This document shows positions 1 to 64,000 of a stretch of 64,000 bases of DNA, piece by piece. The first letter of the stretch is position 1. Each line of letters opens with the position of its first letter. The notes beneath the pieces were generated by a model, which was not told where the DNA came from, did not search any database, and saw only the letters and a list, made by a program, of their open reading frames with translations. The translations under genes were made by a program, and so were the position numbers. This DNA is from Flavobacteriales bacterium (GTDB taxonomy: Bacteria; Bacteroidota; Bacteroidia; CAIKAF01), in NCBI GenBank assembly GCA_025451235.1, contig JANWKT010000007.1:1-64000 (forward strand), given 5' to 3'.

Positions 1-1164
1 AGCATTCAAAATTTCAATGAAAGTGATTTCCTGTTCCGCATTCACTTCAAATTGACCGTTCGATGGGTTAGGATATATGGAAATCGTATTTGAGCTTTGT
101 TCAGTTTCATCGATCCCGATGGTGCAGGAGAGACTATCGATATAAGCCCATAATTCATTGTCAAAAGATGAAAGTGCCAATTCGGAAGTGTAAGCTGCAT
201 TTCCCATTCTCACCACCACCATATTTTGGCTGGGCACCACATAAATTTTCTGATCGTTTTTTCCTAAGGCGGCTATCATATCGTCGGGTGCATTCGCAAT
301 GATCTCATTGGGAAAAACAGTTTGTAAACCTGGGGCCATACATGAACTCTGACCATTGAGCCACCATAGATAACCGTAGGAGAGATTGAAAGATTGGGAT
401 GTATGGGTCATAGCGTAGAAGTAAGCAGTATCGTTAAGAATGGTATCATTCGCCCAAATCCCTTTATTCAGGGTGAGCAGACCAAATCGCGCCATATCCC
501 TGGCTCTGCTAAAGTATACCCCACCAGACCAAGCTCCTGACATGCCGGTAGGATCTTCCATCCTTGTATTGGTAAATGAATTATAGGTGACCCCACTGGC
601 ATTGCTCACGGCCTCTTCAAGTCGCCTATAGGGCCCTGTATGGTATGCCCACCGTGTTCCGGCATCAACTAAATATTGCAGGCAGGCGGTGGCGGTATCC
701 GTATTGTCACAAGGCAGAGGGGGGGTATCATCCAAGCCACTGGTCATGGTGAGTAAATTCCAAATCTTAATAGAATCTTCCTGATTGATGGTGGCCGATG
801 TCCAACCTGTTCCCAAATAATCGGAGGCAGGAGCATTGATATCCATCAAACCTTCCTGCTGGGCAATACCCACGAGTGTTGCCGTCAAACTTTTTCCGCA
901 GGAAGCCCAATACCATGCACTGTCCTGGGTAAAAGTTCCAAAGTATTTTTCCAAAACGATCTTCCCGTCTTTTAAAATAATAAACGCTTTGCTTTCCTTT
1001 GCCTCTAAATAGGTGTATAAGGAATCAATCCGTGGCTGACACCAGCCTAAAGTTGATGGAGAGAGTGTATCCCAGGTGGTTCCCGAAGTGGGTGGAAAGT
1101 ATAAGGTCTGTGAACTGGCTTTGAGGATGAATAAGAATGCTATAATGGGAATAAGTCTTTTCAT
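1..1164 (-). CDS. Serine beta-lactamase-fold hydrolase with T9SS sorting domain (3' end cut by window edge)
   Basis: The frame runs from an ATG at 1162-1164 to the window edge without a stop (388 codons seen). It opens with a signal peptide (MKRLIPIIAFLFILKASSQ). The class C beta-lactamase/esterase family VIII pattern is visible: SCGK at residues 88-91 (the SxxK nucleophile and base) and YHT at 174-176 in the place of the YxN motif. Near the end is an IYPNPSNG motif that opens a type IX secretion C-terminal domain, cut off by the window. I infer a secreted or surface-attached serine hydrolase, probably an esterase or D-Ala-D-Ala-type peptidase; the substrate is unknown. Family confidence is high, activity uncertain. 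Confidence 0.85.
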   Translation of the reverse strand, partial: MKRLIPIIAFLFILKASSQTLYFPPTSGTTWDTLSPSTLGWCQPRIDSLYTYLEAKESKAFIILKDGKIVLEKYFGTFTQDSAWYWASCGKSLTATLVGIAQQEGLMDINAPASDYLGTGWTSATINQEDSIKIWNLLTMTSGLDDTPPLPCDNTDTATACLQYLVDAGTRWAYHTGPYRRLEEAVSNASGVTYNSFTNTRMEDPTGMSGAWSGGVYFSRARDMARFGLLTLNKGIWANDTILNDTAYFYAMTHTSQSFNLSYGYLWWLNGQSSCMAPGLQTVFPNEIIANAPDDMIAALGKNDQKIYVVPSQNMVVVRMGNAAYTSELALSSFDNELWAYIDSLSCTIGIDETEQSSNTISIYPNPSNGQFEVNAEQEITFIEILNA

Positions 1165-1272
1165 TAGCTGCAAGGATTTGATCAATTGGACACGGGATAT
1201 ACTTATAGGTTTAATATTAGTAAAATATCTTGATTTTCTTCTACTTTAGTTTTATTATTCGGTTGACACCTC

Positions 1273-1800
1273 ATGACAGGGATCTTAAAAATAGGAAGAG
1301 TACGCATACTTCAAGGGAATGGTTTTGTTACCATCACATGGCGATGTTTGGATTGGTGGCATCTTGTTGGAATGTTTGTACTGGTTATTTCCTTGATTGG
1401 GGTTATGGCTGGTAAAATGGGATTGAAAGAGGTAATGGGTAATCCAACCATCCTGCTAACCACCTATGGATATATTGTATTTGCGATCATTTGGACTTTA
1501 CTGTTTTACCTGGTTGTATTTAACCGCAGATCTTCACTGATCGCAAACAAGGACCGCATCGTTTTACGAAATGGCTTATTCCCAGCCTTTCTGTACCAAG
1601 TGGAAATGAATAAAGTGATAGAGGTTACCATCAAAGAAAAAAAGGAATTGAAGCTGGGGGAAACCGATGCGGGGCCTGATCGGGGCCCTTTTTATAGGGT
1701 ACTCATCACCAGCGAAGGTAGGAATCCAATCCGAACAGATCTTTTTACAAAAGAAGAAGCAGAAAGGATCTGCGAAGAAATAAAAAAGCACAACCGCTGA
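1273..1800 (+). CDS. Small inner-membrane protein, two TM helices and a PH-like C-terminal region
   Basis: A 175-residue protein with two hydrophobic segments (about residues 28-48 and 61-85), followed by a charged soluble part ending in an acidic/basic helix. The layout of two TM helices and then a beta-rich tail resembles bacterial PH-domain membrane proteins, but I do not recognise a named family. An in-frame stop at 1264-1266 lies just upstream, so the ATG at 1273 is the earliest possible start. It stands alone between divergent T9SS genes. Function unknown. Confidence 0.6.
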   Translation: MTGILKIGRVRILQGNGFVTITWRCLDWWHLVGMFVLVISLIGVMAGKMGLKEVMGNPTILLTTYGYIVFAIIWTLLFYLVVFNRRSSLIANKDRIVLRNGLFPAFLYQVEMNKVIEVTIKEKKELKLGETDAGPDRGPFYRVLITSEGRNPIRTDLFTKEEAERICEEIKKHNR

Positions 1801-1815
1801 GTTTTCTTTCTGAAA

Positions 1816-3576
1816 TTATTGCTTAATAAATCTGATCGCAACCTGTGGATAGTTCTTTATCCGGATGTAATAGTGTCCACCGGGCAAACCGGTAATATCC
1901 AGTTGAGTGGTTGAAGTTATATTCATTACTTTCATCAGGCTTCCAGTGATACTATAGATCCGGATCTCTTCCCATTCAATATTGTTCATCAATTCAATGG
2001 TAATGTTCTCTGAAGCAGGATTGGGATAAACCCTACAAAATAGATGCGGTCCGTTTTCCTCTACACCTGTTGTTCCGCAATTATATACAATCAACGAAGA
2101 TATGGTGGTATCAAAAGGGCAATTGGAGGCTGGATCAATGACCGTACAATAATAATTCCCCTCATTTGTAATGAACAAAGTATCCTGATCATTGGCAAAT
2201 GAAAGAAGGGTGTCGTTCTTATACCAACGGATGATCTCAGTGCCAAGTAAAGTTGAACTGGTATGCAATACAATAAAAAGAGCTGTATCCCCTTCGCAAG
2301 GATCACCTCCGAATGCAGCATCAAAATAATAGCCCGACCATTGAGGACTATCCGAAAAGACCTCCGACATTTCCGAACATCCGCTAACGGTAGCAAGCAC
2401 TGAAAAATTCAAGCTATTGTATTGCTGATAATCGGGTAAGAATTGACTGGTTACAGGAATCATCAATCCATTCGAATACCATTGATAGGAATCTGCCGCC
2501 TGGGTCCAAAGTGTATCGTTTTCACATAACCAAGGATGAGCGGCAGAAATACTTGGTGTATGACTACAAAACTGTATCACCGTATCAGAAGTGCTGGTAT
2601 GCAATCCCTGCAAATCACAATTGGTGGTGGTCAATGTAACGATATAGGTCCCATTGGTTGCATAGGAGTGGGTTGGATTTGGTAACGAAGAATTGAATCC
2701 ATCTCCAAAATCCCAAAAATAGGTTTGAGAAACTCCGTAGTTGGCCGGGTTAAAAATGACCTCATTGGTACCGGATCCTATGGTATAGTGAAAACCAGAT
2801 TGGGGCAGTTGTTTATAATCCCAATCACCCAGGTGATCGAAGACTTGTGTTTTAGCCGCATTCCTGATGATGGCCGCATCAGTGGCATTTAGGCCCGCAT
2901 TGAAAGTGATGAGTGTTGGATCGTGTTTAAAAATAGTTGCATAAAAACAACAAGCGGCAGCATAAGATCCTGCTAAGGAAGGGTGGCTTTCATCCGGCTG
3001 ATACAATTCGATACCCGGATTATTTTGCCTCAGATAATTCCAAAGAACTGAAACAGGGGAGAGCTCGCCATCCACAAATGTGGCTAGATGTATATAAGCG
3101 TTTTTGAGAGTACTGTCCATACCGGCATAAGTACACATCACAGGAAAAGATGCACAGTTGGAAGCATCTCCGTTCTTCCTTCCCCAGGTAACATAGAACA
3201 TGGTTACTCCACAAGGATTGTATTGAGTGATTAGGTTGTTCAATGCAAACCCACCATTGTTAAAAGCGGAAGTCTGAGTAATAGGTTCCTGGCTTTGTCC
3301 TTGCAGCACCACATAATCCCAATTGCCGGCCATTATTTTGTTTGTAGCTACTGGGTCAATGGCATGGGCTTCCAGGGTATATCCTCCAGGGTTATAGGTA
3401 TCGAAGATCAAGCTGTCGCCTGCGGATAAGGCGACATCCTTTACCATTTGCGGTAAATTATTCACGCCTGTATAACTATTACCCAAAAATAAGACACGGC
3501 GAGTTGTTTGGGCAGTTAAGTTTACTGCAGCAAAAAACAGCAACGGAAGCAATATCAAACTCCACCTATGGTTCAT
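1816..3576 (-). CDS. Secreted SGNH-hydrolase-like protein with PKD/Ig-like domains and T9SS sorting domain
   Basis: A 586-residue exported protein. After the signal peptide (about 1-22) comes FLGNSYT with Ser34 in the position of the SGNH block I nucleophile, and DESH at 195-198 fits the block V Asp/His pair, so residues 25 to about 240 form a GDSL/SGNH or DUF4886-type hydrolase domain. A PKD-like domain follows (FWDFGDGFNSSLPNPTHSY around residue 280), then Ig-like segments. The C-terminus has VYPNPASENITIEL and a typical T9SS type A ending. The substrate is probably an acylated carbohydrate or ester, which is inference only. Confidence 0.8.
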   Translation of the reverse strand: MNHRWSLILLPLLFFAAVNLTAQTTRRVLFLGNSYTGVNNLPQMVKDVALSAGDSLIFDTYNPGGYTLEAHAIDPVATNKIMAGNWDYVVLQGQSQEPITQTSAFNNGGFALNNLITQYNPCGVTMFYVTWGRKNGDASNCASFPVMCTYAGMDSTLKNAYIHLATFVDGELSPVSVLWNYLRQNNPGIELYQPDESHPSLAGSYAAACCFYATIFKHDPTLITFNAGLNATDAAIIRNAAKTQVFDHLGDWDYKQLPQSGFHYTIGSGTNEVIFNPANYGVSQTYFWDFGDGFNSSLPNPTHSYATNGTYIVTLTTTNCDLQGLHTSTSDTVIQFCSHTPSISAAHPWLCENDTLWTQAADSYQWYSNGLMIPVTSQFLPDYQQYNSLNFSVLATVSGCSEMSEVFSDSPQWSGYYFDAAFGGDPCEGDTALFIVLHTSSTLLGTEIIRWYKNDTLLSFANDQDTLFITNEGNYYCTVIDPASNCPFDTTISSLIVYNCGTTGVEENGPHLFCRVYPNPASENITIELMNNIEWEEIRIYSITGSLMKVMNITSTTQLDITGLPGGHYYIRIKNYPQVAIRFIKQ

Positions 3577-3656
3577 GGGAAAGTATAAAGTATAGCGAAT
3601 TTACCCAAAATTTGAATATGCAGCTATGACTGGACAACATATTCGACTAGGGTATG

Positions 3657-4418
3657 CTAAGTCCCTAACACTAATTTATAATCCTTTGTCTGCAGAAAAT
3701 CCTTGAATATGGTTTCGGACTTTTTCATCAATAATTCATATTGTTTGGCACCATGACTGATCCGCTTTACACCCAATTTCGCCAATGTTTCATAATCCGG
3801 TAAGCCTGGGGTTGTAAATACATTTAGGGGTATGTCAACTTTCGCCACAAATAATTTAATATCTTCTTCTTTTTCTATTAATGGTACAAATATGCCATCA
3901 GCACCGGCTGCTTTGTAGATAAGTGCCCTGGAGATGGATTCATTCAGGCTATCTGGATGTTTGGTTGTATAAGTGTCGGCCCGGGCATTGATAAAAATAT
4001 TTGTTGCTGCTTTGATGGCTTTTATTTTTTCTGCTAATACATTTGCCTCCTCCAAAACCCGCTTGCCATCTTTCACAACTCCGTCTTCCAGGTTGATGCC
4101 AGCAATGCCAAGCTCTGTTAGTTGCTTTACATACTGTGCTACTTGTTGTGGATCATCGGAGTATCCTGCTTCAAAATCGACCGATAAAGGGACGGTTGCT
4201 ACGGCTGCAATGTGCTTTACCACAAATAACAATGCTTCGAAACTGATCACTTCCCCGTCTTTATAACCTAAAGTGTTGGCAATGGCATGGCTGGAAGATC
4301 CCAACGCTGTAAAACCTGCTTTCTGTGCTAACTGTGCTGTATTTGCATCCCATACATTGGCCAATAATAATGGGGTTTGATTTTGATGTAATGCTTTGAA
4401 AGTATTGTATATGCTCAT
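3657..4418 (-). CDS. Isocitrate lyase/PEP mutase superfamily enzyme
   Basis: A 253-residue cytoplasmic protein of the PEP mutase/isocitrate lyase TIM-barrel superfamily. The family signature is seen as SVDFEAGYSD near residue 100, followed by GIAGINLEDGV, and INARADTY near 145. These are the Mg-binding and substrate-positioning segments of PEP phosphonomutase-like C-C or P-C lyases. The KKCGH-type isocitrate lyase loop is absent, so it is not classical isocitrate lyase. Relatives include oxaloacetate decarboxylase-like and 2-methylisocitrate lyase-like enzymes; the exact reaction cannot be chosen. It sits alone among T9SS genes on the same strand, with no clear operon partner. Confidence 0.85.
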   Translation of the reverse strand: MSIYNTFKALHQNQTPLLLANVWDANTAQLAQKAGFTALGSSSHAIANTLGYKDGEVISFEALLFVVKHIAAVATVPLSVDFEAGYSDDPQQVAQYVKQLTELGIAGINLEDGVVKDGKRVLEEANVLAEKIKAIKAATNIFINARADTYTTKHPDSLNESISRALIYKAAGADGIFVPLIEKEEDIKLFVAKVDIPLNVFTTPGLPDYETLAKLGVKRISHGAKQYELLMKKSETIFKDFLQTKDYKLVLGT

Positions 4419-4638
4419 AATAATCTATTTTTTGAGTTGGAAGTTAACCGTTAAAGAAGCGGATTACAAATAGCGATGCTCTTTTTATAAAAGATTGTGA
4501 GAATGGGATATAGATTTCTTTTCAGCAGTTAGGATCAAAGCTGTTCGGTTCGCATTGGCAGTTAGTTACTTCGTTCTGGCAGTTCGGAGTTTCGTCTTCG
4601 GAGTGGCACTACTGAGCGCCATATTTTTTCCTGAACCC

Positions 4639-6801
4639 TTATTGTTTAAGCAGTTTTCTGGTAATATTTCCGGTACCGTTTACAATGGTTAGAAAATAAA
4701 TACCTTCCTGGAAGGTGGTTAGATCCAGTTGATCGTTTTGCGATTGTATCATGGATGTTTTGATGGTTTTACCCAATGCATCTGTCAAAATCATTTTACT
4801 TCCGATCAATTGAGATGGGACCTGAACGGTTATATAATGGGTGGTTGGATTTGGGAATACAGAAACGGCATTAGCCAGGGTATTTTCATTGATCCCTATT
4901 TCTACTTGTCCCTTGATATTGGAACGGGAGGTACTGCCCTCAGACCGGGTTGGATTACATTCGTGAGCTCCTATCCAAACCAGGTCAACTCGGTACAATG
5001 CGTTCGGAAATGCACTATAATTCACATCTGTATAAGTATGATTTCCACCAGGTATAATATTTAATAATTGAAAATTCCCGGTTGCATTGTCGTCACGATA
5101 AAAATTATAGGATGAAACCTGGTTCGGCATTCCTTCGATCTCGTAATAGGTCCATTGAAAATTACCTAAACCAAAATATTGGAGGTGAATGGAGTTATGA
5201 TAGCTACTTAGTATGGTATCCTCAACACCGCATTTATCTACTACACTTAATTTATATTTATAACTGGTGGTATTCGGGTTAGCACCAAAGTCTTCATACA
5301 TGCTAAGCGAATCATAATGAACTGCTCCAATTTTTTGGTAATTGTTAAGGGTGATCTCCCTATATATAAAAATACTATCAAAGACTTCTTCGTATTCTTT
5401 TTCCCATATAACAATATTGTGATTGGCAAAGGAACTATCTGTAGTAACCACACATAGTTTTTGCTTTGGTGGAGGATATACCGTTACTGAAACGGTTGCT
5501 GTAGCCGAACAGTTGTTAAAAGTTCCGGTTACGGTGTATGTAGCACTTGTATCAGGATCTGAAACAAAGGGGACTCCATCAGGAAAAGGGGAACCTGGCC
5601 AAAATTCTCCATACCAAACATAACTATTTCCGCCTCCACCGGTTAAGGTAAGCGGTTGGCCCCAGCATTTAGCGGTATCGCTTGCGCTGGCAGTTATTAC
5701 CGGAGTAGGGGAGTTGAGCCAAACGGTGGTTATGCCGGAGGATACAACTATATCAGGGTCTCCATCTGCATTGTAATCTTCGGCTCCGATCTGTGTAGGA
5801 TAGAGATTCCCTGTATCAAAATCAATGGGAGCAGTAAAATGACCTGTACCATCCCCAAGTAATACAGAAAAAGTTTGAAGTTCATAATTCGGTGTAGCCA
5901 GATCTAAATGTCCATCACCATTGAAATCTTCGGAAATAATTGTGCGATGATAGGAGGAGGTTTGGATAGAATCTAAGGGAAGAAAACCTCCTGAGCCATC
6001 ACTTAAGTGAATCGTAAGTATATGCAATACACCATCACATCCAACAATGTCAAGATCGCCGTTCTCATCAAAATCACCGAAAGTAAAGTCCTGCTCCCAG
6101 GGTGTAGCAACAATTGCAGGACCTGCGGGTGTAGCGAAATTCCCATTTCCATCCCCCATAAATATAAAATAGGAAGGGCCGGCCATGGCGATGAGATCCA
6201 TGTTACCATCGCCATCCATATCGGTAGACTTTATTTTCTGGGCCTGATAGCCAGGGGGTGTGATATCGGTTATTGGACCAAAGGTACCATTCCCATTCCC
6301 CAGCATATACAAAATACTTTGTGACCCTGTATTTTTCGCAATGGCAATGTCCATGTCACCATCTTCATTAAAATCTTCAGCGCAAATTCCGAATGGGTAG
6401 TTGCCTACAGTTGTAAAAAGGGGTGAACCAAATGTACCATTTCCGTTCCCAGGCCATATTGAAAGTGTATCTATAAAACCACTAACCACTGCCAGGTCCA
6501 AGAGATTATCCCCGGTAAAATCTGCACTACACATATTGAATGGTCCATAAATAGGATAGGGGAATACAAGGGTATCCGTGGTGGTAAATGTGCCGTTACC
6601 ATTCCCTGAATATATTCTTACGTTGGCGGTTTGAAAATTACAAATGGCGAGGTCAATGGTCCCATTTGTATCAAAATCTTCGGAAACAATTGATTCGGGG
6701 CTTTGACCAGATATTAAAGTGTCTGAAGGATGAAAACACACCTGTGTATAAGAAGAAAGCGAAATAACGATACAGGTTAGAGAGAGTAAAGTATTTTTCA
6801 T
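4639..6801 (-). CDS. FG-GAP/VCBS repeat protein with T9SS sorting domain
   Basis: A 720-residue secreted protein. The signal peptide (MKNTLLSLTCIVISLSSYTQ) is followed by about seven FG-GAP/VCBS units of roughly 50 residues (residues 25-370) with recurring D-x-D-x-D calcium-loop patterns such as DFDTNGTIDLAI, DFTGDNLLDLAV and DMDGDGNMDLIA. Repeats of this type build beta-propellers. Next are an Ig-like segment near 375-440, a Fn3-like part near 440-625 and a C-terminal VFPNPTTHYITVQV T9SS domain. It is probably a surface adhesin-like protein with no visible catalytic site. A promoter with both -33 and -7 boxes lies directly upstream. Confidence 0.85.
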   Translation of the reverse strand: MKNTLLSLTCIVISLSSYTQVCFHPSDTLISGQSPESIVSEDFDTNGTIDLAICNFQTANVRIYSGNGNGTFTTTDTLVFPYPIYGPFNMCSADFTGDNLLDLAVVSGFIDTLSIWPGNGNGTFGSPLFTTVGNYPFGICAEDFNEDGDMDIAIAKNTGSQSILYMLGNGNGTFGPITDITPPGYQAQKIKSTDMDGDGNMDLIAMAGPSYFIFMGDGNGNFATPAGPAIVATPWEQDFTFGDFDENGDLDIVGCDGVLHILTIHLSDGSGGFLPLDSIQTSSYHRTIISEDFNGDGHLDLATPNYELQTFSVLLGDGTGHFTAPIDFDTGNLYPTQIGAEDYNADGDPDIVVSSGITTVWLNSPTPVITASASDTAKCWGQPLTLTGGGGNSYVWYGEFWPGSPFPDGVPFVSDPDTSATYTVTGTFNNCSATATVSVTVYPPPKQKLCVVTTDSSFANHNIVIWEKEYEEVFDSIFIYREITLNNYQKIGAVHYDSLSMYEDFGANPNTTSYKYKLSVVDKCGVEDTILSSYHNSIHLQYFGLGNFQWTYYEIEGMPNQVSSYNFYRDDNATGNFQLLNIIPGGNHTYTDVNYSAFPNALYRVDLVWIGAHECNPTRSEGSTSRSNIKGQVEIGINENTLANAVSVFPNPTTHYITVQVPSQLIGSKMILTDALGKTIKTSMIQSQNDQLDLTTFQEGIYFLTIVNGTGNITRKLLKQ

Positions 6802-6819
6802 AAGATGATATTACACCGG

Positions 6820-6850
6820 CAAAAGTAAAGCTAATTACCAGGCTATACAA
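6820..6850 (-). promoter_or_regulatory. Bacteroidota-type promoter of the FG-GAP protein gene
   Basis: On the minus strand, TTG (complement of 6848-6850), a 20-nt spacer and TACTTTTG (complement of 6820-6827) fit the phylum's TTTG / TAnnTTTG consensus. The -7 box ends 18 nt before the start codon at 6801. Confidence 0.6.
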
Positions 6851-6985
6851 GATAAAAAAGGTTATGATGGATACACTACTTATTAACTTGGTGGTTATTA
6901 AGTTCATCCTTAGACCACTATGTGTAGTGTTTGGACCTGCTTGTATAGCAGGGCTGGAGGCTCCAAATATGGTAATAAACTAATA

Positions 6986-7132
6986 CTAAGGATTGAGTTC
7001 CTTTGTTTCCCCCTCTGTAACGTTCTTTGATCTCAGCCTAGGTTTAGCAAGTCTTGCAATTAGGTGTATGCTAACCAAAGTTAGTACCACAATTATGAGG
7101 GAATAAATAGTGTATAGCAATATTGTATTCAT
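6986..7132 (-). CDS. 48-residue membrane protein, third gene of the cysteine-rich paralogue cluster
   Basis: Reading the minus strand from an ATG at 7130-7132 gives a 48-codon frame with a TAG at 6986-6988. Residues 4-26 form one hydrophobic helix (begins NTILLYTIYSLIIVV), followed by a positively charged segment (RLAKPRLRSK) and a polar tail, the classic profile of a small single-pass inner-membrane protein. It lies 21 bp downstream of the 178-residue gene on the same strand and could be co-transcribed with it. It has no recognisable family. Being short, it could be a chance frame, but the TM plus positive-inside pattern argues for a real gene. Confidence 0.5.
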   Translation of the reverse strand: MNTILLYTIYSLIIVVLTLVSIHLIARLAKPRLRSKNVTEGETKELNP

Positions 7133-7153
7133 ATAAAGATATATTTATCCTGG

Positions 7154-7690
7154 TTATATTCGTTTAAGGGTCCCATTCACTGCATTCAATGTGCCTTCAA
7201 AAAGAACTTCTGTCATGGTTGGATTTGGCCAAAAAGCTGCTTCATATTCTACGGTAATTTCAATTTTAAGCAAAACCACATCTCCACCTTTTGGACAGCA
7301 TACACACTCGCTTTTTTCCTTTTGTTGTAACATATCGATACTTACTTTAGGTGTAATGATCCAATTGCTGGTGTCATCGGAATCCTTTACTGTAAAATGT
7401 ATGTCATATAAATGACATCCGTCGTAGGTCCAAAATAAAGTGAGATCAACCGTACACGAATCACCTACGAAGCCCCATGCACGAGAATAGTCAAATGCGG
7501 CACTAAATGTCCGGCTTTTGTTTCTCATTCTACATTTAAGTCGTTGGGGTTCTTCTTGTTTACCTATGCACGGCTCTAATTCTTCCCGTTTACCAGTGCT
7601 ATAAGGAAACCCATCAAATAGTTTCTTTATTTTATCAATAATTTCCCCTGCTTGTCCAATGACCTCTTTTAGTTTTTCTTCGTCTGGCAT
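7154..7690 (-). CDS. Uncharacterised cysteine-rich protein, paralogue of the next gene upstream
   Basis: A 178-residue protein without signal peptide or TM segment. It starts with an amphipathic helix (about residues 4-25), followed by a cysteine-containing linker (EPCIGK, KCRM). The beta-rich C-terminal half has GCHLYDIHF near residue 93, CVCC at about 129-132 and a WPNPT motif near 155. The 184-residue neighbour has the same landmarks in the same order (GCGIYDIRF, CLCC, LWPDPS), so the two arose by duplication. The stop-to-start gap to that gene is 18 bp, suggesting one transcript. I do not recognise the family. Paired cysteines may bind metal or form disulfides. Confidence 0.75.
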   Translation of the reverse strand: MPDEEKLKEVIGQAGEIIDKIKKLFDGFPYSTGKREELEPCIGKQEEPQRLKCRMRNKSRTFSAAFDYSRAWGFVGDSCTVDLTLFWTYDGCHLYDIHFTVKDSDDTSNWIITPKVSIDMLQQKEKSECVCCPKGGDVVLLKIEITVEYEAAFWPNPTMTEVLFEGTLNAVNGTLKRI

Positions 7691-7708
7691 ATGATAATTT
7701 TTTATTTA

Positions 7709-8263
7709 CTAAATAGGAGTTAAATACCCATCTGCGGCGCAAATAATCCCGGAAAATTTAATGATACATGAAGGGTCGGGCCAAAGTGTGATATCCCTTT
7801 CTACTTCCCATTCTAACTCAACCAAAACACAAACTCCACCATCTGAACAACAAAGACATTTCCCCTTTTTCTTTTCCTTCAGTTCAAATATCTTGTAGGT
7901 AAGCTTTACAGACCAGTCGGAATTGTTAGGGCTATGTTTTTCGGTGAATCTGATATCATATATTCCACATCCATCTGAACTCCAATTTCCAATGATCTCC
8001 CCCTTTAGTCGGTCTGTTTCAATTCCCAACCTTTCAAGTGCCACTTCATATTTTTTCGTAAATCCAAAATGCTTGATTGCACATGCTGCTACCTCTTCTT
8101 CTCTTTCCCCAATCTTAAACTCTTCAACACAAGCCTCTACTTTTGACCTGTCTCCAATACTAACGGGGCCATTGTTTACAATATCAATCGCTCTTTTAAC
8201 TTTGTCATAAATGTCTTTACCTTTTTTAATTGCATCAATGATGTCGTCTATTGTCCCAGCCAT
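7709..8263 (-). CDS. Uncharacterised cysteine-rich protein, first gene of the cluster
   Basis: A 184-residue protein with no export signal. An N-terminal amphipathic helix (TIDDIIDAIKKGKDIYDKVK) is followed by a helical part with cysteines (EACVEEF, AACAIKHFG) and a beta-rich C-terminal half containing DGCGIYDIRF, KCLCCSDGGVC and LWPDPSC. It is the longer and more cysteine-rich copy of the adjacent paralogue. The upstream 414-bp gap is strongly A/T-rich and separates it from a divergent gene that also carries CC motifs. Function unknown. The helix-plus-beta-sandwich layout suggests a secreted-effector-like or structural protein, but this is speculation. Confidence 0.75.
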   Translation of the reverse strand: MAGTIDDIIDAIKKGKDIYDKVKRAIDIVNNGPVSIGDRSKVEACVEEFKIGEREEEVAACAIKHFGFTKKYEVALERLGIETDRLKGEIIGNWSSDGCGIYDIRFTEKHSPNNSDWSVKLTYKIFELKEKKKGKCLCCSDGGVCVLVELEWEVERDITLWPDPSCIIKFSGIICAADGYLTPI

Positions 8264-8677
8264 ATAGTAGTTTTTTAATAATTAATGAAGGAGGGATGTT
8301 AGAGAAGGGAATGCAAACAATGGATTCAAACAATCCGATTTGGGAAAAGGATTTGATAGTGGCATATGATTTTGATTGGTTGGGCCAAATATTATTATTC
8401 TCTTTCAAACCACAAAATCATCAAATACAATAGAAAAAAATCAACCTGGACATCAAAAATATATTTTACTATTAATCAATAACTTATTTTTTTAATTATT
8501 GCTTAGGCATCCGGGAAAATACGGATGCGTTTTAACAACTATCTCATTTAAAATCTTTCACCACTTTTCCAGTACTATTAATTTTACATGAACAAATATT
8601 AATTTTTGTATTAATGGATTTAATAAATTTCTATCATTGTATTTTAGTCGCAATAACCAATCTTAATACATAATACT
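8264..8677. other. A/T-rich divergent intergenic region with a 7-bp inverted repeat
   Basis: This 414-bp gap separates the two divergent halves of the uncharacterised cluster. It is visibly richer in A and T than its neighbours. GCATCCG at 8507-8513 and CGGATGC at 8522-8528 form a perfect inverted repeat with an 8-nt loop. A 60-codon frame at 8251-8433 has no protein-like character. Promoters for both sides must lie here, but I cannot place them confidently. Confidence 0.5.
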
Positions 8678-9301
8678 ATGTGTGAAATTACTATCAGTAA
8701 CTTAAAACTTGGTGCTCCTGCCTATCTTCCAAAGGATGCCATTTTAAATGGTACAGAATTTCTAGACCTTTTCCGGGTTTCATTTCAGGTGACCTTTAAA
8801 GGAATGGAGAAAAAAAATTGCTGCAATAGTTACCATATTTTGGTTACTATAAATGATGATGATGATACAAGTGGAGATGATATTATTACCGTAAGTCCCG
8901 GAACTATTGACCCTTGTTATGATTTTGAAGATGGGACCTACAACTTTTTCGTAGGGAATTATACTCCAGATTGTAAAAATTTGCCAGCTAATACCAAGAG
9001 TGCAGTGGATGCAAATGCCAGCACAGGTGCAGGTGAATCAATGAAGCCGGGTAACTATAAATTGCCAGGATGGGGGACTATTGATCTAAATGGAGATCCT
9101 GGTAGTGAATACGAGATATATGTAAGCGTTGAATTAATCCCATGTTGTGAAGAAACGGAAATTTCAGTTTCTGCAAATACCAAGAAAAAGTATAAAACCG
9201 TAAAAATGTACGGTAGACCTTATACACTTGAAGAAATTAGAGATCTTCTGAAAGGAATTGCTGGAGTTGCTGGATCGGTTACAGGATTTATACCCAAGTA
9301 A
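8678..9301 (+). CDS. Uncharacterised protein with paired-cysteine beta-strand motifs
   Basis: A 207-residue protein without signal peptide. The body appears beta-rich, with KKNCCNSYHILVTIND near residue 47, an acidic DDDDTSGDD turn that could bind calcium, two more isolated cysteines, and PCCEETEISVS near residue 155. The C-terminus is a GxxxG-like helix (LLKGIAGVAGSVTGF) that could insert into or lie on a membrane. The CC followed by an alternating hydrophobic strand recalls the two paralogues transcribed away from it, so the three may share an origin or a pathway. No family recognised. Confidence 0.7.
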   Translation: MCEITISNLKLGAPAYLPKDAILNGTEFLDLFRVSFQVTFKGMEKKNCCNSYHILVTINDDDDTSGDDIITVSPGTIDPCYDFEDGTYNFFVGNYTPDCKNLPANTKSAVDANASTGAGESMKPGNYKLPGWGTIDLNGDPGSEYEIYVSVELIPCCEETEISVSANTKKKYKTVKMYGRPYTLEEIRDLLKGIAGVAGSVTGFIPK

Positions 9302-9346
9302 TCATATGAATGAATCTTTTCTATAATAGTTCATAGATACGTTACT

Positions 9347-12300
9347 TTATTCCTTCACCAACTTATATACCCTCACTTTACCTTGCGGATCGGTAAGACT
9401 TATAAAATAAATTCCAGCGCAGAGATCCGCTGTTGAAATGCTATTGTTGGCAGCATTGAGCTTGAACGTTTTTATCCTCTGTCCCAAATTGTTGTAGAGG
9501 TTTACCACACAGGTTCCTTCCATTCCATCGATGGTCAATTGTGAGGTGAATGGGTTGGGGTAAATGTTCACCGTTATTTCATTACCCGGATCACCCATGC
9601 CTGCACAACCAAGTACAACTATGCTCACAACATCGGTATTGGAACAATTATTTGCATCGGTAAAAGAGTAAGAAATATTGTGATCACCTGTACCGGCCGT
9701 ATTTGGATCAAAGGAAGTTCCACTTACACCGGTGCCTGAATAGGTCCCTCCCAAAGGAGATCCACCAGATAGGGTTTGTAAACCATGATTGATACATATT
9801 GTATCCTCCCCTGGATACGTAAAGTTGACGGTGGGTGCAGCATGAACGGTCACCATTAAAGTTTGAGGAGAGGAATTTCCACAGGTATTGTTAGCTGTAA
9901 CGGTAATATTTCCGCTGGTTGCACTGGCGGATGTGTTGATGGAATTCGTAGTGGAACTTCCAGTCCAGAGTGATGGTAAGGTCCACGTATAAGAGGTTGC
10001 TCCCCCAACTGCTGAAATAGCATAGTTATTTGTAGTTCCCTGGCAAATGGTATCTGGGCCAGAAATGGTTCCCGGCGTATTTGGGATAGTGTTTACTGTT
10101 ATTGTTGCTGTGGAAGGTGTGGATGTACCGCATAGATTGCTAGCAGTAACGGAAATAGTACCTCCTGCAGGTCCGGGGGTTGCATAGATCGCATTGCCTG
10201 TTGGCGTTCCGGTCCAGCCTAATGGAAGATTCCAGGCATAAGAGGTGACCATGCTTCCCAAGGCAACATTATACCAATTGGTATCGCCTTCGCAAACAGG
10301 ATTGGGTCCAAAAATGATACCTGGATTTGACGGAATGGTCCATACATTGAGAATGGTCAATGAAGAAGGAGAAGAACTTCCACAGCTGTTGTTGGCTGTA
10401 ACCGTAATATTACCGGTGGAAGAACCTACTGTTGCCATGATTGAATCCGTAGTGGAGGATCCGCCCCATCCTGGAGGCAAGGTCCAAGTATAAGAAGTAG
10501 CGTTTGTATCAGAAACAATTGACCAGATAGTTGTACTGCCTAAACAAACCAATGTAGGCCCTGAAATGGTTCCAGGGTTTGCAGGAATGGTATTGACGGT
10601 TACCGCCAATGTAGAAGGAGAAGAAGTACCGCAGGCATTGCTGGCGGTTACCGTTATATTTCCACTTGTGGAACTGGCAGTTGTCGTAATTGAGTTAGTT
10701 GTTGAAGTTCCTGTCCAACCGGATGGAAGGGTCCAGGTGTAAGAGGTGGCTCCAATAACGGCAGGAATGCTATACGTATTTGAGCTGCCCGAGCAAACTG
10801 AAATGTTCCCGGTAATGGCTCCAATAGTTGTGAGCACAGGCATAACGGTGATAGTAAAACCAGAAGGGGAGGAGCTTCCACAGCTATTATTGGCAGTTAC
10901 CGTAATATTTCCACCTGGAGCAGCAGCTATGGTATTAATAGAACTGGTGGTAGAAGTTCCGCTCCAGCCGGGGGGTAAAGTCCAGGTATAAGAGGTAGCT
11001 CCAGGAACCGGAAACACCGAATAGGTATTGGAACTGCCCTCACAAACGGGAGTGGTACCAGAGATCATTCCAGGTGTTGCAGGGATTGTATTGACGGTGA
11101 CCGGTAAAACTGAAGCCGAGGAAGAACCACAGGCATTATTGGCGGTTACTGAAATGTTACCACCATTTGAACCTGCTATGGTAGCAATTGAATCAGCGGT
11201 TGAACTTCCAGCCCAACCTGCGGGTAATGTCCAGGTATAGGAGGTAGCACTACTAACGGGTGCAATGAAATATGTATTGGAACTTCCGGCACAAACGGCC
11301 ATATTGCCTGTAATAGGTCCGGGAGTTCCAGGAAGAGGATCCACTGTGATCGCTAGCACGGAAGGTGAAGAAATGCCGCATGAATTGTTGGCAGTTACTG
11401 TAATATTTCCACTGTTAGCACTGGCCGTAGTGTTGATGGAGTTTGTGAGGGAAGTTCCGCTCCATCCTGACGGTAATGTCCAGGTATAAGAGGTGGCTCC
11501 GCTTACCGCTGCGATTGAATAAGTATTTACACTAGACGGACAGATGGTCGTGCTTCCTGAAATGGTGCCAGGTGTGCCTGGAATTGTTTCAACGGTGATA
11601 TTTAAACTGGAAGCGCCAGAGGTACCACAGCTATTGGTTGCCGTTACGGAAATAGTTCCACCTGTAGAACCTGCCATTGTCGTGATTGAGTTAGTTGTTG
11701 AAGTTCCGCTCCATCCACCGGGCAATGTCCATGTATAAGAGGTGGCACCGGCAACGGGCGTAACGGAATAAATATGGGTGGTTCCATCACAAACGGTGTC
11801 ATTCCCAGAAATAATTCCCGGTGTAAAAGGTGTTGTATTTACTGTAACCGCCAATGTTTGAGGCGCAGAATACCCACAACCATTCACTGCACTTACCGAT
11901 ATATTTCCACTGGTTATACCTGATGTAGCAATTATACTATCTACCATAGAGGTTCCAGTCCATCCTGCGGGCAGTGTCCAAACGTAGTATAGAGTGTTGC
12001 TTACCGGAGCAATATCATAAGTAAGGGTGGTTCCGCTGCAAAATGAAGTAGCACCAGTTATTGCACCTGGTTGGGAGGGCGGGCTTGAAGTACACACTGC
12101 AAATTTTACAAGGAATTGATCAGAACTTCCGTTATAGGAATTGTCGTATCCATTGTATGAAATTCCATTGGAGCTTTCGGTATTACCAGCTAAATACATG
12201 TTGCCAGATAGATCAGAAATAACATCCTGAGCATAATCATTGCTTGTGCCGCCATAATAGGTTGCAGAAATCCGAACACCGCTGCTATTGAACTTGACGA

Positions 12301-13495
12301 GGTAACCATCAGTACCGCCAGCAATGGTATTCTGAAATCCAGCTGCGGCTATTCCTGAAGTTGAGCCGGTTTGTCCTGTCATGTAGACGTTATCAAAAGG
12401 ATCTGTTGTAATTGCATATAAATTTTCAAAATTGCTTCCTCCATAATAAGTGCCCCACTGTCGTGCACCGGATGAATTAAATTTAACCAGAAATCCATCT
12501 AAGTTTCCTCCAAATGAATTTTGATGACCTCCTGATGCAATAGCATTTAGACTCTCTGTGCTTCCAGAAAAATATGGGTTACCGGCTAAATCACAAGCCA
12601 CATTGGACCCATAATCATTTAGGCTTCCCCCATAGTAAGTAGCCCATTGCCGGGTTCCAGCGGAATTAAATTTTACCAGGAATCCATCCTGGGCTCCTCC
12701 TCCGTGGGTATTCTGAAATCCTCCGGAAGAAATGCCAGAAGTGGAATTAGTTTGTCCGCCGGCATATACATTTCCCGAAACATCAGTGCATACATCAAGT
12801 AACTGATCTTCCCAAAAACCTCCATAATAGGTTCCCCATTGACGTACACCGGCAGGATTAAACTTTACTAGGAATCCGTCGTAATTACTGGTCCCGGCTT
12901 GAGTATTCTGATGCCCCCCGGAAGCGATTCCGTTTGTGCTCTTCGTTATTCCTGCTAAATAAATATTACCGGATATATCTACACAAAGTCCCTGACCTTC
13001 ATCCTGAGCTGCTCCTCCATAATAACTGGCCCATTGGCGTACTCCAGCGGAATTGAATTTTACTAAAAATCCATCCTGAGCACCTCCTCCATATGAATTC
13101 TGATGCCCACCTGAAGCAATCCCAGATGTACTGGTAGTTCTTCCGCCCATAATAATATTGCCAGCATTGTCCACGGCCAATCCTGTGCAAAATTCAAATC
13201 CGGGTCCACCATAGTAAGTAGCCCAGAGAAGATTTCCAGAAGAATCAAATTTGGCCAGATACGCATCGAATACTCCTCCACCATATGTATTTTGAAAGCC
13301 TCCTGAGGCAATTCCACTTGAGCCGTCTGTTGCTGCTCCTAAATATATGTTCCCGGATGCATCAGTGACAATATGAGTGCCTGTAGCTTCATTTCCTGTA
13401 CTACCATAATAGGTAGACCATAGCCTTACTACCTGGGCATGGGAAATAGAGTTTGAAATAACAAATCCGATGATGAGTAAGAAGATCCTTTTCAT
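9347..13495 (-). CDS. Giant SBBP beta-propeller and Ig-like repeat protein with T9SS sorting domain
   Basis: A 1382-residue secreted protein. After the signal peptide (1-20) come about seven SBBP repeats of roughly 62 residues (to about residue 470), each with a YYGG core and a GNIYLAG-like strand. Then nine Ig/PKD-like units of 83 residues follow (about 475-1220), each containing TSYTWTLP-GWSGTS and NITVTANNSCG. An extra Ig-like domain and a T9SS type A domain (NIYPNPFTSQLTIDG) end the protein. The Ig part is a DNA-level tandem repeat with a 249-bp period. No catalytic motif is visible, so I infer a surface adhesin or matrix protein. Confidence 0.9.
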   Translation of the reverse strand: MKRIFLLIIGFVISNSISHAQVVRLWSTYYGSTGNEATGTHIVTDASGNIYLGAATDGSSGIASGGFQNTYGGGVFDAYLAKFDSSGNLLWATYYGGPGFEFCTGLAVDNAGNIIMGGRTTSTSGIASGGHQNSYGGGAQDGFLVKFNSAGVRQWASYYGGAAQDEGQGLCVDISGNIYLAGITKSTNGIASGGHQNTQAGTSNYDGFLVKFNPAGVRQWGTYYGGFWEDQLLDVCTDVSGNVYAGGQTNSTSGISSGGFQNTHGGGAQDGFLVKFNSAGTRQWATYYGGSLNDYGSNVACDLAGNPYFSGSTESLNAIASGGHQNSFGGNLDGFLVKFNSSGARQWGTYYGGSNFENLYAITTDPFDNVYMTGQTGSTSGIAAAGFQNTIAGGTDGYLVKFNSSGVRISATYYGGTSNDYAQDVISDLSGNMYLAGNTESSNGISYNGYDNSYNGSSDQFLVKFAVCTSSPPSQPGAITGATSFCSGTTLTYDIAPVSNTLYYVWTLPAGWTGTSMVDSIIATSGITSGNISVSAVNGCGYSAPQTLAVTVNTTPFTPGIISGNDTVCDGTTHIYSVTPVAGATSYTWTLPGGWSGTSTTNSITTMAGSTGGTISVTATNSCGTSGASSLNITVETIPGTPGTISGSTTICPSSVNTYSIAAVSGATSYTWTLPSGWSGTSLTNSINTTASANSGNITVTANNSCGISSPSVLAITVDPLPGTPGPITGNMAVCAGSSNTYFIAPVSSATSYTWTLPAGWAGSSTADSIATIAGSNGGNISVTANNACGSSSASVLPVTVNTIPATPGMISGTTPVCEGSSNTYSVFPVPGATSYTWTLPPGWSGTSTTSSINTIAAAPGGNITVTANNSCGSSSPSGFTITVMPVLTTIGAITGNISVCSGSSNTYSIPAVIGATSYTWTLPSGWTGTSTTNSITTTASSTSGNITVTASNACGTSSPSTLAVTVNTIPANPGTISGPTLVCLGSTTIWSIVSDTNATSYTWTLPPGWGGSSTTDSIMATVGSSTGNITVTANNSCGSSSPSSLTILNVWTIPSNPGIIFGPNPVCEGDTNWYNVALGSMVTSYAWNLPLGWTGTPTGNAIYATPGPAGGTISVTASNLCGTSTPSTATITVNTIPNTPGTISGPDTICQGTTNNYAISAVGGATSYTWTLPSLWTGSSTTNSINTSASATSGNITVTANNTCGNSSPQTLMVTVHAAPTVNFTYPGEDTICINHGLQTLSGGSPLGGTYSGTGVSGTSFDPNTAGTGDHNISYSFTDANNCSNTDVVSIVVLGCAGMGDPGNEITVNIYPNPFTSQLTIDGMEGTCVVNLYNNLGQRIKTFKLNAANNSISTADLCAGIYFISLTDPQGKVRVYKLVKE
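9830..12075 (-). repeat. Nine-unit 249-bp tandem coding repeat (Ig-like domains)
   Basis: The segment encoding TWTLP recurs at 9982, 10231, 10483, 10732, 10981, 11230, 11479, 11728 and 11977. The spacing is 249 bp in every interval except one of 252 bp, so each unit encodes 83 residues (84 in one). The units are similar but not identical. Such arrays can change copy number by recombination. Confidence 0.9.
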
Positions 13496-13526
13496 AAGAG
13501 GTTTAAATGAGGCATTATTCCAGAAT

Positions 13527-13557
13527 CAAATCTATCTGTTTATTTGAAGGATAACAA
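13527..13557 (-). promoter_or_regulatory. Bacteroidota-type promoter of the SBBP/Ig protein gene
   Basis: The minus strand shows TTG (complement of 13555-13557), a 20-nt spacer and TAGATTTG (complement of 13527-13534), 31 nt before the ATG at 13495. The same TTG-N20-TAnnTTTG layout is present in front of the FG-GAP gene at 6.8 kb. Confidence 0.6.
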
Positions 13558-13671
13558 GATTTGTGCTGTTTTCTTAGTAAGTGGTTAGGGTCGTTGATTA
13601 AACGAGTTCTTGCCTCGAAGAGGAGAGAGAAGTTTTGTTTTTTTTATCTTCATGGGGTGTAATGAACCACT

Positions 13672-14022
13672 ATGAAGATATTCGAAGCTATTGAAAAAGG
13701 TGATATTGATTCGCTAAAGAAATGTTTGGATAAGAAGCCGGACCTTTCAACATACACCAAGTACGGTTTTACTTCATTGCCTTGTGCAGCCACGGCCAAT
13801 ACCCTTGAATTGCCGGTGATCATGCAAATGTTGAAATTATTGGTAGAAGCTGTCCATGGTTTGACTTGGTATGAGAGGAGATTTCTATTAGTGGGTGATG
13901 TATTTCTTGCTTATTTATTTCTAAGCTTTTATTATAACCACATTTTTAGCCAACGTTTTGAAACGAATACCACTTTCCTGTATTACTGTAATTGTGAGAT
14001 GGCCGGTTTTGCTGACATTTAA
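13672..14022 (+). pseudogene. Truncated ankyrin-like ORF overlapping a KOW gene antisense
   Basis: The first 62 or so residues (FEAIEKGDIDSLKKCLDKKPDL and following) have the typical opening of an ankyrin-repeat protein: a helix-turn-helix followed by a GFTSLPCAA-like repeat start. The rest has no ankyrin character, and from about residue 84 onward it is the antisense of the 63-residue KOW gene. The simplest reading is that an ankyrin gene lost its 3' part and the frame now runs into unrelated sequence. It could still be expressed as a short protein, but I treat it as a relic. Confidence 0.5.
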
Positions 14023-14112
14023 ATCAGTAGCAATACCAGATTTTCCTTTATGCGTTCCAGCTATAACATTACATTTATCGCCATCCTTTAATTTCTTAGC
14101 ATTATTTTCCAT
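13921..14112 (-). CDS. Small KOW-domain protein
   Basis: A 63-residue cytoplasmic protein. DGDKCNVIAGTHKGKSGIA at residues 9-28 is a KOW motif (as in NusG, Spt5 and ribosomal protein L24), and the remainder fits the five-stranded SH3-like fold, so RNA or ribosome binding is plausible. An exact -7 box TATATTTG (complement of 14129-14136) lies 16 nt upstream of the ATG. The 3' third overlaps a decayed ankyrin ORF on the other strand. The specific role is unknown. Confidence 0.7.
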   Translation of the reverse strand: MENNAKKLKDGDKCNVIAGTHKGKSGIATDLNVSKTGHLTITVIQESGIRFKTLAKNVVIIKA

Positions 14113-14154
14113 GATACCTTGTTTACTTCAAATATAGTTAAAAAATGATGTTTT

Positions 14155-14721
14155 TTATTGGGGAAGTTCATACTCAATCCCAAAATGTTTCGCATATTCT
14201 TCAATAGGCTCAAGTCCAACAGCCAATCTCCGGCTATTTACATTTTTTTCATCAATGATAGGGTAAAACTCTGGTTGACCTTTGTCATTGTACACCACTT
14301 GTGAACCATAGATCTGTTTTTGTCCATTTCTCATCAAGATTCGATCTTCGAGTAAGGCTAAATGAGAGGGAGTCGATTCTCCTTTCTCAACAGATGCTTT
14401 CATGAATGGCAGGTATTTTTCCTGAACGTCCAATTCTGCATGTTGAATTACCAACCAGATGGTATAGTTACCCCTGGGGCCAATTACAGATTTTCCCATC
14501 CAGCCATATTTTTCAATTAGTATTTCAACCTGAGCCAGGTTACAGCTATCAATGTACTGGATGTATTGAGTTGAATCTCCTTTGCTCCGGGTTTTCTGAT
14601 CACGTTCGTAAATAGACTCCAGTTGTTTTTTTATAGCTAACGTATCCATGTTCACCTGGGCATAGCCGGGTATATCCATGAACAAGGCAAGAACAAGAAT
14701 CCCCAATCGTTTTAAAAGCAT
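14155..14721 (-). CDS. Exported DUF6624-like protein
   Basis: A 188-residue protein with a signal peptide ending around AQ (residue 22). The central part (IYERDQKTR, YGWMGKSVIG, WLVIQHAELDVQEKYLP) and the DRILMRNGQKQIYGSQ segment are what I recall from DUF6624 proteins, common single-domain proteins of Bacteroidota with a conserved Gln/His-rich core and unknown biochemical role. It probably acts in the periplasm. No operon partner is evident. The family call rests on recalled motifs, not on a search. Confidence 0.7.
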   Translation of the reverse strand: MLLKRLGILVLALFMDIPGYAQVNMDTLAIKKQLESIYERDQKTRSKGDSTQYIQYIDSCNLAQVEILIEKYGWMGKSVIGPRGNYTIWLVIQHAELDVQEKYLPFMKASVEKGESTPSHLALLEDRILMRNGQKQIYGSQVVYNDKGQPEFYPIIDEKNVNSRRLAVGLEPIEEYAKHFGIEYELPQ

Positions 14722-14997
14722 ATTCTAAGATAATAATAAATGGTTCTCTGCGGAACTTTTACACTTAAAAAGCCCTGAAATGGTTATCAGTGGCCTTCTG
14801 AAAGAATGATTTTATCCAATAACCTGGCCGCCTTTGGCGCCTCTCCCTGCAAAGGCAGGGATTGAGTTAATGAATTCAATTGAGTTTTATTTCTAGTATT
14901 TCTGTCCTGCGGAAATAAGAACACTTCGTAAAAAAACAATTCAGTTGATACCGTTTCAACCCATTCTATAGCTGAAGAACCTGACTATTCTCGGAAT
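14722..14997. repeat. Intergenic stretch with a short hairpin and a fragment of the dispersed repeat
   Basis: CCCTGC-AAAG-GCAGGG forms a small hairpin near 14845-14860, directly followed by ttgagttaatgaattcaatt at 14862-14881. That 20-mer is identical to part of the repeat copy at 24.2 kb. No gene was found here. Confidence 0.55.
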
Positions 14998-16692
14998 TTA
15001 ATCTGCAACGATTACTTTTTTTGACATGGTTTTATCACCCTCTTTCAAATAGATAAAATAAATGCCCGGAGGTAAATTATCTCTTTCCAAAATAATCTGT
15101 TTACCGGAAATTTTAGTTGATTTTCTCACTATTTGTCCAACACTATTTTCTAGCATAATTGTTGCATTCACAAAACATTCATTTGATTCAATAAAGATTT
15201 GTGAAGAAGTTGGATTTGGAAAAACGGTGATTTCACCAAAAGGATTCAGCTCTTCCAAGCCAATCGTGGAATAGTTGAGCTTTGCAGTAAATAGATCACC
15301 AGAACCAACAGGTAAACTGTTGAGTGTATCGTTGTCAAAGGTGGTGGTCAGAGATGAATAATATCCGGTAAGGAACACATAACCATTTGGGCCAATAACC
15401 ATATCGACACATTCTTCATAATCATTTCCACCAGCTTTTTTTGCCCAAAGGACCGTTCCCGAAGTATCATAGCAGGTTAAATACATGTCTTTATTCGTTC
15501 CCAAAGTATTAACTAAGGTATTTGAACCAAATGTAATTGTATAACTATGAAATGATCCACTTACAAAAACATGTCCATAATCGTCAACTGCAATGGTATT
15601 CCCATAATCCCAATACGATCCTCCTTCTTTTTTAATCCAGAGAACATTTCCGTTTGGATCGTATTTTGCAATGAATATATCATGGGTATTGCCGGAATTA
15701 TCCGTATTAGCAAGGGGAGTGGCTCCAAAATACATAATACCGCTCTTGAACGAACCTGTAACATAAACATTCCCATGTTGATCGGAAGTTATAGAAGATC
15801 CTGATTCATCAGCATCATTAACTGCTCCGGCCCTTTTTGCCCATAAAGGAATTCCATTGTTATTATACTTAACCACAAAAAAATCGTCAGAGTCAATAGC
15901 AGGATTGGTTAAAGTATCATTTCCCAGGATAAAATACCCAAATTCAAAACCTCCGGTTACCAATATATTTCCAAAAGGATCAAGTGAAATACTTGAAGTA
16001 TATTCCGATTGAGACGCACCTGAACTCGTGGCCCATATTTCATTTCCAGCTGAATCTAGCTTCACGATAAAAATATCCGATTCTCCTCCGGCCGAATTAT
16101 TATAAAGAGTATCCGGTCCGAAGATAACCGATGGATTGTATAAAGCCCCGGTGATATAAAGATGAGCGGAATCATCTATCGCAAGATCAGTAATTACAGT
16201 ATTCAACCCTCCTTCTTTTTTGTACCATAAAATATTCCCATTTGCATCGTACTTGGCCAGAAATATACTATTATAACCTGGATTGCTATTATGCAACGTA
16301 TCATCTACACTAAATAAAAGTGCCGGACTACTAAAATTACCTCCTACATAAACATTTCCTTCAGCATCCGCTGCAATAGCTTCGCCTATATCGGTTTGAA
16401 TGCCACCAATAGAACGGGCCCAAAGCATATTTCCATTGGCATCATATTTTATTACATAAACATCATCTTCCCCAAGATTGTAAAAAAGAGCAGGACCAAG
16501 AGTTAGAACTGATGTTTGAAAACGACCAGTAACAAACACATTTCCACTATTATCAATAGCAACAGCATTGCCTATTTCTGTATCATTTCCGCCATCTCCC
16601 TTTACCCAAAGCCAATTTGGAGACTGTGTATAGCATGTGTTATTGAAAAGTATAATCAGGAAGCCTGCAAAAAACAGCCAATTCTTTTTCAT
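14998..16692 (-). CDS. SBBP-repeat surface protein with T9SS sorting domain
   Basis: A 564-residue exported protein. The signal peptide (about 1-22) is followed by eight or so beta-propeller repeats of about 55 residues. Each has a GNVFVTGRF-like strand and a Y-D-x-x-G-N-x-L-W-A/I strand (residues 25-475), the SBBP pattern. The end carries ITVFPNPTSSQIFIESN and a T9SS type A domain closing in KKVIVAD. No enzymatic residues are visible. It belongs to the same surface-protein group as the genes at 9.3 and 16.8 kb and is divergent from the latter. Confidence 0.85.
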   Translation of the reverse strand: MKKNWLFFAGFLIILFNNTCYTQSPNWLWVKGDGGNDTEIGNAVAIDNSGNVFVTGRFQTSVLTLGPALFYNLGEDDVYVIKYDANGNMLWARSIGGIQTDIGEAIAADAEGNVYVGGNFSSPALLFSVDDTLHNSNPGYNSIFLAKYDANGNILWYKKEGGLNTVITDLAIDDSAHLYITGALYNPSVIFGPDTLYNNSAGGESDIFIVKLDSAGNEIWATSSGASQSEYTSSISLDPFGNILVTGGFEFGYFILGNDTLTNPAIDSDDFFVVKYNNNGIPLWAKRAGAVNDADESGSSITSDQHGNVYVTGSFKSGIMYFGATPLANTDNSGNTHDIFIAKYDPNGNVLWIKKEGGSYWDYGNTIAVDDYGHVFVSGSFHSYTITFGSNTLVNTLGTNKDMYLTCYDTSGTVLWAKKAGGNDYEECVDMVIGPNGYVFLTGYYSSLTTTFDNDTLNSLPVGSGDLFTAKLNYSTIGLEELNPFGEITVFPNPTSSQIFIESNECFVNATIMLENSVGQIVRKSTKISGKQIILERDNLPPGIYFIYLKEGDKTMSKKVIVAD

Positions 16693-16832
16693 AGTATATT
16701 TGGATTACTACGAAAGATACAAATAAATTACATATTCACTTACCAACCTAGTATCCTGACGGAATAATCGGCCCATGATGGGGCATGGAAGTCCATTATT
16801 TTGATTAAATTTGGTTATGCTTTAATCCTAAT

Positions 16833-18764
16833 ATGAAAAAAATAATTCTTTTATTCATCATACTCATCGGTGGTATTCATTTAACGGCTCAAAACCTGCA
16901 ATGGGTAAAAATGTTAGAATCAAACACGAGTGATCTTGGTAATGCTATTATTGCCGATCAGGTAGGCAACATTTATATTACCGGGGGATTTTCAGCAACA
17001 GCAGATTTTGATCCAGGTCCAGGGACCAATAATCTAACCGCTCAATCGGGTTCGGATGTTTTTGTTATGAAAATGGATGTTTATGGTCATCTCAAATGGG
17101 CACGTCGTATAGGAGCCAATCAAGATGATTCAGGATACGATGTTGCTGTTGATGCTAACGGGAATGTTTATTATACAGGCTTGTATAAACAAACGGTAGA
17201 TTTCAATCCGGGAGCAGGAACCTATAATTTAACCTCCCTAGCAGGAACCTACGATGTTTTTATTTCCAAACTCGATTCCTCCGGAAATTTTATTTGGGCA
17301 AAAACCATTGGTACAAGCGATGATGAGCAGGTCTATGGTATCACTATTGATGATTGGGGAAATGTATATACAACCGGAGGTTTTGATGGTACCTGTGATT
17401 TTGATCCGGGAGCAGGAACCTATAATTTAACTTCAGCATCCAGTGTTGATGCTTTTGTTTTGAAATTAAATAGCAATGGAGATCTTAAATGGGCCGCTAA
17501 GGCTGGGGCTACAGGTTATGATTGGGGTAGAGGAGTTATAACAGATAATAATGGGAATGTTTATATTTCGGGAACCTATATGTCATCACCAGATATGAAT
17601 CCTGGACCAGGATTTTATTATCTTCAGTTGATTGGAAATTTGGATGTATTTGTTTGGAAGTTAGATAGTGCTGGAGGTTTTCAATGGGCACATGGAATGG
17701 GTGGGCCAGAAGAAGATCGAGGGATGGATATTGAAATGGATGATCTGGGAAATATAATCATCACCGGCTCATTTGAAGATACTGCCGACATTGATCCTAC
17801 AGCAGGAATTATAAATACTCCGGTAGTTGGTAATAGCGACGTTTATGTTTGCAAGTTAGATGGAGCAGGAAATCTAATATGGAGTAAATCATACGGAGGA
17901 CCGGATTGGGATATTCCATCAAGATTGGCTATAGACGATAATGGAAATATTTATACATCCGGGTATTTTATTGGTAATTGTGATTTTGATCCGGGACCTT
18001 CCAGTTATAACCTATCGTCTCCGAATATTTACTCTGATATTTACGTTCAGAAATTGGATAGTGGAGGTAATTTCAATTGGGCAGATAGGTTTGGTGCAGG
18101 GTTGAATGATTGGGCATGGGGTGTAGGCATTGATACTTACGGAAGTGTGTTAGCCACCGGAACCTTTGCCAACAATGTCGATTTCGATCCGACATCCGGA
18201 GTTTATATGCAAACCTCTACAGGTTATGAAATGTATATTTTAAAACTTTGTCAATCACAAACTCCAGGAATTGCAGGAACACCAAGTGCTATTAGCGGAA
18301 CCCAAATTGTTTGTCCCGGAACCATTCATACTTACTCTATCAGCGAGGTGTTAGGAGCAGGTTGGTATGTATGGAATATTCCTGCAGGTTGGTTCGGAAA
18401 CTCAACCACCAACAGCATTACAACAGCAGCTAACGGTCCTAGTGGAGATATAACTGTAATGGCGGTTACTGGATGTGACACCACTGTTATTTCTACTTTA
18501 TCACTCACGGTGGCTAACTGTGCCGGGGTGGAGGATAACGAGCAATCAGGTGTATTTATTTATCCAAATCCCAGTTCTGAAAATATTTTTGTTGCGGGGT
18601 TAACGTCTGAGGTTCAAACGTATCATATAGTTAATATGCTAGGGGAAGTGGTGCAATCCGGACAAATTTCTGCAGATGATTTTATCACAATAAGTTCGAT
18701 CACAAGCGGAACTTATTGCTTGCATGTAGGAAATAAATATTGGAAAGTGATAAAGGTGGATTAA
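16833..18764 (+). CDS. SBBP-repeat and Ig-like surface protein with T9SS sorting domain
   Basis: A 643-residue secreted protein. After the signal peptide (1-19), about eight SBBP-like units (to residue 475) repeat the pattern DFDPGPGTxNLTS ... DVFVxKLDSxGNxxWA. A single Ig-like unit (about 480-565; TYSISEVLGAGWYVWNIPAGW) matches the tandem domains of the 1382-residue protein. The C-terminal domain begins VFIYPNPSSENIFVAG. A TAAATTTG box at 16806-16813 lies 19 nt before the ATG. The next gene starts 43 bp downstream on the same strand but has its own -7 box. Confidence 0.87.
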   Translation: MKKIILLFIILIGGIHLTAQNLQWVKMLESNTSDLGNAIIADQVGNIYITGGFSATADFDPGPGTNNLTAQSGSDVFVMKMDVYGHLKWARRIGANQDDSGYDVAVDANGNVYYTGLYKQTVDFNPGAGTYNLTSLAGTYDVFISKLDSSGNFIWAKTIGTSDDEQVYGITIDDWGNVYTTGGFDGTCDFDPGAGTYNLTSASSVDAFVLKLNSNGDLKWAAKAGATGYDWGRGVITDNNGNVYISGTYMSSPDMNPGPGFYYLQLIGNLDVFVWKLDSAGGFQWAHGMGGPEEDRGMDIEMDDLGNIIITGSFEDTADIDPTAGIINTPVVGNSDVYVCKLDGAGNLIWSKSYGGPDWDIPSRLAIDDNGNIYTSGYFIGNCDFDPGPSSYNLSSPNIYSDIYVQKLDSGGNFNWADRFGAGLNDWAWGVGIDTYGSVLATGTFANNVDFDPTSGVYMQTSTGYEMYILKLCQSQTPGIAGTPSAISGTQIVCPGTIHTYSISEVLGAGWYVWNIPAGWFGNSTTNSITTAANGPSGDITVMAVTGCDTTVISTLSLTVANCAGVEDNEQSGVFIYPNPSSENIFVAGLTSEVQTYHIVNMLGEVVQSGQISADDFITISSITSGTYCLHVGNKYWKVIKVD

Positions 18765-18807
18765 CCAAAAGAATGTCTATATTTGAAATACAGATGATCC
18801 CAAACCT

Positions 18808-21800
18808 ATGAGAAATTTAATTTTCTCTTTTTATTTTTTATTCATTGCTGCTAACTGCTTTGGTCAACAAATTAATTTTTTTGACAACCTGAGTGGTTCT
18901 GTTGGTGGTCAGGTGTTATTAGGATCCTGCACTGATGATGATCTAAACTTATATGTTACCGGTCAGGTAGCAGGAACAACACTGCATTTGTTTAATTACA
19001 CCTATGGTACACCCTTTAGCGGATCATATACCTTTCTAGTAAAATTTAATTCATCACATCAGTTGGTTTGGGTCAGATATTTTCAATGTTACAGTGGAGC
19101 TACCAAAATGCATGGACTCGTAGCAGATGATAACGATAATGTTTATTTTTCCGTTGAACATGGAAATACCAATGCTCCCATTGATGCTTACACCAGTGAT
19201 GGAACCTTTATCATTAAATTGGATCAATATGGGGTTGTTCAGTGGTTTAAACCATACTATGCAGATAATCTCAGATTAATTTCAAACAACCGTATTCAGC
19301 TCATCGGTGCGTCCAATGATAATAATTTAGTTGAAGGGACCTTTCCAATAACTAATCCTTCGGGAACAGTAATTACGTTGGATACGGCGGGTACTTATCA
19401 AAGTCATTTTTTTGTTGATTTACCGGCATACCAAAGTGAAAGAATTTTAGGGGTAAATAATCAAAATCAATTCTATGGTTATCGTGCAGCTACAGGAACA
19501 CCCACCTTAGTTTCTGGGTTTCTTGCAGATAGCACAGGTGCCATTGTTTACACGAAAAGAATTAACTATTGTCAATCAACCTCATTGCCTTTTTCAATGA
19601 CGTATGATCCGTCAACAGAGCAGTACTATGTTGCAGGGCGTATGGAAGTGAATGTGCCTATGGATACCAACATTAACGTACCTCCATTTGCCAACCAGAA
19701 TACACTCATGAAACTAGATAACCAGTTTCAGATTCTTGGTAAGATGCCATTAACGGTTATGAATGGTAATGGAGGATCAGCAGGTTTGCTTATGCAACCC
19801 AAAAATGGAGATCTGATGGTTGGTGGTAAAATTGTCTCATCCGCATTAGCTCATACCCATATTGGTCCACATTTCTATTTGAATTATGATTTAAATAATT
19901 TATGGATGGCCAAGATCGACCAGAATTTGCAATTTAAATGGATCAGAGCATTCGATTGTACTTCTTTTTCGACCCGGTTTTCTGACATGTGGCTTCACGG
20001 TAATTACATTGGAATGGGTGGACATGCCGATCTGATTCCTGGCATCCCACCACCGTACAATTGCTTTAATGGTGCCGACATGTTTGTGGGAATTATCGAG
20101 GATGTTGATTCAACGGATATTGAATTTATGGGATCTGTATTTTATGATATCAATGTAAACGGTATTCGAGATACACTTGAGCCCGGGTTGCCATCCATGC
20201 AATGTACGAATACGGATACATCAGCCATTTCATTTTCTGGCATTCAGGGATCCTATGCTCTTACAGGTCAAGTAGGAATGAATTTGATCCGATCTTTAAC
20301 CATTCCAATATATTGGTATTATACCACGCTTGATACACTTCAATCTAATATTACTGTTCTGGATACTATAGTAACTGATGTAAATTTTGGAGCAGCGCCC
20401 ATTCCTAATATTGTAGATCTGGAAGTGATAGGTAATGATTATCATCCTGCCTATCTAGGCCATGGTTATCCCATCAAATTAGACTTTCATCAATTAGGTA
20501 CCGATACCACCAATGCTACCTTACAATTTATTCTTGATCCAGTATTAAATTATACAGGTAGTAGTGTTACTCCCAATTCTATTTCGGGTGATACACTCCT
20601 ATGGAATCTTGATTCATTGCACTATTTCAATGCAGGAAGTATCATAGTTTATAGTACTGTTCCAAATAATGTTATTTATCAGGGTGATTCGGTTATCAAC
20701 TATGCATCCATTACATCAATGTTTAGTGATACTGCACAATATAATAATTTCGATACCGTGATCAATGTTATTTTACAACCTATAGATCCAAATGATAAAT
20801 TATCTGAACCAGGTACTTGTATCTATGAACCCTTTTTGCAAAACGATCAATCCATCGAATACAAGGTACGATTCCAAAATACAGGGACTTCTCCGGCTAT
20901 CAATGTTTATATTGTAGACACTATATCTCCGCTGCTTGAACCTTCAACCATATCAATCATATCCAGCAGTCATAGTTGTTATCCTGAATTTGAAAATGGA
21001 GTATTGAAATTCTATTTTGATAATATCAATTTACCAGATAGTGGTGCCAATTTTGATGCTAGCTGTGGATTTGTGAAATTTTCGATTCAACCGGTCAATG
21101 GCCTTCCCCATGGTGCCGTTATTACCAATTCAGCTGAGATCTACTTTGATTTTAATGCTCCGGTCTATACTGGTAGCACTAACTTGCATTATTACGATCA
21201 ACCTGTTTCCATTATAACAGAAGATCCAAGCTGTCCGCTATCTTCTGATGGAAGTATACAGGTGATCAACTGGTGCTCTGCTTCGCCTGCATTATACATC
21301 AGTATCAACGGAACATCTTTTGATACTATAGGAAATTATTATTCCTTGATGGAAGGCACTTATCCGGTTTATATAATCACAGAGGGAGATACTTTGTTGT
21401 TTTCTACCGTCAACCTGGTCGATCCTCCAACATCAACTATTGATAGTGTTATTGGAACAACCACCACCTGTGGAACGAATAATGGTATGATTGAGATTTA
21501 CGCCAGTTCTGCTTTTTCTGGTTTAACTTATTCTATCAATGGAACTTCATTTTTGCCAACCTCTACCTTTAACAATCTGGTAGGAGGGGAGTACCCTATT
21601 TTAATTCAGGATTCGTTGGGTTGTGAATACCAATGGAATGATTCTATTGATCTATATTCAATCAATGACCTTATCATTGATTCAGTTCAAGTAACCCCTA
21701 GTACATGCAATAATGATACTTCCGGTTGGATTGAAGTTTTTGTTCATGGTGAATTGGGAACAGTATTGTACAGTACTGATGGAGTAAATTTCAATTCAAA

Positions 21801-22362
21801 TCCTTTGATTTCTGGCTTATACGGCAATTATCAAGTGATTGTAATTGATTCAATGTGCTCTGATACCTTAGGAGTTTTTATCAATTCACTCAGCGACCTG
21901 GATGCAACTGTTACATATACTAATATGAATGCGATACCGGCTAATGGTACCATAACCGTAACACCGTTTGGAGGATTTTACCCATACACATATTCAATCA
22001 ACGGAAGCTCCTTTGGACCTGATAGTACGTTTACCAATTTAACTGCCGGCACCTATACCATCGAAGTAAAAGATTCGCTGGGATGTGTTCAAACATATAC
22101 CGTTGATCTGTTCAGCACGCTATCAACCCTTGAATTCTCAGAATTTAATTATTCCATTTATCCTAATCCAGCCAATGATGAATTATTTGTATTAGGATGG
22201 AATGCCGAAAACCTGAATTATTCGATCCTGAACTTGTTTGGTCAATTTATAACAGGTGGTAGTTTAGACACCAAGGGTAAGATCTATTTAAACAATTTAC
22301 CAGCCGGAACATATTTCTTAAAAATTAAGAGTAGGTATTGGAAGTTTATTAAGATGGACTAG
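18808..22362 (+). CDS. Large multidomain surface protein (propeller, SdrD B-like, DUF7619-like, SprB repeats, T9SS)
   Basis: A 1184-residue secreted protein. In order: a signal peptide (1-19); a propeller-like N-terminal region (to about 430); an SdrD B-like domain near 441 (VFYDINVNGIRDTLEPGLPS); a domain near 655-800 with DPNDKLSEPG and YKVRFQNTGTSPAINVYIVD typical of DUF7619; four SprB-type repeats (about 810-1100, with YTYSINGSSF and NLTAGTYTIEVKDSLGC); and a T9SS domain (YSIYPNPANDELFVLG). SprB repeats are known from the gliding adhesin of Flavobacterium. I infer an adhesin. TATATTTG at 18778-18785 is a likely -7 box. Confidence 0.87.
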   Translation: MRNLIFSFYFLFIAANCFGQQINFFDNLSGSVGGQVLLGSCTDDDLNLYVTGQVAGTTLHLFNYTYGTPFSGSYTFLVKFNSSHQLVWVRYFQCYSGATKMHGLVADDNDNVYFSVEHGNTNAPIDAYTSDGTFIIKLDQYGVVQWFKPYYADNLRLISNNRIQLIGASNDNNLVEGTFPITNPSGTVITLDTAGTYQSHFFVDLPAYQSERILGVNNQNQFYGYRAATGTPTLVSGFLADSTGAIVYTKRINYCQSTSLPFSMTYDPSTEQYYVAGRMEVNVPMDTNINVPPFANQNTLMKLDNQFQILGKMPLTVMNGNGGSAGLLMQPKNGDLMVGGKIVSSALAHTHIGPHFYLNYDLNNLWMAKIDQNLQFKWIRAFDCTSFSTRFSDMWLHGNYIGMGGHADLIPGIPPPYNCFNGADMFVGIIEDVDSTDIEFMGSVFYDINVNGIRDTLEPGLPSMQCTNTDTSAISFSGIQGSYALTGQVGMNLIRSLTIPIYWYYTTLDTLQSNITVLDTIVTDVNFGAAPIPNIVDLEVIGNDYHPAYLGHGYPIKLDFHQLGTDTTNATLQFILDPVLNYTGSSVTPNSISGDTLLWNLDSLHYFNAGSIIVYSTVPNNVIYQGDSVINYASITSMFSDTAQYNNFDTVINVILQPIDPNDKLSEPGTCIYEPFLQNDQSIEYKVRFQNTGTSPAINVYIVDTISPLLEPSTISIISSSHSCYPEFENGVLKFYFDNINLPDSGANFDASCGFVKFSIQPVNGLPHGAVITNSAEIYFDFNAPVYTGSTNLHYYDQPVSIITEDPSCPLSSDGSIQVINWCSASPALYISINGTSFDTIGNYYSLMEGTYPVYIITEGDTLLFSTVNLVDPPTSTIDSVIGTTTTCGTNNGMIEIYASSAFSGLTYSINGTSFLPTSTFNNLVGGEYPILIQDSLGCEYQWNDSIDLYSINDLIIDSVQVTPSTCNNDTSGWIEVFVHGELGTVLYSTDGVNFNSNPLISGLYGNYQVIVIDSMCSDTLGVFINSLSDLDATVTYTNMNAIPANGTITVTPFGGFYPYTYSINGSSFGPDSTFTNLTAGTYTIEVKDSLGCVQTYTVDLFSTLSTLEFSEFNYSIYPNPANDELFVLGWNAENLNYSILNLFGQFITGGSLDTKGKIYLNNLPAGTYFLKIKSRYWKFIKMD

Positions 22363-22363
22363 C

Positions 22364-22440
22364 CAGTACCCAGGATTCGATATAGTTCCTTAAAAGCCCT
22401 GTATTCCCTGCATATACAGCATATAGTTTTATCCTATAAT
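22364..22440 (+). repeat. Dispersed repeat, copy A
   Basis: This 77-bp stretch begins two bases after the stop of the 1184-residue gene. It matches 32865-32940 almost base for base and the first part of 24147-24265. It ends in the common motif atcctataat. No gene was found in the remainder of the 22363-22607 gap. Confidence 0.8.
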
Positions 22441-22607
22441 GTGATTGCATTATATTGAATAGTAAACGCTTATTTCCATGTTTGAACAAAACAATATTTA
22501 GAAGATTCAGACTTTCCGATCTCAAAACCACCCTGAAGGGTGATCGATTACTGATACTGTTTCCGTTTTTTAAGCGTTCAACTAACTAGATTAAAACCCA
22601 ACTTGAT

Positions 22608-24161
22608 ATGAAAATTCAATGGATAATTTGCAGCACTATTGCAATGATATTCGCTCCCAACCCTTATGGATATTCCCAAATTGTTCCGGATGCTTCTTTT
22701 GGTTCAGGGGGTGTTGTAATTACTGATATAGGAGGCATTAATGACGGGGCTTCAAAGGTAGCCTTGCAAAGTGATGGCAAGATAGTAGTCGGAGGATTTA
22801 ATAATAATGGTTTTCCAGCTTGTGATTTTTCCATAGTCAGGTACAATACAGATGGGACATTGGACACTAGTTTTGGTACCAACGGAATTGTTGTTACCGA
22901 TATAGGAGGAAATATGGATTATGGAGGAAGTGTTACCATTCAGAGCGATGGGAAAATTGTATTGGTCGGTAAATCCATTGATACCTCATCTCAATGCAAA
23001 GTAGCTGTTTTACGCTATAATCAGGATGGTTCTTTGGACAATAGTTTTAGTGTCGATGGAATTACATTAACTGATCTTGGAGGTGTTTACTACGATTATT
23101 ATAGCTCAGATGGAGCAAATCAGGCAATACTACAGTCTGATGGAAAAATATTGGTGATTGGTAACAGGTTCGCGGATCCATATTTTGAAATAGCACTCCT
23201 TAGGTTCAATAGCGATGGCTCATTGGATGCCAGTTTTGATTCAGATGGCATAGTTATTTCAAGTATTATTGGTAATGCTGTAGCAGGATCGGGCGCTATT
23301 CAGATTGATGGGAAAATATTAGTGGGTGGAAGCATTGGCAGCGGTTTTGGGGTAGTTCGCTATCATTCAAACGGCAGTCTTGACAACAGTTTTGATGGTG
23401 ATGGATGGGTTTCAACTCCTATCTTTTCTAGCGCTTCCGGTATGAAAATTCTCATCCAGGCTGATGGAAAATTAGTGCTTGCCGGTTTTGTCAACGCTGG
23501 TATAGCCGGTATTGACTTTGTAGTGGTTAGATACAATACGGATGGGTCATTAGACAATAGTTTTGATGGTGACGGAAAGGCGATTACCGACTTTGGCGCA
23601 GGAAGTCTCGATTTTGGGCTGGACGCCATCATTATGAGCAATGGGAATATATTGGTATCTGGTCCATCAAATAGTGATGTTGCCATGGTATGTTATCAAC
23701 CAAATGGAAGTCTTGACCTCACCTTTGATACTGACGGAAAATATGCCCAGGCATTTAATGGAGGACTCTCTCAGGCATATTCGATAGCAATTCAAACGGA
23801 TGAAAAAATAGTCCTGGCCGGATATACCGCAGATATTAATAATGTTCCTATTGACTTTATGGTTCTGCGATTTGGTAATACTCCAACGGGTATTGAACCA
23901 ACCTTAGGTAACCTGTCCAACGGCGTTGTATTTCCTAATCCCACGGATGGTATGATTGGATTTTATGCGGAGGAGGATCTGATGAATGCCTCCCTGCGGA
24001 TCACCAATTTAGCTGGAGAGACCATTTACTGTAAGGAAAACATGAATGGAAGATCATTTGTTTTCGATATTTCCGATAAGCCTGCGGGTATATACTTTAT
24101 GACGATAACCAGTGGCACGTCCCACCAAACCTGGAAAATTATCAGACAGGATTCGAGATAG
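22608..24161 (+). CDS. Delta-60 repeat protein with T9SS sorting domain
   Basis: A 517-residue secreted protein. The signal peptide (about 1-23) is followed by seven or so delta-60 repeats (residues 25-425), each around 52-57 residues with ALQSDGKIVVGG and VRYNTDGTLDTSFGTNG patterns; these build a beta-propeller. The C-terminal domain begins VFPNPTDGMIGFYAEE. The last codons (Asp-Ser-Arg and stop) lie inside a copy of a dispersed intergenic repeat, so the C-terminus appears to have been redefined by that repeat. Likely a surface protein; ligand unknown. Confidence 0.87.
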   Translation: MKIQWIICSTIAMIFAPNPYGYSQIVPDASFGSGGVVITDIGGINDGASKVALQSDGKIVVGGFNNNGFPACDFSIVRYNTDGTLDTSFGTNGIVVTDIGGNMDYGGSVTIQSDGKIVLVGKSIDTSSQCKVAVLRYNQDGSLDNSFSVDGITLTDLGGVYYDYYSSDGANQAILQSDGKILVIGNRFADPYFEIALLRFNSDGSLDASFDSDGIVISSIIGNAVAGSGAIQIDGKILVGGSIGSGFGVVRYHSNGSLDNSFDGDGWVSTPIFSSASGMKILIQADGKLVLAGFVNAGIAGIDFVVVRYNTDGSLDNSFDGDGKAITDFGAGSLDFGLDAIIMSNGNILVSGPSNSDVAMVCYQPNGSLDLTFDTDGKYAQAFNGGLSQAYSIAIQTDEKIVLAGYTADINNVPIDFMVLRFGNTPTGIEPTLGNLSNGVVFPNPTDGMIGFYAEEDLMNASLRITNLAGETIYCKENMNGRSFVFDISDKPAGIYFMTITSGTSHQTWKIIRQDSR

Positions 24162-24265
24162 TTCCTTAAAAGCCCCGTATTCCTCACATATCCAGAATAT
24201 AGTTTTATCCTATAATGTATACCGTTTTATGTTGAGTTAATGAATTCAATTTATTTTTCTTTCTT
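24147..24265 (+). repeat. Dispersed repeat, copy B (full-length form)
   Basis: This 119-bp copy combines the left block seen at 22364-22440 with a right block (24207-24265) that recurs at 24811-24869 with a single mismatch over 59 bp. It overlaps the end of the delta-60 gene and supplies its stop codon. Confidence 0.85.
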
Positions 24266-24298
24266 CAATATTGTCCTTCTTATCACGTTATCCTTGCA

Positions 24299-24694
24299 AT
24301 GAATCGCTTTGCTCTATTATGCTTATTAATCATATTTTCCTGTAGTAAGCCAAAACAGGCTGCGAAAAAAATGATACTATCCAGCCAATCCGCTTACCTT
24401 TTTGGCATATTCTATAGTTCGAATCCAGAAATAAAACTCATTTTGAAAAGTGACTTCACATACGAATTGAGATTTATCCATGGAAGATGTACCGGAGATT
24501 TTATCAGAACCGGTAGTTGGAATTCGCAGCAGGATACCGTTAATTTAGTAGAAACTGGGAGTTCGATTCCTTCCATGTGTATGGGTGCTACTGGAGGAAT
24601 CAAATTCATTTCGAATAAACAGGATGGTCCAGTGGTGGTTCATAATATGGATTCGCTATCTTGGAGGAAAATACTATTGGTTAGAACGCTGTAA
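24299..24694 (+). CDS. Small predicted lipoprotein
   Basis: A 131-residue protein beginning with a hydrophobic segment ending in IIFSC at residues 11-15, so Cys15 is a probable lipidation site. The rest is short and beta-rich (ILKSDFTYELRF, RTGSWNSQQDTVNLVE), resembling small lipoproteins of Bacteroidota of unknown function. The gene is bracketed by two nearly identical 59-bp direct repeats (24207-24265 and 24811-24869), which sets it apart as a possible mobile or duplicated cassette. No specific function is claimed. Confidence 0.65.
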   Translation: MNRFALLCLLIIFSCSKPKQAAKKMILSSQSAYLFGIFYSSNPEIKLILKSDFTYELRFIHGRCTGDFIRTGSWNSQQDTVNLVETGSSIPSMCMGATGGIKFISNKQDGPVVVHNMDSLSWRKILLVRTL

Positions 24695-24774
24695 ATCATC
24701 TATGCTTTTAGACGGAAGAAAATTGATAAATTGCGATTAATTCGGTAACTTCGTTTATTTAATCATAATGCGAT

Positions 24775-24869
24775 TTATAGGATAATCAAGTCCTTAGCAT
24801 TTAAATGATTATCCTATAATGTATACCGTTTTATGTTGAGTTAATGGATTCAATTTATTTTTCTTTCTT
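24775..24869 (+). repeat. Dispersed repeat copy C with a 14-bp inverted repeat
   Basis: TTATAGGATAATCA (24775-24788) and TGATTATCCTATAA (24806-24819) are perfect 14-bp inverted arms with a 17-nt loop. The right arm runs directly into the 59-bp block shared with copy B. The arrangement resembles a miniature inverted-repeat element. Confidence 0.75.
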
Positions 24870-25082
24870 AAAAGTCTTTATTCCTTTAAAATAGGGGAGA
24901 AGAGAAGTTTTTATTTATTTTTTGATGGGGGAGGGGAGCACAGAGTTTTGCTTCTGGTGGTATGAGGGAGCTAATGCTGATGCATTTGGTGAATCTCAAT
25001 GTCTTGACAGGATTTTTAGAATTGTTAATTACTTTGTTAATCAATGTTTAAGGGTAAAAATATAGGTATATCTAAATCTATA
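24870..25082. other. Non-coding left border of the accessory island
   Basis: No gene was found here. agagaagtttttatttatt near 24902-24920 recurs inverted, with one base fewer, at 32556-32573 at the far side of the island. Confidence 0.5.
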
Positions 25083-25106
25083 TATATTTGACCAAATTGG
25101 TCAAAT
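25083..25106 (+). promoter_or_regulatory. Promoter -7 box overlapped by a 21-bp palindromic operator (candidate C-box)
   Basis: TATATTTG at 25083-25090 fits the -7 consensus exactly. It overlaps the palindrome at 25086-25106 with 10-bp arms ATTTGACCAA and TTGGTCAAAT around one central A. The palindrome ends 9 nt before the TTG start of the HTH gene. A dimeric HTH protein bound here would block the promoter, so autoregulation by the encoded controller is the obvious inference. Confidence 0.7.
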
Positions 25107-25115
25107 AGTATTTTT

Positions 25116-25424
25116 TTGAAAACGATAGGACAGTTAATTCGGGAAAAAAGAGAATCGCAAGGGTTTGTTTTGAGGGAAATCGCTTCAGAACTTAATGTGG
25201 ATATTTCATTCTTAAGCAAGGTAGAGACTGGGGATAAGCGACCTACAAGAGAACAAGTAATTGCTTTAGCCAAATTTTTCGGGATAAATGAAAAAGAACT
25301 GCTGGTAGCATATTTAAGTGATAGATTGGTTTATGAGGTAAGGGAGGAAGAGCTAGCAATCGAGGCAATTAAAGCCGCAGAACAAAAAATTGAATACCTA
25401 AAAAAATCTAATACTATTTTTTAA
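25116..25424 (+). CDS. XRE-family HTH regulator, controller (C) protein-like, of the restriction-modification locus
   Basis: A 102-residue protein with an N-terminal XRE/Cro-type HTH (residues 5-60: IGQLIREKRESQGFVLREIA, then LNVDISFLSKVETGDKRPT) and a helical tail. The only plausible start is TTG at 25116; there is no later in-frame ATG. Its stop TAA overlaps the next gene's ATG by one base (TAATG), so the two are translationally coupled. Controller proteins of restriction systems time the appearance of the nuclease by binding operators in front of their own gene, and a 21-bp palindrome lies just upstream. The role is inferred from position. Confidence 0.82.
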   Translation: MKTIGQLIREKRESQGFVLREIASELNVDISFLSKVETGDKRPTREQVIALAKFFGINEKELLVAYLSDRLVYEVREEELAIEAIKAAEQKIEYLKKSNTIF

Positions 25425-28400
25425 TGGCGTTCTATGTCGCAAAAAATAAGACGGATGGCTTAGCTCAATTAAAGGAGCTTGTAACTGCATTTGAAAAAGA
25501 TATTAAATCTTTTACGTCACCATCCTATAATGAAACTCAATTAAGAACTGATTTTCTTGATGCTTTTCTAATGTGTTTTGGTTGGGATGTATACAATGAA
25601 TCCCATAAGAGCCAATTATTCAGAGATGTGCTCTTAGAGGAATCAATTGAAATCGATGAAGATTCCGCTAAAAAAAATCCAGATTACACTATACGTTTAA
25701 ACGGAATAAGAAAATTCTTTTTTGAAGCAAAAAAGCCTTCCGTAGATATTCTTACATCATCGAAAGCTGCATTTCAAACACGGCAATATGGATGGAGTGG
25801 GACCCTTGGAATTTCTATTTTGACCAATTTTGCCAATATAGTTGTTTATGACTGCAGATATAAACCTGAAACAAGCGAAGAAGCGCATGTGGCACGTGTA
25901 AGAACTTATAATTACACTCAATATGTAGATGCATTTGATGATTTATATGATTTAATTTCTTTTGATTCTGTTGCTAGTGGTAAATTAGATAGCGAGTTTT
26001 CTATTTATGACAGGATAGGTGATACTTTTGATAGCTATTTCCTTGAACAAATAGAAAAATGGAGAAAAAAACTTGCCTTGTCAGCGGTTCAGAGAAATGA
26101 GAATTTAAAAAATGAAGATATTAATTTCCTGGTTCAACGCTTACTCAATAGGATTGTCTTTTTAAGAATTTGTGAAGATAGGGCCATAGAAAAATACGAA
26201 ACACTTAAAGGAATCAAAAATTATGATGAACTTAAGGAGTTATTCAATCAATCTGATAATAGGTATAATTCTGGTTTATTTAATTTTATTGAAGATAAGC
26301 TTTCTTTAACCATTGAAATCGATACCGAAACTTTGATTTCAATTTTTAGCGAGTTATATTATCCTCATAGTCCTTACAATTTTGCAGTAGTTGATCCTTC
26401 AATCTTAAGCCAGATTTATGAAAAATTTCTAGGTAGTCAAGTTGTTTTAAGCGAAGGACGGCAACTTTCTATAGTAGAGGAACCCGAAGTAGCTGCTTCG
26501 AATGGAGTTGTGCCGACTCCAAAAATGATTGTTGAACAAATCGTAAAAGAAACATTGCTTCCACTTGTAGATTCCAAGTCTTTAAAACAACTGAAAGAAT
26601 TAAGAATTGCGGACATATGCTGTGGATCTGGAACATTTCTTATATCTGTGTATGATTTTCTTCTTAACTCAATAATAGAGGAATCTAAATCAAGTAAATC
26701 TTTAGATCCGGAACTTATTTATGAAATTTCTCAGAATACAATGGCTTTAACTTTAAAAGCCAAAAGAAGTATTCTGCAAAAAAATATATTCGGTGTTGAT
26801 ATAAATCCATATGCGACTGAGGTAACTCAGTTTAGTCTTCTTCTTAAATTGTTAGAAGGTGAAAATGCTACAACTGTCGATCATTTTATTAATCTAAACG
26901 GAGAAAAAGCTCTTCCTGATTTATCTCACAATATTAAGTGTGGAAACTCCTTAGTTGATAATAGTTTTTTTGAATTTGACCCCAAAGCAATTGATAACAA
27001 TGATTTATTGTTTAAGGTAAAACCGTTTAATTGGGGAAGTGAATATCCATTCTTACATGAAACTGGTGGTTTTGATGCTATTGTGGGAAATCCGCCATAT
27101 GTTAGAATTCAGAACTTAATCAAATATGCTCCACAAGAAGCTAAATATTATCAGAGTGATCTATCAGGGTTTCTGGTTGCTAAGAAAGAAACTTTTGATA
27201 AATACTATCTTTTTATTCAAAAGGCTGTTGGATTATTAAAAACCAATGGTTTTTTAGGATATGTCGTTCCACATAAATTTTTTATTGCAAAGGGTGGAAA
27301 AGCATTGCGTTACTTTATAAACACATCTTGCAGCATTTCAAGGATAATACATTTTGGGGTTACGCAGATTTTTCCTGATAAATCTACATATACAGCTATC
27401 CTGGTGCTTGTAAAAAATGAGAAAAATTCGTTTGAATTTAGAAGGATAAAGCAATTAACACCAGAAAATCTATCCTCTGATACAACATATCAGGTTTATG
27501 AGAAGGAGCGATTTAATCAGGATCCTTGGATTTTTTTATCGAAAGAAACTGAAGTCATTTTTAATAAGTTAAAATCTGGAAAGGTTAAGGAACTTCATAC
27601 AATAGCGGAGATATGTGTTGGCTTGCAAACAAGCAAGGACGAAGTATATATTTTTACACCTGAAGAGGAAACTGAGAATGCTTTTGTTTTTCTTGTAGAC
27701 GGAGTAAAACAAGAAATTGAAAAGAATATTTGTGTCCCATGTATTTATGATCTTTCATTAAGATTGTTTGATACTATTTTGCCAAATGCACAAATGATTT
27801 TCCCTTATACAATAGATGATGGAAAAGCGCAAGTTATAGGGGAGGAATACTTTAAAGCAAATTACCCTAATTGCTGGAGTTATCTTAACAAATATAAAGA
27901 TGTTCTATCGGCTCGTAGCATCAATGGTAGCAAAGACCCAAAATGGTATCAATTTGGCAGATCACAAAGTCTCACCAAATTTCACAATTCTCCAAAACTT
28001 ATTTGGAATGTTCTTTCAACAAAACCAACATATGTTTATGACGAACTAAACATACAATTTACTGGTGGAGGCAATGGCCCTTATTATTCGCTGATAAACA
28101 ATTCCGATTATTCAATTTTCTATATTATGGGTATTCTATCCCATCCTTTGTTTGAGAATATGGTAAAAGCTGGTGCTAGTGAATTTAGAGGAGCATATTA
28201 TTCTCATGGTAAACAATTTATTGAGAAGGTTCCGATCCGAGTTATAGATGAGGGAAATATTCCTGATGTGAACTTACATGATAAAATTGTAAAAACGGTG
28301 AAGGGATTAATTGAAACAAAACACCAGTACAATGGGGCTTATGGTGTTAGAATTGCACTTTTGCAAAGAAAATTAGATGTTCTTAATAGTACATTAATTG

Positions 28401-28495
28401 AAACAGTTAATGAGTTATATGGAATCTCTATGGATGAGTTTAACATCGTGATAAATGATGAAATGTTTACAAAAGAACTAATTATTGAAGATTAA
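25424..28495 (+). CDS. Type IIG (Eco57I-like) bifunctional restriction endonuclease/adenine methyltransferase
   Basis: A 1023-residue protein. The N-terminal domain has a PD-(D/E)xK nuclease signature: P86-D87, then 13 residues to E101-A-K103. The methyltransferase core has motif I around residues 396-404 (ADICCGSGTF) and the N6-adenine motif NPPY at 556-559. A TaqI/Eco57I-type target-recognition region fills about 600-1000. The length and partnership with a separate methyltransferase match the Eco57I system as I recall it (roughly 1000-residue RM plus roughly 540-residue M). It should cut foreign DNA and methylate one strand of an asymmetric site; the site cannot be read from sequence. A BREX PglX is less likely, because no BREX partner genes are present. 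Confidence 0.88.
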   Translation: MAFYVAKNKTDGLAQLKELVTAFEKDIKSFTSPSYNETQLRTDFLDAFLMCFGWDVYNESHKSQLFRDVLLEESIEIDEDSAKKNPDYTIRLNGIRKFFFEAKKPSVDILTSSKAAFQTRQYGWSGTLGISILTNFANIVVYDCRYKPETSEEAHVARVRTYNYTQYVDAFDDLYDLISFDSVASGKLDSEFSIYDRIGDTFDSYFLEQIEKWRKKLALSAVQRNENLKNEDINFLVQRLLNRIVFLRICEDRAIEKYETLKGIKNYDELKELFNQSDNRYNSGLFNFIEDKLSLTIEIDTETLISIFSELYYPHSPYNFAVVDPSILSQIYEKFLGSQVVLSEGRQLSIVEEPEVAASNGVVPTPKMIVEQIVKETLLPLVDSKSLKQLKELRIADICCGSGTFLISVYDFLLNSIIEESKSSKSLDPELIYEISQNTMALTLKAKRSILQKNIFGVDINPYATEVTQFSLLLKLLEGENATTVDHFINLNGEKALPDLSHNIKCGNSLVDNSFFEFDPKAIDNNDLLFKVKPFNWGSEYPFLHETGGFDAIVGNPPYVRIQNLIKYAPQEAKYYQSDLSGFLVAKKETFDKYYLFIQKAVGLLKTNGFLGYVVPHKFFIAKGGKALRYFINTSCSISRIIHFGVTQIFPDKSTYTAILVLVKNEKNSFEFRRIKQLTPENLSSDTTYQVYEKERFNQDPWIFLSKETEVIFNKLKSGKVKELHTIAEICVGLQTSKDEVYIFTPEEETENAFVFLVDGVKQEIEKNICVPCIYDLSLRLFDTILPNAQMIFPYTIDDGKAQVIGEEYFKANYPNCWSYLNKYKDVLSARSINGSKDPKWYQFGRSQSLTKFHNSPKLIWNVLSTKPTYVYDELNIQFTGGGNGPYYSLINNSDYSIFYIMGILSHPLFENMVKAGASEFRGAYYSHGKQFIEKVPIRVIDEGNIPDVNLHDKIVKTVKGLIETKHQYNGAYGVRIALLQRKLDVLNSTLIETVNELYGISMDEFNIVINDEMFTKELIIED

Positions 28496-28496
28496 T

Positions 28497-30152
28497 ATGA
28501 CTACAATAGTGAAAGAAAAATTGGACGCCCAAAAACTTCGTGGAGGATATTACACTCCTAAGGAAATTACTGATTTTATTTGTAAGTGGGCAATAACTAA
28601 ACAGACTCAAAGAGTTTTAGAGCCTAGTTGTGGTGATGGAAGTTTTGTTGAGGCTGCAATTAAGAGATTTCTGGAGCTAGGTGTTCCCCAAAATAAATTA
28701 TTCGGCTTATTAAAAGGTATTGAATTAATTAAAGAAGAAGCTGAAAAATCCAAGAAAAGAGCAGCGAATTATGGATTAAATTCAACAACCATTATAAATA
28801 ACGACTTTTTTAATTATTTGTCTAGTGCCAACGGAGATGGGCACTTCGACGTAGTAATTGGAAATCCACCATTTATAAGGTATCAGAATTTTCCTGAAGA
28901 TCACAGGGATAGGGCCTTCAAAATGATGAATGATATTGGCTTAAGTCCTAATAAACTTACAAATATTTGGGTACCATTTCTGGTATTGTCAGCTAACGCA
29001 CTTAATAGAAATGGAAAATTGGGCATGGTTATTCCAGCCGAATTATTCCAGGTTAAATATGCTGCTGAAACAAGAATTTTTTTATCGAAGTTCTTTTCTA
29101 GAATTACAATAGTATCCTTTAAAAAACTTGTATTTAAGGATATTCAACAGGAAGTGGTTTTATTGCTTTGTGAAAAAGATACAACTTCTAACTCGGGAAT
29201 AAGGGTAGTTGAGGTTAGCTCACTCGAAGAATTAAAAAATTTAAAAATCTCAGTTGTCCAAAAAAGTGAAGTAAAGACTTTAGAACATGATTCGGAAAAA
29301 TGGACAAAATATTTTTTGAATGAAGATGAAATTCAATTATTAAGAGGGATAAAATCTGATAAAAGAATTCATAGACTGGGAAAGATTGTTGATATAGATG
29401 TTGGCTTAGTGACAGGTCGAAATGATTTCTTTATGATGAGTGAAGAAACAGTCAAAAAATGGAAGTTGCAGCCTTACACAATAAAAGTTGTAGGTAAATC
29501 TAACCATCTAAAGGGCTTAAATTTTGGTGATAAGGATTTTCAAACTAATTCTTTGGACCAACAACATACATATATGTTTTTGCCACCTAATAAGGATTTC
29601 GATGATTTACCATTAGCCTGTCGACGGTATATAGATTATGGAGAGGCAGAAGGGTTTAATGGAGGATACAAAACTGGTATTCGAAAGCGCTGGTATATTA
29701 CACCTTCTTTATGGGTGCCTGAAGTTTTTGCATTAAGACAAGTTGGCGATTTCCCGAAGATTGTTGTTAATAATACTGAGGCCGCATCCACCGACACTAT
29801 CCATCGAGGGAAGTTATTAGGCAATCATAAGCCGCGGATTGTGGCTTTGTCTTTTCTAAATTCTCTTTCATTTGCATTTTCTGAAGTAATTGGTAGAAGC
29901 TACGGAGGAGGTGTTCTAACATTCGAGCCTACGGAAATAGAGGAGATTCCATTGCCAATACTATTAAATTCAAAGATCAATTTCGCAAAAATGGACACTC
30001 TAATTCGGAATCGACGTATTGAAGAGGTACTTGATATAATTGATGAAGAATTATTGATAAAGCAATTGAAATTTAAGAAAAAGGAAGTTTTAATGCTTCG
30101 AGGAATTTGGATTAAATTGTCGCAAAGGAGACAAGGACGAAAAAAGGGATAA
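28497..30152 (+). CDS. Eco57I/TaqI-class N6-adenine DNA methyltransferase
   Basis: A 551-residue protein from the ATG at 28497, one base after the upstream stop; a TTG at 28485 would add four residues. Residues 12-23 (QKLRGGYYTPKE) are the usual opening of TaqI-type methyltransferases. Motif I is LEPSCGDGSF at 41-50, and the catalytic motif IV is NPPF at 123-126. A target-recognition domain occupies the C-terminal half. As in Eco57I, this enzyme would protect host sites that the bifunctional partner modifies on only one strand. It is directly downstream of, and surely co-transcribed with, the restriction gene. The final residues are very basic (RRQGRKKG). Confidence 0.88.
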   Translation: MTTIVKEKLDAQKLRGGYYTPKEITDFICKWAITKQTQRVLEPSCGDGSFVEAAIKRFLELGVPQNKLFGLLKGIELIKEEAEKSKKRAANYGLNSTTIINNDFFNYLSSANGDGHFDVVIGNPPFIRYQNFPEDHRDRAFKMMNDIGLSPNKLTNIWVPFLVLSANALNRNGKLGMVIPAELFQVKYAAETRIFLSKFFSRITIVSFKKLVFKDIQQEVVLLLCEKDTTSNSGIRVVEVSSLEELKNLKISVVQKSEVKTLEHDSEKWTKYFLNEDEIQLLRGIKSDKRIHRLGKIVDIDVGLVTGRNDFFMMSEETVKKWKLQPYTIKVVGKSNHLKGLNFGDKDFQTNSLDQQHTYMFLPPNKDFDDLPLACRRYIDYGEAEGFNGGYKTGIRKRWYITPSLWVPEVFALRQVGDFPKIVVNNTEAASTDTIHRGKLLGNHKPRIVALSFLNSLSFAFSEVIGRSYGGGVLTFEPTEIEEIPLPILLNSKINFAKMDTLIRNRRIEEVLDIIDEELLIKQLKFKKKEVLMLRGIWIKLSQRRQGRKKG

Positions 30153-30515
30153 ATCATTTGGATTTGCCAACTGGCATAAACGTCCCTATATATTCAATTA
30201 GGCAACGGGTGACGGGCCTTGCGGGCTTACGTTAGTCTATTAGAATTAAAATGTTTCTTTATTGAATAAAGTAACTGTGAATGCTGCGGGTCGGCCAGCG
30301 CAAACGGCGGGCCAAGGTAGGCGGGAATTGGCTTTTAGGCCTGAGGGGGTGGAACCCGAAGGCCGTTAAAAAAGCCAAGGGCGGGCTGAAGCATCGTTTG
30401 CGCTTGATTTTTTTGTTTACTTTTTGCATCAAGGCAAAAAGTAAAACCCTCGCGGTAGCGAAAAAAATAGTATTTTTGATTCAAGCCCCAACTATAAGGA
30501 TATTAGTTATATAGA
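30153..30515. repeat. Intergenic palindromic repeat block between the methyltransferase and deaminase-fusion genes
   Basis: AGCGCAAACG (30297-30306) pairs with CGTTTGCGCT (30395-30404). TACTTTTTGC (30418-30427) pairs with GCAAAAAGTA (30434-30443). The block is more G/C-rich than the flanking genes. A 77-codon frame here is very basic and repeat-derived, not a gene. ctgcgggtcggccag at 30284-30298 recurs in the same orientation at 32572-32586. Confidence 0.7.
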
Positions 30516-32408
30516 ATGGCAAAGAAGATCATAGATACGAGGAAATTTATGCAAATGGCAATAGATGAGATGATGAAATCTATTGATGAGGTGCGTAATG
30601 ATGGAAAAGCTACTCCTAAAGTTGGTGCTGTGCTGGTTAGTGAAGATGGTGAACTAATTGGAACTGCATTTCGAGGAGAATGTAGAGAAGGAGATCATGC
30701 GGAGTATACATTATTAGATAGAAAGTTGCTTGATAAAAATGTAACTGGTTGTTATTTGTTTGCAACATTAGAACCTTGTGTTGGTAAAGCAAGACAGCCT
30801 CCTAAAATACCCTGTTCTAAAAGAGTTGTAAATGCTAGGATAAAAAAGGTATGGATTGGTATTGAAGACCCCGATCCAACAGTGTCTGGTCAGGGTAGGA
30901 AGTTTTTGGAAGGCTCAGGAGTGGAAGTTGAGATGTTTGACAAAGACTTACAGGTTATAATAGAGAGGGAGAATAAGGAGTTTCTAAAACAAGCTTTAAC
31001 TAGGGCACGTGAGGCAAAAGAAGGTAAGAAGACCATTGAGCTTACCACGGCAATTGAACGTCCTATAGAATCAGCTAATATTAATGAGTTTTCTACTGAT
31101 GCCTTAAATCATTATATTAATCGGGCAGATTTAAAAATGAAATCCGATAGTCCTGAGTTTCTTAGTTTATTAGAACAACAACAACTGATTAATTATGTTT
31201 CAAGTAATAATGATAGTGATAAAAAGGATCAACAATTAGAAGATATTAGAAGAAGTGATGTTAGACCACTTTTTACATGGTTGAATGGAAGACATCAAAA
31301 AAACGATGGGTATATTAATGATAACTTTGTGAATAAAGGTGATAATGCATTTATTGAAGGTTTTGAGGAATATGCAGATAATCCATCATACATTACGGTT
31401 AGAAAATCCTTAATTGAAAAAGGTAAGGAACTTAAAATTGAAGGTAGAGCTAAGGAGCAATTTAAGATTGGCTATCATATTGATGTTATTTATAAGGACA
31501 AAGATGGTCGTTCTTATAGACAAGAATTTAGGAGAATTGGTGATGAGAGGGAAATGATTGGTGAGCCTCGATTAGCTCAGAAAGACAATTCTCAAGCTAA
31601 TTATATTCCAACTGGTTTGGGAATTTTACTGTTTGGAAAAAATCCACGAGCCCGTTATCCCCAGGCTGTGCTCAAAGCTGAAGCACATTATGGAGATGGA
31701 GAACCGGAGGTTCATGATTTTTCAGGACCTTTAGTTTTAATACCTGATCAGGTGGAAGAATGGTTAAAAAAGGTTCTTGCTCTTAGAATATCAAGAGAGA
31801 GTTTTGCCAGAAATACTGAATATTCTTATCCTATTGAAATATTACGTGAAGCCATTGTTAATGCATTGGTGCATCGGGATTATGATATAGAAGGGGCTAA
31901 ATGTTACCTATCTATTTATGACGACAGAATTGTTGTTAAAAGTCCTGGATTACCAGTTAAGCCAATAAAATTCGAAGATTTTAAGAACTTCAAAGCACCA
32001 TCTCTTAGTCGTAATCCAAAGCTTATGGCAGTATTCAATGAAATGGGATATGTTGAAGAAAGGGGTATTGGAATGTCTGAAATGAAGGCTTTACCGGAAA
32101 ATTATGATTTATCTAGACCAGATATTACGTATCAAGAACCTTATATAAATATTGTTTTCCCAAGATCATCACATTTCCTAGAATCTGTTATCGGAGGTCC
32201 GAAATTTAAACAGTTAAACGAAGAGGAAAGAATAGGATTAGCGTTTATATATGATCAGAATCAAATAAGTAAATCTGATTATGCTGAACATTTTGATTTT
32301 AATGATAAAAAGGCTCAGCGTCATCTAGCTAAATTTGTTGAGCTGGAAATTGTGGATGTAATTGGTAGAGGTCCTGCAACGAAATACTCATTTATTAAAC
32401 CATCTTGA
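30516..32408 (+). CDS. RibD-like deaminase fused to a GHKL ATP-binding (RecG/COG2865-like) module
   Basis: A 630-residue fusion. Residues 5-145 form a CDA-fold zinc deaminase: HAE at 61-63 and PC at 87-88 with a second Cys100 supply the Zn ligands and catalytic Glu. [20 protein letters not shown] at 115-134 resembles RibD/dCMP-type pyrimidine deaminases. A helical linker (145-360) leads to a COG2865-like region ([14 protein letters not shown] at 371-384) with a HATPase_c_4 fold: N-box [12 protein letters not shown] (445-456), KSPG near 475-478 and RGIG at 516-519. The C-terminal 70 residues look like a winged helix. I infer an ATP-sensing regulated deaminase, perhaps defence-related; the substrate is unknown. 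Confidence 0.85.
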
Positions 32409-32502
32409 TCTGGACATAGATCAAGACATCATGTCCAGTTAAATAAGCTATTTCTAAGACCCTTTAAAAATCTGGACACAAATCAGGACATTATGTCCAG
32501 AT
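32409..32502 (+). repeat. Two tandem 31-bp hairpins after the deaminase-fusion gene
   Basis: ctggaca (32410-32416) pairs with tgtccag (32432-32438), and tctggaca (32471-32478) pairs with tgtccaga (32494-32501). Both have 15-nt loops of similar sequence. They lie 61 bp apart and begin directly at the stop codon. Each also contains a nested smaller palindrome (gacat-c-atgtc and ggacat-t-atgtcc). They could be transcription-termination or protein-binding sites. Confidence 0.7.
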
Positions 32503-32555
32503 AAACAAAATAGGCTTGAAAGTCAAGCATTTAAACCATCGGGGAGGGGGCTCCA

Positions 32556-32612
32556 AATAAATAAAACTTCTCTGCGGGTCGGCCAGAAAGAAAAATAAAT
32601 TGAATTCATTTA
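32556..32612 (-). repeat. Inverted copy of the island's left-border repeat
   Basis: Read on the minus strand, the segment gives aaatgaattcaatttattt and continues ttctttct, then 11 unrelated bases, then agagaagttttatttatt. The left border at 24838-24920 has the same two blocks in the same order, separated by about 33 bases. The 11-base spacer is part of the 15-mer ctgcgggtcggccag at 32572-32586. Confidence 0.7.
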
Positions 32613-32630
32613 CTTACCCGAAGGGCGAAT

Positions 32631-32688
32631 CTTGGGCTATAAATTTGTTAAGCTGGCTGAAAGCCAGGTTTAGAAATTTAAGCCCAAG
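32631..32688. repeat. Long imperfect hairpin (about 27-bp arms, 3-nt loop)
   Basis: cttgggctataaatttgtta followed by agctggct pairs across gaa with agccaggtttagaaattt followed by aagcccaag, with only a few mismatches. Such a long stem suggests a folded RNA, a terminator-like element or a miniature mobile element. No coding frame spans it. Confidence 0.7.
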
Positions 32689-32713
32689 GTGAGACATAAA
32701 ATCGAATTATAGG

Positions 32714-32742
32714 ATAAAACGGTATCGTCGATACCGTTTTAT
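32714..32742. repeat. 29-bp perfect palindrome
   Basis: ataaaacggtatcg (32714-32727) and cgataccgttttat (32729-32742) are perfect 14-bp arms around a single T. The flank aattatagg plus the left arm reproduces the ttatcctataa/gtataccgttttat vocabulary of the dispersed repeat family in reverse order. Confidence 0.8.
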
Positions 32743-32864
32743 AAAATCTCATGAGGTTGGCCACAGCGATCTACTTAGTTTGTTGCCGTAAACAAACCGG
32801 AACTTTGTGAAGACATAATACTACATTATAGGGAAAAACTGATCTGGTCAATCTGACTACAAAG

Positions 32865-32940
32865 CAGTACCCAGGATTCGAGATAGTTCGTTAAAAGCCC
32901 TGTATTCCTTGCATAATCAGAATATAGTTTTATCCTATAA
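32865..32940 (+). repeat. Dispersed repeat, copy D
   Basis: A 76-bp copy that is nearly the same as copy A at 22364-22440, from cagtacccaggattcg to tatcctataa. It lies at the right edge of the accessory island. Another 9-bp inverted pair, aaggggtat (32974-32982) and atacccctt (33006-33014), follows. No gene was found between 32409 and 33096. Confidence 0.8.
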
Positions 32941-33096
32941 TTAATATTATGTTAAGTAGTATAATTCATGAATAAGGGGTATGGAGCGATATGGTTTACC
33001 CGCCTATACCCCTTTTCATGTTGAAACCAACAAAGATCCTTGTTGGACAATAAGAAATATGAATAGAGTTGCGATTGGGTATTAGCCCATTCCTGG

Positions 33097-33579
33097 TTAT
33101 GCCTTCATGGTCGCCAGAAATTCATCCTGCTTCTGCTGCATCTCTTCCGGTGTATAATCCCATACCCTGGTGGCGATGTCCCAGCAATGTCCGAAGGGAT
33201 CTTTTACTTTTCCCATTCGATCACCCCAAAAGGCATCCGACATTTCCATGATCATGGTTGCTCCGGCTTTCATGGCTCGGTCATACCATTGATCGGCATC
33301 ATCCACATAGAGCCATACGCCGGCCGTACACCATCTCCCCGGGCCTTGTTCATAGGATCCAGGTAAGGTATCATTGAGCATGAATAAGGTATCACCTATT
33401 TTCAATACTGCATGCCAGATCAACTTTCCATCGGGTGATAATACAGCGGGGCCTTGTAATTCAGCATTAAAGGCTTTTTTATAGAATTCAATGGCTTCTT
33501 TGCAGTTTCCATTGTAAAATAATTGAGTGGTCATTGTATGCATTCCTGCAGGTATCGGATTACTTGATTTTGTTGCCAT
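33097..33579 (-). CDS. VOC/glyoxalase-fold protein (PhnB-like)
   Basis: A 160-residue cytoplasmic protein of the vicinal oxygen chelate superfamily, in the PhnB/3-demethylubiquinone-methyltransferase-like branch. Typical landmarks are LFYNGNCKEAIEFYKKAFNAE near the start, GDTLFMLNDTLPG in the middle and FWGDRMGKVKDPFGHCWDIATR near residue 125. PhnB-like members often lack a demonstrated enzyme activity, so no reaction is assigned. A second, N-terminally truncated relative lies upstream on the same strand, evidently from a tandem duplication. Confidence 0.85.
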   Translation of the reverse strand: MATKSSNPIPAGMHTMTTQLFYNGNCKEAIEFYKKAFNAELQGPAVLSPDGKLIWHAVLKIGDTLFMLNDTLPGSYEQGPGRWCTAGVWLYVDDADQWYDRAMKAGATMIMEMSDAFWGDRMGKVKDPFGHCWDIATRVWDYTPEEMQQKQDEFLATMKA

Positions 33580-33666
33580 AGCTTTGAGGTGTTTAAAAGA
33601 TAAATTTAGGGGTTTTTTAGATCGGATTTACAATTATTGGAATAATTAAGTTTTCCACAAGTCCCA

Positions 33667-33706
33667 ATAAAAAAATCCTATCCTGATGGTATCGCCAGGA
33701 TAGGAT
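33667..33706 (-). terminator. Rho-independent terminator after the truncated VOC gene
   Basis: On the minus strand, ATCCTATCCTG pairs with CAGGATAGGAT across a 10-nt loop and is followed by a run of seven T. It lies about 30 bp past the stop at 33739. Confidence 0.85.
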
Positions 33707-33738
33707 CTCTGAAAATAAATTTGCTTGAAGGATCGGCT

Positions 33739-34161
33739 TTACCCTTCTTTCATGCTTGCCAGGAATTCTTCCTGTTTTTGCTGGATCTCTTCATTTGTAT
33801 AGTCCCATTGATGGGAAGCGATGTCCCAGCTATGACCAAACGGGTCTTTGAGTTTACCCATGCGATCTCCCCAGAAAGCATCCATGGGTGGCATGGCTGA
33901 TTCGGCCCCGGCTTTTACTGCCCTGTTGAACCAGGCGTCACAATCATCCACATATAACCATATCCCTACGGTGCTGCTTCCTTTGGGACCTGTTTCATAT
34001 CCACCGGGCATGGCATCTCCCATCATGATATGTGAATTGCCAATTTTTATCATGGCATGCCATACTGATTTACCATCAGGTGATTCTGCTATATTACCTA
34101 TGAGTTCTGCATTGAATGCTTTTTTGTAGTATTCAATTGCTTCGCGGCAATTGCCGTAATG
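33739..34161 (-). pseudogene. 5'-truncated VOC/PhnB-like gene
   Basis: From the first ATG (34053) the frame encodes 104 residues, but homology to the neighbouring 160-residue VOC protein continues upstream without a start codon: YGNCREAIEYYKKAFNAEL matches the neighbour's NGNCKEAIEFYKKAFNAEL. This stops at an in-frame TAA at 34162-34164. About 22 N-terminal codons, including the start, are therefore missing and replaced by unrelated sequence that leads into a dispersed repeat. A short product from 34053 would lack the first bab unit, so this is most likely a broken tandem duplicate. Confidence 0.75.
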
Positions 34162-34204
34162 TTATATGAGGAAGTTAATTCACGATTTTTTAAAACTTGA
34201 GTTA

Positions 34205-34335
34205 CATACGCCTGACGGCGTATGCTTTTAGTTCCCGCAGATTACGCGGATGATCACAGATTTGCTTTACCTCTGTTCTCCCTATGGCGGCTATCATCTC
34301 GCAGATGAGAGGAGCCAGGGCGCCTCATCTATTTT
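34205..34335 (+). repeat. Dispersed intergenic repeat of the TACGCC/GGCGTA type, copy 1
   Basis: It opens with a hairpin, catacgcc-tgac-ggcgtatg, then runs ttttagttcccgcagattac and continues gcggat, followed by a more variable part with ggcggct and gggcgcctca. The same order occurs at 39599-39735. No gene was found in 34162-34564; a 122-codon frame there is repeat-derived. Confidence 0.75.
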
Positions 34336-34509
34336 TTTGGGGGTTGGTGAAGGGGATTACTTTTCAATCCTTCTCATCTCTCCGTTGCCCTGGTCAATGA
34401 TGCCCTGGCCTTTGGCGAGCTATGCCCTGCTGATGGTTGTATTCATTCATAAAAAACCGATGAGGATCAAGTGTTTTTTGTTCATAGGGTTTGGATGGTT
34501 TTCTGTTAT

Positions 34510-34549
34510 AAAAAAAGGCCCCGGTTCATCACCAGGGCCCTTTTTTTAT
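34510..34549. terminator. Terminator downstream of the TPR gene (potentially bidirectional)
   Basis: GGCCC (34517-34521) and GGGCC (34535-34539) pair, with a run of A on one side and a run of T on the other, so it can work on either strand. It lies 16 bp past the end of the TPR gene. Confidence 0.75.
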
Positions 34550-34564
34550 CTAAATGGCAATATT

Positions 34565-35947
34565 TTACTGGCCTTCCAGGGCTTTCTTTTTATCGAACTG
34601 ACCTGTTTTTTCATATAAAATGAGGAGCACTTTCTTGTATTTTTCATCTTTCTCAATGGCCCAGGCTTTTTCTAAGGAGTCGATGGCTTTTTTATATTCA
34701 TCCACCGCTAAGGCCTTTAATGCTTTGTATTCCTTATCTGCTTCCAATGGTAAAGCATCTGCTTTTACCAATAAATTGTTCCCGTTGGTAATATAATAGT
34801 TGGCTACTCCATTATAAGCAGGGTGATACATAGGATCGGCCTCTATGGTCTTGCTATAATACAGGAACATCTTGTTGTTATATTCCCTCATTTTAGCGGT
34901 ATCCTTTGCTTCTTCAGCCTTGTTATACATCTGGCTGAAAATAACCCCTGAGTTAAAGTAAAGTAATTTCAATATTTCAGGCTTGTCCTTATAGGTCCCG
35001 ATGGCTTCATCCAAAGCGGCAATGGCTTTTTCGTTGTTGCCTTTGGTTAGGTGGAAATTCACTTCCAATAAAATGAAATTGGCTTTTTTATCGGGGAATT
35101 TTGTTTTGGCGGTTTCAATTAACTGACCTGCCTTGTCGGTTTCCCCATTCTCAAAGGCCATATTGATCTCGGCAATAAAGATCTCGGCATCTTCAGGATA
35201 TTTTTCCTTCCCTTTGGTGATCACTTCACTGGCTTTGGTCTTGTTCCCCTGCCCCATATATACGCCGGCCATGACTTGGTAAGCCCAGGCTGGTGCGGTT
35301 CCATTCTCCACCAAAGGAGCCACATATTTCATGATCTGGTTAATATCACCACTGTTGGCAGCTGTTACCGCCAGGTTATCGTTAATGGCTTGTATGGCCC
35401 TGATCACCATATCATCCTTCGGATCAGCCAACAGCCTGGCTTCCAAAGCACCTTTAGCCCTCATCATGTTGACCATGTATTGGTCCATTTCCTTGTTATC
35501 GGCATTGATATTGGCCATTTTTACACAGGTATCTCCCAGTAATCCCAGGAAATTCACCACGGTAGATTTATCTTCAATTTTTGGTTGCCCATTTTCTTTC
35601 TTTTCAACCGTAACCGCCATTAAAAAACAATGGATGGCAGTATCTACAGCCCCTTCTCTTACAAGGGTTAAGCGTGGACTAGGGTCTGCGAAAATGTAAT
35701 AGTATACCTCCCCTTTTCTTTTCCATGCTTTGCTCATACCGCGGGTAGATGGATCTGAGGTTACCGGATCGATCTCTTTTTTAGCAGCCAATAAATTTTC
35801 GATAGCACTTTGCTCGTTTCCATTGGCCATTTCGCTTTTATAGGTGCTTAAATAATCGTAAGCAGTGGCAATGCTGGTTACCTGGCTATACAGCTGGAAG
35901 CTAAGGAAGGTAACGATAGAAAGGAGAATGAGTTTTTTAGTTCGCAT
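34565..35947 (-). CDS. Exported TPR-repeat protein
   Basis: A 460-residue protein with a signal peptide (MRTKKLILLSIVTFLSFQLYSQ) followed by an all-helical chain of tetratricopeptide-like repeats covering most of its length. Clear units include AWAYQVMAGVYMGQGNKTKA, AEIFIAEINMAFENGETDKA and NFILLEVNFHLTKGNNEKAI. TPR arrays mediate protein-protein contacts; in this phylum such periplasmic proteins often serve envelope machines, but no partner is indicated here. A TATATTTG -7 box (complement of 35967-35974) with a TTG 17 nt upstream precedes the gene, and a strong terminator follows it. Confidence 0.83.
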   Translation of the reverse strand: MRTKKLILLSIVTFLSFQLYSQVTSIATAYDYLSTYKSEMANGNEQSAIENLLAAKKEIDPVTSDPSTRGMSKAWKRKGEVYYYIFADPSPRLTLVREGAVDTAIHCFLMAVTVEKKENGQPKIEDKSTVVNFLGLLGDTCVKMANINADNKEMDQYMVNMMRAKGALEARLLADPKDDMVIRAIQAINDNLAVTAANSGDINQIMKYVAPLVENGTAPAWAYQVMAGVYMGQGNKTKASEVITKGKEKYPEDAEIFIAEINMAFENGETDKAGQLIETAKTKFPDKKANFILLEVNFHLTKGNNEKAIAALDEAIGTYKDKPEILKLLYFNSGVIFSQMYNKAEEAKDTAKMREYNNKMFLYYSKTIEADPMYHPAYNGVANYYITNGNNLLVKADALPLEADKEYKALKALAVDEYKKAIDSLEKAWAIEKDEKYKKVLLILYEKTGQFDKKKALEGQ

Positions 35948-36051
35948 ATAGTAGTCAATTATTTCCCAAATATAAATTACAAAAAGGTGGCCAAAAATAA
36001 CTATTTAAGCCGTTTATCGTACCGTTAATAATTATTTAACTCGAAAAGGAG

Positions 36052-36252
36052 AAAGGTTCAAAGGTCTAAAGTTCAATGTTGAAAAGTTCAAGGTTCAAGG
36101 CTAAAAAGCCTTTTAATAGGGCCTTACGTTATTTTGCGGAGACGCACCATGGTACGTCTATACGATCGACGTGTGGGCATGCTTTTTAATGCTTTGCCAA
36201 TAGCTGTAGGTTAGCTCTGCCGGGTCCCGGATCAAGTCCGGGATGACCCGGC
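36052..36252. repeat. Intergenic direct and palindromic repeats
   Basis: This stretch contains short gttcaaggttc-type direct repeats near 36056-36101, a near palindrome gacgcaccatggtacgtc at 36141-36158, and a strong palindrome gccgggtcccgg-atcaagt-ccgggatgacccggc at 36219-36252. No gene was found. Confidence 0.65.
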
Positions 36253-36274
36253 TTCGAATGAGCATGAAGATCCA

Positions 36275-36313
36275 GCAATAAAAAAGGCTTCACTGAAATC
36301 AGAAAAGCCTTTT
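36275..36313 (-). terminator. Terminator of tRNA-Leu
   Basis: AAAAGGCT (36282-36289) and AGCCTTTT (36306-36313) form the stem. On the minus strand the hairpin is followed by a T run. It starts 6 bp past the tRNA 3' end. Confidence 0.75.
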
Positions 36314-36318
36314 AACCG

Positions 36319-36400
36319 TGCCCAGGACAGGACTCGAACCTGCACACCTTGCGGAACTACCACCTCAAAGTAGCGTGTCTACCAATTCCACCACCTGGGC
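36319..36400 (-). tRNA. tRNA-Leu(GAG)
   Basis: Read on the minus strand, the 82-nt sequence has acceptor arms GCCCAGG and CCTGGGC with discriminator A, the D arm TGGTGGAATTGGTAGACACG, and anticodon stem CTACT/GGTAG with loop TTGAGGT, so the anticodon is GAG. A long variable arm (TTCCGCAAGG region) is typical of class II tRNAs, and the T arm is GCAGGTTCGAGTCCTGT. CCA is not encoded. A TACTTTTG -7 box lies 14 bp upstream and a terminator follows. Confidence 0.95.
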
Positions 36401-36414
36401 GGTAATGAAAGGTG

Positions 36415-36422
36415 CAAAAGTA
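36415..36422 (-). promoter_or_regulatory. -7 box of tRNA-Leu
   Basis: The complement of this segment is TACTTTTG, an exact TAnnTTTG match 14 bp before the tRNA 5' end. No clear -33 TTG was found. Between it and the XRE gene stop lies an aaataatag-c-ctattattt palindrome that may end the XRE transcript. Confidence 0.55.
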
Positions 36423-36445
36423 TTAAAAATAGAAATAATAGCCTA

Positions 36446-36901
36446 TTATTTGATCTCCTCGATCTTGCCGTTGCTATATACAATGATCAGGCGATCGATG
36501 GATCCGGTGTCGGATTTTGTGGTGGAAGGGGCCGGTTCTTCAGCAATGACGGGGGCTTCCTTTACCATTTCAGCTTGGATATCGGGGATATTCGCCTTCG
36601 CAAAAATATTAGAGAATAAGTCAACCTCTATATGGGTTTCAGGCTCATTTTTTTCGGTATAGCTAATTTTAGGATCATGATTATCAGTAATAGCGCCATA
36701 ACCACTAATGAGCCAATTCAGATTTACCTCAGGATAGCAGGAATGCAACCGGGTGAGAAACTCAAAACCCGGTTTGTTCCGACCGGATAAGAGGTGATTG
36801 AAGGAAGTACGTTGTACACCCATCTTTTCTGCCAGACTTACTGGAGTAATATTCAAATAATCAAGTAGTTCTCTTAGTCTTGTTGAAAATTCATCCACCA
36901 T
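36446..36901 (-). CDS. XRE-family transcriptional regulator
   Basis: A 151-residue protein with an N-terminal helix-turn-helix (residues 5-60: TRLRELLDYLNITPVSLAEK, then VQRTSFNHLLSGRNKPG) followed by a PEVNLNWLISGYG segment typical of phage-repressor-like XRE regulators of Bacteroidota. A disordered acidic/Pro-rich linker leads to a short C-terminal strand pair (DRLIIVYSNGKIEEI). It is divergent from the first M1 peptidase gene. TTACA...TGTAA palindromes in the shared 300-bp spacer are candidate operators. The tRNA-Leu gene follows 45 bp downstream. Confidence 0.85.
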   Translation of the reverse strand: MVDEFSTRLRELLDYLNITPVSLAEKMGVQRTSFNHLLSGRNKPGFEFLTRLHSCYPEVNLNWLISGYGAITDNHDPKISYTEKNEPETHIEVDLFSNIFAKANIPDIQAEMVKEAPVIAEEPAPSTTKSDTGSIDRLIIVYSNGKIEEIK

Positions 36902-37080
36902 ATTTACATTTGTGCCAGCTAAGTTACATCTTTATCCTCCCTTTATTAGCAATAGGTATAGGTAGATTTACGAACAATAACCGAGTTCTTATGAGTAGAT
37001 CATGGTCTATTTGATTTGAACTAAAATAAGGTAATATTGATATTAATGTACTGATTATTAGTGATATATGATTCAAATAT

Positions 37081-37113
37081 TTACAATTGTAACCTACAAT
37101 TTACAGATGTAAA
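37081..37113. promoter_or_regulatory. Two TTACA-TGTAA palindromes spaced by two helical turns (candidate operator)
   Basis: ttacaattgtaa (37081-37092) is a perfect palindrome. tttaca-ga-tgtaaa (37100-37113) is perfect except at its two central bases. Their centres are 20 bp apart, which would place two bound dimers on the same DNA face. They lie between the XRE gene and the M1 peptidase gene. The rest of the 36902-37201 gap holds no gene. Confidence 0.5.
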
Positions 37114-37201
37114 TACATGGTTTTAGCGAGTTTTCAGCAAATCAACCTATATTTATTCCATCGCAGTTCACCCATGTTGAATGAATAACTAACTATTGCC
37201 T

Positions 37202-39580
37202 ATGCGCAAACATACTTCTACCCTATTTTGCTTCATCTTATTGGTTTTATTAGGAGTTTTCTCCTCCCCCTCCCTCCGAGCTCAATACTTATATCCTTAC
37301 GAAACCAAGGTGGACAGCATTAATATCGTACATTACGACATCCACCTGGATGTAACTGACTTCACCAGTTTCCAGTTATATGCCCATACCAGGGTCCACT
37401 TCAAGCCTTTGGTAAATGGGATATCCAACATCGACCTTGACCTGATCGGACTTGGGATTGACAGCATTAAAGACCCACTGGGAAATAATTTAACGAGTAC
37501 GCCCTATACCCTCGGACATCGGATCAACCTGGCCAGCGCTTATAACCTGGGAGATTCCACCTGGGTGGAAGTGTATTACCATGGGACCCCGGTAAGTGAT
37601 CCCAACTTCGGAGGTTTTTACTATACCTCGCAATTCGCCTATGCGGTTGGGATAGATATTGACGATGTGCCCCATAACTTCGGCAAGGCATGGTTCCCCT
37701 GTTTCGATAATTTTGTAGAAAAAAGCACCTTCGACTTCTATTTGACTATTCCAACCACGCATATGAGTGCCGCCAGTGGAAGCCTTGTAAGCACAGTGAT
37801 GAATCCAGATACGACCAAAACAGACCATTGGCACCTTGCCTATCCCAACTCTACTTTTGTTACCTCCATTTGTGTAGCTAACTATACCAAGATCACTCAA
37901 TATTTTACCAATTATCAGGGCGATAGCATCCCCGTTTATTACGTCGCCAGGCCTTCGGATACCACTGCCATGCTGGGTTCGTTTGTAAACCTGGAAGCGG
38001 CCTTTGATATCCTGGAGGCCAGTTATGGTCCCTATCCTTACGACCATATCGGATATACCCTGGTCCCTTTGGCAGGCGGAGCCATGGAACATACCATGAA
38101 TATTGCATATCCGATTTCCCTTACCAACGGCGCCACCACCTATCAACATGTGATCTACCATGAATTGGCTCACCATTGGTTCAGCAATTGTGTAACCCCA
38201 CGAACGGCAGAAGATATCTGGATGAAAGAAGGCTTTGCGGTATATGGAGAGCATCTCTTCGATGAGAATTTCTATGGGGTTCCCCAATACGATGCTGCAA
38301 TCCGGAATACGCATAAACAACTCTTATGGACCTGCCATTATGATGATAGTGGTTATTGGCCATTATCAGGGATCCCTCAGCAATATGTATATGGAACCGC
38401 GACTTATTCAAAGAGTGCCGATATACTGCATACCATGAGGCATTATTTGGGAGATTCGGTCTTCTTTGCTACCGTAAAAGAGTTAGTTATTCAGGATGCT
38501 TTTACCTCTATTGATGCTGCTGAAATGCGGGATGATATGAGTGCTATTTGTGGGATCAACCTGGATGATTTCTTCGATACATGGATCTTACAAGGTGGAT
38601 GGCCCCATGTTTCCATCGATTCAATAGAAGCTGTTCCTTCAGGTCTGAATTATAACGTAACGGTTTATCTCAAGCAAAAACTGGTAGGAAGGACCAACTA
38701 CTCGAATGATATTCCCATTACTTTGAGTCTGAGAGATGATAACTGGAACCTGTTTGAACAGAAAGTTACGTCGACCGGAGCCAACAACAGTGTAACGGTA
38801 ACAGTCCCCTTCTTACCCAATGTTGCCTTCCTGAACGGGGATGAGGAAGTATCGCATGCAGTTACCGCCAGCTATGGGGTGATTACCAATACCGGCACGA
38901 ATAATTTCTATCATGGAAATATGAATTTAACGGTACAAACCATTACAGATTCGGTGTATATGGTGATCGAACATAACTGGGCCGCGCCGGATCCCATGAT
39001 CGCCTGGTGGAAAGGGTATACCATTTCACCTCAACGATATTGGAGAGTGGATGGAATATGGGATGCAGGATTCAGCACCAATGCCAGCATTTATTATAAC
39101 GGAAGACCTTCAGGAAGCAACTCCAGGTTGGATAATTATCTGATCACCACTACTACCAGTGAGGATAGCCTCATCTTGTTATACAGACCGGATAGATCTG
39201 TCGACTGGGATGAATTTACTTCGTATACCGTTAATATTGGAAATCCGGCAGATAAATTAGGGACCATTGCCATTACCAACCTTCAAAAAGGAGAGTATAC
39301 TTTAGCATTGAAAGGCATGAGCATTGGTATTGAAGAACCTGAAATAGTTCAATCAAGGGTGTACCCTAACCCATCCGACGGATTGTTCAATGTGGAATGT
39401 TTGCAGCCCTATGATCTGTTGCTGGTGACCAATGTATTGGGAGAGCAAGTATTGCAGCATGCGGGCTACCAGACCACCACGCCACTCGATGGCAGTGAAT
39501 GGGCACCTGGTCTATATGTGGTATCAGGTTATGCAGGAGGGCAAAGGGTGTTCAGCCAAAAGGTGTTGGTTCGAAAATAA
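37202..39580 (+). CDS. M1-family zinc metallopeptidase with T9SS sorting domain, copy 1
   Basis: A 792-residue secreted protein; I chose the ATG at 37202 because it opens the signal peptide MRKHTSTLFCFILLVLLG (a TTG lies two codons earlier). The N-terminal half is an aminopeptidase N-like beta domain. The catalytic domain has HELAH at 320-324 and Glu343 exactly 18 residues later, the HExxH-x18-E zinc site. The exopeptidase motif is GAMEH (293-297) rather than GAMEN. A beta-rich C-terminal part and a VYPNPSDGLFNVE T9SS domain follow. It probably cleaves peptides outside the cell. The next gene is its tandem paralogue. Confidence 0.9.
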   Translation: MRKHTSTLFCFILLVLLGVFSSPSLRAQYLYPYETKVDSINIVHYDIHLDVTDFTSFQLYAHTRVHFKPLVNGISNIDLDLIGLGIDSIKDPLGNNLTSTPYTLGHRINLASAYNLGDSTWVEVYYHGTPVSDPNFGGFYYTSQFAYAVGIDIDDVPHNFGKAWFPCFDNFVEKSTFDFYLTIPTTHMSAASGSLVSTVMNPDTTKTDHWHLAYPNSTFVTSICVANYTKITQYFTNYQGDSIPVYYVARPSDTTAMLGSFVNLEAAFDILEASYGPYPYDHIGYTLVPLAGGAMEHTMNIAYPISLTNGATTYQHVIYHELAHHWFSNCVTPRTAEDIWMKEGFAVYGEHLFDENFYGVPQYDAAIRNTHKQLLWTCHYDDSGYWPLSGIPQQYVYGTATYSKSADILHTMRHYLGDSVFFATVKELVIQDAFTSIDAAEMRDDMSAICGINLDDFFDTWILQGGWPHVSIDSIEAVPSGLNYNVTVYLKQKLVGRTNYSNDIPITLSLRDDNWNLFEQKVTSTGANNSVTVTVPFLPNVAFLNGDEEVSHAVTASYGVITNTGTNNFYHGNMNLTVQTITDSVYMVIEHNWAAPDPMIAWWKGYTISPQRYWRVDGIWDAGFSTNASIYYNGRPSGSNSRLDNYLITTTTSEDSLILLYRPDRSVDWDEFTSYTVNIGNPADKLGTIAITNLQKGEYTLALKGMSIGIEEPEIVQSRVYPNPSDGLFNVECLQPYDLLLVTNVLGEQVLQHAGYQTTTPLDGSEWAPGLYVVSGYAGGQRVFSQKVLVRK

Positions 39581-39598
39581 AAAAGTGTAACTAATCCA

Positions 39599-39735
39599 TT
39601 CATATACGCCTTGCGGCGTATATTTTTTGGTTCCCGCGGATTACGCAGATTTTCGCTGATCTTTTTTCCCCAGCCTCAGTTTTTCCTCCGGCGGCTTTCA
39701 TTTCGCTGATATAGGCGCCACGGCGCCTCAAGAAC
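39599..39735 (+). repeat. Dispersed intergenic repeat of the TACGCC/GGCGTA type, copy 2
   Basis: atacgcc-ttgc-ggcgtat forms a hairpin, followed by ggttcccgcggattacgcag and a variable part ending in ggcgcc-ac-ggcgcc. The order of segments equals that of the copy at 34205. It occupies most of the gap between the two M1 peptidase genes. Confidence 0.75.
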
Positions 39736-39831
39736 TGCTTAAACAACTTAGATTGATATGAACCTCATCAATTGTTGTATAGTTTTTGCAGGTTAGCTAT
39801 ATTTATAGTCTGTTATCATTAATTCTATTTC

Positions 39832-42213
39832 ATGTATTCAACCACTCAGTCCTCCCCTTTGTTTACCAGGCTTCTTGTTTTTACGTTCATGCTCACCTGC
39901 ATCGGCTCTTCTTTTGGACAAACGGTGTTCCCTCATGATACCCGCAGCGATAGCATCGATATTGATCATTATAATATTTACCTGGATGTGACCGATTTTA
40001 CCAGTTTTACCTTATCAGGAAGAACGGATGTATATTTTAAACCCCTGGTAAATGGAATTTCAAAAATAGACCTGGATCTGATTGGATTGACCGTTGATAG
40101 TATTAAAGATGCAGGCGGGAATTTATTAACGCATACCAACCAGGGATTGGGTTTCAGAACAAACCTGAGCTCCACTTATAACATCGGGGATTCAACCTGG
40201 ATAGAAGTTTATTACCACGGAAATCCAGTCACAGATCCTACTTTTGGAGGGTTTTATTTTAACAGTACCTATGCCTTTAGCATTGGAATTTCGCTGGATG
40301 CCATCCCGCATAATTATGGAAAAACCTGGTTCCCCTGCTTCGATGATTTTATTACCCGGAGCACTTATGACCTATATGTGACCACCTTGCCTGCACACAA
40401 TGCTGCATGTGGAGGGGTGTTCCAATCCACCGTTATCAATCCAGATCTTACGGAAACCCATCATTGGAAAGTAAACCAGACCATCCCTGCTTACCTGGTA
40501 TCGGCTGCGGTTGCCAATTACGTTTTTGTGGTAGATGGTTTTACCAATTACCTCAACGATACCATTCCGATTTGGCTGGCCGCCTTACCGGGTGATACTA
40601 CAGATATGAAGAATTCTTTCATCAACCTGGAAGCGGCTTTTGATATTTATGAAAATAAATGGGGAGCTTATCGCTGGGACAGGGTTGGATATGTACTTGA
40701 ATCGATGAACTCCGGAGCCATGGAGCATGCCATGAACATTGCATTCCCTGCATTGGCTGCTGATGGTGGCTTAGGATGGCAATCGGTAATGGCCCATGAA
40801 CTTTCGCATCATTGGTGGGGCGACCTGGTTACCTGCCGAACCGCCGAAGATATGTGGATCAATGAAGGAAGTGCTGTTTACAGCGAATATGTATTTACAG
40901 AAGATTTTTACGGAAGACCTGCTTATGAAGCCAGTGTAAGAACTGCCCATAAAGACCTGATCAGGATATGTCATGTAGATGATGGAGGTTATTGGGCATT
41001 ATCAGGAGTTCCCTTGAACCATACCTATGGATCTACCACTTATACAAAAGGGGCTGATATGATCCATACCATGCGGGCCTATTTAGGGGATTCACTTTTC
41101 TTTAATGGATTACAACAATTGCTGGAGGATAATAAATTCTCAGATATAGATGCCATTGAATATCGGGATGAATTAAGCACTATTACAGGTGTAAATCTCA
41201 CCAATTACTTTGCCGACTGGATCTTCCAGGGTGGATGGCCCCATATTTCCATCGATTCGATAGATGCAGTACCTGCAGGTATCAACTATGATGTGACCAT
41301 TTATTTGAAACAAAAACTGGTGGGAAGGACTAACTATTCTACGCAAGTGCCTGTGATGCTGAGTTTAAGAGATAATAACTGGAATACATTTGAGCAAACC
41401 ATTTATGCTTCCGGATCAAACAATTCGGTGGTAGTTACTGTACCCTTCCTACCTACCGTAGCTTACCTGAACCGGGACGAACTCATTTCCCATGCAGTTA
41501 CAGCAGCTTATGCTAAACCCACCACGCCTACCTCGGTGAATATGTCACATGCGAATTTCACCTTACAGGTACAAGCAGTGAACGATTCAGCATATGTAGT
41601 TGTGGAACACCATTGGGCCGCTCCAGACCCTGTATTGGATTGGACGAAAGGATATACCATTAGTACCCAAAGATTCTGGAGGGTGGATGGAATATGGCCA
41701 AATGGTTTCAATACCAATGCCACCATTCAGTATAACGGACGTGTTACAGGAACCAATTCTCACCTGGACCATTTATTGATCACAGGGAACGAGGATAGCC
41801 TTATCTTGCTTTATAGACCCAATAGAGCCACGGATTGGACAGAATTCACCACTTATACCAAGATCATGGGCAGCTCAACAGATAAAATTGGAACCATGAG
41901 CATTACCAACCTCCAAAAAGGGGAATATACCTTTGCTTTAAAAGGGCAAACCATTGGGATCAACGAGCCTATGAATGCATCGAAGATCAAGGTATATCCT
42001 AATCCTACACAAGGAGTGGTGAATGTGGAAAGCCCTGTGGCATTCGATTATATTGTTATTACCAATATGCAAGGGCAACTGATCCTTCAGAAATGGGTGT
42101 CGAATACGGTGGCACAGATCGATACCGGTGGATGGTCAAAAGGGACCTATTTTATGACAGGTTATACCAATGGACAACGGGTGTTCAATAAGAAATTCGT
42201 GGTGCAGCAATAA
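39832..42213 (+). CDS. M1-family zinc metallopeptidase with T9SS sorting domain, copy 2
   Basis: A 793-residue secreted paralogue of the preceding gene, collinear over its whole length (shared blocks such as DVTDFTSF, FKPLVNGIS, LKQKLVGRTNYS, WRVDGIW). The zinc site is HELSH at 322-326 with Glu345 in the x18 position, and the exopeptidase motif is again GAMEH (295-299). It ends in VYPNPTQGVVNVE plus a T9SS type A domain. Retention of the zinc ligands in both copies suggests both are active, perhaps with different specificities. A repeat element separates the two genes. Confidence 0.9.
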   Translation: MYSTTQSSPLFTRLLVFTFMLTCIGSSFGQTVFPHDTRSDSIDIDHYNIYLDVTDFTSFTLSGRTDVYFKPLVNGISKIDLDLIGLTVDSIKDAGGNLLTHTNQGLGFRTNLSSTYNIGDSTWIEVYYHGNPVTDPTFGGFYFNSTYAFSIGISLDAIPHNYGKTWFPCFDDFITRSTYDLYVTTLPAHNAACGGVFQSTVINPDLTETHHWKVNQTIPAYLVSAAVANYVFVVDGFTNYLNDTIPIWLAALPGDTTDMKNSFINLEAAFDIYENKWGAYRWDRVGYVLESMNSGAMEHAMNIAFPALAADGGLGWQSVMAHELSHHWWGDLVTCRTAEDMWINEGSAVYSEYVFTEDFYGRPAYEASVRTAHKDLIRICHVDDGGYWALSGVPLNHTYGSTTYTKGADMIHTMRAYLGDSLFFNGLQQLLEDNKFSDIDAIEYRDELSTITGVNLTNYFADWIFQGGWPHISIDSIDAVPAGINYDVTIYLKQKLVGRTNYSTQVPVMLSLRDNNWNTFEQTIYASGSNNSVVVTVPFLPTVAYLNRDELISHAVTAAYAKPTTPTSVNMSHANFTLQVQAVNDSAYVVVEHHWAAPDPVLDWTKGYTISTQRFWRVDGIWPNGFNTNATIQYNGRVTGTNSHLDHLLITGNEDSLILLYRPNRATDWTEFTTYTKIMGSSTDKIGTMSITNLQKGEYTFALKGQTIGINEPMNASKIKVYPNPTQGVVNVESPVAFDYIVITNMQGQLILQKWVSNTVAQIDTGGWSKGTYFMTGYTNGQRVFNKKFVVQQ

Positions 42214-42215
42214 AG

Positions 42216-42297
42216 GTTCGACCCCGCTGGGGTCGGAAAACAAAACATCTAATATTTTCTACCGAGTTGTGATCCCTCTGGGATCAAGAAAAGTAAT
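42216..42297 (+). repeat. Paired-palindrome intergenic element
   Basis: cgaccc-cgct-gggtcg and gatcc-ctct-gggatc are two palindromes linked by an A/T-rich spacer containing ttttctaccga. I recall the same arrangement from intergenic elements of other Bacteroidota. It lies between the convergent M1 peptidase and gmhA genes and may end both transcripts. Confidence 0.6.
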
Positions 42298-42299
42298 TT

Positions 42300-42866
42300 T
42301 TAAGCTAGTTGTTTTTCTACCAGGAGACATAGAATATGTCCGCAAAGGATATGCATTTCCTGGATCCGGGAGGTATGTGCCGAAGGTACTTTGATGAGGT
42401 GCTGGCAGGACTCCTCCAGGAGGCGGGGCTCTTCACCGGTTAGCCCAACCGTAATACAACCCATTTCCTGGCCTTTCAGAAGGGCTTGGTGCACATTCTT
42501 ACTTTTACCACTGGTAGAAATACCTATGAGCATATCTCCCTTTTGCGCCAAGGCTTCTACCTGCCGGGAGAAAAGCTGATCGAATCCATAATCGTTGCCG
42601 ATCGCTGTTAAATTAGAAGTATTGGCTGTTAATGCAATGGCAGCAAAAGCTTTCCGGTCGTTCATGAGGCGACCTACAAATTCTGCAGCTATATGCTGAG
42701 CATCAGATGCGCTGCCACCATTGCCAAAAAGAAGGATCTTGTTGCCTTTCCTGTACACTTCTATCATGGCTTCGGCCAGTTTAACCAAGTCATTTTCGCA
42801 AACGGCAGCCAGTTTAACAGCCACTACCATATGATTGGTTATTTCTTCTTTGATCGTTTCTAGCAC
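42300..42866 (-). CDS. gmhA: D-sedoheptulose 7-phosphate isomerase
   Basis: A 188-residue SIS-domain protein catalysing sedoheptulose 7-phosphate to D-glycero-D-manno-heptose 7-phosphate, the first step of ADP-heptose synthesis for the LPS inner core. GNGGSASDAQHIAAEFVGR at residues 48-66 is the GmhA signature, with His58 and Glu62 at the metal/active-site positions, and GISTSGKSKNV is the phosphate-binding SIS loop. The start is GTG at 42864-42866. It follows hldE by 10 bp in a minus-strand operon hldD-hldE-gmhA. Confidence 0.92.
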   Translation of the reverse strand: MLETIKEEITNHMVVAVKLAAVCENDLVKLAEAMIEVYRKGNKILLFGNGGSASDAQHIAAEFVGRLMNDRKAFAAIALTANTSNLTAIGNDYGFDQLFSRQVEALAQKGDMLIGISTSGKSKNVHQALLKGQEMGCITVGLTGEEPRLLEESCQHLIKVPSAHTSRIQEMHILCGHILCLLVEKQLA

Positions 42867-42876
42867 AACATTGTAT

Positions 42877-44304
42877 TTAGAGGTCCTTCATTTTTTCAAG
42901 AATAGCTGAACTGCTTTTACCTTCCACAAAGTCAATCAACACGACTTCCCCCGATATATCACTTCCTACCACTTCTTTTCCTTTATAATCTCCACCTTTT
43001 ACCAAGATGTCCGGCTTGATCATTTTGATCAGTTCATAGGGTGTTTCTTCCTCAAAACTCACAATATAATCTATACTGGTGAGTCCGGCCAAGACATAAC
43101 TTCGATCCTTGAGCTGATTCACCGGCCTCCCCTCCCCTTTTAGTTGGGTAACGGATGCATCGCTATTCAATCCAACAATCAATACATCACCGAGCTGCCT
43201 AGCCTTTTGCAAATAGATCACGTGTCCGGCATGCAATACATCAAAACATCCATTGGTGAATACTATTTTTTTACCATCGGACCTTATATGATCTACAATG
43301 GATTTGATCTTTTGTTGATTCACGATCTTTTCGGAGAAATGTTCGAGTCCCGTACTGTTATAAAATGCGGCGATCTCCGTATGATTGGCTGTAGCACAAC
43401 CTACTTTACCTACCACCACAGCAGCGGCAGAGTTCGCAAATTTACAGGCTTCTCCTATTTCCATTCCGATAGAGAGTGCATATCCTAATGCTGCAATCAC
43501 TGTATCTCCGGCACCGGTAACATCATATACTTCCCTTGCTACTGTTGGGTATACTTCCAGGTCAGCATCGTATAAAGCCATTCCTTTGTTACCAAGGGTC
43601 ATGACCACCTTCTGAAGGTTGAGTTTTTTCTTTAATAATTTTCCTGCTTCCAATAGATCCTGGTTATTTTCTAATGGGATGCCGGTAATTTCATGGGTCT
43701 CCTTTTTATTAGGCGTAATTAGGAAGGCACCGGCGTATTTGGAATAATCATTTCCCTTTGGGTCTACTAATACTTTTATGCCATGCTTATTGGCCAGTGA
43801 AATGATCTTCCTGGAAAGATCTTCGGTTAGTGTTCCCTTGTTATAATCAGAGAGGATGATCATATCCAATTCCGTGATATTTTTTTGCAGAAATCCAAGG
43901 ATCGCTTCTATGGCAGCAGGTTGCGGGGGCATGATCTTCTCCTTGTCGTATCTCAATATTTGCTGGTTGGATGCCATGATCCGGCATTTCTCAATGGTGA
44001 TCCGGTCCTCTTCGGTTTGAATAGAACTGGTATCTACTTTTAAATTGGATAGTTCATTGAGGATATGTTTACCTGCTTTGTCATTTCCCAACACTCCACC
44101 TGCAAATACTTTCGCGCCAAGACTGGCCAGGTTATTCACCACATTGAGCGCTCCACCAAGTGTATAGGTCTCTTCATCTACCGTTACCACAGGTACGGGT
44201 GCTTCGGGAGAGATCCTGGAAGTGCCGCCTATGATATAGTGGTCGAGCATCAGGTCACCCAGCACAAATATTCTTGGTATTTTTCCTTCTTCTATGGGTT
44301 TCAC
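42877..44304 (-). CDS. hldE: Bifunctional heptose 7-phosphate kinase / heptose 1-phosphate adenylyltransferase
   Basis: A 475-residue two-domain enzyme. Residues 1 to about 325 form a PfkB/ribokinase-type kinase (GGALNVVNNLA near the start; DVTGAGDTVIAALG with the catalytic Asp around 265). Residues 340-475 form a nucleotidyltransferase with NGCFDVLHAGHVIYL, the HxGH motif. It makes heptose 1,7-bisphosphate and later ADP-heptose. The GTG start overlaps the hldD stop in a 4-base GTGA, indicating translational coupling. The intermediate phosphatase GmhB is not encoded in this window. Confidence 0.93.
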   Translation of the reverse strand: MKPIEEGKIPRIFVLGDLMLDHYIIGGTSRISPEAPVPVVTVDEETYTLGGALNVVNNLASLGAKVFAGGVLGNDKAGKHILNELSNLKVDTSSIQTEEDRITIEKCRIMASNQQILRYDKEKIMPPQPAAIEAILGFLQKNITELDMIILSDYNKGTLTEDLSRKIISLANKHGIKVLVDPKGNDYSKYAGAFLITPNKKETHEITGIPLENNQDLLEAGKLLKKKLNLQKVVMTLGNKGMALYDADLEVYPTVAREVYDVTGAGDTVIAALGYALSIGMEIGEACKFANSAAAVVVGKVGCATANHTEIAAFYNSTGLEHFSEKIVNQQKIKSIVDHIRSDGKKIVFTNGCFDVLHAGHVIYLQKARQLGDVLIVGLNSDASVTQLKGEGRPVNQLKDRSYVLAGLTSIDYIVSFEEETPYELIKMIKPDILVKGGDYKGKEVVGSDISGEVVLIDFVEGKSSSAILEKMKDL

Positions 44305-45305
44305 AGGTATTTTTTCTTAGCGTAAATATCTTTTATTTCGGCAATATAAGCCTTGATCCCTTGTTCCAGTGAATATCCAGGTTGAAAACCCAGTTCTGCT
44401 GCAGTACTTGAAATATCGGCTTCAGTATGGTTTTGATAAAACGAATATGGATTATCGAAATATTCAACTTCAAAATCACCTATTTCTTGTGTTAGGGCTT
44501 GAACAATATCGTTAAAGGTACGGCTAATTCCCGTACCAACATTATAAATGCCTGATTTTTTTGCTTCTATGGCTTTTACATTCGTCTGGACCACATCCTG
44601 GATATAAATAAAATCCCGCCGTTGCTCTCCATATTTGAACAGCCGAACCTTCTTGTTTTTTAAAGCTTGTAAACCTAACTGAAGGATCATCGAGGCTGTA
44701 TTTCCTTTTAAAAATTCCCTTTCCCCGAATACATTGAAATAACGGAGCCCGACAATATGCATATCGGGATTTTTGCTGAGGAAATTCATGGCCAGCTCAT
44801 CCATTTTAAGCTTGCTGAATCCATAGACATTGGTAGGTTCTTCATTATGCCCTACCTTGTTGGGAGGAGCTGAATTACCATAAGTCCCAGCGGAGCTGGC
44901 ATAGATCAATTGGGCCTTGATCTCTTTGGCAATGAGTAAAATATCATGAAAGGCGTTTGTATTAGTCTTTAACATGATCTCTTTATCTTCAACGGTCGTA
45001 TCAGAAATGGCCGCTTCATGGAAGATAATATCAAAGTGAAGGTCTTTGATTTGCTGGATATCAGCATATTCATTGATGTTACCTTTAATAATATTGCCCT
45101 TAAACCCTTCGATATTTCTTTGATCACCCAGGCTGGTTGGATTACCAGAGGGCCAGGTTTCTCCTGTGCGGAAACAATCCAATATCGTTATTTGTGCCTG
45201 AGGATGGTTCTCCTGAAAATAAAAAGCCAGGTTACTTCCAATAAAACCGGCTCCCCCTGTAATGAGGATCTTTTTACCCGCCAGGTCGTTTTGGATATAG
45301 CGCAT
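44301..45305 (-). CDS. hldD: ADP-glyceromanno-heptose 6-epimerase
   Basis: A 334-residue extended short-chain dehydrogenase. ITGGAGFIGSNLA at residues 15-27 is the NADP-binding glycine motif, and YGFSK near residue 164 contains the catalytic Tyr-x3-Lys. GTGISRTFNDI and RRDFIYIQDVV are typical of HldD/RfaD. It converts ADP-D-glycero-D-manno-heptose to the L-glycero form, the final heptose precursor. First gene of hldD-hldE-gmhA; a near-consensus TACTTTTA box lies upstream. Confidence 0.92.
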   Translation of the reverse strand: MRYIQNDLAGKKILITGGAGFIGSNLAFYFQENHPQAQITILDCFRTGETWPSGNPTSLGDQRNIEGFKGNIIKGNINEYADIQQIKDLHFDIIFHEAAISDTTVEDKEIMLKTNTNAFHDILLIAKEIKAQLIYASSAGTYGNSAPPNKVGHNEEPTNVYGFSKLKMDELAMNFLSKNPDMHIVGLRYFNVFGEREFLKGNTASMILQLGLQALKNKKVRLFKYGEQRRDFIYIQDVVQTNVKAIEAKKSGIYNVGTGISRTFNDIVQALTQEIGDFEVEYFDNPYSFYQNHTEADISSTAAELGFQPGYSLEQGIKAYIAEIKDIYAKKKYL

Positions 45306-45361
45306 TTCTGTTATGGTGTGTATTTTTTTGTAAAAGTAAAGTTTTTTGGGGTATAATGGGC

Positions 45362-45385
45362 AGCGACGGGCGATCGCCCGTCGCT
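45362..45385. repeat. 24-bp perfect palindrome (REP-like)
   Basis: agcgacgggcga and tcgcccgtcgct are perfect 12-bp arms. The trailing ...cccgtcgctacta resembles other intergenic palindromes at 55.48 and 62.40 kb. It lies between the divergently regulated hldD and glycosyltransferase genes. Confidence 0.8.
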
Positions 45386-45424
45386 ACTAAGCTCTTGGAA
45401 TATATCTTATTGCTGTAAACCTTT

Positions 45425-46435
45425 TTACTTTAAATACTCTTCAGTAGCTTGATATACCTGGTTGGCACTGATATCCACCATGCATTTATGATGTCCTTTG
45501 GGGCATTTATCAAGTCCCATTTTGGTACAAGGCCGGCAACTGATCGTTGTTTCAATGACTGTACTCTTATTTTCCAAGGGGAAAAACCCAAATTCTTTTA
45601 CGGTTGGGCCGAATATGGCTACCACAGGGGTTTTTTGAGATTGAGCCAGGTGCAGCATCCCCGAATCATTCACCAATACCAGCTTACTTCTTTTTAAAAC
45701 CACTGCAGATTCAAGCAAACTTAATTTCCCAGCAAGGTTGATCGCATCGGCTCCTATAGATGCTTTGATCTCCTCACATAAACCTTCTTCCCCTGGTCCA
45801 CCTAAAATGGCTATACATGCTCCATGGGTTTGCTGCAATTTTTGGGATATCTCTATGAAACCTTCTTTTGTCCATCGCTTGTTCGCAAATTTTGCACCGG
45901 GGCAAATCGCTACTAATGGACGGTTGTTTACATGAGTCGGTAAAAGGATGTCATTGATCTTTTTTTCTTCTGCGTCTGATACAAATACTTCGGTACCTTT
46001 TCCATCATCCGTTATATTAAATTTTTCAACTGCCTTGAAATATCGTTGATAAACAGGTTCAATGGTCTTGTATAGATTCCATTTTAACCTGATCAATAAG
46101 GATCTTTTTAACCTGTTTTTGGGATAAGAAGTGATCAATGCATTTTTGGCAGCAGATCTTAATTGATAGCTCCTGCTGGATTGATGTATATCGATCACCC
46201 AATCATAGTTTTCCTTACGGATTTGTTGAAGAGAGGTGGACATATTTGCTGAATCCACCACAATGAGCTCATCAACATGAGGATTATAGCGCAAGAGTTG
46301 AACGAATTCCTTTTTAACTGCAAAATGAATGGATGCCTCTGGGAACTTATTCCTGACGGCTCTTAGCAAGGGAGTGGAAAGCACTATATCGCCTATAGAG
46401 CTTAAACGTATGATCAGTATTTTCTGAAACTTCAT
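45425..46435 (-). CDS. Family 9 glycosyltransferase (heptosyltransferase-like)
   Basis: A 336-residue GT-B enzyme. The N-terminal half has IRLSSIGDIVLSTPLLRAVR, the usual opening of ADP-heptose:LPS heptosyltransferases. The C-terminal half has PGAKFANKRWTKEGFIEI and LVNDSGMLHLAQSQKTPVVA, the ADP-sugar binding loops. It presumably transfers the heptose made by the neighbouring operon onto the LPS core at the cytoplasmic face. A TACCTTTG box (complement of 46461-46468) lies 25 nt upstream. Whether it is WaaC, WaaF or another member cannot be told, so no symbol is given. Confidence 0.88.
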   Translation of the reverse strand: MKFQKILIIRLSSIGDIVLSTPLLRAVRNKFPEASIHFAVKKEFVQLLRYNPHVDELIVVDSANMSTSLQQIRKENYDWVIDIHQSSRSYQLRSAAKNALITSYPKNRLKRSLLIRLKWNLYKTIEPVYQRYFKAVEKFNITDDGKGTEVFVSDAEEKKINDILLPTHVNNRPLVAICPGAKFANKRWTKEGFIEISQKLQQTHGACIAILGGPGEEGLCEEIKASIGADAINLAGKLSLLESAVVLKRSKLVLVNDSGMLHLAQSQKTPVVAIFGPTVKEFGFFPLENKSTVIETTISCRPCTKMGLDKCPKGHHKCMVDISANQVYQATEEYLK

Positions 46436-46569
46436 TGAATTCCCCCTCTAGGATGGTGGGCAAAGGTAAGGATTTTAACAGACCCATTTTTACCTGAAGG
46501 AAACCCCCTATATTTAATTTTATTGTATTTTTAGTTGGTTTTTGAGTGGATCACCTAAATTACCCGAAA

Positions 46570-47826
46570 ATGAAAATTGATTTTATTGCCCTTTCGATCC
46601 CCTTTTTCTTCCTGTTTATTTTCCTGGAATTATTTTATGGGAACATAAAAAAAGAAAAGTACTATAGGCTCAATGATACGCTTACTAACCTGAGTTGTGG
46701 CATTGGTCAAACCGTACTCGGGCTTTGGTTGAAGTTTTATTTCCTTTTCCTGATGGTATTCTTTTACCAATACCGACTATTTACTATTCCAAATACATGG
46801 TATACCTGGATTTTACTTTTTCTGGGTGTTGATTTCTGTTATTATTGGTTCCACCGTTTAAGTCATGAAATAAATGCCATTTGGGCAACGCATGTGGTGC
46901 ACCACCAAAGTGAAGAGTATAATTTAAGTGTGGCGTTGCGCCAATCATGGTTTCAAACCTTGTTCTCCTCCTCATTTTATATCCCTCTCCCCTTCCTGGG
47001 TTTTGATCCGGTAATGATTGCTTCCATTGTAGCCATCAATACCTTGTATCAATTCTGGATACATACCAAGGTGATCAAAAAGCTACCCAGGCCCATTGAA
47101 TTCATTTTCAACACTCCTTCCCACCATAGGGTACACCATGGTACCAATCCCAAATATATCGACAGGAACCATGCAGGCTCTTTGATCATTTGGGATAGAA
47201 TGTTTGGGACCTTCCAGGCCGAAGAGGAAGAGGTGGTATATGGAATTACTACTCCTTTGAAATCATGGAGTCCGATCTGGGCCAACCTGCATTATTGGAG
47301 GGATATTACGAAGATCTCTTTTTTAAGTAAGAAAGCTTCCGACAAGGTTCTCACCTTTGTAAATCAACCAGGTTGGCAACCTGAACATCTGGGAGGACAG
47401 CAATACGCTCCTGAGGTAGATAAATCCTATCAGAAATATGATACTCCGGTTTCAAGACCGATGTCGATTTACCTGATCATTCAATATGTATTCATTGTGG
47501 GGGTTACCTCGTACTTTATGTTTTTTGGTAAACCCATTATGGCCGATGGAGTTGACCAAATGACTGTGATCCGTACCATCTATATTGCCGGCTTTATTAT
47601 ACTTTCTATTACCAGCATCGGGTTTTTATTGGAGTCGAAGAAGATCTCAAAATATGTAGAGTATTTGCGGATCCTCTGCTTTGGGGCTATGGGAGCTTTG
47701 TTCCTACAGGAAAGTTACGGACTCTATGCATTTCTCATTACTTCCATTATTTCATTAGCAACCATTATCCATTTTTCCATATTAGTTTCGAAACCGACCA
47801 CTGATCTACAAAAGATTGAAACCTAA
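46570..47826 (+). CDS. Fatty acid hydroxylase/sterol desaturase superfamily membrane protein, AGMO-like
   Basis: A 418-residue integral membrane protein (ATG at 46570; a GTG at 46546 would add eight residues). The di-iron histidine boxes are seen in order: HRLSHE, HVVHHQSE and HRVHHG (about residues 97-190), with HTKVIKK between them. At least three C-terminal TM helices follow the hydroxylase domain, as in alkylglycerol monooxygenase (TMEM195), which cleaves ether lipids. The gene overlaps the next one, a YhhN/TMEM86 protein, by 11 bp. An ether-lipid role is therefore inferred; sterol or carotenoid hydroxylation remains possible. Confidence 0.82.
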   Translation: MKIDFIALSIPFFFLFIFLELFYGNIKKEKYYRLNDTLTNLSCGIGQTVLGLWLKFYFLFLMVFFYQYRLFTIPNTWYTWILLFLGVDFCYYWFHRLSHEINAIWATHVVHHQSEEYNLSVALRQSWFQTLFSSSFYIPLPFLGFDPVMIASIVAINTLYQFWIHTKVIKKLPRPIEFIFNTPSHHRVHHGTNPKYIDRNHAGSLIIWDRMFGTFQAEEEEVVYGITTPLKSWSPIWANLHYWRDITKISFLSKKASDKVLTFVNQPGWQPEHLGGQQYAPEVDKSYQKYDTPVSRPMSIYLIIQYVFIVGVTSYFMFFGKPIMADGVDQMTVIRTIYIAGFIILSITSIGFLLESKKISKYVEYLRILCFGAMGALFLQESYGLYAFLITSIISLATIIHFSILVSKPTTDLQKIET

Positions 47827-48544
47827 GTTTTTTATTCCTTTTGTATTGATATATGCATTGATCCTGGGAACGGAGGTCTATGCAGAGCATCATTATGCGG
47901 TCACCAAGGACTTTCGTTTTTTAGGTATTATGCAACCCTTGTTATTGCCGGGGTTGATCATTTATCTGATCTATAATTGTAAAGGGCGTTTCAATGCCTT
48001 TTCGATGGGGGTATTGGCAGGACTCTGCTTTGACTGGGTTGGCGATGTGATCCTTACCTTGCATAGAGATGCTTTTAATCTACCTGGCATGCTAGGCTAT
48101 TTTGCAGGCCATGTATGTTACTCCATTGCGTTTGGATTTAGCACGAAGAAAAGCGGTTATAAGGTGTCGTTGATGAACAGGTTTGTGTTCTGTCTTCCTC
48201 CCGTTTTTTATGTGGTGATCTACTATTTCTTTATTTATAATTATATGTCGAGCCATGAGGTGAAGAGTATTTATATTGTACCTGTTGCCTTGTATGCATT
48301 GTCTATTATGGCCATGTCGACCACTGCTTTGTGGAGAATGGGCACTACTTCCGATGCCAGCTATTGGTGCATTAGTTCGGGAGCTTTGTTTTATATGTTA
48401 TCGGATTCTATTACAGGATATGATCATTTTGTGGAGCCTATCCCCTATAAATATTTGGCGAACATGTCAACCTATGGAGTTTCCCTCCTCTTATTCACCA
48501 TTGGTACGATCATTCACAGGCCCCCTGCCGTGACCCAGACCTAA
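47816..48544 (+). CDS. YhhN family protein (lysoplasmalogenase-like), copy 1
   Basis: A 242-residue polytopic membrane protein with about eight TM helices. FDWVGDVILTLHRDAF and GHVCYSIAFGF are family landmarks of YhhN/TMEM86, and a late DSITGYD fits a conserved acidic pair. TMEM86B is a lysoplasmalogenase that hydrolyses the vinyl-ether bond of lysoplasmalogens. The start is TTG at 47816 inside the end of the preceding gene, so the two are probably translationally coupled. A paralogue follows 82 bp downstream. Confidence 0.85.
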   Translation: MKPKFFIPFVLIYALILGTEVYAEHHYAVTKDFRFLGIMQPLLLPGLIIYLIYNCKGRFNAFSMGVLAGLCFDWVGDVILTLHRDAFNLPGMLGYFAGHVCYSIAFGFSTKKSGYKVSLMNRFVFCLPPVFYVVIYYFFIYNYMSSHEVKSIYIVPVALYALSIMAMSTTALWRMGTTSDASYWCISSGALFYMLSDSITGYDHFVEPIPYKYLANMSTYGVSLLLFTIGTIIHRPPAVTQT

Positions 48545-48626
48545 TTAGGTTCAATGTCGTCTATTTATTATTTTTAAATACAAACTAATCTGTATATTCG
48601 GCACCACCTATTTACTACTACTTAAT

Positions 48627-49346
48627 TTGAAGCTCAAGGCATTTATTCCCATTCTTATCCTGTTTTCGATCGTTTCGGCCATTGAAATATGGGGAGAGGA
48701 GATCTATCTGCACCAAGGGGATCCCCGGCTTATTTTTTGGACAAAACCTTTATTGATGCCCATTTTGGTGGTTTATTTATGGTTGAATACCAAATTTAAA
48801 ACTCTGTTTGATCGATTGGTCGTTGCCGGTTTTTTCTTTGGGTGGATAGGTGATATGTTCCTCATGGTGAAGAATGATGATCTTTTCGTATTTGGCTTAG
48901 CTTCTTTCCTTATTTGCCATATATTTTATATTTCTGCATTCATATTGAATATCCGGAAAAGTGATCATAAAATGTCAGTGATCAATAAAATCATACTTGC
49001 GCTGTTACCTTTATTTTATCTCATCGTGTTATACTCTTATTTATATCCACATATTGTAGGAAAAGAGGAAACCAAGCCTTTCCTGATACCCGTTTCGGTA
49101 TATGCAGTTACCATTGTTACTATGTGCCTTTTTGCATTGTGGAGGATTGGTGGAACCAACCGTAAAAGTGCCGCCCTGATCATACTTGGGGCATTTACTT
49201 TTGTGATCTCTGATAGTCTTATTGCCTTGAATAAATTTGTTGACCCCTTCCCCCATGCCAATTTATTTATTATGTTTACATATTGTTTAGCACAACTATG
49301 GATAGCAACGGGGAGCATTCTGCACCATCAGAAAGCAAAAGCATAA
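48627..49346 (+). CDS. YhhN family protein (lysoplasmalogenase-like), copy 2
   Basis: A 239-residue paralogue of the previous gene with the same hydrophobic profile and landmarks (FGWIGDMFLMVKNDDLF, CHIFYISAFIL, ISDSLIALNKF). It also starts with TTG. Two copies in a row suggest different lipid substrates or a dosage effect; nothing in the sequence tells which. Its last 49 bases overlap the start of the CapA-like gene, implying a continuing operon. Confidence 0.83.
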   Translation: MKLKAFIPILILFSIVSAIEIWGEEIYLHQGDPRLIFWTKPLLMPILVVYLWLNTKFKTLFDRLVVAGFFFGWIGDMFLMVKNDDLFVFGLASFLICHIFYISAFILNIRKSDHKMSVINKIILALLPLFYLIVLYSYLYPHIVGKEETKPFLIPVSVYAVTIVTMCLFALWRIGGTNRKSAALIILGAFTFVISDSLIALNKFVDPFPHANLFIMFTYCLAQLWIATGSILHHQKAKA

Positions 49347-50494
49347 GCTCAAAAAGAAAAACCATTCTCTTCATCACTCTTCCCATTGTGATCATTGTCC
49401 CTCTTCTCATTATATTTATGAGTAATAAAAATGGGAACAAGCGCAATAAAAATGATGTATTGGTAAACCAGCGTGATTCGGTGAGCATCCGGATCATTTT
49501 TGCAGGTGACCTGATGGGACATATGCCCTGGATCAATTCGGGATTAAAAAATGGAGAATACCATTACGATACTGCCTATACTTATATCAAACCTTATATT
49601 GAAAAGGCGGATTATGCCATTCTCAATTTAGAGACTACTTTGAACGGTCCTCCGTACACGGGGTATCCCATGTTCACAAGTCCGGATGCCTTGGCGGCCG
49701 ATGCTAAAAAAGCCGGGTTCGATTATATGGCATTGGCCAACAACCATTGTGCAGACCGCGGCAATTCAGGCATCCGGCGAACTAACTATGTATTGGATTC
49801 ATTAAAAATCCCCCATACCGGTAGTTTTAACGATACCAGCATGTATGAAAAAACCTATCCCCCGATCATCGAGATCAAAGGGATCAGGATTGCGGTTTTG
49901 AATTATACTTATAGCACCAATGGGATCCCTGTCTATGCTCCTAATTACGTAAATATTATTGACAGCACCGCCATTTTGGAAGGGATCAAAAAAGCCAAAG
50001 CAAAAAAACCTGATTTTATCATGGCCATTATGCATTGGGGGGAGGAATACAGCAGAACAGAAAGTGACCGGCAGGCCAGATTCGCCAAGCTCATGGCTGC
50101 CAATGGGGTTGACCTGGTATTCGGTGCCCATCCGCATGTGGTCCAACCCATCAAAACATTGCCTTCTTCAAAAGATAGTTCCAGGATCGTTCCTGTATTT
50201 TATTCAACTGGTAATTTTCTATGTAATCAGCGTGATCGTTATAAGGATGGAGGCGTATTTGCTGAAGTAACCATTTGTAAAGTGGATGGTAAAACCTGGT
50301 TACAGGATTTTGGGTATTATCCTTTTTGGGTAAGAAAGAATGAGAATAACCGGAGCTATGTGGCTATCCCCCTGAATAATTGGGAGAAAGAAGGTGGGAA
50401 GTTTAATTTACCCGTTGAAGATTCATTATTGGCCGTTCAATTTCTCAATGATACCCGGAAGACCATTGGGGCTGGAGTGAAAATCATTAAGTAA
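49298..50494 (+). CDS. CapA-family protein (PGA_cap phosphoesterase fold)
   Basis: A 398-residue protein from the ATG at 49298. A short N-terminal tail is followed by one TM helix (about 24-46), so most of the chain lies outside the cytoplasm. The soluble part has FAGDLMGH, LNLETTL, ALANNHCADRG, MHWGEEY and FGAHPHVVQ in order, the metallophosphatase-like motifs of the CapA/PgsA family. CapA proteins take part in poly-gamma-glutamate or capsule processing, though most homologues are uncharacterised. It begins inside the end of the YhhN gene, on the same strand, as the last gene of the cluster. Confidence 0.85.
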   Translation: MDSNGEHSAPSESKSISSKRKTILFITLPIVIIVPLLIIFMSNKNGNKRNKNDVLVNQRDSVSIRIIFAGDLMGHMPWINSGLKNGEYHYDTAYTYIKPYIEKADYAILNLETTLNGPPYTGYPMFTSPDALAADAKKAGFDYMALANNHCADRGNSGIRRTNYVLDSLKIPHTGSFNDTSMYEKTYPPIIEIKGIRIAVLNYTYSTNGIPVYAPNYVNIIDSTAILEGIKKAKAKKPDFIMAIMHWGEEYSRTESDRQARFAKLMAANGVDLVFGAHPHVVQPIKTLPSSKDSSRIVPVFYSTGNFLCNQRDRYKDGGVFAEVTICKVDGKTWLQDFGYYPFWVRKNENNRSYVAIPLNNWEKEGGKFNLPVEDSLLAVQFLNDTRKTIGAGVKIIK

Positions 50495-50514
50495 TGACTT
50501 CGGTCTTTTAGTTT

Positions 50515-51096
50515 TTATACGAGTACATATTGATCCATAACTTTGCAAAGTGAATCGAAGATGGTTTCAATATCTCCTACTCCTTCTACTTTATGGTATT
50601 TCCCCTGGCTGTTATAATGGTTAGCCGCCACAGCCGTTTGTTTATGGTATACTGCAATGCGATTGGCTATCACTTCAGGATTACTGTCGTCAGGTCGGCC
50701 GCTGTCCTTACCTCGAAGAAGTAACCTTTTGATCAATTCCTCTTCGGGTACCACCAGTTCGATCATCAAGGTGATGCTTGTATTCAGCTTGGACATTAAG
50801 CTATCCAGCGCTTCGGCCTGCGGAATCGTTCGTGGAAAACCATCGAAAATAAAACCAACTGCATTTTCATTTTTAGCTACTTCGGCTCCTAGCATATTGA
50901 TGGTTACTTCATCAGGTACCAATTCGCCTTTGTCCATATAGGATTTTGCCAAGGTTCCTAATTCAGTTCCGCCTTTAATATTGTCACGGAATATATCACC
51001 GGTTGAAAGGTGAATGAGATTGTACTTGTCTACGATTTTTTGAGATTGAGTTCCTTTACCTGCACCGGGAGGGCCAAACAATACCAGGTTTAACAT
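50515..51096 (-). CDS. adk: Adenylate kinase
   Basis: A 193-residue enzyme interconverting ATP+AMP and 2 ADP. GPPGAGKGTQ at 8-17 is the P-loop, FDGFPRT near 83 the AMP-binding segment, and the lid (LRGKDSGRPDDSNPEVIANR) is short and lacks zinc-binding cysteines, as in short-form bacterial kinases. It is the second gene of an hpt-adk minus-strand pair, 5 bp after hpt, joining two purine nucleotide functions. Confidence 0.96.
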   Translation of the reverse strand: MLNLVLFGPPGAGKGTQSQKIVDKYNLIHLSTGDIFRDNIKGGTELGTLAKSYMDKGELVPDEVTINMLGAEVAKNENAVGFIFDGFPRTIPQAEALDSLMSKLNTSITLMIELVVPEEELIKRLLLRGKDSGRPDDSNPEVIANRIAVYHKQTAVAANHYNSQGKYHKVEGVGDIETIFDSLCKVMDQYVLV

Positions 51097-51101
51097 GCCT
51101 T

Positions 51102-51629
51102 TTAACTTTTTAATTGATATATGTCCTTTAAATTTCTTCCTAATCCATCATAATCGAGTCCATAGCCAAGAACAAACTTGTTGGGGATTGAGTAGCAAAG
51201 ATAATTAATTTTTATATCTCCTCCATAGGCATCCGGCTTTAAGAGTAAGGAAGCCACTTTTATCGAGGCTGGATTCAGCTTAGCGATTTCTCTATAAACA
51301 TGTTGCATAGTAGCACCGGTATCCACGATGTCCTCCAGGATAATCACATGCTTATGCTCCATTGAATCGGTTAAACCGATAATATTGCTAACGGCCCCTG
51401 AGGATTGTGTCCCTTCGTACGACCTTACTTTTAAAAAATGCATGTAGCAAGGAACTGTAATGTTTTTAAAAAGATCGGCCGAAAACATAAAAGCCCCATT
51501 TAAAATACTAATGAAATGGACCTCCTTGTCATGATAATCCATATTGATCTCAGCGGCCGTTATGGCGATCTTTTCCTGCAACTCTTCATGTGCAATAAAA
51601 ATCTCAAATTCCTTATCGTGGATCTTCAT
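51102..51629 (-). CDS. hpt: Hypoxanthine phosphoribosyltransferase
   Basis: A 175-residue type I phosphoribosyltransferase for purine salvage (hypoxanthine plus PRPP to IMP). HVIILEDIVDTGATM at 94-108 is the PRPP-binding loop with Glu99-Asp100. The C-terminal FVLGYGLDYDGLGRNLKDI matches the conserved Hpt ending. It leads the pair with adk. The upstream region has a perfect tcatcaaa-aaa-tttgatga palindrome (51672-51690) that could be a regulatory site. Confidence 0.95.
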   Translation of the reverse strand: MKIHDKEFEIFIAHEELQEKIAITAAEINMDYHDKEVHFISILNGAFMFSADLFKNITVPCYMHFLKVRSYEGTQSSGAVSNIIGLTDSMEHKHVIILEDIVDTGATMQHVYREIAKLNPASIKVASLLLKPDAYGGDIKINYLCYSIPNKFVLGYGLDYDGLGRNLKDIYQLKS

Positions 51630-51899
51630 GCTTACCAGTGGTTATTACGAAGGAAGTAAAATTTACTTATATCATCAAAAAATTTGATGATCAGGGGCCT
51701 GGCTTTGGCCAGGAGGGAGATTTTAGCCATCATAACCCTTCTAAACTGCAGGATCGGCAGGCCATCAGAGGGTAACTACCTCCTGTTGGGAGATCCTATG
51801 TCCTGAGTCTTAGGTCCTTTTTTTACATTAATTAGTATTTTTTGGCATTTTAAAATTGGGGCTAGGCAATTATCTTTATGCCAACTAAAAAACAGGCGC

Positions 51900-52967
51900 A
51901 TGAAAATAAAAATCTTTACCCTTATCATTGTTTCAGTTTTAGCTACCCAACTCCATGCACAAAGTTCGACACAAAAAGTATTGATTGAAGAACATACAGG
52001 TTCATGGTGTGGATACTGTCCTGATGGACATATTAAAATGGATGAAGTGTTAGCGGCTTATCCAAATACCACGATCGGAGTGATGGTGCATAATTCCGAT
52101 GGAATGGATTTTTCTGCGGGGAATACACTTTCTGCATTCTATGTTGGAGGTTTTCCACAAGCCACTTTAAACAGACAAGGCGATGCCATTTCACGTTCCT
52201 TGTGGATGTCAACCACCAGTTCACTTCTCGGTGCCGGGCCTGCTTCTGTTGCAGTTAGCTTTGATTCGGTATTGTATAACCCAACCACCAGGAAACTGAA
52301 TGTATTTCTAAGAGCTAGTTTTACAGGAAATGAGTCTGGAGATCTTCGTTTTAACGGGATCCTTGTTGAGGATGGGGTAACCGGTTCAGGCTCGAATTAC
52401 GATCAAACTAACTATTATAATGCCACTGCAGGACATCCTATGTATGGATTAGGAAATCCCATCATCGGCTATGTACATGATAAAGTAGCCAGGGCTTATT
52501 TTGGAGGCGCTTATGGAACCTCCGGAAGCTTACCTACTACCATTACTTCAGGAGAAGAATTTACTAAACAGTATACCTATACCTTACCTGCATCTGTGGA
52601 TGATTCACAAATATCGGTGATAGGAATGGTGAGCCGATATGCAGGTAATACCACTGCTGATAGGGAGATCATTAATGCTGAAAGCACTTCCACCATTACC
52701 ATCGTGAATTATAATGTAGGTATTGATGAGGAAACACAAGCATTCAATGCGGTATATCCAAACCCTACTTCAGGAATTGTAAATATCAATCCCGCTGTTG
52801 ATGGATTGCGTTTGGTGACAGTTACCAATACATTGGGTGAGATCGTATTCAGCCAGGAATTCAATATGGTGGCAGGGTCACCTGTTATGATTGATATCAG
52901 CAACCAGGCAGCAGGTTTATATGTGATCAAATTGGGTAATTCAAGCCAAAGGATCATTAAGAATTAA
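51900..52967 (+). CDS. Omp28-like thioredoxin-fold protein with T9SS sorting domain
   Basis: A 355-residue secreted protein. The signal peptide (1-20) is followed by EEHTGSWCGYCPDGH, whose CGYC matches the CxxC of Omp28-related outer-membrane thioredoxin-fold proteins (residues 25 to about 150). A beta-rich domain follows, then VYPNPTSGIVNINP and the T9SS domain. Omp28 was described in Porphyromonas as a surface protein; disulfide or copper chemistry is possible but unproven. A terminator hairpin lies 23 bp after the stop. Confidence 0.83.
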   Translation: MKIKIFTLIIVSVLATQLHAQSSTQKVLIEEHTGSWCGYCPDGHIKMDEVLAAYPNTTIGVMVHNSDGMDFSAGNTLSAFYVGGFPQATLNRQGDAISRSLWMSTTSSLLGAGPASVAVSFDSVLYNPTTRKLNVFLRASFTGNESGDLRFNGILVEDGVTGSGSNYDQTNYYNATAGHPMYGLGNPIIGYVHDKVARAYFGGAYGTSGSLPTTITSGEEFTKQYTYTLPASVDDSQISVIGMVSRYAGNTTADREIINAESTSTITIVNYNVGIDEETQAFNAVYPNPTSGIVNINPAVDGLRLVTVTNTLGEIVFSQEFNMVAGSPVMIDISNQAAGLYVIKLGNSSQRIIKN

Positions 52968-52989
52968 AGAGAAGATTTTTATATAAACG

Positions 52990-53043
52990 AATCCCTACAA
53001 GAAATTGTGGGGATTTTTTTTGACCGTCGACTAAAGTCGACGG
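52990..53043 (+). terminator. Terminator hairpin followed by an 18-bp palindromic element
   Basis: AATCCCTACA pairs with TGTGGGGATT (one T-G wobble) and is followed by eight T. Directly after it, ccgtcgact-aa-agtcgacgg (53024-53043) is a perfect 9-bp-arm palindrome of the REP-like type. Confidence 0.8.
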
Positions 53044-53063
53044 CAATAAATTTGATTTTTACC

Positions 53064-53519
53064 TCATTCACATTTATTCTCCGTATCCCCATAGATGCCT
53101 GGGTGAGATATTTCCATAATACGCTCAGGATGTTTGAGTTCACCAAAGCCATATTGAGTATATAATGAATGAGCATCCAGGGTAGCTAACATAAATCTGC
53201 GAAGCTTGAACTGGTCGGTAACGGCCATGATATACTGCATGAGATATTTCGAAATACCTTGCCCCCTATAATACTCTAATACAAAAACGTCGGCCAGATA
53301 ACCAAAAGAAGCATTGTCCGTTATCACTCTGGCAAAAGCTACCTGGTCACGATTAATATAGGCCCCAAAACATAAAGAATGTTCGATCGCCGTTTCAACG
53401 GTGGTAAGGGGTATATTTTTCGACCAATAACTTTCTTTTGATAAAAACCCATGGATAAGAGGGATATCCAATAGTTCCTTATTGGTGCTGTACAGTACAT
53501 TATTAACAATTAATTCCAT
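53064..53519 (-). CDS. GNAT-family N-acetyltransferase
   Basis: A 151-residue cytoplasmic enzyme. DVFVLEYYRGQGISKYLMQY near residue 78 is GNAT motif A with the RGQGIS pyrophosphate-binding turn, and LDAHSLYTQYGF is motif B. The substrate is unknown. It is transcribed toward the Omp28-like gene and away from the M28 peptidase. Confidence 0.88.
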   Translation of the reverse strand: MELIVNNVLYSTNKELLDIPLIHGFLSKESYWSKNIPLTTVETAIEHSLCFGAYINRDQVAFARVITDNASFGYLADVFVLEYYRGQGISKYLMQYIMAVTDQFKLRRFMLATLDAHSLYTQYGFGELKHPERIMEISHPGIYGDTENKCE

Positions 53520-53624
53520 GGATTCATGAATAATAGATTGAAAATACGGAATTTATCGATTATGCCAAAAGCCCTGTTTTTTTCTGTCATTTACATTCAT
53601 TACCTTGGTAGCAATAGAACGCAT

Positions 53625-55373
53625 ATGAGGAAATATTTTACGCTACTTATCTTAAGCATTGTCTTATCTCTTTCGGCTGTAAATGCTCAGTTAAATATAA
53701 CAGTTACCAATTCGGTGGCGAACAATATCATGTTCGGGAATTATAACCCAGCCACTTATATCCCCTCTGTAGTTATTGATCATCCTGACAGTATTTCTGC
53801 GGGGATCTTAAGAGATGTTTCACCTGATTCATTAAAAGCATATATTATTCAACTCAGTACTTTCCACAATAGGAATAGTGGAGCGGATACTGTTTCTAAT
53901 ACAACCGGGATTGGAGCTGCCAGGAAATGGGTATACAGCAAATTCTCTCAATATTCTGCTGTGAATGAAAACAGACTCCTCCCCTTTTACCTGCAATTTG
54001 ACAAGCTGATCTGTACCATGGATAAGCATAAGGATATTTGTGCCATCTTACCAGGTACAGATACCAGCTATAAAGGAATTATTATCATTGAAGGCCATAT
54101 CGACAGCAGATGTGAAGGGGTTTGCGATATCACCTGCAGTGCACAAGGTATTGAAGACAACGCAAGTGGAACAGCCCTTGTGATGGAACTGGCCAGGGTA
54201 ATGAGTAAGTATACCTATAAACATTCGATTGTGTTCATTATTACCATTGGTGAAGAGCAAGGTTTATATGGTGCAGATGCCTTTGCCGATTATACTTCCA
54301 TGCAGGGAATAGAAGTAAAAGCCGTGCAGAACAATGACGTGATCGGAGGGATCCTCTGTGGCGAAACATCATCCCCTCCCTCCTGCCCTGGACTTGGAAA
54401 TGTAGACAGTACCCATGTAAGAATATTTTCTCAGGGAGCCTTTAATTCAAAAAACAAGGGTTATGCCAGGTTCTGTAAACTGGAATACCAGGAGCAATTA
54501 TTACCCCATGTGGATACTCCTATGGATATCTTGATCATGACACCGGAAGACAGAACAGGAAGATCAGGGGACCATGTTCCTTTCAGGCAGAAGGGGTATG
54601 CTTCTATCCGTTTTAGCTCTGCTAACGAGCATGGAGATGCCAACGTAGCCGACACGGCTTATAGTGATCGACAGCATACTACCAGAGATACTTTGGGAGT
54701 TGATACGGATGCCGACATGATCATCGATAGCTTCTTTGTGGACTTCCGATACCTGGCCAGAAATGCCTATATCAATGGAAATGCATCCGCTATGTGTGCC
54801 GTGGGTCCTAGGCAGCCAGATTTTCAATTGACGGCAGTGGGGGCCAATAAGATCAGGGTGGAAGTAACCGTGGAGACCCAATACGATGCATATCGGGTTG
54901 GGGTTAGATCCAGCACCAACGATTGGGATACCGTATTTACTATGACAAATACGCTGATCGATACTTTTGATGTAAGCTCGATCAACAATGTGGTATATGT
55001 AAGTATTATGTCGGTAGATGATAATTTTATCGAAAGCATTCCATCCCGCGAGTTAACCGTAAACATCAGCAGCATAGAAGACCAGATCACAGAGGAAAAC
55101 CATCCTATTCAACTTTTCCAGAACAAACCAAACCCTTTCGATGAATCCACCTATATCCAGTTCTTTACCCATGAAATGGTGACCTATAAAAAAGCAGAGA
55201 TCCAGATACTGAGTGTTAATGGAGTTATGCTCAAGAGCATTCCTGTTGAGATCAACCAAGGTTTGAATGAAGTGATGTATACCCATGGATATGGGGCCAC
55301 CGGCTTATTGTATTATTCACTGATCGTAGATGGAAAAGTGGTGGGGACCAAGGCCATGGTGTTTGCGAATTGA
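53625..55373 (+). CDS. M28-family metallopeptidase with T9SS sorting domain
   Basis: A 582-residue secreted zinc peptidase; the ATG at 53625 opens a clean signal peptide (MRKYFTLLILSIVLSLSAVNAQ) and is preferred to an upstream start at 53526. The M28 site is visible: GHIDS near residue 157 and EDNASGTA near 178 (zinc ligands His/Asp), GEEQGLYG near 210 (catalytic Glu pair). A Fn3-like domain follows, and the C-terminus (FQNKPNPFDESTYIQF) is a T9SS type A domain. It probably degrades peptides in the environment. Confidence 0.88.
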   Translation: MRKYFTLLILSIVLSLSAVNAQLNITVTNSVANNIMFGNYNPATYIPSVVIDHPDSISAGILRDVSPDSLKAYIIQLSTFHNRNSGADTVSNTTGIGAARKWVYSKFSQYSAVNENRLLPFYLQFDKLICTMDKHKDICAILPGTDTSYKGIIIIEGHIDSRCEGVCDITCSAQGIEDNASGTALVMELARVMSKYTYKHSIVFIITIGEEQGLYGADAFADYTSMQGIEVKAVQNNDVIGGILCGETSSPPSCPGLGNVDSTHVRIFSQGAFNSKNKGYARFCKLEYQEQLLPHVDTPMDILIMTPEDRTGRSGDHVPFRQKGYASIRFSSANEHGDANVADTAYSDRQHTTRDTLGVDTDADMIIDSFFVDFRYLARNAYINGNASAMCAVGPRQPDFQLTAVGANKIRVEVTVETQYDAYRVGVRSSTNDWDTVFTMTNTLIDTFDVSSINNVVYVSIMSVDDNFIESIPSRELTVNISSIEDQITEENHPIQLFQNKPNPFDESTYIQFFTHEMVTYKKAEIQILSVNGVMLKSIPVEINQGLNEVMYTHGYGATGLLYYSLIVDGKVVGTKAMVFAN

Positions 55374-55408
55374 GAAAGGGATTATTTTTATAACTATTCA
55401 CAACAGGC

Positions 55409-55500
55409 ATCCCGATAGCTATCGGGATTCGAATTATGATGAATACAATATGCAGTTGATTGTATAATTATTACCACGGACAATCGTCCGTCGCTACAAA
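55409..55500. repeat. REP-like palindromes
   Basis: atcccgatag and ctatcgggat (55409-55428) form a perfect 20-bp palindrome. acggac-aatc-gtccgt (55476-55491) is followed by cgctacaaag. Both recur in part elsewhere: gcatcccgatagctatc at 62.40 kb, cgtcgctac at 45.38 kb. They lie between the convergent M28 and MoxR genes. Confidence 0.75.
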
Positions 55501-55516
55501 GCTGGATTTTTAAGAC

Positions 55517-56479
55517 CTAAAGTAATTCTTTGATGATATCTTCTACTTTGTATCCTTCGGCTTCTGCTTTGTAATTTCTTACGATCCTATGGCGAAGTAC
55601 ATTGTTGGCAACTGCTTTTACATCTTCAATATCCGGAGAATATTTCCCTTTGATGGCAGCATTGCATTTAGCACCTATGATGAGATATTGAGAAGCTCTT
55701 GGACCGGCCCCCCATGATAAGTATTCATTCACAATTTTGGGAGCAGCTTCTGTATTTGGACGTGTCTTGGTGACCAATCCCACTGCATATTCCAATACGT
55801 TGTCGGTTACGGGTAATTTTCTTACCAGGTCCTGATAAAATAGAATATCTTCCTTGCTGATCCTTTCTTCTACCTTTACCATCGTATTGGTGGTAGTCAA
55901 CCGAACAATGTTCAACTCTTCCTTAAAACTTGGATAATCCAACCATAAGTTGAACATGAACCTGTCGAGCTGTGCTTCCGGTAAAGGATAAGTACCTTCT
56001 TGCTCAATGGGATTCTGTGTAGCTAATACAAAAAAGGGTTCATCGAGTTTATGTCGTTTACCTGCCGCAGTCACTGCTTTTTCCTGCATAGCCTCCAATA
56101 AAGCCGATTGGGTTTTAGGTGGAGTACGGTTGATCTCATCCGCCAGGATAATATTAGCGAAAATAGGTCCTTTGATGAACTTAAAACTCCGGGTCTCATC
56201 TAGTATTTCCGAACCGATAATATCAGAAGGCATCAGGTCGGGCGTGAACTGGATCCGGTTAAAGCTAAGCCCCAACACATCAGCAATGGTATTCACCAAT
56301 AAGGTTTTTGCCAGACCTGGAACACCCACCAATAAGCAATGTCCTTTGCTAAAAACGGAGATCAATACATTCTTAACGATCTCTTCCTGACCTACGATCA
56401 CTTTCCCGATCTCGGCACTTAGGTTTCCATAAACTTTTACGAGAGAATCTACGGCTTCTTTGTCTGACTGGAATTGCAT
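55517..56479 (-). CDS. MoxR-family AAA ATPase
   Basis: A 320-residue AAA+ protein. GVPGLAKT at 52-59 is Walker A, LADEINR at 112-118 is Walker B, and the sensor segment FVLATQNPIEQEGTYPLPEA is characteristic of MoxR/RavA-type chaperone ATPases. These usually work with VWA-domain proteins in metal-cofactor or complex assembly; no VWA gene is in the window. It is the last gene of the minus-strand cluster, 27 bp after the SurA-like gene. Confidence 0.92.
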   Translation of the reverse strand: MQFQSDKEAVDSLVKVYGNLSAEIGKVIVGQEEIVKNVLISVFSKGHCLLVGVPGLAKTLLVNTIADVLGLSFNRIQFTPDLMPSDIIGSEILDETRSFKFIKGPIFANIILADEINRTPPKTQSALLEAMQEKAVTAAGKRHKLDEPFFVLATQNPIEQEGTYPLPEAQLDRFMFNLWLDYPSFKEELNIVRLTTTNTMVKVEERISKEDILFYQDLVRKLPVTDNVLEYAVGLVTKTRPNTEAAPKIVNEYLSWGAGPRASQYLIIGAKCNAAIKGKYSPDIEDVKAVANNVLRHRIVRNYKAEAEGYKVEDIIKELL

Positions 56480-56506
56480 AAAGTAATTAAGTTATTTGCT
56501 GTAAAA

Positions 56507-57868
56507 TTATTGTGTTTTTTCATTAAACCAACTAATCGAAAACTTACAGTTCCGATACTGCTCAGAAATCTTAATATAAAAAGCACCTTTTTTATCTTCT
56601 ACCCACTCCTGTAAAAGAGTAGATTGTTTCTCACCTAAAGCCGCCTGTTGTATCTTCGAATAATCAGTGTCTAAATTGGCCACATGGGGAGGTGTCTTAC
56701 TCAGAATATAGAGGATCTTTACCACTTTGGTACCCGTTTGGTCATCATAGATCTTTGGTTCGGTAATATCACCTACATTCAAGTCTTCAATGGCCCTGAA
56801 GGTAGCACCATCAATTTCTGCCAATTCGTCCATGGTAAATGTTGAACTGCCGTTGATCGGGTTGACTAGCAGACCGCCGTTATTTTTGGTATTCTCATCA
56901 TCGCTGAATTTTTGTGCAGCTTTGGCGAATGTGATGCTCCCCTTCACGATTTCTTTATAAATACTATCGAGCTTGGCGAGTGTCTTATAAATATCAGAGG
57001 TGAGTGGTTTGGCTTTCATCAGGATATGCCTGAAATTCGCATATTCCCCTCTTTTTTCCATCAATTGAATGATATGAAATCCAAATTCTGTTTCGACTAC
57101 CTCTGAAATAGAATCACCTTCCAGGGTAAAAGCCGCTGCCGCAAAATTCTCTACCAGGTCTTCCCTTCTTAACGCACCTAACTCTCCTCCATTCGGTCCA
57201 CTTCCCAGATCTTCACTGTATAATTGTGCTTTCAGCTTAAAACTTGATCCACCCATGATCTGTTGCCGGATCTCCTTGAGCTGCTTCTTCACCTTGTCTT
57301 TTTCTGATTGCTGTATGGGGGGCTTTAAGAGGAGTTGCCCGATCTGGACCTCTGAGGGGATATAGGGCAATGAATCGGTAGGAATGGAATAAAAATAGGC
57401 CCTTACTTCGGAGGGGGTCACTTTGGCGGAACCTGTAATGCTTTGCTGCATGGCCTGTATCAACAATTGGTCTTCGACAATTCCCCTGAATGTAACCTTG
57501 ATCTCATCCACCGATTTGCCTAATTGCTCTTCCAGGGCATCCCGGCCACCTGCCTGCCTGATAAATCCATCTAACCTTCTTTCCATTTCCTGATCCACCT
57601 GGTCGGGCGAAATAGGGATACTATCGAACCTGGCCTGCATCAAAAGCATTTTCTGCACAATGGATTGCTCCAATACCATACAGAAGGTCTTTTCATCCTT
57701 CAAACCCATACCCTGTATGAACATTTGCTGGACCTGGTTTTCAATATCCGATCTTAAGATGATCTCCGACCCAACCACCGCCACGATCTCATCCACCAAT
57801 ACTTTGGATTGCGACCAGCTCGTTGAAGAGATCCATATGAAAGCGATCAAACCTACTATCCTTTTCAT
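56507..57868 (-). CDS. SurA-like parvulin peptidyl-prolyl isomerase
   Basis: A 453-residue periplasmic chaperone. The signal peptide (1-19) is followed by a SurA N-terminal helix domain (EIVAVVGSEIILRSDIENQV) and two parvulin domains (about 170-280, with YSEDLGSGPNGGELGALRRE and EFGFHIIQLMEKR, and a second near 285-390 with KFSDDENTKNNGGLL). SurA escorts unfolded outer-membrane proteins to the BAM complex. Its start overlaps the previous gene's stop by 4 bp. Domain order agrees with SurA, but two sister genes make a unique symbol unsafe. Confidence 0.9.
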   Translation of the reverse strand: MKRIVGLIAFIWISSTSWSQSKVLVDEIVAVVGSEIILRSDIENQVQQMFIQGMGLKDEKTFCMVLEQSIVQKMLLMQARFDSIPISPDQVDQEMERRLDGFIRQAGGRDALEEQLGKSVDEIKVTFRGIVEDQLLIQAMQQSITGSAKVTPSEVRAYFYSIPTDSLPYIPSEVQIGQLLLKPPIQQSEKDKVKKQLKEIRQQIMGGSSFKLKAQLYSEDLGSGPNGGELGALRREDLVENFAAAAFTLEGDSISEVVETEFGFHIIQLMEKRGEYANFRHILMKAKPLTSDIYKTLAKLDSIYKEIVKGSITFAKAAQKFSDDENTKNNGGLLVNPINGSSTFTMDELAEIDGATFRAIEDLNVGDITEPKIYDDQTGTKVVKILYILSKTPPHVANLDTDYSKIQQAALGEKQSTLLQEWVEDKKGAFYIKISEQYRNCKFSISWFNEKTQ

Positions 57869-58731
57869 TCTACAAAGTTTTGAAATGTTTTCTTTTCCAC
57901 AGCTTCTCTGTAAATATCCTCTTCCATCTTACGTAAAATTACCTGTTTTCGTATATTAATGATCAAACTTTTTATAACAGGCCTTTCAAATTCAATGGGT
58001 GATATGTTCTCTTTTGACTTATAATCGGTGAATTTTACCATATATACCATCGACGAGTCTTGGGTTTCATAAAAGAAAGCCCTACTCAGGAAAGACTCCT
58101 GGGAGGAATAGTCGAAGGGAATGATCCTTTCCAGCTCATCCATAAACTGCCAGGAAGTATCGTTCAACTGGTAAGTAATGGCATTTTCATTACAAAACTT
58201 TAACAGTTTCGATCTCTCGTTTTCCTTTTTAGAGAGGAACCAGGATTTTACTTTCTCCCTTTCACGGATATTTCTACTAAAAATAATATAGGAAGTTTTT
58301 ACAATATTCTTCCTTAATACAAACTGTTCTTTATTCTCTTTGTAATACTCTTGTATATCAGGCTCCGTTACCACCGTATCCAGGTTTTGCTCTACGTATT
58401 TTTCCTGATAGCTATGGATCAATAAAGTGGTCCGGAGGTTCTCCAATTCCTGGTCGAAATTCTTTCTTTCGGCCGTTAAATTCAATTCTGCTTTTTGTAC
58501 CATTAACTGGAGTTTTATCCAATTCTCCACGTAGATGTTGAGCTTTTGAACACTGTCTTTTGCTGACGTGCCGGGTTGAATAAGGCCATCAATATCTTTT
58601 GCGTAAAGGTATTTGTTACCTACCTTGGCCAGGATCCCTTCCTTTTTATCCTTTGACCTGGAAAACAACCCACATGAGGAGAGAAGAAAAACAAAGCCAA
58701 TAACCAGTAAATACTTCAAATGGCCGTGCAC
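57865..58731 (-). CDS. Lipoprotein of the parvulin/SurA cluster
   Basis: A 288-residue protein with a lipoprotein-type signal (VFLLSSCGLF, Cys20). The first 100 residues after the signal resemble a SurA-like N-terminal chaperone domain (AKVGNKYLYAKDIDGLIQ and long helices). The C-terminal half is degenerate, with no intact parvulin active site. It sits between two parvulin genes, overlapping one by 4 bp and leaving two bases before the other, so it is co-expressed with them and likely helps outer-membrane protein biogenesis. Confidence 0.8.
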   Translation of the reverse strand: MHGHLKYLLVIGFVFLLSSCGLFSRSKDKKEGILAKVGNKYLYAKDIDGLIQPGTSAKDSVQKLNIYVENWIKLQLMVQKAELNLTAERKNFDQELENLRTTLLIHSYQEKYVEQNLDTVVTEPDIQEYYKENKEQFVLRKNIVKTSYIIFSRNIREREKVKSWFLSKKENERSKLLKFCNENAITYQLNDTSWQFMDELERIIPFDYSSQESFLSRAFFYETQDSSMVYMVKFTDYKSKENISPIEFERPVIKSLIINIRKQVILRKMEEDIYREAVEKKTFQNFVE

Positions 58732-58733
58732 AT

Positions 58734-60692
58734 TTATTTGATCAGGCTATACAGTACTTTCTGATCAACAGATACTGGATATTTAGCTCTTAGGGCTTTG
58801 ATCCATTCTTCCTCCAGGAATGTCTGGTAATCAGAAATGATCAATCCTTTGGCCTCTTTGAGTGATTTAGGTTCAGGTCCACGGATCTTATAAACAATGG
58901 CAAACCTAATCTTACCGTCTTTTCTTTCAGTTGCTGAAATACCGGTAGCAAAATTCAGGCTTTCTACCATAGGGTTATCTCCTTTGCTATAAAGACCATC
59001 CATGATAAATACGTTGTCTTTCACTTTTTTATTGAGTTGAGCCAGGAATTTATCCTTGGTCATTTTACCCGACAATACTTTAGGAGCCAGCTTTCTGGCC
59101 ATTTTTTCCACTGTATCATTCTTTACATCCACAATATACACCTCTGCCCTTTCGCCCCACATATATTTGGTTTTGTTGGCCTCATGATAGCTTTTTAATC
59201 CCACCGTATCTTTTACAGATTTAGTCCATACATTCTGGTCCATTAAATTAAAGAGAAGAATACCTTCGGTATATTCATTCACCAACATTCTGAAATCATA
59301 ATTTTCAGCAGGTAGCTGGCTCTTTTTGTAGTTGATCAAAGCTGTATTGATATACTCATCATATTGTTTTTTCTTGAATGAGCAGAAGTCAATAGGTTTA
59401 TCTCCAATTTTATCGGTAACCATTTTAATGAAATCGGTACTGTTTACATTACCTCCTTTAAATGAATAAAGGGGCATTCCGGAGAATTTCATCAAGCTTG
59501 ATTTATCCAGGTTGTTTTTATTGAGAACAGCTGTTTCTTCTAGTTTTTTTAGAAAATCTTTGTTCTCTACAAAACCGTATTCCTTTTTAAGTTTTGCTAC
59601 CAACGCAATTTTAACCAGGTCATACCTTTTGCTTTTTCCAAATGATTTTTCTATTTCTGGCTTGGCTTCCTCAAATGTGAGTTGCTTATCCTTGCTAATG
59701 AGTTTTACAATATGGAATCCATATTGGGTTTCAAAAGGAGTTGAGTAATCTCCTGGGTTCTTTAATCCGAATGCAGCATCCTCAAATTCTTGTACCATTT
59801 GGTTGATACCGAACGGTTGAAGTTCTCCACCGGTTGCAGAGGTTTTAAAATCCTCACTATAAGTTTTGGTAATCGTAGCCCAGTCACCTCCATCTTTTAG
59901 TTTACCGTATGCTTCATCAATACGGGCCTTGGCTTTGTTATAGGTATCCATTTCGCTTTTGGTCCCTCTAATGAAAATATGGGCCACTTTCACGCGACCT
60001 CTGGCAGGACGGATCTCATCTAATTTCACCAGGTGATATCCCTGACTGGTGCGAATTGGATTGGATATTTCTCCAGGCTTTAATTTATAAGCAGCATTTT
60101 CTATTGAATAAAACAATGCCATCGTTGTATAATAACCCAGGTATCCCCCATTTTTTCCTGAAACTGTATCCTGTGAATACTTTTTTGCAGCACCTTCAAA
60201 ATCTTTCGATTTCAAAATATCCTTTCTGATCTTTGTAATCGTATTATAAGCGGCCAAAGTATCCGCCGGAACAGGACAATCAGACATTTTTATAACTATA
60301 TGCCGGATCTTCAGGTCACTTTTTGACCGATCATAGATCTCTCTGGCAAAACCTGTTTCCACCTCTTTATCTTTTAAATAAGGAATGGCAAGTTGGTCCA
60401 CATAACCATTTAACTCATTTCTGAAAGAAGCAGCGGTATCCATTTTCAGGTCCTTGGCTTCTTTTACTTTTAATTTGAATTTTACAAATAGATCTACATA
60501 TTCATCCAGTTCCGCTTTGGTTACGGTGGTATCATTGTTTTTCGAATAGATGTACCAGAATTCACTTAATGTGATCTTTTCATTTCCAACCGTCATTAAA
60601 ATCGGATCTGCACCGGACTGACCTTTTGCAATATTGATAAGTAAAATAAACGCTGCGCCCAGTAAAAACGACTTTTTCATAATTCTTTTCAT
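58734..60692 (-). CDS. Parvulin-type peptidyl-prolyl isomerase with two rotamase domains (PpiD/SurA-like)
   Basis: A 652-residue exported protein; the preferred start is ATG at 60692 (or 60680), which gives the signal peptide MKKSFLLGAAFILLINIAKGQ, and the longer frame from 60731 adds no signal features. Two parvulin domains are seen near 115-225 (RHIVIKMSDCPVPADT, KYSQDTVSGKNGGYLGYY) and 225-330 (VAHIFIRGTKSE, YSEDFKTSATGGELQPFG), each ending in GYHLVKL or GFHIVKL. A long C-terminal helical/beta part follows. It is probably a periplasmic folding factor. A TATTTTTG box (complement of 60729-60736) lies upstream. Confidence 0.88.
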   Translation of the reverse strand: MKRIMKKSFLLGAAFILLINIAKGQSGADPILMTVGNEKITLSEFWYIYSKNNDTTVTKAELDEYVDLFVKFKLKVKEAKDLKMDTAASFRNELNGYVDQLAIPYLKDKEVETGFAREIYDRSKSDLKIRHIVIKMSDCPVPADTLAAYNTITKIRKDILKSKDFEGAAKKYSQDTVSGKNGGYLGYYTTMALFYSIENAAYKLKPGEISNPIRTSQGYHLVKLDEIRPARGRVKVAHIFIRGTKSEMDTYNKAKARIDEAYGKLKDGGDWATITKTYSEDFKTSATGGELQPFGINQMVQEFEDAAFGLKNPGDYSTPFETQYGFHIVKLISKDKQLTFEEAKPEIEKSFGKSKRYDLVKIALVAKLKKEYGFVENKDFLKKLEETAVLNKNNLDKSSLMKFSGMPLYSFKGGNVNSTDFIKMVTDKIGDKPIDFCSFKKKQYDEYINTALINYKKSQLPAENYDFRMLVNEYTEGILLFNLMDQNVWTKSVKDTVGLKSYHEANKTKYMWGERAEVYIVDVKNDTVEKMARKLAPKVLSGKMTKDKFLAQLNKKVKDNVFIMDGLYSKGDNPMVESLNFATGISATERKDGKIRFAIVYKIRGPEPKSLKEAKGLIISDYQTFLEEEWIKALRAKYPVSVDQKVLYSLIK

Positions 60693-60771
60693 TTTTATTA
60701 ATATATGATGCTTGTGTTCAATTAGCCACAAAAATATTTAATTCCTTCGTATTTCGAATAGGTTTGGATAA

Positions 60772-62340
<1,569 letters not shown>

Positions 62341-62400
62341 TTAATGGTGCTGCTATGTCATTTACTATTGTTCAAAATCATATTATCAGAATGTTGCAAA

Positions 62401-62440
62401 GACGGCATCCCGATAGCTATCAGGAGCCCGTCTCTACAAA
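62401..62440. repeat. REP-like palindrome
   Basis: gacgg...cccgtc forms an outer stem around catcccgatagctatcagga, a decayed form of the perfect palindrome at 55409-55428, and is followed by tctacaaag. It lies inside a longer open frame, upstream of the true start of the next gene. Confidence 0.7.
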
Positions 62441-62568
62441 GGAACTGCGAAATAATCTTTGTACAAAAGAAAGAAACACCATCTGTAGGAATCTTTGAGG
62501 CTAATAATATTTTAATGCAACGCTATCCATTGTTTGGTTATCTGTATATTAAATATATCCATCTTTCC

Positions 62569-63435
62569 ATGAGAAAACTCTTTACTTCAAACCAAATAAT
62601 CCGGGCGGTTTTATTTTGCGTTTCTGTATTTGCAGGTACATCTCAATTAAGTGCTCAGATCACTATTTTTGCCGAAGATTTTGATCTATCTCCGGTTAAT
62701 TCTATTTTCAATGTAGGCGATGTAAGTTTAACCGAAGGCCCCTCCCCTTGCGGTAAAGGCTCAAGAGGGGATACCAGTGATTTTAATTCTTCCAGTATTG
62801 ATTTTGATGCAGCAGGTAATCCATCCTTTTTCTTGGGAGTAAATCCACAGGCTCCCTGTGGCGGATTTTATACCGCTAGTTTGTTAACCAATCCGATGGA
62901 TCTTTCAGGAATGGATTCCATCCAATTTACTTGCAGTTATTTTAAGACCAATACCCTTGGATGGGGACCTACTTTTTTATCAGTAGTTTTTGAAAACGGG
63001 ACCAATACCGATACCATTCAGGCAGAATTTAGTTCGGTGGGGATCTGGGATGTTGTTTTGGTAAATATTGACCCTTTGTTAATATCAACGAATGTAACCA
63101 TGCATATCCTCATGGGAGGTGGTGAAGGGGTTGGCATCGATAATATCGGTGTTTTGGGATATTCTTCCGCAGTACTAGACCCGGGAATTGCTTCCAATAC
63201 CATTGCTATTTATCCAAACCCCGCTACTCAATATTTAACCATATCTTCCAATGGGAATCCCATCAACCAGGTTTCTATTGTTGATCTCACAGGTAAAGTA
63301 GTTGATCAGAGATCAGGGAGCTTTATGGGGAATACCAACATCCAGGTGAACCAACTCCCCAACGGAGTATATGTTATTGGACTCACCCATGCCAATGGAC
63401 ACCAGGAATACAAACGATTTGTTGTGACACATTAA
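62569..63435 (+). CDS. Small T9SS-exported protein
   Basis: A 288-residue secreted protein; the ATG at 62569 gives the signal peptide MRKLFTSNQIIRAVLFCVSVFAG ending at SAQ. The 99 codons upstream in frame carry a REP-like palindrome and no protein-like sequence. The mature part is a single beta-sandwich domain (about 35-205, with GKGSRGDTSDFNSSS and GGGEGVGIDNIGVLGY), resembling carbohydrate-binding jelly rolls. The C-terminus begins AIYPNPATQYLTIS and is a T9SS type A domain. Binding target unknown. Confidence 0.8.
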   Translation: MRKLFTSNQIIRAVLFCVSVFAGTSQLSAQITIFAEDFDLSPVNSIFNVGDVSLTEGPSPCGKGSRGDTSDFNSSSIDFDAAGNPSFFLGVNPQAPCGGFYTASLLTNPMDLSGMDSIQFTCSYFKTNTLGWGPTFLSVVFENGTNTDTIQAEFSSVGIWDVVLVNIDPLLISTNVTMHILMGGGEGVGIDNIGVLGYSSAVLDPGIASNTIAIYPNPATQYLTISSNGNPINQVSIVDLTGKVVDQRSGSFMGNTNIQVNQLPNGVYVIGLTHANGHQEYKRFVVTH

Positions 63436-63459
63436 TAAGCAAAGTTAGACACAGTGCGA

Positions 63460-63486
63460 AGCCCCTATTGCAGGGGCTTTTTTTAT
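63460..63486 (+). terminator. Rho-independent terminator
   Basis: AGCCCCT-ATTGC-AGGGGCT is followed by seven consecutive T (TTTTTTTA), 24 bp after the stop of the T9SS gene. Confidence 0.9.
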
Positions 63487-63514
63487 GTCTATTTTTGAAA
63501 AAATAATTTTCCTG

Positions 63515-63886
63515 ATGAAAAGAATATTCATTTTTCTCGCCTTAGTATGCTTAGGTAAGGTAAGCGGTTTATACAGTCAAACCAATAAAGCGGATACCAT
63601 GAAATATTTTATGGTGCTCTATACTGTTGGAGAAGCATGGGATACTACCAAACAATATTACGAGCAAAAATATTTTGATGACCATTCTAAATTCCTGGGT
63701 AAGCTTAGAAAAGAGAAGTGGGCAGTTATAGGGGCCCGGTACAGTGATACCGGCATGGTCATCATTAAAGCGTCTGACGAGAAAACCGCCTATCTCATTA
63801 TGGAAGGAGATGTGTCGGTAAGGAACAAACTCTTTAAGTTTGAATTATATGAAATGGATGTTTTCTACGAAGGATGTATCGAATGA
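63515..63886 (+). CDS. Small exported YCII-like protein
   Basis: A 123-residue protein; the ATG at 63515 provides a signal peptide (MKRIFIFLALVCLGKVSGLYSQ), while the in-frame start at 63485 lies in the terminator T run. The mature part is a single alpha/beta domain (MKYFMVLYTVGEAWDTTKQY, DDHSKFLGKLRKEK, IIKASDEKTAYLIMEGDV) with the DH and strand order of YCII-related dimeric ferredoxin-like proteins. Most YCII proteins are cytoplasmic, so the signal peptide is unusual. Function unknown. Confidence 0.7.
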   Translation: MKRIFIFLALVCLGKVSGLYSQTNKADTMKYFMVLYTVGEAWDTTKQYYEQKYFDDHSKFLGKLRKEKWAVIGARYSDTGMVIIKASDEKTAYLIMEGDVSVRNKLFKFELYEMDVFYEGCIE

Positions 63887-63909
63887 TCTTGTACCGGTTC
63901 TTAAGTAGT

Positions 63910-64000
63910 TTAAATTTCTTCCCAACCCTCGTTTTGAGGATCATACTTTTCAAACTCCTCTGTATCGGTAAATTCAGATGCCGTTAAGCCCATCTCAAAA
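63910..64000 (-). CDS. C-terminal end of an unidentified protein (cut by window edge)
   Basis: The minus strand gives a 29-codon frame ending in TAA (complement of 63910-63912), with acidic, gene-like content (EFTDTEEFEKYDPQN, ending GWEEI). It is the end of a gene that starts beyond the window. No family can be assigned from this fragment. Confidence 0.45.
   Translation of the reverse strand, partial: FEMGLTASEFTDTEEFEKYDPQNEGWEEI

Follow-up and report, generated by a model that had tools for sequence, protein, structure and literature searches.

A RibD-like deaminase on a GHKL–winged-helix chassis, with an apparent DNA address tag behind its gene

The locus and the gene family

The window, which is the whole stretch of 64,000 nucleotides analysed here from a Flavobacteriales bacterium, carries a restriction-modification (R-M) locus on its plus strand. 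A helix-turn-helix regulator gene (25116..25424; Pfam HTH_19/HTH_3), probably encoding the control protein of the locus, overlaps by one base the gene for a type IIG R-M enzyme (25424..28495). PADLOC recognises this enzyme over its whole length as REase_MTase_IIG (E = 0), and Pfam finds Eco57I, HSDR_N and TaqI_C in it. An Eco57I-type adenine methyltransferase comes next (28485..30152; M_Eco57I_C and N6_Mtase; PADLOC MTase_II, E 4e-199). Behind it, on the same strand, lies a gene of composite architecture that runs from ATG to TGA at 30516..32408 and encodes 630 aa. Elsewhere in the window, two glyoxalase-like ORFs are adjacent on the minus strand (33097-33579 and 33739-34053), and 37196-39580 and 39832-42213 encode tandem, very similar secreted M1-peptidase-like proteins of ~793 aa.

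A first-pass annotation had described the 630-aa frame as a RibD-like deaminase with an intact CDA zinc site, fused to an ATPase module beside an R-M locus, and each of these elements is borne out. The deaminase domain occupies residues 1-170 (30516..31025), with a Pfam match to dCMP_cyt_deam_1 at residues 9-115 (E 2.8e-12, above the gathering score), the zinc-site residues H61, E63, C88 and C100 (HAE at 61-63) and the RibD-like segment already described. The GHKL/HATPase_c_4 module spans residues 362-556 (31599..32183), where Pfam HATPase_c_4 covers residues 460-547 (E 5.5e-17; 62 bits against a gathering score of 26), and it contains an N-box (E445/N449, HRDY) and RGIG (516-519). Absent from the annotation were a C-terminal winged helix (wHTH) at residues 566-628 (32211..32399), an extra domain at residues ~226-356 (31191..31583), and a DNA array immediately behind the gene.

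An AlphaFold model built from 71 family members (mean pLDDT 83.5) mostly exceeds pLDDT 90 in the deaminase, the GHKL module and the C-terminal winged helix, while its confidence is low at residues 246-319, within the extra domain. The wHTH is delimited by the secondary structure of the model, which places its recognition helix at residues 597-609 and its wing at 617-622. Residues 5-164, zinc site included, fit B. subtilis RibG (BsRibG; Z ~21), and residues 176-629, GHKL and wHTH jointly, match the COG2865 structure 3lmm (Z 22.3). No AlbA_2/Schlafen domain matched at E 0.1, the N-terminus being dCMP_cyt_deam_1 in Pfam. PADLOC-DB 2.0.0 gave no full-length match to a defence model, and its partial pAgo-associated matches fell over the GHKL part only. 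Domain matches and model together indicate that a nucleotide-type deaminase, a predicted ATPase switch and a predicted DNA-reading domain are united in one widespread, uncharacterised bacterial protein.

Relatives (at least 80 in the genome collection) occur in Bacteroidota, Proteobacteria, Planctomycetota, Spirochaetota, Clostridia, Candidatus lineages and the archaeon Methanolobus. The loci studied are those of the best 80 of at least 371 relatives, many of them on MAG contigs. As judged from the alignment, conservation in 71 members excludes a chance origin of the ORF. Nearly all members are about 490-505 aa long; the window protein has ~130 extra residues between deaminase and GHKL, a gap in all other full-length members, and because of this insert the window copy is an atypical member. 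A segment related to the insert was found in L011 only, after the deaminase. The L011 protein (L011:10004-10975, 323 aa) consists of a deaminase and an insert-type domain without GHKL-wHTH, and its gene adjoins McrBC-like and N6-methylase genes. Beyond L011, the insert domain had no match in 295 class genomes, and sequence searches of Pfam and the PDB gave no significant match to it. In Pedobacter sp. MC2016-15, the family gene (L086:9986-12754) is broken by an IS3-like element with two ORFs at 10554-11671 on the minus strand. Carriage on plasmids or phages was rejected, as the plasmid and phage collections held no full-length relatives.

The association with restriction that the first-pass annotation drew for the window holds up among homologues. 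Across 50 host genomes, 13 loci have an N6-methylase in their fetched flanks (genes called by a simple ORF script), against 0.77 expected from the N6-methylase gene number in each genome (Poisson p 3e-12), an enrichment whose factor is approximate, since the observed count comes from a local profile that admits matches a little more readily than the genome-wide Pfam search behind the expected one. The family gene often sits between hsdS and hsdR in operons of the form hsdM-hsdS-X-hsdR (X here being the family gene), with overlapping frames (L029 -4, L060 -4, L058 -11, L074 -1, L082 -1). Further neighbours include type IIG enzymes, a type III-like methylase/nuclease, McrBC, GmrSD, OLD-TOPRIM, Piwi/pAgo and a DprA-like protein; a recognisable defence neighbour is missing at many family loci. 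We consider an R-M- or defence-linked role for the deaminase-GHKL-wHTH protein likely. At L035, L041, L062, L063, L065 and L087, a small DprA/LOG-like gene (~150 aa) stands one to three genes 3′ of the array, and at L065 the 5′ part of this gene is duplicated upstream of the cassette.

The 3′ array and the winged helix

The arrays behind the stop codons of family genes share one design, in which an 8-10 bp half-site, X, recurs mostly 12 bp further along and is then followed, across a short loop, by an inverted X. The window copy has two units only, both on the plus strand. Unit 1 (32407..32440; CTGGACA-tagat-CAAGACA-tca-TGTCCAG) overlaps the TGA stop with its first half-site, and unit 2 (32469..32503; AATCTGGACA-ca-AATCAGGACA-tta-TGTCCAGATA) comes 62 bp after it. 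Units repeat every 61-63 bp at many loci, and of 63 intervals between units about 40 measure 60-64 bp. A unit stands within 200 bp downstream of 73 of 79 family genes and of 15 of 400 control genes (62 of 79 and 2 of 400 at a higher score), and a stricter scan found units behind most of 75 loci, whereas 670 control segments, each 500 bp long, contained only 2. X1 and inverted X are usually near-perfect partners, and it is the middle copy that is degenerate (mean identities to the consensus 9.7, 9.3 and 8.8 of 10). A fourth half-site completing a symmetrical unit was rejected, its expected place not being conserved. Methanolobus (L055, L056) has longer arrays, tandem repeats of a ~62-bp period whose conservation extends to the spacers.

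The sequence of X varies by locus (for example TCTGGACA, TCGCGACA, TCTCGCCA, CATAGACA, ATCCGGACA and CCCGCCA). In 61 loci, we scanned about 490 protein columns for covariation with the DNA positions of X. The best column for DNA position 5 is residue 601 (z 16.5, against 8.1 for the runner-up) and that for position 8 is residue 602 (z 15.2), while positions 2-3 pair best with residue 622 and its wing neighbours (z 18.3 and 13.1). In the AlphaFold model, residues 601 and 602 lie on the recognition helix and 617-622 in the wing. Particular helices go with particular bases, KAQR with TGGAC, RAER with TCGCC, RARR with CGGAC and RASR with TAGAC; Ser622 occurs with C at position 2 in 18 of 18 cases, and Thr622 with T in 33 of 36.

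Ancestry was controlled for with 30 disjoint nearest-relative pairs, picked on residues outside the wHTH. In this sister-pair test, 601/position 5 (p 7e-5), 622/position 3 (p 8e-5) and 602/position 8 (p 0.005) each ranked first of all columns. A pairing of position 7 with residue 598 (mutual information z 14.3) was lost in the same test (p 0.89) and was rejected. The columns that covary with position 4 are mostly those of the GHKL module, apparently a trace of shared ancestry. We conclude that the predicted wHTH reads the array as double-stranded DNA, and the covariation indicates that the protein almost certainly binds its own 3′ array.

A gene's own half-sites lie within 0-220 bp downstream of it; they are not enriched upstream, and in the coding region they do not exceed chance. 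A promoter-bound autorepressor was rejected on the lack of own half-sites upstream. Elsewhere in the window genome there is no copy of the window array with up to 3 mismatches allowed, and this confinement to its own locus led us to reject a genome-wide regulon. The protein could still be mainly a transcriptional regulator, with the array as an operator or RNA-polymerase roadblock that would govern how far transcription continues into the following gene, which is hsdR in type I operons, and the deaminase sensing or consuming a small molecule. The array does lie between the family gene and hsdR in those operons, and base-specific reading by a wHTH is a typical trait of regulators. However, 17 of 57 downstream genes are convergent, which is not below background, arrays are kept where no gene follows, the gene's own promoter has no site, and the catalytic residues are invariant. 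The array as an operator of the downstream gene was rejected, co-directional downstream genes not being above background. We regard a primarily regulatory protein as a doubtful reading.

Exchange, movement and the nature of the array

The wHTH and the array differ together between close relatives. In the pairs L026/L072, L041/L046, L077/L083, L016/L017 and L038/L066, the wHTH is 27-39% identical and the rest of the protein 81-90%, and X is different; for L026/L072 the identity is 90% outside the wHTH and 31% within it. Behind L026, its own TATCGCGACA unit is followed by an L072-like TACTTGGACA unit, and L016 carries an L017-like AGCATAGACA unit. Serial units of differing specificity stand behind one gene at L012, L016, L019, L020, L026, L041 and L077. 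Units of at least two specificities occur at no fewer than 7 of 75 loci (controls, 2 units in 670 segments), and they apparently record earlier wHTH/array versions. Because wHTH and array are adjacent, a single recombination event can swap both, and this adjacency would offer a simple reason for the 3′ position of the array. Rapid change of specificity together with a strict self-match would further imply that the array sequence is arbitrary and that only the self-match matters, as might be expected of a cis-acting device that avoids cross-talk with related cassettes.

Direct repeats of ~40 to >200 bp bracket gene and array at about ten loci (for example L014, L026, L043, L044, L065 and L083), an arrangement that 0 of 290 mismatched controls show. 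In the window, a 15-bp direct repeat, CTGCGGGTCGGCCAG, lies on the plus strand both upstream of gene and array (30284..30298) and downstream of the array (32572..32586), and a 14-mer inside it has exactly two occurrences in the 4.28-Mb genome, counting those with up to 1 mismatch. Since direct repeats bracket both, gene and array appear to travel as one. They could on this account be the core of a small mobile element with the array as its recombination end, as the bracketing repeats at about ten loci, the 15-bp repeat around the window copy, otherwise absent from the genome, and the scattered phylogenetic distribution would allow. Yet the protein has no recombinase domain, the repeats vary widely in length, several of them coincide with the 5′ part of the gene that follows, as fits a passive cassette integrated by homologous recombination, and the 5′ side has no array. 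We regard a mobile element as improbable.

It is also conceivable that the array acts as RNA, with tandem hairpins in the 3′ UTR serving as a guide, a substrate for the protein, or an antitoxin of the kind that RNA repeat arrays provide in type III toxin-antitoxin systems. Hairpins do form within the units, the fold of the window stretch is better than that of shuffled sequences (z -3.25), and the array is strictly 3′, in the transcribed direction. Against this, arm mismatches have no G-U preference (49 G-U versus 55 A-C, p 0.62), mirrored units exist, the 61-63 bp phasing and the helix-plus-wing base code fit double-stranded DNA, and the array has no Rfam match. An RNA hairpin was set aside on the missing G-U bias and the lack of an Rfam match, and we judge a role for the array as RNA very improbable.

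The deaminase, its chassis and a possible role

Residues H61, A62, E63, C88 and C100 are invariant in the 71 members, which span several phyla of bacteria and a single archaeal genus, as are R53, E55 and K97, and N-box residues E445 and N449 are conserved in at least 90%. The nearest NCBIfam model is RibD (TIGR00326), at 69 bits against a curated cut-off of 156. RibD substrate residues are Asn23, His42 and His76, with the motif PCxHxG(R/K)TPPC (PMC3668577, PMC8256712). In the deaminase family this motif with its His is not kept, the pocket Asn is replaced by T/S, and the pocket His is replaced by E55 or lost. Because the zinc-site residues are invariant and the RibD-specific substrate residues are lost, the deaminase is probably active, yet on a substrate other than a riboflavin intermediate. 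RibD and RibG have fold and zinc site in common with the window protein (Z 19-21, about 28-32% identity), but the latter has lost the substrate motif, has other partner domains and another gene neighbourhood, and carries GHKL-wHTH in place of the C-terminal reductase domain. The annotation's view that this is not riboflavin synthesis, and that the RibD reductase half has been replaced, agrees with these results; a riboflavin enzyme was rejected on the TIGR00326 score and the lost substrate residues. An ordinary pyrimidine or riboflavin deaminase carrying an accessory domain, although RibD/RibG are the closest solved structures, is hardly credible given the lost motif and conserved substrate His/Asn, the missing reductase, the lack of rib genes nearby, the separate RibD-like ORF in the window genome (G000:C24:66570-66953, in a 336-aa frame with one in-frame TAG reported) and the linkage of the family to R-M.

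The annotation was right to set riboflavin aside and to see a restriction link, but it overlooked the COG2865 Schlafen-type chassis and the array-reading wHTH. COG2865/Schlafen (AlbA_2)-HATPase_c_4-wHTH proteins have the GHKL-wHTH chassis in common with the deaminase family (3lmm, Z 22.3) and are likewise found in R-M/BREX loci (PMC12839542). The deaminase family differs from them in that a CDA deaminase stands in for the Schlafen/AlbA_2 RNase, and in its X-X-inverted X array with 61-63 bp spacing. The description of Schlafen RNase-minimal histidine kinase-wHTH proteins in PMC12839542 is that of suicidal effectors that back up BREX. TrlG of Photorhabdus, an AlbA_2-HATPase_c_4 protein, limits growth when the temperature is high, and mutations obtained by selection lie in both of its domains (PMC7554251).

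We inspected the 3′ ends of AlbA_2 (Schlafen)-HATPase_c_4 genes (L089-L108, L111-L139). Short repeats come right after the stop in 14 of the 34 genes fetched, compared with 11% of controls. For example, L093, L096 and L102 carry three to four copies of ATTGCACA, which come after helices of the same type, L117 carries GGGTAGTAAA twice, and L095 carries AACGTGCCA and an inverted copy. This suggests that self-arrays may belong to the whole GHKL-wHTH chassis. Because of the Schlafen-type BREX effectors, TrlG and the repeats behind AlbA_2-type genes, we take the deaminase, by analogy, to be an exchanged effector on a switch common to both kinds of protein. The open-access literature, in which absence is weak evidence, yielded no paper that treats the fusion of a RibD-like deaminase with GHKL or arrays at the 3′ side of COG2865 genes, no experiments on members of the deaminase-GHKL-wHTH family, and no earlier description of a self-cognate DNA array behind the gene for the GHKL-wHTH chassis.

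Among nucleotide-modifying deaminase defence systems, dCTP deaminases are also grouped. RADAR and Cad1 use adenosine deaminases with AAA+ or CARF partners (PMC9994260, PMC11645235), and they resemble the present family in that a deaminase used, or proposed, against phage is coupled to an ATPase or sensor; no such PADLOC model matches the window protein. The R-M-linked anticodon nucleases PrrC and RloC offer a likeness of another kind, a second effector held under control beside or inside an R-M locus (PMC3874168). They are unrelated proteins, however, with an RNase rather than a deaminase, and their control runs via R-M proteins or DNA breaks, not a self-encoded DNA array.

The protein appears to be an enzyme with a link to defence that is anchored to an address tag of its own. 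Whether the gene and its 3′ array make up a self-contained cassette, in which an array-docked deaminase effector is released as a back-up to R-M, is in our judgement evenly balanced. Its parts would be a zinc deaminase effector, a predicted GHKL ATP-binding switch and a wHTH on the X/X/inverted-X units behind the gene. The protein would dock on its own array as a multimer, with three half-sites per unit and a phase of about six helical turns from one unit to the next, and docking would hold the deaminase inactive or local. Loss of docking might be the trigger, through degradation of host DNA or loss of the locus (phage attack, plasmid or island loss); alternatively, the GHKL switch may change state. 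The freed deaminase could then act on nucleotides or nucleic acid and halt growth, and this arrest would be the back-up for the accompanying R-M systems. A release-type effector mechanism is put forward tentatively. More speculative, and on the unlikely side, is a one-gene self-addressed immune or addiction cassette whose enzyme is checked in cis by its own array, DNA being the antitoxin. Architecture, catalytic conservation, array, specificity covariation, wHTH/array exchange and R-M linkage are drawn from sequence; an enzyme that is docked and then released or switched is the most economical model, for which we infer the inhibition, the trigger, the substrate and the outcome.

A deaminase effector is now joined to a chassis already implicated in defence through the bacterial Schlafens. 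The wHTH and the array behind its own gene shift the question from the substrate of the deaminase to what docking on the array controls, and the role of the GHKL-wHTH half becomes directly testable through the array. The putative recognition code can be read from sequence alone, and with the block-wise exchange of wHTH and array it would provide a natural set of orthogonal DNA-binding modules. If the self-addressed cassette is real, wHTH and array are swapped as a block and each cassette recognises only itself; deaminase and Schlafen effectors would then use one GHKL-wHTH chassis, with loss of host DNA as the trigger.
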